Shown one piece after another: positions 1 to 57,618 of a stretch of DNA of 57,618 nt. The notes beneath the pieces are model-generated. The model was given only the letters and a program-made list of their open reading frames with translations. It was not told where the DNA came from and searched no databases. The translations under genes and the position numbers were made by a program. This stretch comes from an uncultured Lamprocystis sp. (GTDB lineage Bacteria; Pseudomonadota; Gammaproteobacteria; Chromatiales; Chromatiaceae): NCBI RefSeq assembly GCF_903933125.1, contig NZ_CAIZIZ010000148.1, forward strand, positions 1-57,618, in the 5' to 3' direction. Each line of letters opens with the position of its first letter. Within the stretch, counting starts at the first letter, position 1.

Positions 1-4
1 CCGG

Positions 5-85
5 ATCCCTGACACCGAGCGGCGCGCCTTATCCACCCTACAGCGGAGCCGGTTTTGTAGGGTGGATAAGCGCAGCGCATCCACC
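5..85. repeat. Palindromic intergenic repeat (cttatccaccctaca ... tgtagggtggataagcgcagcgcatccacc), left copy
   Basis: Inverted arms CTTATCCACCCTAC / GTAGGGTGGATAAG plus GGTGGAT..ATCCACC hairpin; near-identical copy at 57547-57618. Confidence 0.85.
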
Positions 86-170
86 AGCAGCCTTGCCGAC
101 GGGACGCGGTCGGCGGCGGCCACCCAAATTTGGAACTGCTGCGGCCGGAAGCCTTGCATGGCTCATGGCC

Positions 171-1811
171 TTAGGCAAACACGAGCCGGAAACAGCTGCC
201 CCTGGGGTGTCGGCGTTCATACTGGAGCCGGATGCCGTTGGTCTCCGCCAGTTCGCGGGCAATGTAGAGTCCGAGACCGGTGCCGCTGGCCTTGGTGGTG
301 AAAAATGGGTTGAAGATGTCGCGGGCGGACGCCTCGTCAATGCCGGGGCCATCGTCGGTCACTTCCACCAAGGCGCGCCCCGCAGCCTGGCCACGTCCGA
401 CCCGTACCAGGATCTGCGCGGGCTGATCCGGTTGCCCGCCGTGCAACAGGGCGTTCTCGCACAGGTTGGCGATGATCTGATGCAGATGCCGCGGGTCGAC
501 CTCGACTGAAATAGGCGGTGATTCGAACTCCAGCAGGAAACGGGTCTCAGGCAGACCGTGGGATTCCCGGAATTCGTCGCAGAAGGTCTCCAGCCAGGCG
601 ACCAGTTCGGTCAGCTGCAATTCCACCTGATTGCGGCGCGACAGTTGCAGGACACTACGGATGATCTCGTCGATCCGCCCGCTGTTGCGACGGATGATAT
701 CGAGCAGGTGGCGGTCATCCGGCGACAGACCCCGGGTCTCCGCCAGCAGTTGACCGGCGTGGGAGATCGCGCTCAAGGGGTTGCGAATATTGTGGGCGAT
801 ACTGGCGGTCAGCGTTCCCAACGATGCCAGCTTGATCTGCTGGGCCTCCTTCACCAGTTCCTGTTGATCGCGCAGATAGAGCAGCACGCCAGCGGCGCGG
901 TAGTCGCCGAGCAGTTGGCGGGTGGGCTTGATGTCCCGATCGCCGACCCGAATGATTCCACCCTGGGGCGCGGTCGGACGCACCCGCTCCGCCAGCCAGA
1001 CGTCCAACTCCGGGCACATCGCCTTCAGCGTGGTCCCAGGGTGGTCTCCAGCGACATTGGTCAGATCGCGGGCCGACTGGTTCATCAGCCGCACCCGACG
1101 CTCACCGTCCACCACCATCACGCCGATGCCCATATCTTGGATGATGAAGGCATTGAGTTTGGACAGGTCGTCAATGTCGACTTTGCGGCGGGCGACCAGT
1201 TCTTCCATCGCACGGACGCGGCGATAGAGCACATGGGCCAGCAAGGCCAGGGCAAAGAACACGACGCCGAGCAGCCCGGCCTGGGTAAACTCGGCGTATG
1301 GCGCCTCGCCCCGCAGCAGCACGTAGGTCTGTTCGGTCATGACCGCCACCGTCGCGAAGGCGGCGTACAGCAGTGCGAACCGACCCTCCATCAGCAGCGC
1401 GGCCGCGGCGACGGCAACGGCCAGCAGAACGCCGAGACCGCTGCCGACGCCGCCGCCCGCGTGCATCACCAGGGTGAACACGACAAGGTCGATAAAGATC
1501 GCCAGGTACACCTGATTCTCCCGGCTGGGCCACCGGGCGTACAGGATGAGCCCGCTGGCCAGTACCAGGACCGCGTAGACCACCAGGATGCGCCAGGCCA
1601 AGGCCGTATCGACCCGCGCGATCAGCGGATCATCCACCGCGGGGGAGAACACGAGCACCAGCCCCACCACTATCAGCAGACGGAACAGAAACAGCCAGCG
1701 CAGCGACTCCCAGGTGGGGAAGCGCGCGGGCATTTTGGCAACAGGCCGCGCATCGGGCAGTTCCGTCCCGACGCTCGGCGTGCCTGAATCCGGACTTTTG
1801 TCACTGGCCAT
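171..1811 (-). CDS. pilS: Membrane sensor histidine kinase, PilS-like (N-terminal TM region, PAS, HisKA, HATPase)
   Basis: ORF 546 aa; six-TM-like N-terminus, H-box SIAHNIRNPLSAISHAGQLL, G-box TTKASGTGLGLYIARELAETNG. Confidence 0.8.
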   Translation of the reverse strand: MASDKSPDSGTPSVGTELPDARPVAKMPARFPTWESLRWLFLFRLLIVVGLVLVFSPAVDDPLIARVDTALAWRILVVYAVLVLASGLILYARWPSRENQVYLAIFIDLVVFTLVMHAGGGVGSGLGVLLAVAVAAAALLMEGRFALLYAAFATVAVMTEQTYVLLRGEAPYAEFTQAGLLGVVFFALALLAHVLYRRVRAMEELVARRKVDIDDLSKLNAFIIQDMGIGVMVVDGERRVRLMNQSARDLTNVAGDHPGTTLKAMCPELDVWLAERVRPTAPQGGIIRVGDRDIKPTRQLLGDYRAAGVLLYLRDQQELVKEAQQIKLASLGTLTASIAHNIRNPLSAISHAGQLLAETRGLSPDDRHLLDIIRRNSGRIDEIIRSVLQLSRRNQVELQLTELVAWLETFCDEFRESHGLPETRFLLEFESPPISVEVDPRHLHQIIANLCENALLHGGQPDQPAQILVRVGRGQAAGRALVEVTDDGPGIDEASARDIFNPFFTTKASGTGLGLYIARELAETNGIRLQYERRHPRGSCFRLVFA

Positions 1812-2054
1812 GGCATAGACTCTCGCAGCAGTGGACTTCCCGCGCCGGGGCCGAGTGCGTCCCAGGCAACAGGACGACGAAACGCGGAACGCGCATTGAT
1901 CGCCGTGCGTCGGATCAGTGCATTTGGTTCGTCACACGCGGGGCCGGCTCTGCGTGGAGGCGGCTTCTTTGGCAGCGTGTCGGGAATTCGATCAGAATAG
2001 GACGAATCCGACCATCACCGACCATCAGGCCGCCAGGATTCCGCCCGAGCATCC

Positions 2055-3224
2055 ATGAATCTGCACGAATACCAATCCAAACACCTGTTCCAGAAATACC
2101 ACATTCCGGTCCCGCGTGGTGTGACCGTGTCGACGTCGGCGGACGCGGCGGCGGCGTGCCGTACGCTGGGCGGTACCCGCTGGGTGGTCAAAGCCCAAAT
2201 CCATGCCGGTGGCCGCGGCAAGGCCGGCGGGGTCGTGCTGGTGGACAGCCCCGAAGAGGCCGCGGCCGCGGCGCAGCGGTTGCTCGGCACCCGCCTGGTC
2301 ACCCGCCAGAGCGGCCCCGCGGGACTGCCCATCGGGACCCTGCTGATCGAGGAGCCCACGGCCATCGCTCGGGAGCTTTACCTGAGCGCGCTGGTGGATC
2401 GCGCCTCCGCGGCGGTCTTGTTCATGGCATCCCAGGCGGGAGGCATGGACATTGAGGCCGTGGCGGCACAGACCCCCGAGCAGATTCTGTCGATTCGCAT
2501 CCATCCGGCCACCGGGCTGCAACCCTTCCAGGTGCGTCGGCTGGGCTTCGGATTGGGCCTGAACAGCCAGCAGATCAAGGCACTGAGCGGCTTGATGGGC
2601 GGTCTTTACCGGCTGTTCATGGACTGCGATGCGAGCTTGGTGGAGATCAATCCCCTGGTCATTACCGCGTCCGGTGATCTGATTGCCCTAGATGCCAAGA
2701 TCAACCTGGATGACAACGCCCTGGCCCGCCAGCCCGACTTGGAAGCCTGGCGCGACCCCAGCCAGGAAGACGCGCGCGAGGCCCAGGCGAAGGCGCACGA
2801 ACTGAGCTATATCAGCCTTGACGGCAACATCGGCTGCATGGTCAACGGGGCTGGTTTGGCGATGGCAACCATGGATTTGGTGCAGCTACACGGCGGGGCG
2901 CCGGCCAATTTCCTGGATGTGGGCGGCGGGGCCACGGCGGCGCGGGTCGCGGAGGCCTTCAAACTGATCCTGTCCGACCCCAGGGTGCGGGCGGTGCTGG
3001 TGAATATCTTCGGCGGGATCGTCCGCTGCGATCTGATCGCCGAAGGCATCATCCAGGCGGTGCGCGAGGTTGGGGTCGGTGTCCCGGTAGTGGTGCGACT
3101 TGAGGGGACCAACGCGCCTGCGGGCCTGGCATTGCTAGCACAGAGTGGGTTGGCGGTGATCACCGCGGCCAATCTGAGCGAGGCGGCGGACAAGGTGGTC
3201 GCGGCCGCGGCCTTGGCCGGTTGA
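2055..3224 (+). CDS. sucC: Succinyl-CoA synthetase (ADP-forming) beta subunit
   Basis: [25 protein letters not shown]-grasp; [37 protein letters not shown]. Confidence 0.95.
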
Positions 3225-3236
3225 GAGACTGAAACT

Positions 3237-4112
3237 ATGAGCGTTCTGATCGACAAAGAAACCCGGGTCATTTGCCAGGGCTTCACCGGCCAGCAGGGTA
3301 CCTTCCACAGTGCGCAGGCGATCGCCTACGGCACTCGCCTGGTCGGCGGCGTCACCCCCGGCAAGGGCGGGCAGCGTCACCTGGATCGGCCGGTCTTCGA
3401 CACCGTCCACGACGCGGTCAGCGCGACCGGGGCGGACGCCACCATGATCTATGTCCCGGCCGCCTACGCGGCAGACGCCATCCTGGAAGCCGCGGATGCC
3501 GGCATTCGCGTCATCGTCTGTATCACCGAAGGCATCCCGGTACTGGATATGCTGCGGGTCAAGGCCGCGCTGGCGGGCCACCCGGCGATCCTGATCGGCC
3601 CCAATTGTCCGGGCGTCATCACCCCGGGCGAGTGCAAGATCGGCATCATGCCGGGCCATATCCACACCCCCGGCCGGGTCGGCATCATCTCCCGTTCGGG
3701 TACCCTGACCTATGAGGCGGTCTTTCAGGTCACCAATGCCGGTTTGGGTCAAAGCACCTGTATCGGCATCGGCGGCGACCCCATCCAGGGACTGGACTTC
3801 GTCGCCTGTCTGGCCTTGTTCGAGGCCGATCCGGGTACCGAGGGAGTCATCCTCGTGGGCGAGATCGGCGGTGGGGCAGAGGAGGCGGCGGCCGAGTATA
3901 TCCAGGCGCACATGACCAAGCCGGTGGTCGCCTACATCGCCGGCGTCACGGCCCCGGCCGGCAAACGGATGGGCCACGCGGGCGCCATCGTCACCGGCGG
4001 GAAGGGCACCGCGGAAGACAAATTCGCCGCCCTGGAGGCGGCCGGGGTGACGACGGTGCGCTCACCAGCCCAAATGGGCGCGCGCATGGCGCAATTGCTC
4101 GGGAGTGCTTAG
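3237..4112 (+). CDS. sucD: Succinyl-CoA synthetase alpha subunit
   Basis: [42 protein letters not shown] phosphohistidine region. Confidence 0.95.
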
Positions 4113-4152
4113 GGTGGATCAGCGCAGCGCAGCCGCAAACCGGAGGGCCGAG

Positions 4153-5775
4153 GTGGCTTGTCGTATTCAGATCGCACAATTGAACCTCCTGGTCGGCGAC
4201 GTGCCGGGCAATGCGCAGCGCGTTATCACCGCCGCGCACGAGGCGCGGGGCGCCGGCGCGGATTTAGTGGTATTTCCTGAACTGACGCTGACCGGCTACC
4301 CGCCGGAGGATTTGCTGCTACGTCCGGAACTGCTCGAGCGGGTCGATGCCGCCCTGGCCCGGGTCTGTGCCGAGACCCCCGGCATCACCCTGGTGCTGGG
4401 TTATCCGCGGGCCGCGCCCGACGGATTGATCAACGCCGCCGGGGTGATCCGTGACGGCGCCCTGGTGACCGAGTACGCCAAACAGGAATTGCCCAACTAC
4501 AGCGTCTTCGACGAGAAGCGCTATTTCCAGCCGGGCACGTCGGCGGTGGTCTTCGAGCACCGCGGGTTACGCCTGGGTCTGAGCGTCTGCGAGGACATCT
4601 GGCGTCAGGCACCGACGGCGGCAGCCGCCGCGGCCGGGGCCCAGGTGCTGATCAACATCAATGCCTCACCCTTCCATGCCGGCAAGCAGGCCGAGCGTGA
4701 GGCCCTGGTCGCCCGCCGTGCCGGCACCCATGGACTGACCATTCTCTATGCCAATCTGGTTGGCGGCCAGGATGAGCTGGTGTTCGACGGGGGCTCATTT
4801 GTGGTCGATCGGGCGGGTCGGGTCCAGGCCCGGTCACCCCAGTTTCAGGAGCACGCACTCCTGGTCGACCTGGCCGCGGACGGCACGCTCTGCGAGGCTG
4901 CTGCGCCTGGACAGGGCGCGGTCCCTACGGCGTCGGCGCAAGACGAGGCGGCGATCTACAGCGCCCTGGTGCTCGGCGTGCGCGACTATGTGCGAAAAAA
5001 CGGATTCAGCGGCGCCGTACTCGGCCTCTCCGGCGGAGTCGACTCGGCCCTGACCCTGGCCATCGCGGTCGACGCCCTGGGGGCGGACCAGGTGGAAGCG
5101 GTCCTGATGCCGTCGCGCTACACCGCGGACATGAGCAATGAGGACGCCCTGGAGCAGGCCCGCAGGCTGGGAGTCCGGACCTGTACGATCCCCATCGGGC
5201 CGGCCTTCGACAGCTTTCTCGCCATGCTCAAACCCGCGTTCGGTGATCGCGCCCCCGACGTCACGGAAGAGAATATCCAGGCCCGCTGTCGCGGCGTCAT
5301 CCTGATGGCGCTCAGCAACAAACACGGCCGCATCCTGCTCACCACCGGTAACAAAAGCGAAATGTCGGTCGGCTATGCCACCCTCTACGGCGACATGGCC
5401 GGCGGTTTCGCCCCCATCAAGGACGTGCCCAAGACCCTGGTCTATCGGCTCGCGCAGTACCGCAACGGGCTGGCCCCGATCATCCCGGAGCGGGTGCTGA
5501 CCCGCGCGCCCTCGGCGGAACTGCGTCCGGATCAGACCGATCAGGACAGCCTGCCTCCCTACGAAATCCTGGACCCGATCCTGCGGCTCTATATCGAGGA
5601 AGACCAGAGCGTAGACTCAATCGTTGCCCAAGGCTTCGCTGCGGCTGAGGTACGCCGCGTCGTGCGCCTGGTGGACCGCAACGAATATAAGCGCCGTCAG
5701 GCTCCGCCGGGGGTGCGGATTTCCCGACGGGCTTTCGGCCGCGATCGGCGCTACCCGATCACCAGCGGGTTCTGA
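4153..5775 (+). CDS. nadE: NAD+ synthase, glutamine-hydrolysing (nitrilase + NAD synthase domains)
   Basis: ORF 4105-5775; GTG at 4153 (VACRIQIAQLNLLVGDV) preceded by GGAGG fits the family N-terminus; SGGVDSALT PP-loop. Confidence 0.92.
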   Translation: MACRIQIAQLNLLVGDVPGNAQRVITAAHEARGAGADLVVFPELTLTGYPPEDLLLRPELLERVDAALARVCAETPGITLVLGYPRAAPDGLINAAGVIRDGALVTEYAKQELPNYSVFDEKRYFQPGTSAVVFEHRGLRLGLSVCEDIWRQAPTAAAAAAGAQVLININASPFHAGKQAEREALVARRAGTHGLTILYANLVGGQDELVFDGGSFVVDRAGRVQARSPQFQEHALLVDLAADGTLCEAAAPGQGAVPTASAQDEAAIYSALVLGVRDYVRKNGFSGAVLGLSGGVDSALTLAIAVDALGADQVEAVLMPSRYTADMSNEDALEQARRLGVRTCTIPIGPAFDSFLAMLKPAFGDRAPDVTEENIQARCRGVILMALSNKHGRILLTTGNKSEMSVGYATLYGDMAGGFAPIKDVPKTLVYRLAQYRNGLAPIIPERVLTRAPSAELRPDQTDQDSLPPYEILDPILRLYIEEDQSVDSIVAQGFAAAEVRRVVRLVDRNEYKRRQAPPGVRISRRAFGRDRRYPITSGF

Positions 5776-5792
5776 GCGAGCCTTAAAAGAAG

Positions 5793-5904
5793 ATGCTCTC
5801 ACAAAGACGCGAAGACACGAAGAAGAAAAGAGAGATAAGAAGTCAGGATAAGGCTTCTCGAACTTTGTGTCTTTGTGAGAGGATTTCTTCTCTTTCTTCC
5901 GTGT
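5793..5904. repeat. Imperfect inverted repeat downstream of nadE (CTCTCACAAAGACGCGAAG ... CTTTGTGTCTTTGTGAGAG)
   Basis: Arms 5793-5814 and 5863-5884, with a second pair of purine/pyrimidine-rich arms inside and outside. Confidence 0.75.
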
Positions 5905-5945
5905 TTTCGTGAAAAACCCTTGATCCGGCTCCCAGGCTCAAGCGC

Positions 5946-6106
5946 GTAGGGTGCGGTGAGGTACGGACACGGGTGGCGAAACGTAACCCGTTGAAAGAAG
6001 AATTGGTAGGCGCTTTTCTTCAATGGGTTAGTGAATTCGCTACCAGTGTCAGGAATGAACCGCACCGCGAGTAGGTGGTGCGGTTCGCAAGCTCATCGCA
6101 CCCCCC
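5946..6106. repeat. Composite of nested/adjacent palindromes
   Basis: GTAGGGTGCGGTGAG (5946-5960)/CTCATCGCACCCCCC (6092-6106) enclose TAACCCGTTGAAAGAAGAA (5984-6002)/TTTTCTTCAATGGGTTA (6014-6030) and GAACCGCACC (6057-6066)/GGTGCGGTTC (6077-6086). Confidence 0.8.
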
Positions 6107-6141
6107 AAGACTTGGTGGCCGGCACGATGATCAAGGCCCGT

Positions 6142-7452
6142 TCAGCGGGCGGCCACCGCGCTCTCGGCGACGCCGATCAAGACCGGAGACCGCAACTCCT
6201 CCGGCAGATTGGTGAACTTCTCAGCCAGGGCCGGCCACAGCAGGTTGTAGTACAGCTCACCGCGCACCAACACCACCCCCTTGGCCGGAATCTGATAGCT
6301 CAACTCGCGCACCTCATGCGGCTTGAGGCGGGTGTCGTCACCGGCCTTGGTCGCGGTCGGGGGGGGCGCCGGCATGCCCTTATCGTCGACCATGTTGTAG
6401 GAGAAATAGGCTTTGGGATCACCTTTGGATGGATGGCCTTCGGCGTTCTGCCACACCAGGTTCCCGGCCGCGTCATAGGCGGCAAGCTTCAGGTACAGAT
6501 TGCGAAACGGCGCGCCGGTGGGCATGGAATGCGGCTGCAGGTTCTGCAACCGGACCTTGGTCTTGACCTTGCCGTCCGCCGCATCGGTGGTCAGGGTGAA
6601 CACGACACTGCGCTTGAGCATGCCGGCGTTGTGACCGCCGCCCATGGTGTGGTCCGAGATGCCGCCCGCGACCGGCATATGGCAGGATTGGCAAACGACT
6701 TTCGAGGCACCCTCCAGATACTCGTTGCCGGTCTGACAGAGCGGGACGCCCTGGGGATTGTTGCGCTGGTCGTGGCAGCCCATGCACGCATCGGAGGTCT
6801 TGAATTGAACGGCGTTGGCCTCCAGCGGCAGGGCCGGTACCGGTTGACCGCGGAACTCGACCGGCTCACCCAGGTGCGGGTTGGGTTTTTGGTCGGTACC
6901 GTCACCGACGGCTCCGCCGAACAGGTCGCCGCCGGCACTGAGTTTTTGCAGCCCGCGCGGGAAGCCGGCGGGTCCTTGAAGTGTATCGCTCAACGTGTAG
7001 GCCGCGAGCCCCAGACGCAGTTTGCCGTCCTCGCCTTTGACGCCCTTGAAGCCCGCGATGGTATGGCAGGCCACACAGTTCACCCCCTCGCTATAGGCCG
7101 GCATGGCATCGAGCTTGGTGGTCTTGTCGCGGGCGGCATTGGGAGCATGACAGGAGAGACAGACCGGAAAGGTCTTCGTCTTCTGGTGAACCTGCCCTTC
7201 GGCCTGGGGATCGCCAACTTCCTGGCGGTAAAAAGTCCCGTGGATCGGGTCGCTGAGGGCTGTACTCTTGGCATGCATTGATCCCTGCCACTGGCGGTAT
7301 ATCTCCTGATGGCAATCCTTGCAGACCTCCGCCGAGACCTGGTGGATCGGGGTTTGCTGGTCGGCAGCGGACAGTGCGGCAGGGCCGCCGATGCAGGCCA
7401 GGGCCAGCAGCAGCGTCCGGGCCAGATCGCGATTGGTACCGAAAATACGCAT
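6142..7452 (-). CDS. Periplasmic multiheme cytochrome c (five CXXCH), cytochrome c554-like
   Basis: CKDCH, CLSCH, CVACH, CMGCH, CQSCH; signal peptide MRIFGTNRDLARTLLLALACIGGPAALSA (start at 7452 preferred over 7470). Confidence 0.8.
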   Translation of the reverse strand: MRIFGTNRDLARTLLLALACIGGPAALSAADQQTPIHQVSAEVCKDCHQEIYRQWQGSMHAKSTALSDPIHGTFYRQEVGDPQAEGQVHQKTKTFPVCLSCHAPNAARDKTTKLDAMPAYSEGVNCVACHTIAGFKGVKGEDGKLRLGLAAYTLSDTLQGPAGFPRGLQKLSAGGDLFGGAVGDGTDQKPNPHLGEPVEFRGQPVPALPLEANAVQFKTSDACMGCHDQRNNPQGVPLCQTGNEYLEGASKVVCQSCHMPVAGGISDHTMGGGHNAGMLKRSVVFTLTTDAADGKVKTKVRLQNLQPHSMPTGAPFRNLYLKLAAYDAAGNLVWQNAEGHPSKGDPKAYFSYNMVDDKGMPAPPPTATKAGDDTRLKPHEVRELSYQIPAKGVVLVRGELYYNLLWPALAEKFTNLPEELRSPVLIGVAESAVAAR

Positions 7453-7670
7453 CGGGATGTCACTCCTCATCGGTCGTTAGGGCTGCATCAACCCTTGTCA
7501 CCAGTGGGTGCTGCGGGGATGATTCAGCGCGGTTCTTGTTGGCCGCGGATGTTGGCAATGGAAAAGACCCTGGTCAACAGAAAAATCACGTCTGGTCGTA
7601 CGCTCGACGACGCACCGGCAGGAGATTCTCGGCAACGCCCGAAGGCTAAGAAAAAGTAATTAAGAAAATA

Positions 7671-9137
7671 ATGAATTTCAGAAATACTTATCGATTAGTT
7701 AGTGACACAGGGTGCCACGGCATTGCATTCTCAATACTCATCGTCTTGTGGTTGAGTCCCGCTGACGCGGCCAAGGTCGCCCTCGATCCAGGCCAATGGG
7801 GGCACCCGGCGGGTGAGGCCTGCGTGAGTTGTCATCTGAAGGCGTCGAGCGGCCTGGCGGCGCAGTGGCAAGCGAGCGCCCATCAGCGGGCCGGCGTGAA
7901 TTGCATGGACTGCCATCAGGCGACCGCGGCCGATGCGGATGCCCGCGAGCACGAGGGTCAAGTGATCGCCACCATCGTCTCACCCAAGGATTGCGGGCGC
8001 TGCCATACCCAGGAGTTCGAGGAACAACAAGGCTCGGTCCACGCGGAAGCCTATGCCATCATCAAGGATCGGGTGCCCGCCCTGGCGCAGAACCTGACCG
8101 GCCCCGCGGTCCAGGCGGCGGGCTGCGACCAGTGCCACGGTTCGTTGGTCAAGGTGCGCGGCGACGGCAGCCTGGACGCGGCGACCTGGCCCAACTCCGG
8201 AATCGGACGCGTCAACCCCGACGGATCCAAGGGGTCCTGCTCGGCCTGTCACGGCCGGCACCTGTTCTCCAAGGCTCAAGCGCGCGAACCGCAAGCTTGC
8301 GTGCGCTGCCACGCGGGTCCGGATTCGCCCGACAAAGAGATCTACGAAGCCTCGAAGCATGGGATGCTCTATGCCTCCCAGCGTGACCGCATGAATCTGG
8401 ATGCGCCGGAATGGGTCGCCGGCCGCGACTATACGGCCGCCCCCACCTGCGTCACCTGCCACATGGGCGCCGCCGGCAAACTCCCGGCCACCCATGATGT
8501 TGGTCTACGTAATGCCTGGAGCCTCAACAGCCCGGTGTCGCAACGGCAACTGCTCGTCGTGCTGGAGGACGGCGGCAAGCTCGAGTTACCGGCGAGCGCA
8601 CCGGTCCCCAAGCGCGGGGCCGAGATCACCAAGGCCGACGGCACGCTCGGCAAAGTCAAGTCGGTGGGGACGCCGGAGCGCCGCCGTCAGGCGATGTCCA
8701 TGGTCTGCCAGGAATGCCATGGCAAACTTTTCACCGACGCCTTCATGAAGCAGTTCGACGCCGTGGTGGACCTGTTCAACGGCAAGTTCGCCCAGCCCGC
8801 GCAGGCGATCATGGCCGGACTCTACGCCCAGGGTTTGCTGACCCCGCTGCCCTTCGACGAGCCGATCGAGTTCACCTATTGGGAACTCTGGCACGACGAG
8901 GGCGCCCGCGCCCGTCACGGCGCGGCCATGGCCAGCCCGAACCATACCTGGTGGGAGGGGATGTATCTGGTGGGGCGCAATTTTTATAGTCGTTTTCTGC
9001 CCGCGGCGCGGGCGGCGGCCGGTGACCGGTCAGCCGAATTGGTGGAGGCCCACCTGACCGGTGACCATCATCAGTGGCTGACCGATCCGGCCGCGGGCAA
9101 TCCAATCCTCGGCAGCAGCGCATCGGAGGCCCCCTGA
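7671..9137 (+). CDS. Octaheme cytochrome c, hydroxylamine oxidoreductase (HAO)-like family
   Basis: Eight CXXCH: CVSCH, CMDCH, CGRCH, CDQCH, CSACH, CVRCH, CVTCH, CQECH; signal peptide; adjacent to NapC-type tetraheme. Confidence 0.8.
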   Translation: MNFRNTYRLVSDTGCHGIAFSILIVLWLSPADAAKVALDPGQWGHPAGEACVSCHLKASSGLAAQWQASAHQRAGVNCMDCHQATAADADAREHEGQVIATIVSPKDCGRCHTQEFEEQQGSVHAEAYAIIKDRVPALAQNLTGPAVQAAGCDQCHGSLVKVRGDGSLDAATWPNSGIGRVNPDGSKGSCSACHGRHLFSKAQAREPQACVRCHAGPDSPDKEIYEASKHGMLYASQRDRMNLDAPEWVAGRDYTAAPTCVTCHMGAAGKLPATHDVGLRNAWSLNSPVSQRQLLVVLEDGGKLELPASAPVPKRGAEITKADGTLGKVKSVGTPERRRQAMSMVCQECHGKLFTDAFMKQFDAVVDLFNGKFAQPAQAIMAGLYAQGLLTPLPFDEPIEFTYWELWHDEGARARHGAAMASPNHTWWEGMYLVGRNFYSRFLPAARAAAGDRSAELVEAHLTGDHHQWLTDPAAGNPILGSSASEAP

Positions 9138-9766
9138 TGACCCGCCTGGGCATCCCGGTTTTCATCACCCGGCACGTCCTGATCGCGCTGGTGGTCGGAG
9201 GTATCGGCGGGGTCCTCTTCGCTGGATTTCTGCTCGAATTCGATCGCTTTACCAGCCGCAATGCCTTCTGCACCGCGTGCCACTCCATGATCTATGCCGA
9301 GACCGCTTACCAGCGCTCCGCACACTACAACTCGGCATCGGGGGTCCGCGCCTCCTGTGGCGACTGCCATGTCTCGCCCGGCCTGTTGGCAGCCACCTGG
9401 GATCACCTGATCGGCGGCAAGGATTTGCTCAAGCAGTGGTTCGGGGCAGACGATGACGATCCGGTGGTCAATGCCCTGCGATTGCCGGAGTCCGCTTTCG
9501 CCGCGCGCGCCTGGTTCCGCAGCCGTGACTCGGCCACTTGCAAGCGCTGTCACACCATGGAGGCGATCCAAGGCAAACGCGCCGATACCGCTGCGATCCA
9601 CCGGGAGGAGACCGCGGGCAAGACCTGCGTCGACTGCCACTATAATCTGGTCCACCGGCCGGTTCCCGACGAAAGCACCTTTAAGCGTGACGCCTGGAAT
9701 CGGATGATCGAGGAGGAGTTTGGTCTGGCTCCGGGCATGGCCGGTCGGATGATGGCGGAAGAGTGA
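9137..9766 (+). CDS. NapC/NirT/NrfH-type membrane-anchored tetraheme cytochrome c
   Basis: ATG at 9137 overlaps the octaheme stop (TGATGA); N-terminal TM; CTACH, CGDCH, CKRCH, CVDCH. Confidence 0.85.
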   Translation: MTRLGIPVFITRHVLIALVVGGIGGVLFAGFLLEFDRFTSRNAFCTACHSMIYAETAYQRSAHYNSASGVRASCGDCHVSPGLLAATWDHLIGGKDLLKQWFGADDDDPVVNALRLPESAFAARAWFRSRDSATCKRCHTMEAIQGKRADTAAIHREETAGKTCVDCHYNLVHRPVPDESTFKRDAWNRMIEEEFGLAPGMAGRMMAEE

Positions 9767-9807
9767 CCGGCCGGGAGCCGGATGGTCGATGCTTTGCCAG
9801 AGATCGC

Positions 9808-10029
9808 CTAATGCAGACACTCCGTCAGGCGTCGGGCGTTGCCCGGCCAGAGTGCGATCAGCACGGCGACCACCAGGGTGACGGCCGCCCCCAGCACCAG
9901 CAGCAGTGCGATCTGACTGGCGGGCACAGCCAGCCCGGTGCACTCGGCGAAGGCGAGCATCAGGGTACCCGCCAGGAACAAGCCAGCGGACAGGATGACC
10001 GCCGACCGCATCGTCGTACAAGTTGTCAC
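9808..10029 (-). CDS. Small two-TM hypothetical membrane protein
   Basis: 73 aa hydrophobic ORF in a gap between genes; no strong family recognition. Confidence 0.35.
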   Translation of the reverse strand: MTTCTTMRSAVILSAGLFLAGTLMLAFAECTGLAVPASQIALLLVLGAAVTLVVAVLIALWPGNARRLTECLH

Positions 10030-10358
10030 GTTACATCTCCATGTGAATCTGTCTTATCTAATATTAACTGGGTTTTCGGAACTTTCCAGAGGGTACCATC
10101 GGTGTGTCAACGTACGGACGCCCCCGCCCTCCGCCAGTAGACTGTCGATTAGGGCTGCGGTACGGCAGCGAAGGCAAAGTGCGACACATTGACGTGCAAC
10201 CGGCGATCAAGGCGCGGTGGATGCTCAAGTGATCGCTGCTGGCGCCATCCTTGATTCTCGAATTGTATAGCGCAGCTGCGGCGCCGTGCGCCACGCCCTA
10301 CCCACGCCGGAGCGAATCTGGCGCCCCAATTCCACAGTCGCAAGAGGCTCGACCCCTA

Positions 10359-10751
10359 ATGTACGGATTTTCCACGACCCTGCATACCCCCTTCGACCAG
10401 GCCGTTACCCGGGTCACCGAGGCCCTGAAAAGCGAGGGTTTCGGCGTCCTGACCGACATCGATATCCAGGCCACACTCAAGGCCAAGCTGGGCGTCGAGC
10501 GGCGACCCTACCGCATCCTCGGCGCCTGCAATCCACCCCTGGCCAACCGGGCCTTAGAGGCGGAACCCGACATCGGGTTGCTGTTGCCGTGCAACGTGAT
10601 TGTGCGGGAAGCGGCGGACGGCAGCATCGTCGTCGCCGTTATGGATCCGCAAGCGGTCTTGCAACTCGTTGACAAGCCGGAGATCGCCGAACTCGCGTCG
10701 GAGGTGCGCGGGCAGTTGGAGCGGGTGCGTGACGTTCTCATAGTCGTTTGA
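10359..10751 (+). CDS. DUF302-family protein
   Basis: [45 protein letters not shown]; start ATG 10359 within ORF 10251-10751. Confidence 0.85.
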
Positions 10752-10788
10752 GGCAATGGCTACCACCCACCTTTGAGGAGATGGCATC

Positions 10789-11361
10789 ATGACCAACACA
10801 AGCACTGCCGTTGTCCAGCACGGTGACCTTGCGACCCGCCCGGTCGCGCGCGTCGCTAGCCCCGAGCGGGTGCGGGTCTGGGACCCGTTCTTGCGCTTTT
10901 TCCACTGGAGCCTGGCCGTTGCCGTGCTGATCGCCTTCCTGACCGGAGACGCGATCGAGGGGCTGCACGTCTTCGTCGGCTATGTCGTCATGGGGCTGAT
11001 TGCCGCCCGCCTGGTGTGGGGGGTGATCGGGCCGAAGCACGCCCGGTGGTGGGACTTCGTGCGCGGACCCCGCGTCATCAAGGCCTATCTCGGGGACGTC
11101 CTGCGCGGGCACCCGGCCCGCTACTTGGGCCATAACCCGACCGGCGGGGCCATGGCCGTCGCCCTCATCGCGGGACTTGTTCTGACGACACTCTCTGGAC
11201 TGGCCGCACAGAGCGTCCATGGCTTGAAGGAGGTCCACGAGCTGATCGCCTACGCCACCCTGTGCCTGGTCCCCCTGCACCTGCTCGGGGTGGCGGTCGC
11301 GAGCTTCCAGCACCGAGAGAATCTGGTGCGTGCTATGATCAATGGCGATAAACGCGCCTGA
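10789..11361 (+). CDS. Cytochrome b561-like / Ni,Fe-hydrogenase-type diheme cytochrome b
   Basis: VRVWDPFLRFFHWSLAVAVLIAFLTGD; four TM segments with conserved His; RBS GAGGAG upstream. Confidence 0.85.
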   Translation: MTNTSTAVVQHGDLATRPVARVASPERVRVWDPFLRFFHWSLAVAVLIAFLTGDAIEGLHVFVGYVVMGLIAARLVWGVIGPKHARWWDFVRGPRVIKAYLGDVLRGHPARYLGHNPTGGAMAVALIAGLVLTTLSGLAAQSVHGLKEVHELIAYATLCLVPLHLLGVAVASFQHRENLVRAMINGDKRA

Positions 11362-11531
11362 GTCTCTTCCTGATAATAGGCTGACAACCCCGCTCAGCAG
11401 GCGCTCAGGCGCGGTGTTTTAGCCTGGGCTTTGGTTGCGCTGTCCAAGCGCTGTCTTGGATTTGCACGAAATCGTCCCGTAACCGAGTCCACTATTATTC
11501 GCGGTCACACACCGCGACAAGGAGTTTCGTG

Positions 11532-12259
11532 ATGAAGCTTTCTACAACAGCCGCGTCCGCCTTGTTCCTGACCTCCGCCGTGCCCTGGCCGGTACCTTCG
11601 ACAACGCCGGGGTCGCGCTGGCCGGTTCGGCGCCGGTCGCGCGCATCTTGAACTGCACCCTGGCGAAGACCTCATTCAAGGGCGCCAACGAGGGCTGGTT
11701 TAGCAGTGCTGAGAAATCCGTGGAGGCCACCTGCCTGGCTGGGGACACCGCGATCAACTTCTCTGCCAGCGCCGACAGTTGGCCGAAGCTGCTGCAACTG
11801 GCTGGTCAGCCGGTGGTCGTGAAGTTGGCCCAGAACAAAGGAGAGGTCAAGGAGGCCAAGTCCGATTGGGTCATGGTCGACATCGCATCCAAAGTCAGCA
11901 TCACGACAAACCCGAATAAGATCTGCGGCGACGACAAGGCGCCGAAGGAGTTCAAAGCAATCTGGTCACACGGCTATCGCGTTGGTGAGGCAGTGGACGT
12001 CTGGCAAGGCGGTACACGCGCGAAGGATGCCCAGTGGAACGGTCCGCAGTCAGGGCGCAAGGATGACTGGTACGCGGACGTGCGCATGTCGCGCAGTCGC
12101 AACGTGCAATGGGCGCCGGATGGATCGGTGCGCCTCGGCAGCAGTTGCGCGGCAGCGCACGAGACGATCGCCGCTGCCGCAAAACCGCTGATTTTTGTCT
12201 ATGACCAGGGCGCGGAGGATCCGGAGTACGCCGTCATGGAGGTCTATGCGGTGGAGTGA
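11532..12259 (+). pseudogene. Secreted hypothetical protein with probable 1-nt frameshift in the signal peptide region
   Basis: MKLSTTAASALFLTSAV starts at ATG 11532; the mature part ALAGTFDNAGVALAGSAPVARILNCTLAK... continues in another frame (11532 to in-frame codon at 11648 is 116 nt). Confidence 0.55.
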
Positions 12260-12547
12260 TCCCGGAGCCCCGGCGCGGCCCATTTTCCCAGGGTTTCCGG
12301 TGTGACGCACCCAGGGGAATGCCACTTCGCCGCCGTGTTTGCTTTGGCTCAAGTTCATCGACCAGTACCGGAGTCAACTTCTCCTGGTTTTGATCGGTGC
12401 GGCGGAGTTGGCCGCAATGATGGTCAAGGCCGGTCCCCCAGCCGCCGTGCAGTTGGATTTCCTATCCCATGCTGATGGTGCGGGGGGTAATGGGTCAACG
12501 GGAGCAATGGTTTACAGCGCGGCCTTTCCTCCTCGCAATGGTGACTG

Positions 12548-13090
12548 TCAGAATTCTGCTGAACCCCGGCAGTCCGGAGCGTGCGTGTCACGCGCATCCG
12601 AATCGACCAAGAACCGCCCGGCCCGGAGAAAATTGCGGCCGACCAGGATCGGGTATGAAAATGCCTGACGTTCGGCCAACGTCATGCGATCGGTGATCGT
12701 CTTGCCGGCGAGACAGATCTCCATCATGACCACCGGCCGCAGCGTTGTACCGGCTGCGCCTTTGTTCTTGATCCTGATCCAATCGACGATATCACGTTGC
12801 ACGACGACGGTCCCGCCATCGCCGTCGGCAATGGAAAATACGACGCGTTCGGGTGTTCCTGGCGTATCGCTTCCGCTGATTCTCATAATAGTGGCATCAA
12901 TCGCGCCGAGGCTGGCGCCGGTATCCATGCGCGCCGACTGTTCTATACCCAGTGCGGTGAGGCGCACCTTCTCTGCCCACCCGATGACTGCCGGCATAGA
13001 CGCTGGCGATGCCTCACACGGGCCATCTTCGCTCCCTGCTTGTGCAAGCGCCACGAATGCTGCCAGCGTCGCCAAGGCGACAGAATGCAA
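12548..13090 (-). CDS. Retropepsin-like aspartic protease family (ATP-dependent zinc protease/PF05618-like), secreted
   Basis: MDTGASLGAIDA active-site motif; MTLAERQAFSYPILVGRNFLRAGRFLVD; the N-terminal ~70 aa of ORF 12548-13306 are probably not translated. Confidence 0.7.
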   Translation of the reverse strand: MHSVALATLAAFVALAQAGSEDGPCEASPASMPAVIGWAEKVRLTALGIEQSARMDTGASLGAIDATIMRISGSDTPGTPERVVFSIADGDGGTVVVQRDIVDWIRIKNKGAAGTTLRPVVMMEICLAGKTITDRMTLAERQAFSYPILVGRNFLRAGRFLVDSDARDTHAPDCRGSAEF

Positions 13091-13333
13091 TACCCGTACC
13101 AACCGACGATAACAGCACGGGCAACGACGACCGCGCGCCGACAGATAGCCAGCGGACGGAGTGACTCCGCGGCTGAACGTTTGCTGACAGGGTCTCTCAG
13201 GTTGCCGCGAACTGCTCAGTGCTAGGCTGTACCCAAGTCCTGATCGATGCGGCCGCGACTCCTGCTCTGTAGCGTCCGGATCACGACTGCGCGGTCGATC
13301 GTTCACGCCGGCTGACTCGTAGTGTGAGGTTCA

Positions 13334-13984
13334 ATGAGCGCAGATGCACAGATCGCGGTCGGGCGGATGCCGGAGCCGGGCGTGGTCAATGAACGACCGG
13401 CTGCCGCGGCGGCGCCTGACTGGCCGAAGAATGACGCCGGTCTCACGGTCGCCAGCCGGATCACGGCGGCCCGGCTGGTGATCGCATTGATCAGCTTTGT
13501 CTTCATGACCTTGAACTGGTGGCAGACGGCGTTCGTGCTGATATTCGTCGCGACGATCCTGGATATCGTCGATGGTCAGGCGGCGCGCCGCCTGCAACAG
13601 GTGAGCAAGCAAGGCGTTTTCCTGGATATTATGGTCGATAAGATCGTCATTATATCCACGTTTCTCTTCATCGGGGTAGGCATCGACATGCTGTTTTTTT
13701 ATCTCGGCATATTGATGCTGATACGGGAATACATGATGGATACCATGAGGGCCTTGGCCGCCTCTAACAGTCTTGTCATAGCGGCCGACAAGCTGAGCAA
13801 GATCAAGGGGATATTATTCATGACCGCAATGCTCATGATGATTGGTACCCATGCCTTCGTGGCCGACGCGCGGCCGGATGCGGTGCTGCGGGCGGCCGGC
13901 ACCGTCCTGGCGGTCACGGGCCTGCTCCTGGCTTACGTGTCCTTGGCGCGCTTCCTGATGCGGCATCGCAAAGCATTGGCGTAA
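13334..13984 (+). CDS. CDP-alcohol phosphatidyltransferase family protein
   Basis: Full motif DG-x2-AR-x8-G-x3-D-x3-D: DGQAARRLQQVSKQGVFLDIMVD; multiple TM. Confidence 0.9.
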   Translation: MSADAQIAVGRMPEPGVVNERPAAAAAPDWPKNDAGLTVASRITAARLVIALISFVFMTLNWWQTAFVLIFVATILDIVDGQAARRLQQVSKQGVFLDIMVDKIVIISTFLFIGVGIDMLFFYLGILMLIREYMMDTMRALAASNSLVIAADKLSKIKGILFMTAMLMMIGTHAFVADARPDAVLRAAGTVLAVTGLLLAYVSLARFLMRHRKALA

Positions 13985-14140
13985 CAGCGCGCCCCGCCCA
14001 TTTCGCGGACCTCGCTGAATGCGCATGATCCCTTCTTGGACCTGCTGTCGAGTTGATTACACAAGGATCAAGCGAGATTGCGGTCCGCCTTGAGTGCGCC
14101 GACCGGGCCAGTAACCAGCCATATGAGAGGTGACGCGACC

Positions 14141-15283
14141 ATGAATCTCCGTTCCCTAACCTCGGCGCCGCGGTCGGGTACGCAGCTCGACCAGGACGTC
14201 ATGCTCGACGATGCGACCGCGGACCGACTGCTCGAACTTGGCATCAGCCGACGGCGCTTTCTGTCCTATTGCGCTGGGCTCGCATCCCTGATGGCCTTGC
14301 CGCAGTCCATGGTGCCCGGCCTGGCCGCTGCGGCGACCGCGCGCACCAGACCGTCCGTGGTTTACCTGTCGTTTCAGGAATGCACCGGCTGTCTGGAATC
14401 CATGGTGAATTCTTTCCCCTTTCAGGGCGGTGGAACCATCGAGAATTTGATTCTCAACCTGGTCTCCCTGGACTTCCAGCAAACCCTGATGGCCGCCTCC
14501 GGCGATCAGGCCGAACAACAGCTGCGCAGTGCCACGAACCGATCGGGCTATGTGCTGCTCATCGACGGGTCGATCCCGGCGCAGGGGAACCGCGGCTACT
14601 TTGTCAGCGGTGAAAAAAACGGGGTGGTGCGCTTCCGGGAGGCGGCCGAAAGCGCGCGCCTGATCATCGCCGCGGGCACCTGTGCCAGCTTCGGCGGACT
14701 ACCGAAGGCGGATCCCAACCCAACCGGCGCGGTGTCGGTCGGCGCCCTGCTGCGACAACTGGGAATAAAGAAGGATCTCATCAACGTTCCCGGCTGCCCG
14801 CCGATCCCGGAGGTATTGACCGGAGTCATCCTGTACTACCTGGCCCGCGGCAAACCGGCACTCGACGCGCTCAATCGGCCAACGATGTTTTATGGCCGCA
14901 GCGTGCATGAAGGGTGTTATCGCGAAGAATCGTTCGAGGACGGACCCCATGCCCGGTCATTCGACGATGCGCATGCCCGGGCGGGCGGCTGTCTGATCAA
15001 GCTCGGCTGCAAAGGGCCGGTCACCCATAGCGCCTGTGCCAGGATCGGCTGGAACCAGGGCACCAGCTTTCCCATGATGTCGGGACACGGGTGTATTGGC
15101 TGTACCGAGCCGGATTTCTGGGATCGCGTCAATACCGGAGGCACCAAGGGCTTTTATGTACCCTTGGGCCACAACAGCAGCGCGACGGACCCCATCAACG
15201 AAGGACCGGAGCAAAGGGGAAGAACGGAGGGCACCTGGGGCCATGGCCATGAGGATGATGATGAGGACGACGATGACGACTGA
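14141..15283 (+). CDS. [NiFe] hydrogenase small subunit (Tat signal SRRRFL, soluble-looking, Asp-rich C-terminus)
   Basis: SRRRFLSYCAG Tat motif; ECTGCLE, GTCASFGG, GCPPIPE, HEGC, GHGCIGC ligand motifs; C-terminus GHGHEDDDEDDDDD; likely start ATG ~14141 (MNLRSLTSAP). Confidence 0.92.
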   Translation: MNLRSLTSAPRSGTQLDQDVMLDDATADRLLELGISRRRFLSYCAGLASLMALPQSMVPGLAAAATARTRPSVVYLSFQECTGCLESMVNSFPFQGGGTIENLILNLVSLDFQQTLMAASGDQAEQQLRSATNRSGYVLLIDGSIPAQGNRGYFVSGEKNGVVRFREAAESARLIIAAGTCASFGGLPKADPNPTGAVSVGALLRQLGIKKDLINVPGCPPIPEVLTGVILYYLARGKPALDALNRPTMFYGRSVHEGCYREESFEDGPHARSFDDAHARAGGCLIKLGCKGPVTHSACARIGWNQGTSFPMMSGHGCIGCTEPDFWDRVNTGGTKGFYVPLGHNSSATDPINEGPEQRGRTEGTWGHGHEDDDEDDDDD

Positions 15284-15352
15284 GACCCCTGCCGCGCGCC
15301 CGCCGCATTCGTACACCCGATCCACTCGTCCGGCTAACCCAGGAGACCGACC

Positions 15353-17224
15353 ATGGCAACCGCGCCCAATGTAATTATCGATCCTGTAACCCGTATCGAG
15401 GGCCACTTGCGTATCCAGGCCTTTGCCGAGCCTGACGGACGCGGCGGCGGCGTGATCCGCCGGCCGGGGCTATGTGCGGCGACGATGGTGCGGGGCGTCG
15501 AGCGCATCCTGCGGGGCCGCGATCCGCGGGATGCCTGGGCCTTCACCCAGCGGATCTGCGGGGTCTGCACCGTGGTCCATGGTGTCACGTCGGTGCGTGC
15601 CGTAGAGCATGCCATCGGCATCAAGGTGCCGCGCAATGCCGACTACATCCGCAACATGATGATCGGCGCCCAATACGTCCATGACCACGTCATGCATTTC
15701 TACCACCTGCACGCCCTGGACTGGGTCGACGTCACGAGCGCCTTGCAGGCAAACCCGGCCGCGACCGCCCGGCTGGCCAAGGACAACAACCCCGGTTTCA
15801 AGGCCGACAGCGGTGCACTGCCGAACGCCGCCTATTTCCAAGGGGTCCTGAACCGGCTCACCAGCGCGGCGGGCGACGGCACGCAGTTGGGACTGTTCGG
15901 AAACGGTTATTGGGGTCACCCCGCCTATCATCTCACCGCGGAAGAGAATCTGCTGCTGCTCTCCCATTACATCGAGGCTCTGGCCTGGGCGCGGGACGTG
16001 GTGAAACTGCATGCGGTTTTCGGCGGCAAGGACCCCCACCCCAATCTGGTGGTCGGCGGGATGCCCTGCACCCTGAGCAGCAACCCCGGGCGCGTCAGCG
16101 AAGACGCCGGCGGGACCTCGCTCAATAACGCCGGGTTTGCGGTCATCCGCTCCGCGATTGCCAGGATGCAGGCCTTTGTCGACCAGGTCTACCTGCCGGA
16201 CGTGCTGCTGCTGGCAAAGCGGTATCCGGAGTGGGCCGGTTACGGTGCGACGGCGGGGAACTTTCTGTGTTATGGGGAGTTTCCAGAACCCACGCTGGTG
16301 AAGACCGAGTTCGCTGACGGCGCCGGCGATTATCCGGCGGGCTACCTCTTTCCACGCGGGGTGATCTGGGCCGGCAACCGCGATCGGCTGGCCACCTTCG
16401 ATCCGGCCCTGGTCACCGAGAACGTCGCGCATGCCTGGTATCGCGGATCGGCGACGGGGGTACACCCGTCCGTCGGTACGACCGAACTGAACTATACCGG
16501 ACCCGCGGCCGAGGGCGGATCGGGCTATATGCTTCAGGAGCGTGACAAATACTCCTGGATCAAGTCGCCCCGTTACAATGGTCAACCCATGGAGGTCGGC
16601 CCGCTCGCGCACATCCTGACGATGCATGCGCGGGGCACTCTGCCGACCGACGCCGTGGTGCGCGGCTACGTCCGGAAGTACTGGACCAACCCCGCATCCG
16701 CGGGGGGAGTGGGGTTAGCGTTCGCGCAGCTCAATTCGACCCTGGGCCGGATCTTTTGCCGGATGCTCGAGACGAAGATCATTGCTGATCAGATGACTGT
16801 CTGGTACCAGGGCTATTACAAAGGCCGGGCTGGTCCCTATTGGAATCCCAAGACGTTTGCGCGCTTGCGGGAGCCTGCATCCTGGCCCAAGGTCGTCGGT
16901 GTCGGATTCACGGAGGCCCCACGCGGGGCCCTGGGGCACTGGGTGACGATCGATCCGGGGTCCGGCAAGATCGAGAACTATCAATGCGTCGTCGCCAGCC
17001 AATGGAATGCCGGGCCGCGTGATGCAGGCGCGATCGAAGGCCCCTACGAGCGCGCTCTGGTCGGCTTGACGCTGGCCGATGTCGCGCGGCCGCTGGAGGT
17101 GTTGCGCACGATCCATAGTTTCGATCCGTGCATCGGGTGCGCGGTCCATATCGCCGACCCGGACGGGCAGCCGCTGGTACAAGTCGAAGTGAGGCACGCG
17201 GCCAGATCGGGTTCACTGGTATGA
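15353..17224 (+). CDS. [NiFe] hydrogenase large subunit
   Basis: RICGVC (L1) and DPCIGCAVH (L2) followed by a C-terminal extension IADPDGQPLVQVEVRHAARSGSLV. Confidence 0.95.
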   Translation: MATAPNVIIDPVTRIEGHLRIQAFAEPDGRGGGVIRRPGLCAATMVRGVERILRGRDPRDAWAFTQRICGVCTVVHGVTSVRAVEHAIGIKVPRNADYIRNMMIGAQYVHDHVMHFYHLHALDWVDVTSALQANPAATARLAKDNNPGFKADSGALPNAAYFQGVLNRLTSAAGDGTQLGLFGNGYWGHPAYHLTAEENLLLLSHYIEALAWARDVVKLHAVFGGKDPHPNLVVGGMPCTLSSNPGRVSEDAGGTSLNNAGFAVIRSAIARMQAFVDQVYLPDVLLLAKRYPEWAGYGATAGNFLCYGEFPEPTLVKTEFADGAGDYPAGYLFPRGVIWAGNRDRLATFDPALVTENVAHAWYRGSATGVHPSVGTTELNYTGPAAEGGSGYMLQERDKYSWIKSPRYNGQPMEVGPLAHILTMHARGTLPTDAVVRGYVRKYWTNPASAGGVGLAFAQLNSTLGRIFCRMLETKIIADQMTVWYQGYYKGRAGPYWNPKTFARLREPASWPKVVGVGFTEAPRGALGHWVTIDPGSGKIENYQCVVASQWNAGPRDAGAIEGPYERALVGLTLADVARPLEVLRTIHSFDPCIGCAVHIADPDGQPLVQVEVRHAARSGSLV

Positions 17225-17316
17225 CGCCTCCCTGCTACACCTGCTACGGTTGCCATGCACTCCCGCTCGGCAATCTGTGCGGAGCACCGGGAGTAAGCCG
17301 GCGGCTGACCCGAAGG

Positions 17317-17895
17317 TCAGGCCAGGTCCGCAGCCAACGCATCCCGGACGGCCGCAGCGGTCTGGACCTGGCCGCGGTAATCCGGGTGATCGATCCCGAG
17401 GGTCAGCCCCGCCGCGGCCTTCATGGCTGCCGCCATCGGCGCCGTGAGTTCAAAACGCAGGAAATGGACCGCGGAGGTCTTGGTCGCGTCTTCCCGCTCT
17501 AGATCCTCATCGGCAATGCCGTAGACGCGCTCGCAACCGTTCACCTCGACCCAGACCCGATCCTCGATGCCGCGCAGGCGGGCCAGCGCCGCGTGCCGCT
17601 CGTCCGCGTCCTCATACTCGATCATGAAGGTCGCCTTCCAGTTGCTCCCGTCCGGAATCAGCGGGTTGTAGGCGTCCAACTCGTCCTGGATACCGGCCGC
17701 CTCGAAGATACGCTCGGCTCGCAGCATCTCCTGCACCTGATACTGGATGGTCAGCCGATCTTCGAAATACAGGGTTGCGTGAGTACCGATCGCCACCTGA
17801 CGATGCTTCTTGTGGGCCATCACCCGGGCGCGAAAGTCCGGACGGATCCGGGCGTAGTGCTCGAGGCTGTAGAGGTCGTCGCGCTGAAGCTGCAT
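17317..17895 (-). CDS. DUF3501 family protein
   Basis: MQLQRDDLYSLEHYARIRPDFRARVMAHKKHRQVAIG; adjacent to a CCG-domain Fe-S protein, as is typical. Confidence 0.85.
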   Translation of the reverse strand: MQLQRDDLYSLEHYARIRPDFRARVMAHKKHRQVAIGTHATLYFEDRLTIQYQVQEMLRAERIFEAAGIQDELDAYNPLIPDGSNWKATFMIEYEDADERHAALARLRGIEDRVWVEVNGCERVYGIADEDLEREDATKTSAVHFLRFELTAPMAAAMKAAAGLTLGIDHPDYRGQVQTAAAVRDALAADLA

Positions 17896-17964
17896 GGTCG
17901 TCTCCGATTGCGGTGACGGCGGTCCCGTACCAGCCGGGACGCGGCCGGCTAACCGCCGCGGATT

Positions 17965-19305
17965 TCAAATGCCGTAAGCCAGGCGCAACAGGCGCAGGGG
18001 ATGCTGCTGTTGCCCGTCCCGGCCAAGCGCATGGGCGATGTGCGCACCAGCCATCGGACAATCGCTGCCGAAATGGTCGGCGGCCGCCTTGTCCACCCGG
18101 GTTGCAACGGGTTTTACGATCTTCATCGCGGCCGCGTAGCTCTCCTTCTTCACCGCATAGGTTCCGTCGTGCCCGGAGCAGCGCTCGATGATCTCCACGG
18201 TCGTCTCTGGTATCAGGGCCAGCACCTCGCGGGTTTTCTGTCCGATGTTCTGCACCCGTTGATGGCAGGATGCCTGATAGACAACGCTCCCCAAGGGGTG
18301 CGTGAAGTCCAGATTCAGCTTGCCGTGCTTATGCCGGAGCATCAGATACTCGAAGGGATCATACATGGCCTCCTTGACCGCCTGGACGTCCGGGTCATCC
18401 GGGAACATGAGCGGGAGTTCCTGTTTGAACATGAGCACACAGGATGGCACCATCGCCACGATGTCCCAACCCGCATCCACCAGCCCTTTGAGCACCGGGA
18501 TGTTGAACTCCTTGGCGGCCTTGACCGCTTCTAGGTCACCTAATTCCAGCTTGGGCATACCGCAACAGCGCTCCTGCCGCGCCAGGGTGACCGGGATGCC
18601 GTTGTGTTCGAAGACCGCGATCAGATCAGCGTTCACCCCTGGCTCGTTATAGTTGCCGTAACAGGTGACAAACAGCGCCACCTTGCCGGTGGTCGCGCCC
18701 GCCGCTTCGCCCGTCGCGTTGCTCCCGATGCGTGTCCGTTCCGCTTTCCGCAGCGTTTCGCTATGGTACTCCGGCACTCGCGCCTCCTGGTGGACTTGCA
18801 ACACTGCCTCCAGCGCCTTGCGCGCCAGTGGATTCCTGTTGGCCGCGTTCACCAAACCACTCACCACCGGGATTCCGGCGAGCGTCCCCACCCGGTCCGT
18901 ACTGGTCAGCACACGGTCGCGGAATTTCACATCACCCTGCTTGAACTTGTACGCCTTGGCTCGTAACATCAAATGAGGAAAATCCAGGTTCCACTCGTGC
19001 GGCGGTACGTAGGGGCACTTGGTCATGTAGCAGAGATCGCAGAGATAACAGTGGTCCACCACCTGCCAGTAATCCTGCTTCGCGACACCGTCGACCTCCT
19101 GCGACGCTGAGGAATCGACCAGATCGAACAGGGTAGGAAATGATTGACAGAGACTCACGCAGCGTCGACATCCGTGACAGATGTCAAAGATCCGCTCCAG
19201 TTCATGGAAAAGAATGGATTCGTCGTAAAAGGTCGGATTTTGCCAGTCGAGGGCGTGGCGAGTCGGGGCTTCAAGACTACCCTCGCGAACGCTGGTGCTG
19301 CTCAT
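17965..19305 (-). CDS. Heterodisulfide reductase-related (Fe-S)-binding protein (two ferredoxin CxxCxxC clusters + cysteine-rich CCG domains)
   Basis: CHGCRRCVSLCQSFP, CYLCDLCYMTKCPYVPPHEW, QERCCGMPKLELGD, SCHQRVQNIGQKTREVL. Confidence 0.88.
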   Translation of the reverse strand: MSSTSVREGSLEAPTRHALDWQNPTFYDESILFHELERIFDICHGCRRCVSLCQSFPTLFDLVDSSASQEVDGVAKQDYWQVVDHCYLCDLCYMTKCPYVPPHEWNLDFPHLMLRAKAYKFKQGDVKFRDRVLTSTDRVGTLAGIPVVSGLVNAANRNPLARKALEAVLQVHQEARVPEYHSETLRKAERTRIGSNATGEAAGATTGKVALFVTCYGNYNEPGVNADLIAVFEHNGIPVTLARQERCCGMPKLELGDLEAVKAAKEFNIPVLKGLVDAGWDIVAMVPSCVLMFKQELPLMFPDDPDVQAVKEAMYDPFEYLMLRHKHGKLNLDFTHPLGSVVYQASCHQRVQNIGQKTREVLALIPETTVEIIERCSGHDGTYAVKKESYAAAMKIVKPVATRVDKAAADHFGSDCPMAGAHIAHALGRDGQQQHPLRLLRLAYGI

Positions 19306-19775
19306 ATCGCTACCCTTGGATGTGCTGGTTTGCCGGAGATGTGCGAAGTGCTTAGGCCGCTATGATCACTTCGTCCTGCTGCTGCTCACTAAGTCTGGCT
19401 TGTCCGAGGTCGATCCGCAAAATGGATTTTACAATCAGCCTGATAGGTGATGACCATTGCGGTTGCCGGGGTCCAGCAGTCGTACGGAATCCCAGTTAAC
19501 CATGGCATTGAAAGGGTTTAGTAAGCCGCTGTTGTCGAATGCCCAACCACGCACCCGCGACGACTCAAGCCCGTTGGCGGATCCAAAATCAAGAACTGTC
19601 AGCTTTTTTTACATCGGGGGCTGGCTGAACGACTGAGTAGGTGACGCTCGAGATACGTGATGCATTATTTATCAGAGAGATATAATAATCGGCGCGTTTT
19701 TTGCATGGATAAAGCGCCGAAACGACCAGCGCCGACATTGGCGCGCCGTCGAGACTGATAATTTAGGTATGTAAA

Positions 19776-20600
19776 ATGAAATATCTAGCGGCGGCTTGGT
19801 GGATGTTTGTCTTGGGCGCTGGCCTCAGCCCCGCGGTGGTGCAAGCGATTCAATATACCAGCCTCACTGGCATGGTCATCGCCCACGACGGGATCCTTAA
19901 TGCGAACAAAAAGGCAGATTTTTCTAATCTCGGTGCAGGGGCCTTCGATGCCATTCAGCGTATCGAGGGTGCGATGGTGGGCACTGCCTTCGACGCCTCA
20001 CAAGTCATCGTCGTCGAGCGAGCAGGGGGGCCGTTGAGCGCGCCGTCCAACTATGCAACCCTGGGGACCCCTCTGACGAGTCAGGGGGATCCGCTTCAAC
20101 TCAGCCAGGCCGGAAGTTTCCAGGTGCTGGATGTCCGCATCCCTTTTCCTCAATACGAGTATCTGATTGGTGGTCGATTGACGTCCGGCACTCCGCCGCA
20201 GACAGCAATAACCGGAACGCTCTCGCTTTTGTTCGACTATTTCCAGTCGACGCTCGATCTGGTCGTTTTCGGTATCGACGTGGCATCCCCGACGAATAAT
20301 CCGAATTCCAGGCTCTTCGTCGATTTCTTTGAGGCCGATGGATCGGTATTGGACCGCCTCACGATCAGCCTGGATCGAGCGACGCCACAGGATCCGAACT
20401 TTCAAGACTTCTGGTTCGAAACCCTTGGCGGAGATGCAAGAATCAAAGGCATTACGCTGTCATCAAGCGACACTTCGGGCGTCGTATTCGGTAATATCTC
20501 GTTTTTTGTCCCGTCTCCGTCAGCCATTGCGCTGCTGACCCCGGGGATCCTGTTCTTGGCATTCAAGCGTCGTCGTTTTACTACTTATCACGAGGCTTGA
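19776..20600 (+). CDS. Secreted protein with PEP-CTERM-like sorting signal
   Basis: N-terminal signal peptide; C-terminal VPSPSAIALLTPGILFLAFKRRR (VPxP-TM-basic cluster). Confidence 0.75.
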   Translation: MKYLAAAWWMFVLGAGLSPAVVQAIQYTSLTGMVIAHDGILNANKKADFSNLGAGAFDAIQRIEGAMVGTAFDASQVIVVERAGGPLSAPSNYATLGTPLTSQGDPLQLSQAGSFQVLDVRIPFPQYEYLIGGRLTSGTPPQTAITGTLSLLFDYFQSTLDLVVFGIDVASPTNNPNSRLFVDFFEADGSVLDRLTISLDRATPQDPNFQDFWFETLGGDARIKGITLSSSDTSGVVFGNISFFVPSPSAIALLTPGILFLAFKRRRFTTYHEA

Positions 20601-20621
20601 GGAAACGGCGTCGCTTCAACA

Positions 20622-20638
20622 ATACCGGGAATCGGTAT
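20622..20638. terminator. Possible bidirectional hairpin between convergent genes
   Basis: ATACCG-GGAAT-CGGTAT perfect 6-bp stem between the PEP-CTERM gene and the lasso precursor; no U-tract. Confidence 0.3.
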
Positions 20639-20660
20639 CGAGGAATGCATCGACCTTGCT

Positions 20661-20837
20661 TTAGGGGGCGGGCGATGGGTCATTCATCACGAAGGTGAAG
20701 TCGGGGGTATTCCCTAAGCCTTGGGATTTGGTTAGCCCTCTGAGTGAGCCAAGGAACTGTAGTTTCGGCACCGCATAGGTCTCGCGATCGTCTTGAGGAT
20801 TGCGCCGCATCGTTTCACATGGCTCTGTCGTGTTCAT
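20661..20837 (-). CDS. Lasso peptide precursor (58 aa), not in the supplied ORF track
   Basis: Hand translation MNTTEPCETMRRNPQDDRETYAVPKLQFLGSLRGLTKSQGLGNTPDFTFVMNDPSPAP*; RBS AAAGAGG before ATG; leader YxxPxL..LG....LT with Thr at -2; core SQGLGNTPD/FTFVMNDPSPAP; 15 nt downstream of the cyclase gene. Confidence 0.88.
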   Translation of the reverse strand: MNTTEPCETMRRNPQDDRETYAVPKLQFLGSLRGLTKSQGLGNTPDFTFVMNDPSPAP

Positions 20838-20852
20838 GAGTAACCTCTTTGT

Positions 20853-22730
20853 CTACCCGAGTGAGCGACTGTTTAACCAGCGTGCCAGGCACGCTGCATA
20901 AATGATACTGAAGCGATTGCCTGTTTCCAGATTCTCGTCGGCTCTCGGCAGCATTTTTGCCAATTGGCGGCTGCTTTCCCCGTTCGTGCGGATTCGGTCG
21001 AACTCGCGAACCAGGGCGGAGCCATGCAAGGCCCAGCGATGGTCGGCGGCTTGATGGTAATAAACCTTATCACGCAACCATAGTACGGACTGCGGCAGTT
21101 TTCCACGGAACGCCTGCCGTACCAAGTGCTTGTTATAGCCGTCACGACACCAAAGATGCGCTGGAGAAGCCAGCATGAAATTCGTGATTCTGAGATCAAA
21201 CAATGGCGCCTGGACTTTCACCCCGCGCGCGCGCCCACTGGACCGATAAGCGTCCAACCCTACCCAGGTACTGTTGTGCCGAAGCCTCAACAGCATCGAT
21301 CTGGGATAGGGATCCAGTTCCCCGATGCAAGCATCGCTAACGCACTGCTCGGCAATCCGCCGGACCAAGCCCTTATCGCGCATCAGCCATGGCGGCAGAT
21401 TCCCGGTGACCATGCGTTGGCACTCGACACGCCGAGTCAACCGGCCTGGCAAGAACGTCTTCAATGCCGGTTTCAATACCCGGTTTTTCAGCAGTCCAGC
21501 AAGACTGACGCCGCGGCGACGACTGATCTCGAGCAACTCCAGAAAGACGCTCATGTCTCGCTCAGCTAACCGTGCCAGAACGGCGAAGCCCGGATTGCCT
21601 GCTGTATGCTCATCACCGCCGAGCCCGGTCAGTAACACCGAGCAGCCGAGTTTGATCGCGTGTTCTATGGCATGCTCCTGTGCCATAAGTAAAAAGGTCC
21701 CGGGCGATTCCGGACGGGGACGGTAACCGTCCCACGGGGACAGTGTTTGGAATCGCGCCCCATCCTCCCCGTGCCAAGACGCCAAGGCCAGTTGGTCCCG
21801 TATCTCGGTAATCGCCCTGCTCTCGTCGCAGCCGGGGTAGTCTGGGTAAAGGTAAGATAACGCCGCGACGCGTCTCGATTTCGCCGCTCCCAACGCGACG
21901 GCGGTCGCGGTGACGGTACTTGAATCCAAGCCGCCGCTGAGTTCGCAAAGCACTGGTTCATTATTTCTTCCCAGTCTATCAGCAACGGCGTACGTGAGCA
22001 ACTCTCGATAGTGTTCCGCATACTCATCCAGGCTGCGGTAGCGAATCGGTCTCAGTGCCGTCGGTGACCACCACCGCCCGAAGTGCACCGCCTTTGCGGT
22101 CTTACTGAAATACTGGCCGCAGGCCACGACGCGAATTCGCTCGAACAACGACAACTCACGATGCGGAGAGGCCATCATCCAGAAGGCAACAGCAACCTCG
22201 CACCAGTGACTGGAGAGCTCCGGTAAAGCAACGAGACAACCCTCTTCGGACGCAATGACGCATGATCCGGACGCGAGTTCCGCGAGAAACAGACGACGTG
22301 CACCCGTGGCGTCGGATGCCCCGTAGATTGTGTTCGAACGTCGGTCGACGACTAAGAAGCAGAAATCTCCCAGTAAATGCAAGCAGCAATCGGTGCCCCA
22401 ACGGAGGTAGGCGGCCAACAGCAGATCCTCGTCCGTCGCTGTTGGCCGACGCTCGTATGGATACGCCAGCGCATGCATGAGATCCTCCCGGCCGTCCAGC
22501 CGTACATCGGCAGCCATGACGAAGCGCCCAAAGTTGTCTTCCAGTGGACACTGGACTTTGGAGGGGGCTGCCGGTAAAAAGGTATCAAAGCCTCCAACCC
22601 CGATAGACTTGCCGATCCATCTGCGGCGGTTGCTGGTTCCGAGATACGCGACAGGATCGAGCAGTGTGTCTAGCTCGCTCGGCAAGACAATGCGTGGCGT
22701 TTGATGAACAATAGCGCAGAATGTACCCAT
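20853..22730 (-). CDS. Asparagine synthetase B-like lasso peptide cyclase (C protein)
   Basis: ELSGGLDSSTVTATA PP-loop; N-terminus MGTFCAIVHQ lacks Cys at position 2 of glutaminase-type enzymes; context. Confidence 0.85.
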   Translation of the reverse strand: MGTFCAIVHQTPRIVLPSELDTLLDPVAYLGTSNRRRWIGKSIGVGGFDTFLPAAPSKVQCPLEDNFGRFVMAADVRLDGREDLMHALAYPYERRPTATDEDLLLAAYLRWGTDCCLHLLGDFCFLVVDRRSNTIYGASDATGARRLFLAELASGSCVIASEEGCLVALPELSSHWCEVAVAFWMMASPHRELSLFERIRVVACGQYFSKTAKAVHFGRWWSPTALRPIRYRSLDEYAEHYRELLTYAVADRLGRNNEPVLCELSGGLDSSTVTATAVALGAAKSRRVAALSYLYPDYPGCDESRAITEIRDQLALASWHGEDGARFQTLSPWDGYRPRPESPGTFLLMAQEHAIEHAIKLGCSVLLTGLGGDEHTAGNPGFAVLARLAERDMSVFLELLEISRRRGVSLAGLLKNRVLKPALKTFLPGRLTRRVECQRMVTGNLPPWLMRDKGLVRRIAEQCVSDACIGELDPYPRSMLLRLRHNSTWVGLDAYRSSGRARGVKVQAPLFDLRITNFMLASPAHLWCRDGYNKHLVRQAFRGKLPQSVLWLRDKVYYHQAADHRWALHGSALVREFDRIRTNGESSRQLAKMLPRADENLETGNRFSIIYAACLARWLNSRSLG

Positions 22731-23757
22731 GAAAGCTCTAGTACGAGATCAAATCGTCGAGTCTGACCACGGTGCTGCGCACCAGCTAGACTCGACCCCG
22801 TCAAATACTCAGCTTACACGCATTTTCGGATTGAGTGTAGATGCGGATGTCGCCCTCACCGAGCTTCCCCTCGTGGACGCCGGGCGGGCCGACCTCACAG
22901 TGCGTTCGATCGCGACAAGTCCAGAACCGATCACTTGGACTCGACAATGGTATGCCGCAGACGGCCGCTTGCAACTAGGGGCCGCAACATCCAGCCAGGG
23001 TTACATACTGCGATTCCCAGGCATCGGCGATTTCGTGATTTCGGAAAGGCCCGGCATGATTTCGTACCGACGCGATCCAACTGCGGCTGCTGCATCCTTC
23101 AGGCACGCCCTGTTGGATCAAGTGATCCCGCGCGCCCTCGCCCAATCTGGGCGACTTGTCTTACATGCGAGTGCGGTCTGCGGTCCCACTGGCGCTTTGT
23201 GTCTCGCCGGCTCGCCTCGTCAGGGAAAATCCACGTTGGCCGCGGCACTTCACCATGCGGGATTGGCTTCTTGCGCAGATGATGCGGTTTTAGTCGACCT
23301 GGCGCCCGAAGGTCCGGTCTGCTGGCCGGCGTATCCAGGCGTCCGCGTCTGTACCGACTCCGCAGCATATTTTGCCCGGACGGGGCCCCCCGTTGTGGTC
23401 CCCACTCAGTCCTGTGAAAAGCTTCGTTTGCTGTATGACGCTCCAGTGCGAACGGCAGTTCCCGAGCCTATCCCATTATGCGGAATTCTCATCCTCGATC
23501 GCCGGGAGCCATCGAATGCCAATACGCTCGTTGCTATACGACTTACCGACCTTTCCGCGAGTCAGGTGGCCGCCTGCGTGATGACGCATATGTTCAAACT
23601 CGATATCAAAGATCGGCTTACTTTGTCAGGAATGCTGGCCCAAGTCGCCGCGCTCGCCAATGCGTTGCCGGTCCTTAGACTTGAATATCCATCGGGTTAC
23701 GAGCATCTGCCCGTGGTCTGCGAGCACATTCGGAGCTTCCTGGCCAGTTGCAACTAA
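22729..23757 (+). CDS. HPr kinase/phosphorylase-like protein of lasso clusters
   Basis: Walker A CLAGSPRQGKSTLAAALHHAGL followed by CADDAVLVD; length and layout as HprK-like lasso-associated proteins. Confidence 0.8.
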   Translation: MKALVRDQIVESDHGAAHQLDSTPSNTQLTRIFGLSVDADVALTELPLVDAGRADLTVRSIATSPEPITWTRQWYAADGRLQLGAATSSQGYILRFPGIGDFVISERPGMISYRRDPTAAAASFRHALLDQVIPRALAQSGRLVLHASAVCGPTGALCLAGSPRQGKSTLAAALHHAGLASCADDAVLVDLAPEGPVCWPAYPGVRVCTDSAAYFARTGPPVVVPTQSCEKLRLLYDAPVRTAVPEPIPLCGILILDRREPSNANTLVAIRLTDLSASQVAACVMTHMFKLDIKDRLTLSGMLAQVAALANALPVLRLEYPSGYEHLPVVCEHIRSFLASCN

Positions 23758-24243
23758 GCGGTGCCGCGTCATCTTGCCGCGCTGTACTGATTGATCCGGC
23801 CGATTGGGCCTGAGAGCAACAAACTGGCTCTGGTGCGCGGCAGTTTGACCCAGCACTGCCCCGTCGAGTTCGACCCAAGCATGCGCTTCCACACCGCTCG
23901 CAGCCATGCGTACGCCAAAGTGGATATGCGCAACTTGGCCTCGTCGTGCCAGCAGCAGCCAGAGGGAAAGCGCCTGCGGCAGGCAAGTGAACTGATCCGG
24001 CAAGCCGCGCGCCGCCGTCTGGACCGCCCAAGTCAACCGGGCGGCATCGTCCGGCGTCCGAGTAGTCGCTGGGTCGGTACGTAAGGGCCTCACCAATCGG
24101 CTCAACCATTGTTGACTGCGCACAAACCCGAACGCGCTCAGCATCATAGTCGAGACGACCAAGTATCCCGACGCCTCAATCACAAGCCGGCGGCGATCAG
24201 GAGGAAGCGCGACAAACCGTCGCAGCCTGCCGATGGGTCGCAT
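23626..24243 (-). CDS. Lasso peptide biosynthesis B2 protein (transglutaminase-like leader peptidase)
   Basis: FTCLPQALSLWLLLARRGQVAHIHFGVRM...VEAHAWVELDGAVLG Cys/His motif; C-terminal ~60 aa extension is suspect. Confidence 0.8.
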   Translation of the reverse strand: MRPIGRLRRFVALPPDRRRLVIEASGYLVVSTMMLSAFGFVRSQQWLSRLVRPLRTDPATTRTPDDAARLTWAVQTAARGLPDQFTCLPQALSLWLLLARRGQVAHIHFGVRMAASGVEAHAWVELDGAVLGQTAAHQSQFVALRPNRPDQSVQRGKMTRHRLVATGQEAPNVLADHGQMLVTRWIFKSKDRQRIGERGDLGQHS

Positions 24244-24245
24244 GG

Positions 24246-24527
24246 CTAAACCTGTTGAACCAACCCAGCCTGCAGCAGGTCGGCGACCAATGCCGCGAGG
24301 TCATCCTGAATCCGCTCCGGATCCGCACGGAACTCTTTGGCGATCAGTGCGGGGATTGCGCCGATTGATACGTCGGCCGCGAGTAATTCCCACATCCTGG
24401 CGCCGACCGCATTCAATCCAAAATAGCGCTCGCTGTGTAGATCAAGCAAGACCGCCTCCGCGTCGACCCTTTGATAGAGTACATCCGCAGAGATGCGTAT
24501 CCGGCTGGTCGAGGAACCTGGCATCAT
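24246..24527 (-). CDS. PqqD-like RRE protein (lasso B1)
   Basis: ADVLYQRVDAEAVLLDLHSERYFGLNAVGARMWELLA; 94 aa, immediately upstream of B2. Confidence 0.85.
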   Translation of the reverse strand: MMPGSSTSRIRISADVLYQRVDAEAVLLDLHSERYFGLNAVGARMWELLAADVSIGAIPALIAKEFRADPERIQDDLAALVADLLQAGLVQQV

Positions 24528-24626
24528 CTTTGGTAGCCCTGATGTAAAACGAGCCGCGAACGCGGAAATAGGAGTTCTGTTTCGATGGCGGGGCCGGCTC
24601 TTTTGAGATTACAGTATAGCCTTCGT

Positions 24627-24696
24627 ACCTGATATCCGGACAGGCCCTTGGTGTAGGGGCGGGATTGAAACCAGCCCCTACGTCCGGTTATCAGGT
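24627..24696. repeat. Nested palindrome: outer ACCTGATATCCGGAC/GTCCGGTTATCAGGT, inner GTAGGGGC...GCCCCTAC
   Basis: Outer arms match 14/15; inner 8/8; inner belongs to the GTAGGGGCGGGTTT..AAACCCGCCCCTAC family. Confidence 0.8.
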
Positions 24697-24825
24697 CCGG
24701 CGACTATATGTTGCCTGTACCTAAAAAGTGGCGGATTCCGAGGCCTAACCGCGAAATCCAGGCAAGCAACATCAGGGTGCCAGTGCGCCGCGGCCACCAC
24801 GCTCCCGCTATTCGCAACCGATCTT

Positions 24826-25902
24826 ATGTGTCGAGAGGCAATCGTGATCGTCTGGCCGCCAACTATCGCACTGGCACCTTTGGTGCGCCCACAGGAAGCA
24901 CTACCTTGGCTTTCCGCGTCTGACGCACTGACGACCACCTTTGGACAGATGCTCGCCGCTCAAGGGCTGTCCTCATTGTGGTATGAGTTGGTTACCAGAA
25001 ATGCGCTTCAAGGAACGGGGGGTTTAGGCGATATCTTAAGAAATCGCCGCCTTGCCGCCGCCGCGTCTTATCGGTTGCAGCACCGCACCGTAATCCGTGT
25101 CGGCACCTGCCTGAACCAGGAGGATATTCCCTGCGCTCTGATCAAGGGCGCCGCCGTGAGGGAGAAACTCTATGTGGATCCCTCGGTTCGCCCCGCGGAT
25201 GATATCGACATCGTCGTAGCGGCGGAACATCGCGACGCCGCGATTCGGGCGCTCTGCGGTTACGGAATGACCTTTTCCGCAAATCGCGACAACGTGAGCC
25301 ACGCCGCTACGTTGCTCGATGGGCCTGTCGCTGTAGATCTTCACTGGCATGTGTTGCGCCCCGGACGCAGCCGGTTCGATCTGGTGCCGACCCTGCTGGA
25401 GACTGTTGGACAGGAGCGCGGTCTGCCTCTTCTCGGCGATGATGCGAACCTGCTCGTGCTACTGGTTCATCCAGCTTTCGCCAAGTATGTCAACGGGTGT
25501 ACCGCCAAATTGATTCGGGTAATCGATCTTGATCGCATGCTGCGTACGACCCAACCGGACTGGGATTGGATTCTACCCTTAATCGGTGCCGCGGGTCTGC
25601 GCACCGCCGCTTGGGCCGTGCTGCACTGGCAGCGCTCGCTGCTGGACACACCCGTTGATCCGACCGTGCTGCGCTACCTGGAACCGGGCAGGCTGCAGCG
25701 CCGCTACCTGACCTCCTGGATCGACCATCGACTGACCGCCCGGCTTAATGTCGTGCCCGGTCTGGTCCAGTGGGCTTTTACCCTGGCGCTGCATGAGCGG
25801 CCAGGGGATGCGCTGCGCTTCATCTTACAACGAGCAAAGGCGCGCTTGGAGGCCGGGAGCATCCTGAAACACCTGCAACAGATCGGCCGGACGCCAGGCT
25901 GA
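24826..25902 (+). CDS. Nucleotidyltransferase family protein (PF14907-like), lasso-cluster associated
   Basis: CALIKGAAVREKLYVDPSVRPADDIDIVVAAEHRDAAIRAL; VAVDLHWHVLRPG; start may be downstream of 24826. Confidence 0.8.
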   Translation: MCREAIVIVWPPTIALAPLVRPQEALPWLSASDALTTTFGQMLAAQGLSSLWYELVTRNALQGTGGLGDILRNRRLAAAASYRLQHRTVIRVGTCLNQEDIPCALIKGAAVREKLYVDPSVRPADDIDIVVAAEHRDAAIRALCGYGMTFSANRDNVSHAATLLDGPVAVDLHWHVLRPGRSRFDLVPTLLETVGQERGLPLLGDDANLLVLLVHPAFAKYVNGCTAKLIRVIDLDRMLRTTQPDWDWILPLIGAAGLRTAAWAVLHWQRSLLDTPVDPTVLRYLEPGRLQRRYLTSWIDHRLTARLNVVPGLVQWAFTLALHERPGDALRFILQRAKARLEAGSILKHLQQIGRTPG

Positions 25903-25996
25903 GTCAGGGCCTGCCGCCGGTGGTGTTTTGCGCAGTTGACCCACGGCAGGCTGGGAACCAGGGGCCGGGGCGCCTGAACCGAATGCTGAGCCCCGA

Positions 25997-27346
25997 CTAA
26001 GTCGAATGCCCCTCCCCGATCCGGTTCTCGATGATGGTCGACAGCAGCAGGCTGGCCAATACGAAACCCAGAAACAGGAAAAAACCGGGGGCCAGGGCGG
26101 TGCCGTTGGTGGTGAGCACCTCCAGCGCCGCGTTGGCTCGACGCAAACTGCCGAGCTGACTGTCCGCCAGACCATTGAAACCGATATACGCCATGAAAAT
26201 GGCGATCACCATCACGTCGGCCATCGACCATTTTCCCGACTTGAGCGCAAAAAAGCGCACCGGTCCGGCCTGTCGCAGGCCCTGGTAATCATAATAATAG
26301 AGGTAGGTCGCGAGCACCTTGAGGGCCGGAAAGATGACGCTGAACGCGACCAGCAACACCGCCACCAGGATCATATCCGCGGCCCCGGTGCGCATCAGGA
26401 TCGAAACGACATCGAAGACACTCTTGGTCTGAAAGTACAGCACCTGGTTGGTGAAGATCACCGGCTCCCCCAGCACCTGGAGGCTGAGTTGCGCGATGCG
26501 CGCCTCGATCTCGATCATGGGCGTCAGGATGCCCCCGGCGAGCAGGATCAGGGTCGCTCCAGTGAGCAGAAAGAGCCGAAACTGATCGAAGCGCGGTGGC
26601 GACACAGCCACACCGGTCCCGTCTGCCCCCGCATCCAGGCGCCCCCCTGGGCTCAGGCAGACGAGGAACAGCAGGCCGACCAGGGCGAAAACCCCCAGCA
26701 GTTGCTGCAGGACCGGTAGTCGGGTAGACGCGATTCGGGTGCCGAGTTCCCGGTCACAGGCCGCGACATCTGCGCACCCGTAGGCCGTCAACTGGGTCTG
26801 GAGGCGGGACCGGTCGGTCTTGGCGAAGGTGGTGTCCGCGGCGTTCTGCAGGAAGGCCACGAGTTGGGCCTTGATCTCCCGTTTTGCTTCGGGCTTGGAG
26901 AGTTCCTCCACGACCAGATCCGCGTACTGCGGCACCTTGCGGCGCAGGTCATCGAAGTCGATCAGCAAGTCTTGCACACCCTGTTGCAAGACTCCCTTGA
27001 GCTGATCGACCCAGGAGCCGCCGGTCGCCTGGAGATTGCGTCGCCGCAGATAACGTTCCACCTCGACCAGCAAGGTGTTCAGGACCTGCTCCACCGCCCG
27101 CTTGACCTGGGGCCGGTTTTCATCGGTCAGTTCGAAGGCATTGATCCGGTTTTCCACCACCGCGGACAAGCGGATCACCCATTGGTCCGCATCCAGCAGA
27201 CCGTAGCGCACATTGTTGATCTCACCCAGGTCGCTCTTGAGCGCCTTGACCCGGTTCAGCTCGGCAATCAGGTGCACCGCAAGCGCGAGCGCACCCAAGA
27301 ACACCAGCAGGGCAAGGGCGCGGCGGACGATGAGTGCAGTAGACAT
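25997..27346 (-). CDS. Membrane protein with PqiA-like C-terminal region
   Basis: ALKVLATYLYYYDYQG...FFALKSGKWSMADVMVIAIFMAYIGFNGL; start ATG at 27346 (MSTALIVRRALALLVFLGALAL) rather than 27571. Confidence 0.65.
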   Translation of the reverse strand: MSTALIVRRALALLVFLGALALAVHLIAELNRVKALKSDLGEINNVRYGLLDADQWVIRLSAVVENRINAFELTDENRPQVKRAVEQVLNTLLVEVERYLRRRNLQATGGSWVDQLKGVLQQGVQDLLIDFDDLRRKVPQYADLVVEELSKPEAKREIKAQLVAFLQNAADTTFAKTDRSRLQTQLTAYGCADVAACDRELGTRIASTRLPVLQQLLGVFALVGLLFLVCLSPGGRLDAGADGTGVAVSPPRFDQFRLFLLTGATLILLAGGILTPMIEIEARIAQLSLQVLGEPVIFTNQVLYFQTKSVFDVVSILMRTGAADMILVAVLLVAFSVIFPALKVLATYLYYYDYQGLRQAGPVRFFALKSGKWSMADVMVIAIFMAYIGFNGLADSQLGSLRRANAALEVLTTNGTALAPGFFLFLGFVLASLLLSTIIENRIGEGHST

Positions 27347-27418
27347 CCTGATACTCCAACGGGACAAGGCGGCGCATTGTAGCCCCGAAGCGTGTGGGAA
27401 TTCATAGGCCGCGATGCA

Positions 27419-27526
27419 TCTTAGGTGATTTCCGGAACATCGGATACCGACCATCGGCTCGGAGGTAGGTGCGACTGAAGTCGCACCTACATTGACCGGT
27501 ATCCAAATTGTCGGAAATCGCCTTAG
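27419..27526. repeat. Three-layer nested palindrome
   Basis: Outer CTTAGGTGATTTCCG/CGGAAATCGCCTTAGG; middle GGATACCG (27442-27449)/CGGTATCC (27497-27504); inner GTAGGTGCGACT (27465-27476)/AGTCGCACCTAC (27479-27490). Confidence 0.88.
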
Positions 27527-28065
27527 GCCGCACGCGGGGGCCGCGGTCCGCTGAAGAACAGCAGCCCGCAAGCGACCAGCACCAAGGCGAAACGGGCCGT
27601 CTCGGCCATGAAATAGGCACCGTGAACCCGCGCAAAGGCGTCAAGCATCGGTGGCGGCGGGTCGCGGGGGAGGAAATCCAGTTGACGGCCGAGGTCGACA
27701 ACCCGCGGCTCCAGGCCCAGATGAATGACGATCACCACGCCCAATCCGAGGGCGAGCAGGGCAATGGGGAGACGGCGGGCGCGACTTGCCAGCGCGAGTG
27801 CCAGAGCGATGAGGCCGAGGACGATCTGGGTGCGATTCCAGGCGTGAAAAAAGACCCGGTTGAGCTCGGAGGCCTGGACCCACTGCACGCTGCCCTTCTT
27901 GGCGACCGCATCCCGCGGGTCGAAACCGGCCGCCTGGGCGAGCTTGGGGTTGCGGTCGAACAGGTCCGTAAATCCTGCGAAGTTGTAGTAAATCACCGCG
28001 GTCATGAGCACGGAACCACCGAGCCAGCAGCCGAGGACGAAAGTGAGTAGTGCGTGCTGTTTCAT
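27523..28065 (-). CDS. Hypothetical membrane protein (DUF4149-like)
   Basis: Four predicted hydrophobic segments; FFHAWNRTQIVLGLIALALALASRARR. Confidence 0.5.
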   Translation of the reverse strand: MKQHALLTFVLGCWLGGSVLMTAVIYYNFAGFTDLFDRNPKLAQAAGFDPRDAVAKKGSVQWVQASELNRVFFHAWNRTQIVLGLIALALALASRARRLPIALLALGLGVVIVIHLGLEPRVVDLGRQLDFLPRDPPPPMLDAFARVHGAYFMAETARFALVLVACGLLFFSGPRPPRAA

Positions 28066-28151
28066 GGGCTTGGGTTTCCGTTATGGGTCAGCGGTTTGGC
28101 GCCGTTCACTCCGACATCCTGCCGAAATGACGGCGCAACTTCCGCGAGCAC

Positions 28152-29852
28152 TCAGCCTCTGCTCTTCGGCTCCTTCGGCTCCTTCGGCTCCTTCGGCACT
28201 TTCACTGCCTTATCCGCTTTCGCATCCTTATCCACCTTCGCGTCCTTGTCCGTCTTCACGGCCTTGTCCGTCCCGTTCGGCTTCAGGGTCGGCACGGCCG
28301 TCTCGATCGGCTCACGCGGCGGCTTGTCGCCGCACGGCACGTAACGGGTGGTCGCGCCGGGCCCGGCCGCCAGCGCCTCCTTCAGGGCCGCGCAGATGGT
28401 GCGCATCACCTTGACCCGCGCATACCGTTTGTCGTTCCCTTCGACCAGGGTCCAGTGGGCATGTTCGGTGCTGGTGCGTGCAACCATCTCGTTAACCGCT
28501 TCCTTGTAGAGCGGCCATTTTTCCCGGTTGCGCCAGTCCTCGGCCGTGATCTTGTAGCGTTTGTAGGCGACCTGTTCACGGTCCTGGAAGCGCCGCAGTT
28601 GCTCGTCCTGGTCGATGTGCACCCAGAACTTGAGCAGGATGACGCCGCTGCCCACCAGTTGCTCCTCGAACCCGTTGATCTCCGAATAGGCGCGCCGCCA
28701 CTCCGCGTCGCTCGCGAAGCCCTCCACCCGCTCCACCAGGACGCGTCCGTACCAGGAGCGGTCATAGAGCGTGATGTACCCCGCGCGCGGCACATGGCGC
28801 CAGAAGCGCCACAGATAGTGGTGCGCCTTTTCCTCATCGGTCGGGGCCGCAACGGGAATGGTCCGGTAGAGCCGGGCGTCGATCGTGCTGGTGATGCGCC
28901 GGATGGTCCCGCCCTTGCCGCCCGCGTCGACCCCTTCGAACACTAACACGGTTGAGCGTTTGGCATTGTAGGCGTGCCAGGCGAGTTCGTTGATCTCCAC
29001 CTGGAGATCCTTCATCTGCGCCTTGTACTTGTCATCGGACAGCGACATGGTGAGGTCCAACTGATCCAGCACGGTGGTCTGAGCGCGCGGACCGCTCGGG
29101 AGCTCCGGACCGCCCGCGTTGGGGGTCAGATCCTCCGGCCCCGGGTCGCTCAGGCGGGTGCGGATCGCGTGCAGCAGGGTCTTGCCGACCGTGAGATCGC
29201 GGTAGCGCGGGTCCTCGGCCTCCACCAGATACCAGGGCGAGATCCCCCGGTCGGTATGCAGGATGACCCGCTCGGCGACCTGTTCGAAGGCTTGGTAATG
29301 TTCGGAGAACTTCGCCTTCTGAGGCATCATTTTCCAGCGGCTGCGATCGTCGCGCGACAGGGCCTGCAGGCGCACTTTCTGGTCCTGCTCGGACATATGG
29401 AACCAGAACTTGACGATCAGCGCCCCGTCCTGGATCAGCATCCGCTCGTAGTCGACGATGCGGTTCAGCTCCGCGTCCAGTTCCGCGTCCGTGCAGTGCC
29501 CCTGGAAGTGGTATTCGATGGGCGTCATGTACCATCCGCCGAACAGGATGGTGATCTCGCCGCGCGGCGGTAGGGTACGCCAGAAGCGCCAGTAGCGGGG
29601 GCGGGCGCGTTCCTCGTCGGTCTCGTCCCAGAAGGCATGGGTCCAGACCCCGCGGGTGTCCAGCCATTCGTTGAGCCGGTTGACCACCTCGCCCTTGCCC
29701 GCCGCTTCCACGCCGGAGATGAGGATGATCACCGGGATGTCGGTCTGGCGCAGCTCGCGCTGGACCGCCAGCAGTTGGGTGCGCAACGCCTCCTGCTGCT
29801 CCTTGAAGTCGTCTTTGCTGACGGAACGTCCGACCTTGGTGGCTTCGAACAT
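28152..29852 (-). CDS. pap: Polyphosphate:AMP phosphotransferase (two-domain PPK2)
   Basis: Two PPK2 domains: ILISGVEAAGKGEVVNRLNEWLDTRG and LVFEGVDAGGKGGTIRRITSTIDARLYRT; Lys-periodic C-terminal tail. Confidence 0.9.
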   Translation of the reverse strand: MFEATKVGRSVSKDDFKEQQEALRTQLLAVQRELRQTDIPVIILISGVEAAGKGEVVNRLNEWLDTRGVWTHAFWDETDEERARPRYWRFWRTLPPRGEITILFGGWYMTPIEYHFQGHCTDAELDAELNRIVDYERMLIQDGALIVKFWFHMSEQDQKVRLQALSRDDRSRWKMMPQKAKFSEHYQAFEQVAERVILHTDRGISPWYLVEAEDPRYRDLTVGKTLLHAIRTRLSDPGPEDLTPNAGGPELPSGPRAQTTVLDQLDLTMSLSDDKYKAQMKDLQVEINELAWHAYNAKRSTVLVFEGVDAGGKGGTIRRITSTIDARLYRTIPVAAPTDEEKAHHYLWRFWRHVPRAGYITLYDRSWYGRVLVERVEGFASDAEWRRAYSEINGFEEQLVGSGVILLKFWVHIDQDEQLRRFQDREQVAYKRYKITAEDWRNREKWPLYKEAVNEMVARTSTEHAHWTLVEGNDKRYARVKVMRTICAALKEALAAGPGATTRYVPCGDKPPREPIETAVPTLKPNGTDKAVKTDKDAKVDKDAKADKAVKVPKEPKEPKEPKSRG

Positions 29853-30031
29853 AGCTATGCTCTCTTCAGGCTATCGGCAGGGGGCCGTGGACCAGGGATT
29901 GAATCGGCGGCGATCGGGAGGGTCGCGACCGCACCGCGATGATAGCCGGGTACACTACCCTATTGCGTGCCGTTCGTGGTGAACCGCACGTTTTTTTCCC
30001 GGCCACACCCTGGCAACCCGGAGACCGCCCC

Positions 30032-30424
30032 ATGCCCAGTGCCCCGAGCAAATCCCTGGAGACCTTCGAAAACCCGCAGCCGGAACGCGATTACACTATC
30101 CGCATCCGGGTCCCGGAGTTCACCTGCCTCTGCCCCAAGACTGGTCAGCCGGATTTCGCGGAACTCACGCTGGAGTACGTCCCCGATCGGCTGTGCGTGG
30201 AACTCAAGGCGCTCAAGCTCTACGTCTGGTCCTACCGCGACGAGGGCGCCTTCCACGAGGCCGTGACCAACCGTATTCTCACCGATCTGGTCACGGTCAC
30301 CGCGCCCCGCTTCATGCGCCTGAGTGCGGATTTCAACGTCCGCGGCGGGGTGTACACGACCGTCGTGGCCGAGCACCGCGCCCCCGGTTGGTCGGCGCCG
30401 CCGCCGGTCCAGTTGCCCGGCTGA
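30032..30424 (+). CDS. queF: NADPH-dependent 7-cyano-7-deazaguanine reductase
   Basis: [50 protein letters not shown]. Confidence 0.95.
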
Positions 30425-30487
30425 ACCCGGCGATTGCAGACCGTGGTATAAAGACCGCTTGTTGATCGACCCCGCGCGCCTCCCGAG

Positions 30488-30552
30488 CCTTAGGCGATTT
30501 CTGTCAAATCATGTACCATCTCGCTTACATGATTTTCCGGCAATCGCCTTAA
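30488..30552. repeat. Palindromic repeat (CCTTAGGCGATTT ... AATCGCCTTAA) with inner AAATCATGTA/TACATGATTT hairpin
   Basis: Inner arms 30506-30515 and 30526-30535 match perfectly; outer arms shared with 27419-27526 and 49061. Confidence 0.82.
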
Positions 30553-30578
30553 TCCCCGTGCGACCCGTTCCGCCGTTG

Positions 30579-31286
30579 ATGCCATCCGCCGCACCGGACG
30601 CTGCCGAGCGGCGCCGTCCGCTGCGCAGTTTTGTCCTGCGTCAGGGACGGCTGACCGCCGCCCAGGAACGCGCCTTCGCCCAGCTCTGGCCGCGTTACGG
30701 TGTGGCCTGGCCGCCCGGCACCCCGCTGGACCTGACCGCCTGTTTCGGCGGCGACCAGCCCGTGGTCCTCGAGATCGGTTTCGGCAACGGCGAGACCCTG
30801 GCGGCCATGGCCGCGGCCAAGCCGGCATGGCACTGGCTGGGGGTGGAGGTCCACGCGCCCGGGGTCGGGCACCTGCTGCTCGAGTGCGAACGGCTGGGGC
30901 TGACCAACCTGCGGGTGATTCGCCATGATGCGATGGAGTTGCTCGCCCAGGCCATCGCGCCCGGGTCGCTGGCGCGGGTTCAGCTCTTCTTTCCGGACCC
31001 CTGGCCCAAGACCCGCCACCACAAACGCCGGATCGTCAGCCCCGCCTTTCGCGATTTGCTGGGCCGAGCACTGCGACCCGGCGGCGTCTTTCACGCGGCC
31101 ACCGACTGGGAGCCCTACGCCATGCAGATGCTTGAAGTGCTGGAGGCGGCGGGGTCGCCATTGCGCAACACCGCGGGTCCGGGCGGCTTCGCCGACCGCC
31201 CGGACACCCGTCCCTTGACCCGTTTCGAACGACGCGGCGAGCGTCTCGGTCACCAGGTCCGCGACCTGGTGTTCGCGCGGCGCTGA
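30579..31286 (+). CDS. trmB: tRNA (guanine-N7-)-methyltransferase
   Basis: LEIGFGNGETLAAMA; FFPDPWPKTRHHKRRIV; start ATG 30579. Confidence 0.93.
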   Translation: MPSAAPDAAERRRPLRSFVLRQGRLTAAQERAFAQLWPRYGVAWPPGTPLDLTACFGGDQPVVLEIGFGNGETLAAMAAAKPAWHWLGVEVHAPGVGHLLLECERLGLTNLRVIRHDAMELLAQAIAPGSLARVQLFFPDPWPKTRHHKRRIVSPAFRDLLGRALRPGGVFHAATDWEPYAMQMLEVLEAAGSPLRNTAGPGGFADRPDTRPLTRFERRGERLGHQVRDLVFARR

Positions 31287-31924
31287 TGGGCCTCCTGCGA
31301 CTCGAGGCGCTCCGGCCGCGGGTGCTCGCTCAGGTGAGTCTGTGCGTGGACAGCGGCGAACTGGTGTTCGTCTCCGGCCCCTCGGGCTCCGGCAAGAGCC
31401 TGCTCCTGCGCGCCGTGGCCGACCTGGACCCCCATACCGGTGAGGTCTGGCTGGGCGCGGAGGCGCGCTCCGCCATGCTCCCGGCGCGCTGGCGCCGCCG
31501 GGTCGGCCTGCTCCCGGCCGAGGCCTTCTGGTGGACCGATACGGTGGGCGATCATTTCCCGCAAGCGGCGGCCGGTGCGGGCGCGTCGGGGACGCCGCCC
31601 CCATCCGGTCTGCCCGCTCTGCTGAGCGCCCTGGGATTCGAACCGGACGTCCTCGACTGGTCGGTCGGCCGGCTCTCCACCGGCGAGCGTCAACGCCTGG
31701 CCTTGGCGCGGTTGCTGGCCCAGAACCCGGAGGCTCTGCTGCTCGATGAGGCCACCGCCAATCTGGACCCAAGCAACCGCGAGCGGGTGGAGCAGCTGAT
31801 AGGGGGCTATCGCGCCAGCCGCGCCGCGGCGGTGCTCTGGGTCAGTCACGACCCCGAGCAGCGCGCCCGCCTGGGTGGACGCCAGTTCGGCATTCATGAC
31901 GGGCGCCTTGCCGCCATCACCTGA
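31286..31924 (+). CDS. ABC transporter ATP-binding protein (FetA/YbbL-like)
   Basis: SGPSGSGKSLLLRAVADLD; LSTGERQRLALARLL; paired with FetB. Confidence 0.85.
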   Translation: MGLLRLEALRPRVLAQVSLCVDSGELVFVSGPSGSGKSLLLRAVADLDPHTGEVWLGAEARSAMLPARWRRRVGLLPAEAFWWTDTVGDHFPQAAAGAGASGTPPPSGLPALLSALGFEPDVLDWSVGRLSTGERQRLALARLLAQNPEALLLDEATANLDPSNRERVEQLIGGYRASRAAAVLWVSHDPEQRARLGGRQFGIHDGRLAAIT

Positions 31925-31932
31925 GCCTGCCG

Positions 31933-32742
31933 ATGAGTCTTGTCCTGCTGACCCCCCTTGATCTCGCCTGCGCCGCGCTGCTGGTGCTACTGTTGGCCTT
32001 CATGTCCTGGCGGCTGCAACTGGGGGTGGAGCGGCGCCTGCTGATCGCCGCCGTGCGCAGCACGGTCCAGTTGCTGCTGGTCGGCCTGGTGCTCAAGGCC
32101 CTGTTCGCCCAGACCAATCCCTGGCTGATCGGGCTCATGGCCCTGTTCATGCTGACGGTCGCCGGATTCGAGATCCTGCAACGCCAGAAACGACGCTTCT
32201 GCGGCCCCTGGGGCTACGGGATCGGCGCGCTCTCCATGTTCATCTCCTCCTTCAGCGTGCTGCTGCTGACCTTGACCGTGATCATTCGGGTCGAGCCCTG
32301 GTACCAGCCCCAATATCTGATCCCGCTGCTCGGCATGTTGCTCGGCAACACCATGAGCGGCGCCGCCATCGCGCTCGACACCCTGACCCGCGGGGCCTGG
32401 GACGCCCGTGGGCGCATCGAGGCGCGCCTCCTGTCCGGCGGTACCTGGAACGACGCGATCGCCGACATCCGTCGCGATTCGCTGCGGGCCGGTCTGATTC
32501 CCATCGTCAACGCCATGGCCACCGCCGGCCTGGTCAGCCTGCCGGGGATGATGACCGGTCAGATTCTGGCCGGCAGTCCGCCGATGGAGGCCGCCAAGTA
32601 CCAGCTCCTGATGATGTTCCTGATCTCCGCCGGAACCGGTCTCGGGTCCATGGCGGCGGTCTGGATCGGCTCGCGCCGACTCTTCGACGACCGCGAGCGC
32701 CTGCGGCTGGACCGACTGCGCCCCGCGGGGAGCACGCACTGA
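31933..32742 (+). CDS. fetB: ABC transporter permease FetB (UPF0014)
   Basis: RSTVQLLLVGLVLKALF; LLGNTMSGAAIALD; LVSLPGMMTGQILAGSPP. Confidence 0.9.
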   Translation: MSLVLLTPLDLACAALLVLLLAFMSWRLQLGVERRLLIAAVRSTVQLLLVGLVLKALFAQTNPWLIGLMALFMLTVAGFEILQRQKRRFCGPWGYGIGALSMFISSFSVLLLTLTVIIRVEPWYQPQYLIPLLGMLLGNTMSGAAIALDTLTRGAWDARGRIEARLLSGGTWNDAIADIRRDSLRAGLIPIVNAMATAGLVSLPGMMTGQILAGSPPMEAAKYQLLMMFLISAGTGLGSMAAVWIGSRRLFDDRERLRLDRLRPAGSTH

Positions 32743-32856
32743 ATCAAGCACTGAACCCCTCAACACGGGAAGGCGAATTGCATTTTGCGAGCTATAATTG
32801 CAGGGATCGAACCGACGACAACGCCTTCACGCCACACACGAGGTCGATATCCACCT

Positions 32857-33465
32857 ATGAACCGCAATCAGGTTCTCGTCAGGACTGCCAAGGGCCAGGA
32901 TGAAGTCCTGACCAAGGCGTACCATCTTCCGCCGGAATTGCGTCACCTGCTCATCCGGGTGGACGAGGATTGTTCGGTGGGTGAGACGCTGGACCAGTTC
33001 GCCGGGAGTGCGAACAAGACCGAATCGCAACTCGAGACCCTGGTTGCCGAGGGATTCCTCGCCCCCCAGGAGTCCATGCCTGAAATGGACGGGCTCAGCG
33101 TCGATCAATGGGAATTGCTTGCGGCCGGCCTGCTCGATCCGCGGGATCTCCAGCCGGAAGGGGAGGCCATCCCCGAATGCGCCTTCAACCTGGAGAAAGC
33201 GAAGGATTACGCACGCCTCATCCTGCTCGAATCCTTGTGCCCGGTCGATGCCTACCATGTCGAGCGCATCGATGCGGCCAAAACCGTCGGCGCACTGCGT
33301 GTCGAACTGGATGACCTGCGGGAACTGCTCCCCAGACTCTTGCCGAAGCGCCAGGCCCGGCAGGTCTGGGAACAACTCGAGCCGCTCATGCTGCCCCTGG
33401 GCGCCGATCCGGCCTGGCATTCGCCCCCGCCGAACCTGCTGGAGCGCTGGGCTCTGCGACCCTGA
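32857..33465 (+). CDS. Conserved hypothetical protein
   Basis: 203 aa from ATG 32857; coding-like, no family recognised. Confidence 0.55.
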   Translation: MNRNQVLVRTAKGQDEVLTKAYHLPPELRHLLIRVDEDCSVGETLDQFAGSANKTESQLETLVAEGFLAPQESMPEMDGLSVDQWELLAAGLLDPRDLQPEGEAIPECAFNLEKAKDYARLILLESLCPVDAYHVERIDAAKTVGALRVELDDLRELLPRLLPKRQARQVWEQLEPLMLPLGADPAWHSPPPNLLERWALRP

Positions 33466-33599
33466 GGCCCAGCGGTTCTGAGCGGAGCAACCTGGAATCC
33501 AGGGCCGCAGCTTGTCATCCGGCGCAGCCGGCGGAGCAGCCCGGCGGATGGGCTCGGTCGCTTCGTGCCGATCAGCGTCGAACGCGATAACCCGACGTT

Positions 33600-33622
33600 G
33601 GGGTGGGTTTCAAACCCGCCCC
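33600..33622. repeat. Palindrome GGGGTGGGTTTCAAACCCGCCCC
   Basis: One T/G deviation from perfect; same family as 24653-24681 and 39166-39189. Confidence 0.75.
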
Positions 33623-33628
33623 GATGGC

Positions 33629-33829
33629 TCAACGGTCTTGAGTCTGATCCTTCACGGGACCTGCACCGCTGTCGTCATCCCGGCCGCTCGCCAGTGAGCG
33701 GCGCAAGTCATGCAGCGCGGAGCCCAGGTCTGAGGCGATTCGGGGTAACTTCTTGGACCCGAACAGGAGCAGCAGAACAACCAGGACAAGAAGTAATTCA
33801 CCGAAACTGATTCCGGAAAAACCCATCAT
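33629..33829 (-). CDS. TatA/TatE family twin-arginine translocase subunit
   Basis: MMGFSGISFGELLLVLVVLLLLFGSKKLPRIASDLGSALHDLRRSL; start 33829. Confidence 0.85.
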   Translation of the reverse strand: MMGFSGISFGELLLVLVVLLLLFGSKKLPRIASDLGSALHDLRRSLASGRDDDSGAGPVKDQTQDR

Positions 33830-33994
33830 TTCAACTCCCAAGTAGATAGCTGTTATCACGACGCCGAAGACGGGCAACATGACCAGTATGTGGTTATCCT
33901 GCAGCAATCGCCCGAAATCCTCGCGGTCGTTGGCCCGGCACCACACAAGACTGTAGCATGTCGGCGCATCGCACCCCCGTCTCCAAATTCCACT

Positions 33995-35398
33995 ATGAAC
34001 ATTGTCATCCTCGGCGCCGGTCAGGTCGGTTCATCGGTGGCCGAAAGCCTGGTGTCCGAGGCTAACGAGATCACCATCGTCGATGCCGATACGCAGCGCC
34101 TGGCGCGTTTGCAGGAACGTCTGGACCTGCGCACGGTCGCCGGCAACGCGGCCCTGCCGTCCATCCTGGAGCGGGCCGGACTGGCGGATGCGGACTTGCT
34201 GATCGCCGTCACTCAGAGCGACCAGACCAATCTCTGTGCCTGCCGGACCGCCGCCACCCTGTTTCGCACGCCGACAAAAATCGCCCGTCTGCGCTCTTCG
34301 GACTATACCCGTTACCCGCAACTGCTGGAGCCGAAGAACTTCGCGGTGGACTTCAGTATCTGCCCTGAGCAGATCGTCACCGATTATATCGTCAAGCTGA
34401 TGGAGTTCCCCGAGGCGCTCCAAGTGCTGGAGTTCGCCGACGGGCTGGTGGGTCTGGTCGCCGTGCGCGCCATCCCCGGCGGCTCGCTGGTCGGCCGCCC
34501 GGTGTCCGATCTGCGCGAACACATCCCCCATGTGGATGTCCGCATCGCCGCCATTTACCGCCGCGATCAGGCCATCGTTCCGGACGGTGACACGCTGATC
34601 GAGGCCGGCGACGAAGTCTTCTTCCTGGCCGCGACCCGCGACAGTCGCCAGATCATCGGCGAACTGCGGCGGCGGGACCGGCCGACCCGGCGCATCCTGA
34701 TCGCCGGAGGTGGAAACATCGGCGAACGCGTGGCCTTGGCCTCGGAGGGGCGCTATCAGGTCAAGGTGATCGAGGTCAACGAGGCACGCGCCCAATATTT
34801 GGGCAGTACCTTGAAGCACTCACTGGTGCTGGCGGGCGATGCCGCGGATGAGAATCTGCTGGACGCCGAGGGCATTGAGGACATGGATTTGTTTCTTGCC
34901 CTGACCAACGACGACGAGAACAACATCATGTCCGCGCTGCTCGCCAAGCGGCTGGGCGCGCGCCGGGTGCTGGCGCTGATCAACCGCCGTATTTATGCCG
35001 ACCTGCTGCAGGCGGACCGCATCGATATCGCCATCTCACCCGCCCAAATCTCCATTGGCTCGCTGCTGGCGCATGTCCGTCGCGGCGATGTGGCTGCAGT
35101 GCACAGTCTGCGCCGCGGCGCGGCCGAGGCCCTGGAACTGGTAGTCCATGGCGACATCGCCACCTGCAAAGTGGTCGGGCGGCGGATCGAGCAATTGGAT
35201 CTGCCCCACGGGGTGACCGTGGGTGCCATCGTCCGCGGGCCTGAGCCGGGACCGGGGGAGTCCGACCGCCGTCAGGTGCTGATCGCTCATCACGACACCA
35301 TGATCGAGTCCGGCGACCATGTGATCCTGTTCCTGATCAGCAAAGAACTGGTGCCCAAGGTAGAACGCTATTTCCAGGTCGGACTGGGCTTCTTCTGA
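33995..35398 (+). CDS. trkA: Trk system potassium transporter peripheral protein
   Basis: MNIVILGAGQVGSSVAESLV; duplicated RCK (GGGNIGERVA). Confidence 0.93.
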   Translation: MNIVILGAGQVGSSVAESLVSEANEITIVDADTQRLARLQERLDLRTVAGNAALPSILERAGLADADLLIAVTQSDQTNLCACRTAATLFRTPTKIARLRSSDYTRYPQLLEPKNFAVDFSICPEQIVTDYIVKLMEFPEALQVLEFADGLVGLVAVRAIPGGSLVGRPVSDLREHIPHVDVRIAAIYRRDQAIVPDGDTLIEAGDEVFFLAATRDSRQIIGELRRRDRPTRRILIAGGGNIGERVALASEGRYQVKVIEVNEARAQYLGSTLKHSLVLAGDAADENLLDAEGIEDMDLFLALTNDDENNIMSALLAKRLGARRVLALINRRIYADLLQADRIDIAISPAQISIGSLLAHVRRGDVAAVHSLRRGAAEALELVVHGDIATCKVVGRRIEQLDLPHGVTVGAIVRGPEPGPGESDRRQVLIAHHDTMIESGDHVILFLISKELVPKVERYFQVGLGFF

Positions 35399-36852
35399 TG
35401 CGCTCCCTGCTGTCCGTTACTAATGTTCTAGGGCGTCTGCTGCTGGTCGTCAGCCTGACCTATCTACTGCCCATCGCCTGTGCGCTGATTTACGCGGATG
35501 GAACCCTGCTGACCTTCGTATTCAGCATGGCTGCCTGTATCCTGACCGGCCTGCTGCTGATAGCGGTCACCCGGCGGCACCGCGTCGATCTCAAAGCGCG
35601 TGACGGGTTCATCCTGGTCGCCATGGCCTGGACACTGACTGCCGCCGTCGCGACCATACCCTTGATAATACACTCCCAGCTCTCGTTTACCGACGCCTTC
35701 TTCGAGACCATGTCGGGACTCACCACGACTGGGGCAACGGTGATGGCGACTCTGGACATCACCGCACCATCGATCAACCTGTGGCGTCACGCCCTGTGCT
35801 GGCTGGGGGGCATGGGGATCATCGTCCTGGCGGTCGCCATTTTGCCCCTGTTGGGGGTCGGTGGTATGCAGTTGATGCGCGCGGAGGTCCCGGGCCCGAT
35901 CAAGGACACTAAACTGACCGCGCGTGTCGGCGACACCGCGACCATTCTGTGGACTGTCTATCTGGGCATCACGATCGCCTGTCTCCTGGCACTCAAATTG
36001 GTGGGTATGGATTGGTTCAACGCGATCTGTCACGCTTTTTCGATCTTGAGCCTGGCCGGCTTCTCGACCCGCGACGCGAGTGTCGGTGCTTTCAACTCAC
36101 CGGCGATCGAAGCAGTGATGATCTTCTTTATGGTCGTGGCCGCCCTCAACTTCGCCACCCATTACACCGTCTGGCGCTCGCGCAGTTTGCGCGCCTATTG
36201 GCACGACGCGGAGGCCAAGGGGGTGCTCGGGGTTCTCTTGCTGAGTTGCATCGGCTGCGCCGGATATCTGTGGATGGTCGACACCTACGAAAACTATTGG
36301 ACAGCACTGCGCCACGTCAGTTTCAATTTGGTTTCAATCGCCACGGACTGCGGGGTCGTCAGCGTCGACTATGCCCAATGGCCTATTTTCGTTCCCTTCT
36401 GGATGCTGTTCTTGTCATCGGTGACCGCCAGCTCCGGGTCCACCGGCGGTGGTATCAAGATGATTCGCACCTTGATCCTGATACGTCAGTCTTCGCGCGA
36501 GCTTTCCCGCATGATCCACCCCAATTTGGTCGCGCCGATCACCATCGGCGGGATGCTGATCCCAAATAGCGTAGTGTTCGCGGTCCTGGGCTTCATCTTC
36601 CTCTATTTCATGAGCATCGTCGTACTGACCTTCCTGCTCATCTTCGGCGGACTCGACTTCATCTCGGCCTTCACCGCCGTGATCGCCTGCATCAACAACG
36701 CCGGTCCCGGCCTCGGCCAGGTCGGCCCGGCCACCAACTACGGCAGCCTGACCGACTATGAGATTTGGGTTCTGAGCTTCACCATGCTCCTCGGGCGGCT
36801 CGAAGTCTTCTCGCTGCTGATTTTGTTTACACCCCAGTTCTGGCGGAAATAG
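35398..36852 (+). CDS. trkH: Trk potassium transporter membrane subunit
   Basis: MSGLTTTGATVM; SGSTGGGIKMIRTLIL; SLAGFSTRDAS. Confidence 0.93.
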   Translation: MRSLLSVTNVLGRLLLVVSLTYLLPIACALIYADGTLLTFVFSMAACILTGLLLIAVTRRHRVDLKARDGFILVAMAWTLTAAVATIPLIIHSQLSFTDAFFETMSGLTTTGATVMATLDITAPSINLWRHALCWLGGMGIIVLAVAILPLLGVGGMQLMRAEVPGPIKDTKLTARVGDTATILWTVYLGITIACLLALKLVGMDWFNAICHAFSILSLAGFSTRDASVGAFNSPAIEAVMIFFMVVAALNFATHYTVWRSRSLRAYWHDAEAKGVLGVLLLSCIGCAGYLWMVDTYENYWTALRHVSFNLVSIATDCGVVSVDYAQWPIFVPFWMLFLSSVTASSGSTGGGIKMIRTLILIRQSSRELSRMIHPNLVAPITIGGMLIPNSVVFAVLGFIFLYFMSIVVLTFLLIFGGLDFISAFTAVIACINNAGPGLGQVGPATNYGSLTDYEIWVLSFTMLLGRLEVFSLLILFTPQFWRK

Positions 36853-36865
36853 GCTGAAGCACAGC

Positions 36866-37951
36866 ATGCGACGTCGGCAATTCATCAGGGGCGTCGGGGC
36901 CGGCTCACTCGCCCTCGGCGCGGCCGGCGGGGGCCTGCGGGCGGCCCAGGCCCGGTCCGGGCACCGGTGGCGGATGGCGACGACCTGGCCCAAGAACTTC
37001 CCGGGCCTGGGGACCGGTGCCAACCAACTGGCGGCCCTGATCGGCGCGATGAGCGGCGGGCGGGTTCAGGTTCAGGTTTATGGGGCCGGCGAGCTGGTCC
37101 CGGCGACCGAGGTCTTCGCCGCGGTCGGCCGCGGCACGGTCGAGATGGGGCACGGCTGCGCGTCCTTCTGGCCGGGTAAGGGCGCGGCCGTGCCATTCTT
37201 CTCCAGCATCCCTTTCGGCATGACCGCGCAGGAGGTCAACGCCTGGCTCTATCATGGCGGCGGACAGGCGTTGTGGGACGAGGCCTATGCGTCGTTCGGG
37301 TTGGTCCCAGCCGCCGCGGGCAATACCGGGGTCAACATGGGCGGCTGGTTCAACAAGGAGATTCGGTCGGCCGCGGACCTGTCGGGCCTCAAGCTCGGCC
37401 TGTCGGGTCTGGGCGGCGAGGTCCTCGCACGCGCCGGCGGGACCCCCATCAAGCTGCCGCCCGATGCATTGCTCACGGCGCTGCAATCCGGGGTCATCGA
37501 CGGGGCCGTGTGGGTGGGTCCTTACGCGGATCAGGCCCTCGGCCTGTACGCGGTCGCCAAGTATTATTATTACCCTGGTTGGCATGAACCGGGCACCGTC
37601 GTCGAGGCCCTGATCAACACGCAGGCGCTCGAGGCACTACCCGCGGACCTGCGCGCCATCGTCCTGAACGCTTGTAAAGTGGCCAATCAGGACATGCTGG
37701 CCGAATTCACGGCACGCAATCCGGCGGCACTGAGCACCGTCGTCACCAAGCACCAGGTCGAACTGCGGCGCTTTCCGGATGACGTGATCTGCACGCTGCA
37801 TACGCGTGCCGACGAGGTGATCGCGGGGCTGGCGCAGCAGGACGCGTTCGCGGCGAAGGTCCACGCCTCCTATAAGAAGTGTCTCGCCCAGGCCAAGGCG
37901 TGGAGCGATATCAGCGCGTTCGCCTACCTGCAAGCGCGCGATCAGGCATGA
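36866..37951 (+). CDS. TRAP transporter substrate-binding protein (DctP-like)
   Basis: Tat-type MRRRQFIRGVGAG; WRMATTWPKNFPGLGTGANQLAALIGAMSGGRVQVQVYGAGELVPATEVFAAV; no DctQM in window. Confidence 0.85.
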   Translation: MRRRQFIRGVGAGSLALGAAGGGLRAAQARSGHRWRMATTWPKNFPGLGTGANQLAALIGAMSGGRVQVQVYGAGELVPATEVFAAVGRGTVEMGHGCASFWPGKGAAVPFFSSIPFGMTAQEVNAWLYHGGGQALWDEAYASFGLVPAAAGNTGVNMGGWFNKEIRSAADLSGLKLGLSGLGGEVLARAGGTPIKLPPDALLTALQSGVIDGAVWVGPYADQALGLYAVAKYYYYPGWHEPGTVVEALINTQALEALPADLRAIVLNACKVANQDMLAEFTARNPAALSTVVTKHQVELRRFPDDVICTLHTRADEVIAGLAQQDAFAAKVHASYKKCLAQAKAWSDISAFAYLQARDQA

Positions 37952-39141
37952 CCGCGGGCCGACGTACAGTCTCGGCCGGGGATGATGCGCCCCGGTTGCT
38001 GCAGGCGCCGCCGCTCGGACTCTATGTTCACCTGCCCTGGTGCCTGCGCAAGTGCCCCTATTGCGACTTCAACTCACACGCAGTGGATGCCGAGCCGCCC
38101 TTCGCCGACTATGTGGCGCGGCTGCTGGTCGATCTGGAGCAGACATTGCGCGACCGCGCGGCACGGCGCCCGTTGCTGAGCATCTTCATCGGCGGCGGTA
38201 CGCCCAGTCTGTTTCCGGGGACCGCGATCCAGGCGCTGCTGGATGGCGTGCGTGAGTTGACGACCCTGACGGCGGATTGCGAGATCACCCTGGAGGCCAA
38301 TCCAGGCGCCGCGGATGCCGCGCGTTTCGCTGCCTATCGGCGCGCCGGTGTCAACCGGCTCTCGATCGGGGTCCAGAGCCTGGATGACACCATGCTGGCC
38401 CGACTCGGGCGCATCCATGATCCGGCGGCCGCGCGCGCCGCGGTCAGTGCGGCCCGGACCGCCGGCTTCGATCATCTGAACCTGGATCTGATGTTCGCGC
38501 TGCCGGATCAGACTCCGGCTGGCGCGCGGGCGGATCTGGATGCGGCGCTGGCGCTGGAACCGGAGCAGGTGTCCTATTACCAGCTCACGCTGGAGCCCAA
38601 CACCCCCATGCAGGCCGCGCCACCGGTGCTTCCGGACGCGGATCTGGTCGCGGATCTGGCCGCCGCCGGGGGTGAACAACTGCACGAGGCCGGGTATCGG
38701 CAATACGAGGTTTCGGCCCATGCCCGGCCGGGGCGGGCGTGTCGGCACAACCTGAACTATTGGCGTTTCGGCGACTATCTCGGGATCGGCGCTGGAGCCC
38801 ACGGCAAGCTGACCGACGCCGCCGCGGGCCGCATTTGCCGCACCGCCAAGCGCCGCCACCCGCGGGTTTACCTCGCCGCCGCCGCGCATGACCTGATCAG
38901 CAGCAGGCGGCAACTGGGCAATGAGGATCGGATCAGCGAGTTCGCGCTCAATGCCTGTCGCCTGACCCAGGGGTTCGAGCGGGGCTTGTTCGAGTCCACC
39001 ACCGGGCTGCCCTGGTCGCGGATCGCGGCGGTCGTGGCTGCCGCCGTCGCGGACGGACTCCTGCGGATGAGCGGTGATCACCTGGCGCCGACCGCCCTTG
39101 GCCGGGACTTCGGCGACGACCTGGTGTCACGCTTCCTGTAG
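37948..39141 (+). CDS. hemW: Radical SAM heme chaperone HemW (coproporphyrinogen III oxidase-like)
   Basis: LYVHLPWCLRKCPYCDFNSH; ATG overlaps upstream stop (ATGA). Confidence 0.92.
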   Translation: MTAGRRTVSAGDDAPRLLQAPPLGLYVHLPWCLRKCPYCDFNSHAVDAEPPFADYVARLLVDLEQTLRDRAARRPLLSIFIGGGTPSLFPGTAIQALLDGVRELTTLTADCEITLEANPGAADAARFAAYRRAGVNRLSIGVQSLDDTMLARLGRIHDPAAARAAVSAARTAGFDHLNLDLMFALPDQTPAGARADLDAALALEPEQVSYYQLTLEPNTPMQAAPPVLPDADLVADLAAAGGEQLHEAGYRQYEVSAHARPGRACRHNLNYWRFGDYLGIGAGAHGKLTDAAAGRICRTAKRRHPRVYLAAAAHDLISSRRQLGNEDRISEFALNACRLTQGFERGLFESTTGLPWSRIAAVVAAAVADGLLRMSGDHLAPTALGRDFGDDLVSRFL

Positions 39142-39165
39142 GCGTCCAGCGCGATCGTCGGATGT

Positions 39166-39189
39166 AGGGGCGGGTTTTAACCCGCCCCT
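39166..39189. repeat. Perfect palindrome AGGGGCGGGTTTTAACCCGCCCCT
   Basis: 11-bp arms; possible terminator for hemW; family member. Confidence 0.85.
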
Positions 39190-39247
39190 CGGCCTGCTGC
39201 GAGGGTGTGATCGGAAGTGATGTAGTTTGTTTGGGCCAGGCCTCTCG

Positions 39248-39283
39248 GTAGGATGGGCATCGCTCTCGCTCTGCCCATCCTAC
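39248..39283. repeat. Perfect 12-bp inverted repeat GTAGGATGGGCA/TGCCCATCCTAC
   Basis: Arms 39248-39259 and 39272-39283, 12-nt loop. Confidence 0.85.
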
Positions 39284-39380
39284 GCGCTGTGAAACCCAAG
39301 TTGCGATCAGCGGCTAACGATGATATCGTGCCGCGTTTCCTAGAGTTTAAGTGAGCCCGCACTGGGCGCAAAAGGGCATC

Positions 39381-39581
39381 ATGAAAGAAGGAATCCACCC
39401 GAAATACGCCGACGTCAAGGTCGCCTGCAGTTGCGGCAACGAGTTCGCAACCCGCTCCACGCTGGGCAAAGACATGCACGTCGAAGTTTGTTCCGCCTGC
39501 CACCCGTTCTACACCGGCAAGCAGAAGATCGTCGATACCGCTGGTCGTGTCGACAAGTTCCGCCGCAAGTACGCGCGCTGA
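39381..39581 (+). CDS. rpmE: 50S ribosomal protein L31 (zinc-binding C+ form)
   Basis: [64 protein letters not shown]. Confidence 0.95.
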
Positions 39582-39798
39582 TCCTCCCGCGGCGCGCACT
39601 CGCGCGCCTCCCAGGCGGCCACTGCGGAAAAATTCATTCGAGATGCTAGTCAACCTGGCATCTCTTGTACTGTATCCGCTCGATATCATCGCCTCGGGCG
39701 CCGATTTCGTTATCTAGAGCGACGGGCCTGCGGAGCCTCTCATGTGCCACCGCGCTTGGGGCTCTCCTTAGCCCCAGCCGATCGGTGGTGGCCCGTCG

Positions 39799-40785
39799 CT
39801 ACAGCATATGCTTGATCGCCTCTGCCTCGTCGGTCAGTTCCTTGAGCGTGATATTGATCTTCTCGCGACTGTAGGCGTCGATTTCCAGGCCTTCGATGAG
39901 CTTGAAGGATCCGCCCTTGCACTCGCAGGGTTGGCCGAACACGATCCCCGCCGGAATGCCGTAAGCTCCATGCGACGGAATGCCCATGGTGACCCAGCCA
40001 TCGGCGCCGAGGATCCAATCGTGCACGTGGTCGATGGCGGCATTGGCCGCGGACGCGGCGGAGGACAGGCCGCGGGCTTCGATGATGGCGGCGCCGCGCT
40101 TGCCGACGGTCGGCAGGAAGACGTCGTTATACCAGGTCTGATCGTTGATCAGGTCCTTGACGCTCTCGCCGTTGGACGTGGTGAAGCGGTAGTCGGCAAA
40201 CATCGTCGGTGAATGATTGCCCCACACCACCAGTTGCTTCAGGGACGATACGTCACGGCCGATCTTGGCGGCGAGCTGCGACAGGGCGCGGTTGTGATCC
40301 AGGCGCAGCATGGCATGGTAGTTGTCGGGGTTGGTGCGGCCGACCTTTTTGGCCGCCGAAGCGGCGATCAATGCATTGGTATTGCAGGGGTTGCCGACCA
40401 CCAGCACCCGCACGTCTTCCTTGGCGTTTTCGGCAATCGCCTTGCCCTGCACGGTGAAGATGGCGCCGTTGGCGCTCAGCAGATCGGCGCGCTCCATGCC
40501 CTTGGTGCGTGGCCGGGCGCCCACCAGCAGGCAGACGTCGGCATCCTTGAAGGCCACATTGGGGTCATCGGTGGCCGTCATGCCGGCCAGCAGCGGGAAA
40601 GCGCAGTCGTCCAGTTCCATCATCACGCCCTGCGCGGCCTGCTGCGCCTGCGGCAGGTCGAGCAACTGCAGGATGACCGGCTGGTCTTTGCCGAGCATTT
40701 CGCCGGAGGCGATGCGAAACAGCAGGCTATAAGCGATCTGGCCAGCGGCGCCGGAAACGGCAACGCGCATGGGGGCTTTAGACAT
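39799..40785 (-). CDS. mdh: Malate dehydrogenase
   Basis: [45 protein letters not shown]. Confidence 0.95.
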
Positions 40786-40857
40786 AGGTCACTCCGGTGG
40801 TCAGCAGTGTGGTTAAGGTTGTTCGATGGGGGTTGATCATTGCACCCGAAACGCTAT

Positions 40858-41511
40858 TCACTTTATGAGTTTTGTCAATCCTGTCGATTGCCTTGGCGCG
40901 TCGCCGTCGTCTGCGTTGAGCAAGCGCTCCAGTTCCGCGATGTCGGCCCCCCGCTCGGGGCGCTCGGTCACCGGATCGAGCGGCGGGTTGCGTTGCGCGG
41001 CGCGCGGCAGCACAATCAGCTCGATCGGCGTGGTTCCGGCCACGAACCGAAACACCGGGTGGGCACGGCGCTCGCCCCCACCATAACGAAACAGATGTTC
41101 GTGCTGTTGCCAGGGAATGCGCTGCTCCATGAGCGCGAACACTAGGTCCTCCGAACAGTCCGCGTGCAGACAGAGTTGCACCCCCGCGTCCACCTGGCCG
41201 GATCCCCGCAGGACTGGACCAACGAGGCGCGGACTGAAGGAGCGGAAGGTACGCATCGCCTGGAGCGCGTCGGAGCGCAACCGCAGGACATCACGCGCAT
41301 GAGCATCGCCCTGAAAAAGTCTGCGTTGGGTCAGCAGCGCATCCGCAATCGCCTCCTTGGTCGGCCAACCGCGGCGATCAAGCACGCCGGTGCGTTCGGC
41401 GGCCTTGCGGCGTGCCCGATCGAAGTCCGCTTCCCCCTGTTCGACCATGATGCGGGCGGCCTCGTAGGCCATCCGCTCACGCGACGCTTGCGATCGGTCT
41501 CGTCCCGCCAT
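40858..41511 (-). CDS. Nucleotidyltransferase-like conserved hypothetical protein
   Basis: MAGRDRSQASRERMAYEAARIMVEQGEADFDRARRKAAERTGV; start 41511. Confidence 0.65.
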   Translation of the reverse strand: MAGRDRSQASRERMAYEAARIMVEQGEADFDRARRKAAERTGVLDRRGWPTKEAIADALLTQRRLFQGDAHARDVLRLRSDALQAMRTFRSFSPRLVGPVLRGSGQVDAGVQLCLHADCSEDLVFALMEQRIPWQQHEHLFRYGGGERRAHPVFRFVAGTTPIELIVLPRAAQRNPPLDPVTERPERGADIAELERLLNADDGDAPRQSTGLTKLIK

Positions 41512-41693
41512 CCGGCACCTCGACTGACTCAGACTGGGTTCACCGCGCCGCCATGCACCCGCATGCGCCTGCTCACCGCGCCCGGTGCCGACAGCGGCGA
41601 CACCACGACGGCGCAGTTTGATATATTTCGCGGGAAATCCCGTCATTCTGATGTAGGCTTTACGCGCGCACCGCCAGCTTAACAGAGAATCCT

Positions 41694-42767
41694 ATGTTCG
41701 GTCTCCGACCTAAGAGCAAGGCCCTGCTGGGCATCGACATCAGCTCGACCGCGATCAAGCTGATCGAGCTGTCGCACAGCGTTGGGTCGACCACGGCCCT
41801 CTATCGGGTCGAGACCTTCGCCATCGAGCCGCTGCCGAACAACGCGGTGGTGGAAAAAAAGATCGCCGATGCCGACGCGGTCGGCCAGTGCATCCAGCGG
41901 GCCGTGATGCGCTCCGGCACCAAAACCAAGCGGGCCGCGGTCGCGGTCTCGGGCTCAGCCGTCATCACCAAGGTGATTTCGATGTCCGCCGCGCTGTCCG
42001 AAGCGGAGATGGAAACACAAATTCAGTTGGAAGCGGATCAGTACATCCCCTATCCCCTGGAGGAGGTCAACATCGATTTTGACGTACTGGGACGTTCTCA
42101 GGCGAGTGCGGACATGGTCGACGTCCTGCTGGCCGCCTCCCGCCGCGAGAATGTGGACGATCGCGTGAACGCCCTCGAGACCGCGGGTCTGATTGCCGCC
42201 GTGGTCGATGTGGAGGCTTACGCCATCGAGAACGCCTGCGCCCTGATCATGGGTGAGCATGGCGACGAACGCGCCGAGCAGACGGTCGCCATCGCCGATG
42301 TGGGCGCTTCGACAACCACACTGCATGTGCTCCACGATGGGCAAGTCGTCTACACCCGCGAGCAGAACTTCGGCGGCCAACAGTTGACCGACGAGGTGCA
42401 GCGCCGCTACGGCCTGCCGCGCGATCAGGCTACCCAGAAGATACTCGACGGCGATGTCGCCGAGAATTACGACACGGAGGTCCTGGGTCCGTTCAAAGAG
42501 GCCCTGGCGCAGCAAATCGGTCGGGCGCTCCAGTTCTTCTACTCGGGGACCACCTTCAGCCGGGTCGATCAGATCATCCTGGCCGGCGGGGCCGCCGGCA
42601 TCCGCAAAATCGATGAACTGGTCGAAGAGCGACTGGGACTGCGGACCATCGTGGCGAATCCCTTCACCCAAATGACACTCTCGCCCCGGATCAAGGCACA
42701 GGAACTCATGCGTGAGGCGCCAGGCATGATGGTTGCGGTCGGTTTGGCCCTGCGAGGATTCGACTGA
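41694..42767 (+). CDS. pilM: Type IV pilus assembly protein PilM
   Basis: KALLGIDISSTAIKLIELS; actin-like; start of pilMNOPQ. Confidence 0.93.
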   Translation: MFGLRPKSKALLGIDISSTAIKLIELSHSVGSTTALYRVETFAIEPLPNNAVVEKKIADADAVGQCIQRAVMRSGTKTKRAAVAVSGSAVITKVISMSAALSEAEMETQIQLEADQYIPYPLEEVNIDFDVLGRSQASADMVDVLLAASRRENVDDRVNALETAGLIAAVVDVEAYAIENACALIMGEHGDERAEQTVAIADVGASTTTLHVLHDGQVVYTREQNFGGQQLTDEVQRRYGLPRDQATQKILDGDVAENYDTEVLGPFKEALAQQIGRALQFFYSGTTFSRVDQIILAGGAAGIRKIDELVEERLGLRTIVANPFTQMTLSPRIKAQELMREAPGMMVAVGLALRGFD

Positions 42768-43342
42768 TGGCACGCATCAATCTACTTCCCTGGCGCGAGG
42801 CCGAACGGCGGCGGCGGCGCCGCGACTTCGCCATCCTTGGTGGCGTGAGCCTGGGGCTGGCGCTGGTCGTCGCCGCGGCGGTGCATTTTCAGGTCGAGGC
42901 CTGGATCGGCGCCCAACAAGCGAGAAATCAATTCCTCGACGAACAGATCAGCCAACTCAATCGCCAGATCAAAGAGATCCAGACCTTGGAGGAGACCAAG
43001 GCCAATCTCCTGGCGCGCATGAATATCATCCAGCAACTGCAACAGAGTCGCCCGGAGGTCGTCAGGCTGTTTGACGAACTGGTCAATGCCATGCCCGAAG
43101 GGGTCTTTCTGACCCGGATGGAACAGACCGGCCGCAGTGTCGTGCTCGAGGGCCGGGCCCAATCGAATGCGCGTGTCTCCGCCTTCATGCGCAGCGTCGA
43201 GGGATCCGCCTGGATCGGTAACCCGCGCCTCCTGCTGATCGAGAACAAGGACAAGACCGGCACCGGCCTCAGTCATTTCCGCTTGTCATTCGACCAGATA
43301 CAACCGGGAGTCGCGGCCGGCGACGCGGCGAGCCCGACGTGA
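42767..43342 (+). CDS. pilN: Type IV pilus assembly protein PilN
   Basis: MARINLLPWREAERRRRRRDF. Confidence 0.93.
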   Translation: MARINLLPWREAERRRRRRDFAILGGVSLGLALVVAAAVHFQVEAWIGAQQARNQFLDEQISQLNRQIKEIQTLEETKANLLARMNIIQQLQQSRPEVVRLFDELVNAMPEGVFLTRMEQTGRSVVLEGRAQSNARVSAFMRSVEGSAWIGNPRLLLIENKDKTGTGLSHFRLSFDQIQPGVAAGDAASPT

Positions 43343-43413
43343 CGTCCTGACCCCGACGATCCGCCAGTCACGACGCAACCAGGCAAGACTCAACCGACTC
43401 ACCAGAATCCCTC

Positions 43414-44019
43414 ATGGACCTGCGCGACCTCAACGAACTCGACCTGAATAACATCGGCGAATGGCCGTCGGCGATCAAGGCGCTCGTGATCCTGATCGGC
43501 TGCATCGCCATCGGCGGGGCGGTTTACTATCTGGACACGCAGAACCAGCTCTTGCGCCTGGACCAGGAGCGCGCCAAGGAACTGGAGCTGCGCCAGACCT
43601 TCGAAACCAAGCAACGCAAGGCCGCCAATCTCGATGCCTATCGGCAGCAGCTCGAAGAGATGAAAGAATCCTTCGGCGCCATGCTGCGCCAACTGCCGGA
43701 CAAGACCGAGGTTGCCGCGCTGCTGGTCGATGTCTCGCAGACCGGGCTGGCCGCGGGGCTGGAGTTCGAGCTGTTCCAACCCGAGGGAGAGCAATCGAAG
43801 GACTTCTACGCGGAACTGCCGATCAACATCCGGGTCACCGGCCGTTATCACGAGTTCGGCCGCTTCATCAGCGGTCTCGCCGCCCTGCCGCGGATCGTGA
43901 CCATCCATGACGTGAAGATTTCCAATCCTGGGGGCGAGCGGGGGGCAGCGGACGCTAAGCTGCTGCTGCAGGCCCAAGTCAAGACCTATCGGTACCTGGA
44001 CGAGGCGGCGACCAAATGA
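43414..44019 (+). CDS. pilO: Type IV pilus assembly protein PilO
   Basis: MDLRDLNELDLNNIGEWPSAIKALVILI; order. Confidence 0.92.
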   Translation: MDLRDLNELDLNNIGEWPSAIKALVILIGCIAIGGAVYYLDTQNQLLRLDQERAKELELRQTFETKQRKAANLDAYRQQLEEMKESFGAMLRQLPDKTEVAALLVDVSQTGLAAGLEFELFQPEGEQSKDFYAELPINIRVTGRYHEFGRFISGLAALPRIVTIHDVKISNPGGERGAADAKLLLQAQVKTYRYLDEAATK

Positions 44020-44621
44020 CAGCGCCTGTACACTTTCCGCGGCGGGTTCTCGCGGTGCTCCCGACCGCGGGCGGTGCCCGCTCCCGCGGGTTCCGGCGTG
44101 TCCGGCTTCTGCGGCTGCTCGTTCCCGTGCTATTGTCGGTGCTGTTCGCGGGCTGTGGCGGGGCGGACAAGAGTGACTTGGAGGAGTATGTCCAGAAGGT
44201 CAAGGCGCGTGATCCGGGTCCGATCGAGCCGCTCCCGGACATCAAGCAGATCAACACCTTCGTCTATGAGCCCGCCGAGCGTCGGGACCCCTTCGTGGTC
44301 GACGTGCGCGGCGGCGATCTGCCGGCCGCCGCGCCGGGCAACAGCCTTGCGCCTGACCCGCTGCGGCGCAAGGAAGAACTGGAGGGGTTCGCACTCGACG
44401 CCTTGCGGATGGTGGGCACCCTGGAACAGAACCAGACCCGGTGGGGGCTGATCCGCGGACCCAATGGTATTCTGCACCGCGTGCGCGTCGGCAACTACCT
44501 GGGGATGAACAATGGTCAGATTATCAACATCAGCGACGAAGCGATCCAATTGACCGAGATCGTGTCGGAAGGCCCCGGCGAATGGCGTGAGCGCCAAGCG
44601 ACGGTCCAGCTCAGCCAGTAA
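44016..44621 (+). CDS. pilP: Type IV pilus lipoprotein PilP
   Basis: FAGCGGADKSDLEEYVQKVKARDPGPIEPLPDIKQINTFVY. Confidence 0.92.
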   Translation: MTAPVHFPRRVLAVLPTAGGARSRGFRRVRLLRLLVPVLLSVLFAGCGGADKSDLEEYVQKVKARDPGPIEPLPDIKQINTFVYEPAERRDPFVVDVRGGDLPAAAPGNSLAPDPLRRKEELEGFALDALRMVGTLEQNQTRWGLIRGPNGILHRVRVGNYLGMNNGQIINISDEAIQLTEIVSEGPGEWRERQATVQLSQ

Positions 44622-44641
44622 CCCTTGGAGGGCAAGCCGCG

Positions 44642-46897
44642 ATGAACAGCCCAGGTCCCGTGAACGCGTGCCGGCGGCCTCGCCATGGACGACCCTACCT
44701 GGTCAGCCGGGTCGGATGGCCGGCTTGGCTGCTATTGGCCATGATGGTCATGATCACCGCGGCTCCGGCATGGGCGGTCGACCTGCGTACCGTCGAATTT
44801 GCCGCACTCCCCGGCAACCGGGTCGAGATCCAACTGGACTTCTCCGGGCCGGTCAGCGCGCCCCAGACCTTCGCGACCGAGAATCCGGCGCGCATCGCGC
44901 TGGATTTCGAAGGCGTCACCAGTAAACTCGACCGCAAAGCCATCCCGATCGGTGTTGGCGCAGTGCACAGCCTGGTGGCGGTGGAGGCCAGCAATCGCAC
45001 GCGCGTCGTGGTCAATCTGAACGACTCGGTCCCCTACGAGGTCAGCGCCAACGGCAATAAGGTCACCCTGAAAATCAATACCCAGGGCGGTGACGTGGCG
45101 CCCCCGCCGCCGCCGGCCGCGGCGGTGCCCGGGGTACCGGACACGGCTCCGCCGCGACCGGCTGCCGGTTCGCGGCGCGCGGCGGCGAGCTCGGTGCCGT
45201 CGCCCGCGCGCTCCGCGGGGGCCGGCGGCGCGGTGCGTGACATCGATTTTCGGCGCGGCGACGGCGGCGAAGGACGCGTGATCATCAAACTCCCCAGTGC
45301 GCAGACCCGGGTAGCCGTGCGCGAACAGGCCAAGCATGTCTTCATCGACATCTATGACAGCACGCTCCCGCAGCGTTTATTTCGGCGTCTGGATGTAACC
45401 GACTTCGCCACCCCGGTGATCGCGGTGGAGGCGAAGCCGGACGGCCGCAACGTTCTGATCGATATCCAGACCGGCACCGATTTTGACTATCTGGCCTATC
45501 AGACTGATGACTTGTTCACCCTGGAGTTTCGCTCCCTGACGCCGGCCGAAAAAGAGCAGCTCGAGAAACAGAAAGTGGTCTACACCGGCGATCGGCTGTC
45601 GCTCAACTTCCAGGATATCGAGGTCCGCGCCGTCCTGCAGTTGCTTGCCGATTTCACCGGCCTCAATCTGGTTGCGAGCGATACAGTGCGCGGTAACATC
45701 ACGCTACGCCTCAAGAACGTTCCCTGGGATCAGGCGCTGGATATCATCCTCAGGTCCAAAGGACTGGCCATGCGGCAGACCGGCAACGTCATCATGGTCG
45801 CTCCGAGCCAGGAGTTGGCGGCCCAGGAAAAGCTGGAGCTGGAGTCGCAGAAGCAGATCGAGGAACTCGCCCCGCTGCGATCTGAATTTATTCAAGTCAA
45901 CTACGCCAAGGCCGCGGAACTCTCGGCTATGCTCAAGTCCGAGGGCAGCAACATGCTCTCCGAGCGCGGCAAGGTGTCGGTGGATGCCCGCACCAACACG
46001 CTCCTGGTTCAGGACACCACGGCCAAGCTTGAGGATATCCGCAAGATCGTCGGGCGTCTTGATGTCCCTGTCCGTCAGGTGATGATCGAGTCGCGCATCG
46101 TGATTGCCAACAACGATTTCTCTCGCGATCTGGGCGTGCGTTTCGGCTACACCCGTTGGCAGGAAAGCCTTAGAAAGAAGAGTTTCAATGAGGTGTCAGG
46201 CGGCATTCCCGGCGAATGGGACGGCACCGCATCCGTCCACAACGCGCGCGATCCCGCGGTGGCTGGTGTGGGGACCATGATGAGTCCCGCCGACACGGTT
46301 CCGCTGCTGGTGAGCCTGCCTGCCGTGGACCCGTCCGGAGCCATCAATTTGCTGATCGGCAAAGTCGGATCTTACCTGCTCCAACTGGAGCTCTCGGCCA
46401 TGCAGCGCGAAGGCCGCGGCGAGATCATTTCCAGTCCCCGGGTCATCACCTCCGATGCCAAGCAGGCAACGATCAAGGTCGGTCAGGAGATTCCCTATCA
46501 GGAAAACGCGGGCGGCGGCGGCGGCGCCACCACCACCTCGTTCAAGGAAGCCCTGCTGCAATTGGACGTCACGCCGCAGATCACTCCGGACGATCGCATC
46601 ATCATGGATCTGAAAGTCAACAAAGATAACCCGGACTTCTCGCGCGAGGTGCTCGGTGTACCCCCGATCGATACCCGTTCGGTGGAGACGACGGTCCTGG
46701 TCGACAATGGTGAGACCGTGGTCTTGGGCGGGGTCTACGAACGGAATAAGACCTTCAACAAGGAGCAGGTGCCCTGGCTTGGTGACGTCCCGGTGCTCGG
46801 GCGGCTCTTCAAGCGAGAGGCGCGGCAGGACAACAACACCGAACTCCTGATCTTCGTAACCCCAAAAATCCTGCGGGGAGACATGGTTCGCAATTGA
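44642..46897 (+). CDS. pilQ: Type IV pilus secretin PilQ
   Basis: AMIN domains, LSLNFQDIEVRAVLQLLADFTGLNLV, secretin domain VPWLGDVPVLGRLFK. Confidence 0.95.
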   Translation: MNSPGPVNACRRPRHGRPYLVSRVGWPAWLLLAMMVMITAAPAWAVDLRTVEFAALPGNRVEIQLDFSGPVSAPQTFATENPARIALDFEGVTSKLDRKAIPIGVGAVHSLVAVEASNRTRVVVNLNDSVPYEVSANGNKVTLKINTQGGDVAPPPPPAAAVPGVPDTAPPRPAAGSRRAAASSVPSPARSAGAGGAVRDIDFRRGDGGEGRVIIKLPSAQTRVAVREQAKHVFIDIYDSTLPQRLFRRLDVTDFATPVIAVEAKPDGRNVLIDIQTGTDFDYLAYQTDDLFTLEFRSLTPAEKEQLEKQKVVYTGDRLSLNFQDIEVRAVLQLLADFTGLNLVASDTVRGNITLRLKNVPWDQALDIILRSKGLAMRQTGNVIMVAPSQELAAQEKLELESQKQIEELAPLRSEFIQVNYAKAAELSAMLKSEGSNMLSERGKVSVDARTNTLLVQDTTAKLEDIRKIVGRLDVPVRQVMIESRIVIANNDFSRDLGVRFGYTRWQESLRKKSFNEVSGGIPGEWDGTASVHNARDPAVAGVGTMMSPADTVPLLVSLPAVDPSGAINLLIGKVGSYLLQLELSAMQREGRGEIISSPRVITSDAKQATIKVGQEIPYQENAGGGGGATTTSFKEALLQLDVTPQITPDDRIIMDLKVNKDNPDFSREVLGVPPIDTRSVETTVLVDNGETVVLGGVYERNKTFNKEQVPWLGDVPVLGRLFKREARQDNNTELLIFVTPKILRGDMVRN

Positions 46898-47143
46898 CCG
46901 GAACAATCGCCATGGGGGTGACTGTCCCGGTCAAACGAGAATCACTGCTGTGATCGTTGCTGCCGTCGGGGTCGCGACGCAGGATCTGGCGTAAATATTG
47001 CTTTAAGCAGGCGTTCACAACGCTCGCTACAGGGCCGGATGGCCGGCGACGACACCGGCGCGGCCGTGGCGCAGGCTTCCTGAATCGCCCGGCATTGCGC
47101 TTAAGCCTTGCCCATCGGGTCAAAATCTGGCATATGTGTAGAG

Positions 47144-47668
47144 ATGATACGAGCGCAGAACATTTTCCTCGTGGGCCCCATGGGGGCCGGCAAAAGTACC
47201 GTTGGTCGACAACTCGCGGAATCCTTGTCTTACACCTTCAAGGACAGCGATCATGAGATCCAGCGGCGCACCGGCGTGGATATCTCGACCATCTTCGAAT
47301 ACGAGGGTGAGGAGGGGTTCCGCGCTCGAGAGCGCCAGGTGATCGAGGATCTGGTGGCGGAGGAGCGCATCGTGCTTGCCACCGGCGGCGGTGCCGTGCT
47401 CAACGCCGATACCCGGCAGAGCCTGGCCGCCCGCGGCGTGGTGATCTACCTGCACTGCACCCCGGAGCAACAGCACAGCCGGACCTCCCGCGACCGCGGT
47501 CGACCGCTGCTGCAAACCGATGATCCGCTGGAGCGGCTGCGTGAACTGATGGAAGAGCGCGACCCGCTGTATCGGCAGGTCGCGGACCTGGTCGTCTCCA
47601 CCGAAAAACGCGGCACCGCCTCGGTCGTCAAAGAGATCCGCCGCCGACTCGAGTCGGAAGAGACGTAG
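47144..47668 (+). CDS. aroK: Shikimate kinase
   Basis: NIFLVGPMGAGKSTVGRQLAESL; DSDHEIQRRTGVDI. Confidence 0.95.
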   Translation: MIRAQNIFLVGPMGAGKSTVGRQLAESLSYTFKDSDHEIQRRTGVDISTIFEYEGEEGFRARERQVIEDLVAEERIVLATGGGAVLNADTRQSLAARGVVIYLHCTPEQQHSRTSRDRGRPLLQTDDPLERLRELMEERDPLYRQVADLVVSTEKRGTASVVKEIRRRLESEET

Positions 47669-47696
47669 AGCCGGCGGGTGCCGCGCCTCATCCCCC

Positions 47697-47800
47697 TGTG
47701 GGAGCGGCCTCCGGCCGCGACGGGGCCGCAGGATATCCAACATCGGCTCTCACCACAACGGCGCATCGCGGCCAGAGGCCGCTCCCACGGCGGGCTTTTT
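47697..47800. repeat. Long inverted repeat (TGTGGGAGCGGCCTCCGGCCGCGA / TCGCGGCCAGAGGCCGCTCCCA) followed by T-run
   Basis: Arms 47697-47720 and 47766-47787 with ~45-nt spacer, then GGCGGGCTTTTTT. Confidence 0.82.
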
Positions 47801-47869
47801 TAGCCGCTAAAGCGCATTCAGCCGCGCTATCCGCCGCCCTGAGTTGGCAGTTACGACAAACGAACCACC

Positions 47870-49000
47870 ATGACAACCCTGACCGTCTCGCTCGGCGCGC
47901 GCAGCTATCCCATTTATATCGGTACCGGACTGATCGCCGATCCCGACCACTACCGCCCGCATATCCAGGGCGGTCAAGTGATGGTTGTGACCAACGAGAC
48001 GGTCGCACCGCTCTATCTGGAGGCCGCGTGCGCCGCCTTGACCGGGTTGCGCGTCAGCACCCTGATCCTGCCCGACGGCGAGGTCTACAAGACGCAGGAC
48101 GCGCTGAACCGCATCTATGATGCCCTTTTGGCCGAGCGTTTCAGTCGCGACTGTACCCTGATTGCCCTGGGCGGCGGCGTGATCGGCGACATGGCCGGCT
48201 TCGCCGCCGCCAGCTACCAGCGCGGGGTCGCCTTTATTCAGATCCCGACTACTCTGCTTGCTCAGGTCGACTCCTCGGTCGGTGGCAAGACCGGCATCAA
48301 TCACCCGTTGGGTAAGAACATGATCGGGGCCTTCCACCAGCCCCGGGCCGTCATCGCGGACACCGCCACGCTGAACACCTTGTCCGACCGCGAGCTCTCG
48401 GCTGGCCTGGCGGAAGTGATCAAGTACGGGCTGATTCGTGACCCCGATTTTTTCGACTGGCTCGACACACATCTCATGGCTCTGCGTGACCGGGATCCGG
48501 ACACCCTGGCAGAGGCGATTCGCCGCTCCTGCGAGAACAAGGCGCAGGTGGTGGCCGCGGATGAACTGGAAAACGGTGAGCGCGCGCTGCTGAATCTGGG
48601 CCATACCTTCGGGCATGCCATCGAGACCGGCACCGGCTACGGCAACTGGCTCCACGGCGAGGCGGTCGGTGTCGGCATGTGCATGGCCGCGGACCTGTCC
48701 GCACGTCTGGGCTGGCTGAGCGCCGCGGCGCTGCAAAGCACGCGCAACCTGATCGGGCGCGCCGGCCTTCCAATCGCGCCGCCGCCCGATCTCCCGGCCC
48801 AGCGTTTCCTAGAGCTCATGGCTGTGGACAAGAAGGTCCTCGACGGTCGTCTGCGTCTGGTGCTGCTGCGCGCGATCGGCGCCGCGGTCGTCACCGATCA
48901 GTTCGATCCGGCCTTGTTGCGGGCAACCCTTGGCGCGAGCGGGCCAGTCACCGACGCCGCTTTCGGAATCGTTCACGAATTGGCGAAACCAGTCCTTTAG
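47870..49000 (+). CDS. aroB: 3-dehydroquinate synthase
   Basis: [59 protein letters not shown]. Confidence 0.95.
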
Positions 49001-49129
49001 GGTGATGCCTTTGGCGTCCCGGTCGTTGTCGTTGTTTAACCTATTTCTTACTCGTTACTGTTAGGCGATTTCCGAAGAACTTCGTGATTATAGTTCCGGC
49101 CGCGACCCGGACCAGTTCCGAGATTTCTT

Positions 49130-49195
49130 GACACGATTAACAAGATTTACAAGATTGAGAATAGATAAAATCTTGTAAATCTTGTTAATCCTGTC
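49130..49195. repeat. Perfect 22-bp inverted repeat GATTAACAAGATTTACAAGATT / AATCTTGTAAATCTTGTTAATC
   Basis: Arms 49135-49156 and 49169-49190, extended 4 bp after one mismatch; AT-rich island in GC-rich DNA. Confidence 0.92.
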
Positions 49196-49252
49196 TAAGT
49201 GTATTGGCTTCGCGCTCGCCGTGCTGTTCGGAACCGCCCCCGAGTCGGTAGA

Positions 49253-51190
49253 TTATTTCCCGGAAATTACCTTATCTCTGCCGGGTTCCCCAATCGGTGC
49301 CTGATCCTGCGGTTGCCAATCCGGTACCACGCGCGCGAGCACCCGCAGGCTGGGTTCGTCGTCGCGCGCGAACAGCGCCTCACGCAGGTCGTCCAGTGCC
49401 GCCTGCAGCAGCGACGGGCTGGGATCGGTGTCCTGCCGGACGACATGGATGCGTGGATGCGGGGTATCGGCAAAGCCCTCCGAGGCGTAGAACAATTCCT
49501 CGAATAATTTCTCTCCAGGGCGCAGGCCGATGTACTTGATCGCAATATCGCGGCCCGGTTCGCGGCCCGACAGGCGGATCATCTGCTCTGCCAGATAGCG
49601 GATCTTCACCGGCTCACCCATGTCGAGTACGAAGATCTCCCCGCCGGCACCAATCACCGCCGCTTGCATGATCAACTGGCAGGCTTCCGGGATGGTCATA
49701 AAGAAGCGTTCGATCTCCGGGTGGGTCACCGTCACCGGGCCACCCCGCTCGATCTGCTGCTGGAACCGCGGCACCACGCTCCCCGCCGACCCCAGCACAT
49801 TGCCGAACCGCACGGTCATGAACCGACAGGCGGAGCGCTGATTCAAGTCCCGGCAGATCAGCTCCGCAAATCGCTTGCAGGCCCCCATGACGTTGGACGG
49901 GTTCACCGCCTTGTCGGTCGAGATCAACACGAAACGCTCGCAACCCCAGGTATCCGCCGCCGCCGCCATGATCTGCGTGCCGATGACATTGTTGTGCAAT
50001 GCCGCCTGGACCTGGTCCTCCAGTAAGGGCACATGCTTGTAGGCCGCCGCATGAAAGACGATGTCCGGGCGCGTCCGCTCGAATACCAACGCGACCGCGG
50101 CGGCATTGGTCACGTTGACCAGGTACCGGCTCAGCAGCGGCGGATCGGGGCGGTCCAGCAAGTCCATCTCGATGCTGTAGAGGTTGTACTCGCTGTGATC
50201 GAGCAAGATCAGCCGCCGCGGATTGCAGCGCTTGATCTGTCGGCACAGCTCCGAGCCGATCGAGCCCCCGGCCCCGCTGACCAACACGACCCGCTCCGTC
50301 AGTCCGGCGCTGATGCCGTCCCAATCCAGGGTCACCGGGTTGCGCCCGAGCAGATCTTCGATGGAGACCGGCCGCAGATGGTTGACCGCCACCTGTCCGG
50401 CCATCAGTTCCCGGATCTGCGGTACGGTCCGGAATGGCCGCTCGGCCGCTTCACACAGATCGACCAAACGCCGCATTTCGCTCATCGACGCGCTTGGCGT
50501 CGCCAGCAGGATCACGTCGATCCCGTAGATCTCGACCACCGCCGGAATCTCGCGCGTAGTCCCGCGAATCGGTACCCCATGCACTACGCCACCCAGTCGA
50601 CGCGGTTTGTCGTCCACGAAGGCCACCGGCACATAGCCGACATTGCGGTCCCGTAACAGGTCCCGTACCAGCATCTCTCCGGCCCGCCCCGCGCCGACGA
50701 TCAACACCCGCTTCCCGTCGTGGAAATCCAGCCGCCGATCCTTGAGCCAGCGGTACAGCAGCCGCGGCCCCGCCAGCAGTAAAAACTGAAAGATCACGAA
50801 CAGGACCGGCATCGACCGCGGGATATAGGCCATCCGGTTCAACACGAACAGCAGGAACAGCAGCAGCGTCGTCCCGACCAGCACGGCCAGTGCGATGCGC
50901 ACCAGATCGTGCATCGACGCGTAGCGCCACACCCCGCGGTACAGACCAAAGGCCCAGTACACCGGTACCAGGACCAGCACGACCAGCGGCAACATCCGCA
51001 CCGCCTGGTCGATGAACTCGGGTGGTACCGTGCTGAGATTGAAGCGCAGCCAGTAGGTCAATGCCCAGGCCGCCGGGATCATCAGCAAATCATGCAGAAA
51101 GACCAGCACCCGCGAGCGCGAACGCTGGAACCAATACCGCATCAAGGCGCGACTCCTGCGCGTGTCGACATCCGGGGAAACTTTTTCCAT
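49253..51190 (-). CDS. Polysaccharide biosynthesis nucleoside-diphosphate-sugar epimerase/dehydratase (CapD/WbpM-like)
   Basis: Four N-terminal TM; VLIVGAGRAGEMLVRDLL; VLVSGAGGSIGSELCRQI; HAAAYKHVPLLEDQVQAALHNNVIGT. Confidence 0.92.
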   Translation of the reverse strand: MEKVSPDVDTRRSRALMRYWFQRSRSRVLVFLHDLLMIPAAWALTYWLRFNLSTVPPEFIDQAVRMLPLVVLVLVPVYWAFGLYRGVWRYASMHDLVRIALAVLVGTTLLLFLLFVLNRMAYIPRSMPVLFVIFQFLLLAGPRLLYRWLKDRRLDFHDGKRVLIVGAGRAGEMLVRDLLRDRNVGYVPVAFVDDKPRRLGGVVHGVPIRGTTREIPAVVEIYGIDVILLATPSASMSEMRRLVDLCEAAERPFRTVPQIRELMAGQVAVNHLRPVSIEDLLGRNPVTLDWDGISAGLTERVVLVSGAGGSIGSELCRQIKRCNPRRLILLDHSEYNLYSIEMDLLDRPDPPLLSRYLVNVTNAAAVALVFERTRPDIVFHAAAYKHVPLLEDQVQAALHNNVIGTQIMAAAADTWGCERFVLISTDKAVNPSNVMGACKRFAELICRDLNQRSACRFMTVRFGNVLGSAGSVVPRFQQQIERGGPVTVTHPEIERFFMTIPEACQLIMQAAVIGAGGEIFVLDMGEPVKIRYLAEQMIRLSGREPGRDIAIKYIGLRPGEKLFEELFYASEGFADTPHPRIHVVRQDTDPSPSLLQAALDDLREALFARDDEPSLRVLARVVPDWQPQDQAPIGEPGRDKVISGK

Positions 51191-51571
51191 TACAGGTAAG
51201 GGACCAGTTCAGCGGGCGGCACGGGCGGAGTCTTGAGCCCAGGCAACCTGGTATCAGTCAATCAGAGGGTGCGGCGTGCAGTGATCGCCGCCATGCAGGA
51301 TCGCCGATAACCGCTCGGCCCGCACACACCACCGGGCCGCTTGGCGTTTCGGAAGCAGATAATTGTAGCCGGTTTCGTCATGGTCTTTCTCCGTCAGGTT
51401 CAGCGGATATATCGACGAACACAAGCGCGCCGTCGACAGCGGGCAGTGGCCGGCCTGCCATGACGACAGCACCGTCGCCGCGCCAGGGTTCGGATGCGGC
51501 CAATGTCGCGCCCCGGCCTTGATCCCCGGCCCGGCACTCGCCGCCGTTGGGTTTCCGGAGTTTGTCCTTGA

Positions 51572-52543
51572 CTAAACAACAGGCCGAGTGGAAGCCACAA
51601 TCTCCGCCATGCTTTCGCCAAGATGCCGATAAGGCGCGAACCCTAATTCCCGACAGATTTGTCCGCCGTCATAGAGCGCCGACCCGATGAGTTTGTCGAG
51701 CACAGCGGAGTCGAATACGAAACGGCGGCCACGCATCCGCCCCAGCGCATCCCCGCCCAGCGCGGCCACGCGCAGTAGGCCAGGCGGAAGTGTCCAGCCC
51801 GGTACCCGGCGCCCCAGGGACGCCAAAATGAACTCATAGATTTGCCGTGTGCTATACGGCGTTCCATCGGTGACGACATAGGTTTGGCCCCGTGCGCGAG
51901 GGTCGAGAGTGCAGCGCAGCGCGGCTTCTACGAGGTCGTCGCGATGAACCATGGACCGCGCATTCCCCAGGTCCGGCAGTGGCGGAAACCAACCGGCCCG
52001 CACGGCTCGAATGAGTAGCTCAAGATAGCCCTTGGGGTTCGGGCCGTAGACCAGGGACGGGCGCAAGACCACCGGGTGCGGCACCGCCCCGCTTGCCAGC
52101 ACTGCGTCTTCGGCCGCGCGCTTCGAGCGTCCATAAGGGGACAGGCATGCTGGCTCGAAACCAGGGTTGCTGCCGGGGCCGTCGCCTTTTCCGATAGCCT
52201 TGACGCTGCTGAAGTAGACGAACCCGCGTACCCCCTGAGCGCGTGACGCCGCGAGCAAGTCAAGCGTACTCTGGCAATTTGCCAGTCGGTATTCTTCGTC
52301 GGCGCCGGATCCCTGCGCCAACGCATGGGCCTTGCCTGCCAGGTGGAAAACGCAGTCCACGTCCGCGAGTGTCTTCAGGGGCACTGGTTCCCGGCCGAGA
52401 TCAACCAAGACAGACGCATCCCAAGGCCCCGGCATAGGCCGACGCATGATCGCGCGGACATGCCAGCCGGCGACCTTGAGGCGTCGGCACAGACTTGGGC
52501 CAATAAACCCCGAGGCTCCGCTCACTAAGGCAACGTTGGTCAA
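51572..52543 (-). CDS. NAD-dependent epimerase/dehydratase
   Basis: LTNVALVSGASGFIGPSLCRRL; TTG start at 52543 preceded by GGAGG; YGRSKRAAED. Confidence 0.85.
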   Translation of the reverse strand: MTNVALVSGASGFIGPSLCRRLKVAGWHVRAIMRRPMPGPWDASVLVDLGREPVPLKTLADVDCVFHLAGKAHALAQGSGADEEYRLANCQSTLDLLAASRAQGVRGFVYFSSVKAIGKGDGPGSNPGFEPACLSPYGRSKRAAEDAVLASGAVPHPVVLRPSLVYGPNPKGYLELLIRAVRAGWFPPLPDLGNARSMVHRDDLVEAALRCTLDPRARGQTYVVTDGTPYSTRQIYEFILASLGRRVPGWTLPPGLLRVAALGGDALGRMRGRRFVFDSAVLDKLIGSALYDGGQICRELGFAPYRHLGESMAEIVASTRPVV

Positions 52544-52586
52544 AGAACCTCCAAGATGCAACAACCGTGGTCGACGATGCAATGAG

Positions 52587-53024
52587 TCAGGCCGATTCCG
52601 ACCGCTTTCTCACGCCGCCGAAGACCCACAGCCGCATACCGATAAAGTTGACGATTAGCGCCAGCACGGAGGCTACCGCCAGTGGTATCACAGGGTAATC
52701 TCGCAGCATGGGCCAAACCATAATCTGGCCTGCGAATAGGGCCAGATTCACCGCCGCACCACCGCTTTGCACGAGAAGATACTGCGCCAGTTCGGTCGCG
52801 GTCGTGGCCCGGGATCGTACCGCTGCCTTAGCGGTGAAGACAAAGGCCCGATTCAGCGCCCAGGTCGCCAGCACCGCCCCTGCAAAGGAAAAGAGACGAG
52901 CGATATAAATATTGAGGGCCACGCCCTGCGCAAGCAGAGTCAATATCCCGGCATCGATTACAAAACCCGTCGCGCCGACGAGCGTAAAGCGACCTAAGGC
53001 GCGAAACTCAGACGGTGTCAACAT
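52587..53024 (-). CDS. GtrA family protein
   Basis: FRALGRFTLVGATGFVIDAGILTLLAQG; four TM. Confidence 0.85.
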   Translation of the reverse strand: MLTPSEFRALGRFTLVGATGFVIDAGILTLLAQGVALNIYIARLFSFAGAVLATWALNRAFVFTAKAAVRSRATTATELAQYLLVQSGGAAVNLALFAGQIMVWPMLRDYPVIPLAVASVLALIVNFIGMRLWVFGGVRKRSESA

Positions 53025-53060
53025 GACCTCGCGCCGTATCCCAAGCGCCGGGTGCGCACC

Positions 53061-54014
53061 TTACTCGGCATCATACCCGACCGACTTCAACTGCAGGTAG
53101 GCCAGTCGCTTCAGTTCCCGCCGACCTTGCGTCACAGTATTCAGGATGAGTCCGCTCGCAAGCGACAAAGCGGACAACACCATCAGTCCAACGATCAGAA
53201 ACGCGGTCGGAAAGCGCGGTACCAACCCGGTCTCCCAATAGGTTTGAAGCAGCGGGACGGCCAGCAGGAGACCCAACAGCGCGAAAATTCCAGCAACCGT
53301 TGCGAAGAAGCCAAACGGACGCTCGGCCTTCAACAGACGCGCGATCGTGAGCAAAATTCGCGCACCGTCTGAATAGGTATTCAGCTTGCTCGTCGATCCG
53401 GGCGGGCGCTCCTTGTAGGCGGTTGGTACCTCGTCCACCGGCAGATTCAATTCAAGGGCGTGTACTGTCAGTTCGGTCTCGATCTCAAAGCCCTGCGCCA
53501 GCGCCGGAAAGCTCTTGACGAATCGCCGGCTGAAGACCCGGTAACCAGACAGCATGTCGTTAAAGCGATGCCCGAACATCGCCCCGACCAGTGACGTCAG
53601 CATCCAGTTGCCGAAGCGGTGTCCGGTGCGATAGGCGTCCCCTGAGGTGGTCGCCCGCGCCGCGTTCACCATGTCCAAACGTTCCCGCAGCAAGCGTTCG
53701 ATCAGTCGCGGCGCGGCGCCGGCGTCGTAGGTGTCATCGCCGTCCACTAAGACATAGACGTCAGCCTCGACGTCTGCAAACATGCGCTGGACGACGTGTC
53801 CTTTGCCCTGCAACGGTTGCTTGCGAACCGTTGCGCCGGCTGACCGGGCGTTCGCCGCACTGTCGTCGTTTGAGTTATTATCGTATACGTAAACAGTCGC
53901 CTGCGGCAGCGCCGACTGAAAATCCCGCACCACCGCGGCGATCGTGGTCGCCTCGTTGTAACAAGGAACCAGAACGGCGATCCGCATGTGATCGTTGGCC
54001 ATTGCGTTCGTCAT
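53061..54014 (-). CDS. Glycosyltransferase family 2 (DPM1/GtrB-like)
   Basis: RIAVLVPCYNEATTIAAVVRDF; YVLVDGDDTYDAGAAPRLIERLL. Confidence 0.9.
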   Translation of the reverse strand: MTNAMANDHMRIAVLVPCYNEATTIAAVVRDFQSALPQATVYVYDNNSNDDSAANARSAGATVRKQPLQGKGHVVQRMFADVEADVYVLVDGDDTYDAGAAPRLIERLLRERLDMVNAARATTSGDAYRTGHRFGNWMLTSLVGAMFGHRFNDMLSGYRVFSRRFVKSFPALAQGFEIETELTVHALELNLPVDEVPTAYKERPPGSTSKLNTYSDGARILLTIARLLKAERPFGFFATVAGIFALLGLLLAVPLLQTYWETGLVPRFPTAFLIVGLMVLSALSLASGLILNTVTQGRRELKRLAYLQLKSVGYDAE

Positions 54015-54150
54015 TGCTTCAGATCTATCCGACGGACTTAGGTGTTTCAGTATTGTATCTGTAATAAGATCAAGGGTGTTGGTTATTCCTTCCACCGCTC
54101 AACCGGCCGCGCCGCGACCTTGCGGGCAGCGACGGATGCCACAACGCCGG

Positions 54151-56376
54151 TCAGGGTGCCGGCGGCAGCGCTGAAGGTGGCTTGGGGAGTCGCCGCCAGT
54201 CCGACCGTCGACCGCGCCCCCAGTCGACTGCCCGAGTGAGTCCGTAAACGGCGAGTGCCAAAGAAAAGCACAAGGTCGATGCCAGCATGACCACATAGAG
54301 CGGGAAGGTCACGGTGATATAGCGTTCGATATCAAAGGTGTGAACCAGGGCCACGATCGGTGCGGTCGACAGCCAGAAACCGATGCTGACCAGCGCCGCC
54401 CAGGCCCGCGTCATCAGCAGTCGGGGCATCGTCCGACGCCCGAAAAAGCAGAGCGTTGACCCAATGAGCGTAAGTGCGACCAAGGGTATGTGAGCAGTGG
54501 TCATCCGCTTGGCAAGATCGTTGCAAAGTGTGTCCAGTGGGAGCGGATGAGGAAGTGCGTGCCCCCGGATTCGGCTGCTCCGTTCTTCGACCAGTCGCTG
54601 GACCAGCGCCAAGTCGGGCGCAAAGGTTCCCGGCAACCACGCGTGCTGTTCGTGACGATAACAGTCGTCCGCTGACCGATCGAGCAGAAAGCGCTTGAAC
54701 TGTCGCAAGACCCGTCGCGCGTACAGCCCAGGCGCATCAGCGATACTTGCTGTCAGCAACTGACGATAGGTGCGCACCACGTCGTCGCTGGTCAGGCCGA
54801 AGTAGCGACGCTCCAATGCGATGCGTCGTATTGCGAGCGTATACATGCACCGGTCGCCATTGAATCCCAGGAGCGGCCAGCTCTCATCTTCTTGTACATC
54901 CTTGAGGAACTGCGCCACATCGCGCGCCGCGGTGTCGCCCAGCAGTTGCCGGGCTCGGGAATCCGGAGTCTCCAGCGCCTGGCCTATGATATCCGCATTA
55001 TTACAAAATACCGTGGTTGGCCCAAACAGTCGCGCTGATGCGTCATGGTATTGCTGCGCCAGGTAGCGATCCCCGACGACGACGGCGGCTGGTAAGGCGA
55101 TCATGGCCCCCCAGGTCGCGATCAAAATGGTTTTTTGAAACCGCATCCGCTGTTGCCACAAGCCCCAGGTCGCCAAGAGCAATGTCAATCCGGCCAGCGC
55201 CAACAGCGCGGGCTTCATACCAACGATCGCCGCGGCGCAGAGTCCGGCGCCAAGCGCACACGCTGCCAGGTTTGCGCGTTTCAGTCGATGGTCGAGCATG
55301 AGTTTGAGGGAGAGCCACAGGGCCGCGAGTGCCGCAATGGACGATAAGATCTCCGGTGCGACATAGAAAACCGAGGCAAGGTAAAGGGCGGAAAGCGAAA
55401 AATAGACGACCACGGCGGCTGCCGCAATCAGATGACTCATCGCGCGATTGAACGCTGTGCGTGAGTGATCGAGTGAGCGGGCCGCGAGCTGTCCCGGCAG
55501 CAGGACGATCGCATAGATCAGCGGAGCACCGAGCAGATAGGCGGCAATGTGCAATGCAATGAGGTGATCGAGGGTGCCGCCTGACCAGATCGCAGCAAAG
55601 GCAATCGCCGGATAGACAAACGGCCGCACGAGGTGGCCCCAGTCTCCTGCAAACAGCGCCGTCGCTGCCGGTGCCAGGTATGTGGAACTGTCGGGCTGTA
55701 AGTCAACCAGCCGCCAGGCGCCCCAGAGCGAATGTGCGACAAGTGCAGTGACCAGCACGGCGGTACCTAGACTGAGCAGGATCAGAAAGTGGAAAAATTG
55801 ATGTGAGGTGAGGAGGGTCAGCAATTGCCGCCGCTTGTGCAAGACGATCAGGAGTGCGCAGAGTAATGCAAGTCCCTGCAACCAGGGTGCGATATTCTGA
55901 GTGATACGATAGCTGTACCTGTGGACTCCCGACGCGGGTGATATGCCATCGGTCGAGGAGAACAGCAGGAGTCGTTTCCAGTGAGAATACCGGCCGCTTC
56001 CCAGGCTTCTGATCTCATCATGCCCGGCATGCGCCTTGGGCAGCGGACGCCCGTCTTCAAGGAGTTCCAGCACTGAGCCGTTCGGCGAATCCAAATCATC
56101 GCCACGCGTCGGAGAAAAAAGACTGAACCCCGATTCCTTAGGCAGCCGGAGAATATAGGCGAAACCTTGATCATGTGTAATAGCGCCGGGATCTATGCTG
56201 GCAGTCTTCTCGGGCGCGGTGAGTTGCAACGCGATGGCCAAGAGTACCACCAGTGCCGCTGGCCGGAAGAGCAGCCGGGCCGCTCTTCTCGCAATGAAAA
56301 CAAGCGAAAAAAAGGTTTGGCCGGCTTGGGTCTTTCTATCGCGACCAAACAAAGCGGTAAACAGTGTGTTGTTCAT
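54151..56376 (-). CDS. Large multi-TM hypothetical membrane protein (glycosyltransferase-like topology)
   Basis: 741 aa, many hydrophobic segments; LVDLQPDSSTYLAPAATALFAGDW; located in polysaccharide cluster. Confidence 0.6.
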   Translation of the reverse strand: MNNTLFTALFGRDRKTQAGQTFFSLVFIARRAARLLFRPAALVVLLAIALQLTAPEKTASIDPGAITHDQGFAYILRLPKESGFSLFSPTRGDDLDSPNGSVLELLEDGRPLPKAHAGHDEIRSLGSGRYSHWKRLLLFSSTDGISPASGVHRYSYRITQNIAPWLQGLALLCALLIVLHKRRQLLTLLTSHQFFHFLILLSLGTAVLVTALVAHSLWGAWRLVDLQPDSSTYLAPAATALFAGDWGHLVRPFVYPAIAFAAIWSGGTLDHLIALHIAAYLLGAPLIYAIVLLPGQLAARSLDHSRTAFNRAMSHLIAAAAVVVYFSLSALYLASVFYVAPEILSSIAALAALWLSLKLMLDHRLKRANLAACALGAGLCAAAIVGMKPALLALAGLTLLLATWGLWQQRMRFQKTILIATWGAMIALPAAVVVGDRYLAQQYHDASARLFGPTTVFCNNADIIGQALETPDSRARQLLGDTAARDVAQFLKDVQEDESWPLLGFNGDRCMYTLAIRRIALERRYFGLTSDDVVRTYRQLLTASIADAPGLYARRVLRQFKRFLLDRSADDCYRHEQHAWLPGTFAPDLALVQRLVEERSSRIRGHALPHPLPLDTLCNDLAKRMTTAHIPLVALTLIGSTLCFFGRRTMPRLLMTRAWAALVSIGFWLSTAPIVALVHTFDIERYITVTFPLYVVMLASTLCFSLALAVYGLTRAVDWGRGRRSDWRRLPKPPSALPPAP

Positions 56377-56484
56377 CCTGAAATCAATGGGATAGCAGGG
56401 CTGGAGAAAATGCTGATGTGCGGCGCAAGTCTCTAAGAACTGCTATCAGAGTCTTGGCGCTGCCGGTCGTGACAGCGGTCGCTG

Positions 56485-57300
56485 TTAGCGGTGCAACAGC
56501 AGCACGACAAGTACGATCCTGCTGTAAAGCGATGCCACCAGCGAAAATTGGATCAAGGGATGGCGGCGACCGCCGATTGTCCATAGATAGGGGGCGAGAA
56601 TCGTCTCGGTGAAGTGATGACGTGCCGTCCTGACCAGCGACTTGACGGGCACATAGTTGACGCCGGTGCGGCTGTATTGAAGATTGGCATTGACGACTTC
56701 GGCAACGGTCATTCCGCGTTGGAATTGATTGCGGATACCAAGCATTGCCCACAGGCGGTACCAGATCGGGTTCGTGATCGCGCCGCCGAGCGGAACGAAC
56801 GTATGCGGCTCAATCAGGCTGTAACGTGGTGGGAACGTGTGAATCGCGATCCCGCCGGGTTTCAGAACCCGTGCGATTTCTCTTAGCGCGAGATCATGAT
56901 TCTGGACATGCTCGAAGACGGAATTCGAAAAAACGAAATCGAAGGTTTGGTCCTCGAAGTCCAGCCGGTAATCCGTTGCATTGACTTGGTAGTCGGGTAT
57001 GTGTGCTGGTCTGCCGGTCAAGGAAAAGCGAAAAAAATCCGTATCGGTCGGGTTGCGCCGTTCGACGTAGTCAGCAATATCAAAGCCGTAAGCATCGAAC
57101 CCGCAATCGCGGTAATCGTAGACGGCGCGCCCGCTTCCACAGCCGAAATCCAGGACGCGTGCGCCGGGTCGCAGGTAGATTCCCGCTGCCGCCAGCATCA
57201 GTCGGTGGAGATACACCAGGTTGCATCCAACCAGGTGGTCCGGCAGTCGTTCAATCGCCGCTCGCTGAGCACTCAATATTGCGTACTCGATGTTGCGCAC
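56485..57300 (-). CDS. Class I SAM-dependent methyltransferase
   Basis: RVLDFGCGSGRAVYDYRDCGFDAYGFDIAD; FDFVFSNSVFEHVQNHDLALREIARVLKPGG. Confidence 0.9.
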   Translation of the reverse strand: MRNIEYAILSAQRAAIERLPDHLVGCNLVYLHRLMLAAAGIYLRPGARVLDFGCGSGRAVYDYRDCGFDAYGFDIADYVERRNPTDTDFFRFSLTGRPAHIPDYQVNATDYRLDFEDQTFDFVFSNSVFEHVQNHDLALREIARVLKPGGIAIHTFPPRYSLIEPHTFVPLGGAITNPIWYRLWAMLGIRNQFQRGMTVAEVVNANLQYSRTGVNYVPVKSLVRTARHHFTETILAPYLWTIGGRRHPLIQFSLVASLYSRIVLVVLLLHR

Positions 57301-57546
57301 TCAAGAAAAATCAACGTGCACCAGTTGCCTCCATGGCCCGCGCGTTCGGGTCTCGGGTCGTGGTGTTGCGCGCATTCGCCAGGGTGTCCGCAGCCGTGCA
57401 CCTGATAGGGGCTTCGGAAAGAAGCTAACGTGCATAGCATATCATGATCTCAATCCGGAACTGGTGCTGGTGCTGATCAGCAATTCCAAATTTGGGCGGC
57501 ACCGCGCGACCTCTGGTGGATGCGGCGCGCGCGACCGCCGTGCCGA

Positions 57547-57618
57547 GTCCCTGAGACCGAGCGGCGCGCCTTATCCACCCTACAACGGAGCTGGTTTTGT
57601 AGGGTGGATAAGCGCAGC
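57547..57618. repeat. Palindromic intergenic repeat, right copy (truncated by window end)
   Basis: GTCCCTGAGACCGAGCGGCGCGCCTTATCCACCCTACAACGGAGCTGGTTTTGTAGGGTGGATAAGCGCAGC; near-identical to 5-77. Confidence 0.88.

Follow-up and report, generated by a model that had tools for sequence, protein, structure and literature searches.

The window, by which we mean the whole stretch of 57,618 nt analysed here, carries a short minus-strand gene, A, among genes for the maturation and tailoring of a lasso peptide. Judging from the sequence, we consider it very probable that 20661-20837 on the minus strand is the lasso precursor gene of a kinase/nucleotidyltransferase-type cluster in a purple sulfur bacterium of the Thiodictyon/Lamprocystis group. 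The locus comprises the following features.

19298..25335, no strand: putatively exchangeable lasso island of about 6 kb, with no DNA alignment to sister species and flanks 88-93% identical
19776..20600, plus strand: companion gene for a secreted PEP-CTERM-like protein of 274 aa, with a signal peptide and a C-terminal VPSP-TM-KRRR
20661..20837, minus strand: A, lasso precursor of 58 aa (leader 1-37, predicted core 38-58)
20844..20850, minus strand: AAAGAGG, ribosome-binding-site-like, 6 nt 5' of the A start codon at 20837
20853..22730, minus strand: C, asparagine-synthetase-like lasso cyclase, SGGLDSS at residue 265
22729..23757, plus strand: K, HprK-like kinase (H146, K167, D184, D185; P-loop at 161), start uncertain
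23626..24243, minus strand: B2, leader peptidase (Cys87, His121, Asp127), over the NF033537 cut-off at 4.5e-21
24246..24527, minus strand: B1, PqqD-like RRE and predicted leader binder, matching PqqD and, in PDB, TbiB1 (2.6e-8)
24826..25902, plus strand: N, PF14907 nucleotidyltransferase with a putative PsmN/BsfN-like role

The minus strand from 20837 to 20661 encodes a 58-codon ORF exactly as an earlier note on this DNA had translated it, and the AAAGAGG that the note placed about 8 nt before the ATG is present, at the shorter spacing given above. A lies downstream of C, with 15 nt between the C stop codon (20853) and its own ATG (20837). Its leader carries Tyr(-17), Pro(-14), Leu(-12) and Thr(-2) in the exact lasso register, and its predicted core, SQGLGNTPDFTFVMNDPSPAP (21 aa), has a predicted S1-D9 ring, with Asp9 falling within positions 7-9, where an Asp or Glu is expected for the macrolactam. 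The core ends in PSPAP, with Pro last and Ser18 fourth from the end. Ser at position 1 had been called unusual, a view that we rejected because serine is among the experimentally observed first core residues of lasso peptides (PMC12670498). The 7.1-Mb assembly holds a single copy of the A ORF and one lasso B2 gene.

None of the curated lasso-precursor models matched A over its cut-off. The absence of a lasso-leader HMM hit, which the earlier note had said would count against the reading, is very nearly the case: the NCBIfam lasso_cyano match (E=0.004) falls under the curated cut-off, and NF033528 scored 17.1 bits where its cut-off is 33. These models describe subgroups only, and a score below the cut-off is not a defining failure; because the matches stay under it, the assignment of A as a lasso precursor rests on gene context and conservation. 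The best match in a PDB search with A, the MS-271 precursor, was non-significant (E=1.2), and promoter and terminator scans stayed at chance level.

The catalytic residues listed above are intact in C, B2 and K. C matches Asn_synthase, with lass_lactam_cya as its best NCBIfam model (4e-59, under its cut-off), and is without a Cys at position 2, so it probably has no glutaminase activity. The four K residues are invariant in 4 aligned K proteins and correspond to the His-Lys-Asp-Asp set reported to be catalytic in lasso kinases (PMC9266682). K matches HprK models weakly and in part (2.3e-8) and has no sequence match in PDB; its AlphaFold model (pLDDT 71, pTM 0.74) has its structural matches in the expected superfamily, that of PEP carboxykinases and HprK. 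The divergent start codons of C and K share two bases (CATG, 22728-22731). This overlap is absent in the related locus L015, whose K probably begins at a distance of 64 bp, and the start assigned to K in the window may accordingly be misplaced. At its 3' end, K overlaps the convergent B2 frame by 132 bp (23626-23757), and K/B2 overlaps of 75-161 bp occur in the loci L048 and L050.

Adjacent C, B2 and B1 genes, the exact leader register and the acidic residue at position 9 bear out the reading of A as a lasso precursor that the earlier note had proposed, and with K and N also as neighbours, the cluster is therefore of the paeninodin/pseudomycoidin type. The paeninodin cluster of Paenibacillus dendritiformis (padeA/K/B1/B2/C/D) likewise combines A, B1, B2 and C with a kinase of the HprK type whose substrate is the precursor (PMC8498205, PMC9266682). 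The paeninodin kinase is directed at a Ser at the C-terminus, and that cluster includes a D transporter, whereas the core of A ends in Pro and the window has no adjacent D; it has N and the PEP-CTERM-like gene. The likeness to paeninodin suggested beforehand finds stronger support in the kinase/nucleotidyltransferase gene set than in the letters TPD, on which it had been founded. The pseudomycoidin cluster of Bacillus pseudomycoides (psm, with PsmN) has the same K and N tailoring pair; its product is a lasso peptide phosphorylated and then hexosylated, and the window cluster differs from it in gene order, strands, position of the presumed substrate Ser, the companion gene and the lack of an adjacent D. 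The bsf cluster of Bradymonas sediminis shares A, B1, B2, C, K and N, YxxPxL at -17 to -12 and a Gram-negative host with the window, but has Ile(-2), Gly1, Asp8 and an ABC transporter where the window has Thr(-2), Ser1, Asp9 and no adjacent D (PMC10368454). No ABC transporter (D) gene was found among the ORFs neighbouring the cluster in the window, so the cluster leaves export unaccounted for; D is present in three related loci (L019-L021). A adds a new member to the established class of lasso precursors, and the cluster, as read from its genes, is a variant with K plus N, no adjacent transporter, a near-C-terminal Ser, a PEP-CTERM-like partner and cassette exchange.

Searches with cyclase and kinase across the order returned many lasso loci, and a scan of genome contigs using the cyclase alone returned no match. 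The nucleotidyltransferase alignment led to same-genus loci in Lamprocystis purpurea DSM 4197, Chromatiaceae bacterium ppb02 and an uncultured Thiodictyon, which places the window in this Chromatiaceae group. The Thiodictyon cluster (L015, identical to L127) is the closest, with the gene order of the window and, at the same place, an ORF 41% identical to A (E=2e-8), which argues that the A ORF is more than chance. A comparison of their 17 leader codons gives 10 differences in 17 third positions and 10 in 34 first and second positions, 3 of the latter 10 being synonymous. The core of the L015 precursor (7172-7339) is TLGAGPKQDIYEAVNDSQ; it has Thr at position 1, and the example first core residues in PMC12670498 are Gly, Cys, Ser and Ala, with Thr not among them. 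Precursors from 15 Chromatiaceae lasso loci share one 17-residue register with Tyr(-17) and Thr(-2), and all 15 have Asp or Glu at core position 8 or 9. Pro stands at -14 in 14 of the 15 and at -15 in that of Lamprocystis purpurea DSM 4197, whose predicted core is GGGLTGDDIGAPFGTRPG. A is thus conserved beside orthologous C genes, a check that had been named beforehand and that both L015/L127 and the 15-precursor register bear out.

In the pathway that we propose, B1 would bind the Y(-17)/P(-14)/L(-12) residues of the leader, K would phosphorylate a core serine, B2 would cleave after Lys(-1), the second residue in a Thr(-2)-Lys(-1) pair, and C would close the S1-D9 amide around the tail; a sugar or nucleotide may then be placed on the phosphate by N. 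Ser18 as the phosphosite is a guess, made because all three precursors with a 9-residue ring (window, L015, L018) have a Ser that is C-terminal or nearly so.

Two alternatives concern the precursor and its modification. If A were a chance frame in the spacer after C, with the real precursor elsewhere, the shortness of the ORF and the lack of a curated HMM over its cut-off would fit. Yet the leader motif (searched as Y..P.[LIVMF]..[LIVMFYA]G....[LIVMF]T) has a single match in the six frames of the window and none in 60 first-order Markov simulations of it, the syntenic counterpart shows an excess of third-position differences, and the exact register recurs in 15 loci; we regard a chance frame as exceedingly improbable. 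With A retained as the precursor and the cluster intact, K and N could instead act on a hydroxyl of the ring or N terminus (S1, T7) rather than on Ser18, a serious contender that we place slightly below an even chance. BsfK phosphorylates Ser3, within the ring (PMC10368454), a Ser or Thr stands at core (ring) position 5 in 10 of 12 relatives with an 8-residue ring, and a Ser is the last residue in 1 of 15 precursors; the substrate rule of a C-terminal Ser does not hold for A itself, whose core ends in Pro, and BsfA is an exception showing that this rule does not apply universally. The three 9-ring precursors, however, are without a position-5 hydroxyl and yet keep their Ser near or at the C-terminus. 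Both kinds of kinase target have precedent, the C-terminal Ser in paeninodin and the ring Ser in BsfA (Ser3, PMC10368454).

The allelic nature of the region around these genes, like the companion gene at 19776-20600, had been missed by the earlier note. Compared with the sister-species loci L048 and L049, the window is 88-89% identical to the left of about 19,290 and to the right of about 25,340, and nothing aligns between. The right edge is located within N, whose 5' part is allele-specific and whose 3' part is flank-like, and the edges fall at similar places in the pairs L015/L050 and L048/L049. In the flank, PqiA is 93-96% identical among the window, L048 and L049 and 94% between L015 and L050, compared with 69% between the window and L015 and 73% between L049 and L050. 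The cyclases instead are 52% identical between the window and L015 and 58% between L049 and L050, with 28-39% in other pairs; near sisters of the window, with flanks at 93-94%, have cyclases only 28-29% identical to its own. Kinase identities (43% and 47%) agree with the cyclase grouping. Two genomes of the same genus (G035, G188) have PqiA, but in the sequence available it is not accompanied by an N gene.

The companion gene lies within this island, convergent with A. Its product was unmatched by any PEP-CTERM model in a PF07589/TIGR02595 search, and its homologues in L050 and L019 pass TIGR02595; like PEP-CTERM/exosortase surface proteins, it combines a signal peptide with a C-terminal P-TM-RRR tail, and the genome of the window has an exosortase gene. 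The AlphaFold model (pLDDT 39) is too poor for use. Searched against 204 genomes of the order, a companion profile returned nine strong homologues from three genera, each of them next to a lasso cluster, and two weak partial hits; five of the nine strong homologues had seeded the profile, and those in L050, L019, L020 and L021 were newly found. The position of the companion relative to the lasso genes varies among loci. Companion identity tracks cyclase identity across the nine loci (Mantel r=0.96, p=0.0002), and within the genus it correlates with that of the cyclase (r=0.95) and not of the flank (-0.27). A further locus, L017, has another PEP-CTERM protein inside its lasso cluster, and in two other lasso loci, L022 (1038-2472) and L025 (4318-5711), the cyclase gene adjoins genes for another pair of proteins, predicted to be secreted, that both loci have in common. 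We rejected the idea that the family is exclusive to lasso clusters, which holds in the sampled order and fails in the phylum. Long matches in the wider phylum occur without visible lasso genes (none nearby in L116; L114 and L115 on short contigs), which means that the family is not tied to lasso clusters throughout; the majority of the weak hits there are confined to the C-terminal tail.

The simplest reading of the flank, cyclase and kinase comparisons is that whole lasso alleles, together with the linked companion gene, have been exchanged between lineages or species at one site. Bacteriocin-like genes can evolve fast, and the island could in principle have diverged in place; the relationships of C and K, however, cross those of the flanking PqiA, and the alignment stops sharply at similar edges in within-group pairs, which makes divergence in place very unlikely. 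Given exchange, the companion might be a passive hitch-hiker, since physical linkage alone would give its co-segregation with C within the genus, and full-length homologues outside the order were observed without a lasso cluster (L116, with L114 and L115 on short contigs). We find this rather unlikely: the companion accompanies lasso clusters in three genera (g1, g38, g45), at differing relative positions, the 204 genomes hold no other strong homologue, and PF07589 hits number only 3-26 per genome of 3-8 Mb. That the linkage recurs in three genera speaks for a functional tie between companion and lasso genes, without proving one. Our leading guess for the companion protein is a partner at the cell surface, anchored by exosortase and matched with the lasso allele of its own island, that would serve as receptor, anchor or immunity factor. 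Tentatively, the locus could be a polymorphic lasso-peptide/surface-partner system, in which each allele pairs a lasso peptide with a matched exosortase-anchored protein, alleles pass between Chromatiaceae species at a single chromosomal site, with diversifying selection acting on them, and the arrangement stands in for the usual transporter-based export and immunity; in this full form we hold it to be possible, if doubtful.

Our literature search found no lasso peptide from purple sulfur bacteria and no work linking a lasso peptide with PEP-CTERM or exosortase; lasso clusters do occur in cultured strains, for example in Lamprocystis purpurea DSM 4197. Should the PEP-CTERM-like protein prove to be a genuine partner, it would represent a new class of accessory gene for lasso clusters and could explain clusters that have no transporter. 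Swapping of whole clusters at one site between species suggests selection for new specificities, and an ecological role (warfare, signalling or kin recognition) is therefore testable by comparing alleles.

Elsewhere in the window, a 7.2-kb stretch (10067-17295) that includes hydrogenase-type genes (14078-17224) is absent from the sister species L048 and L049, in both of which the edges of the missing stretch abut.
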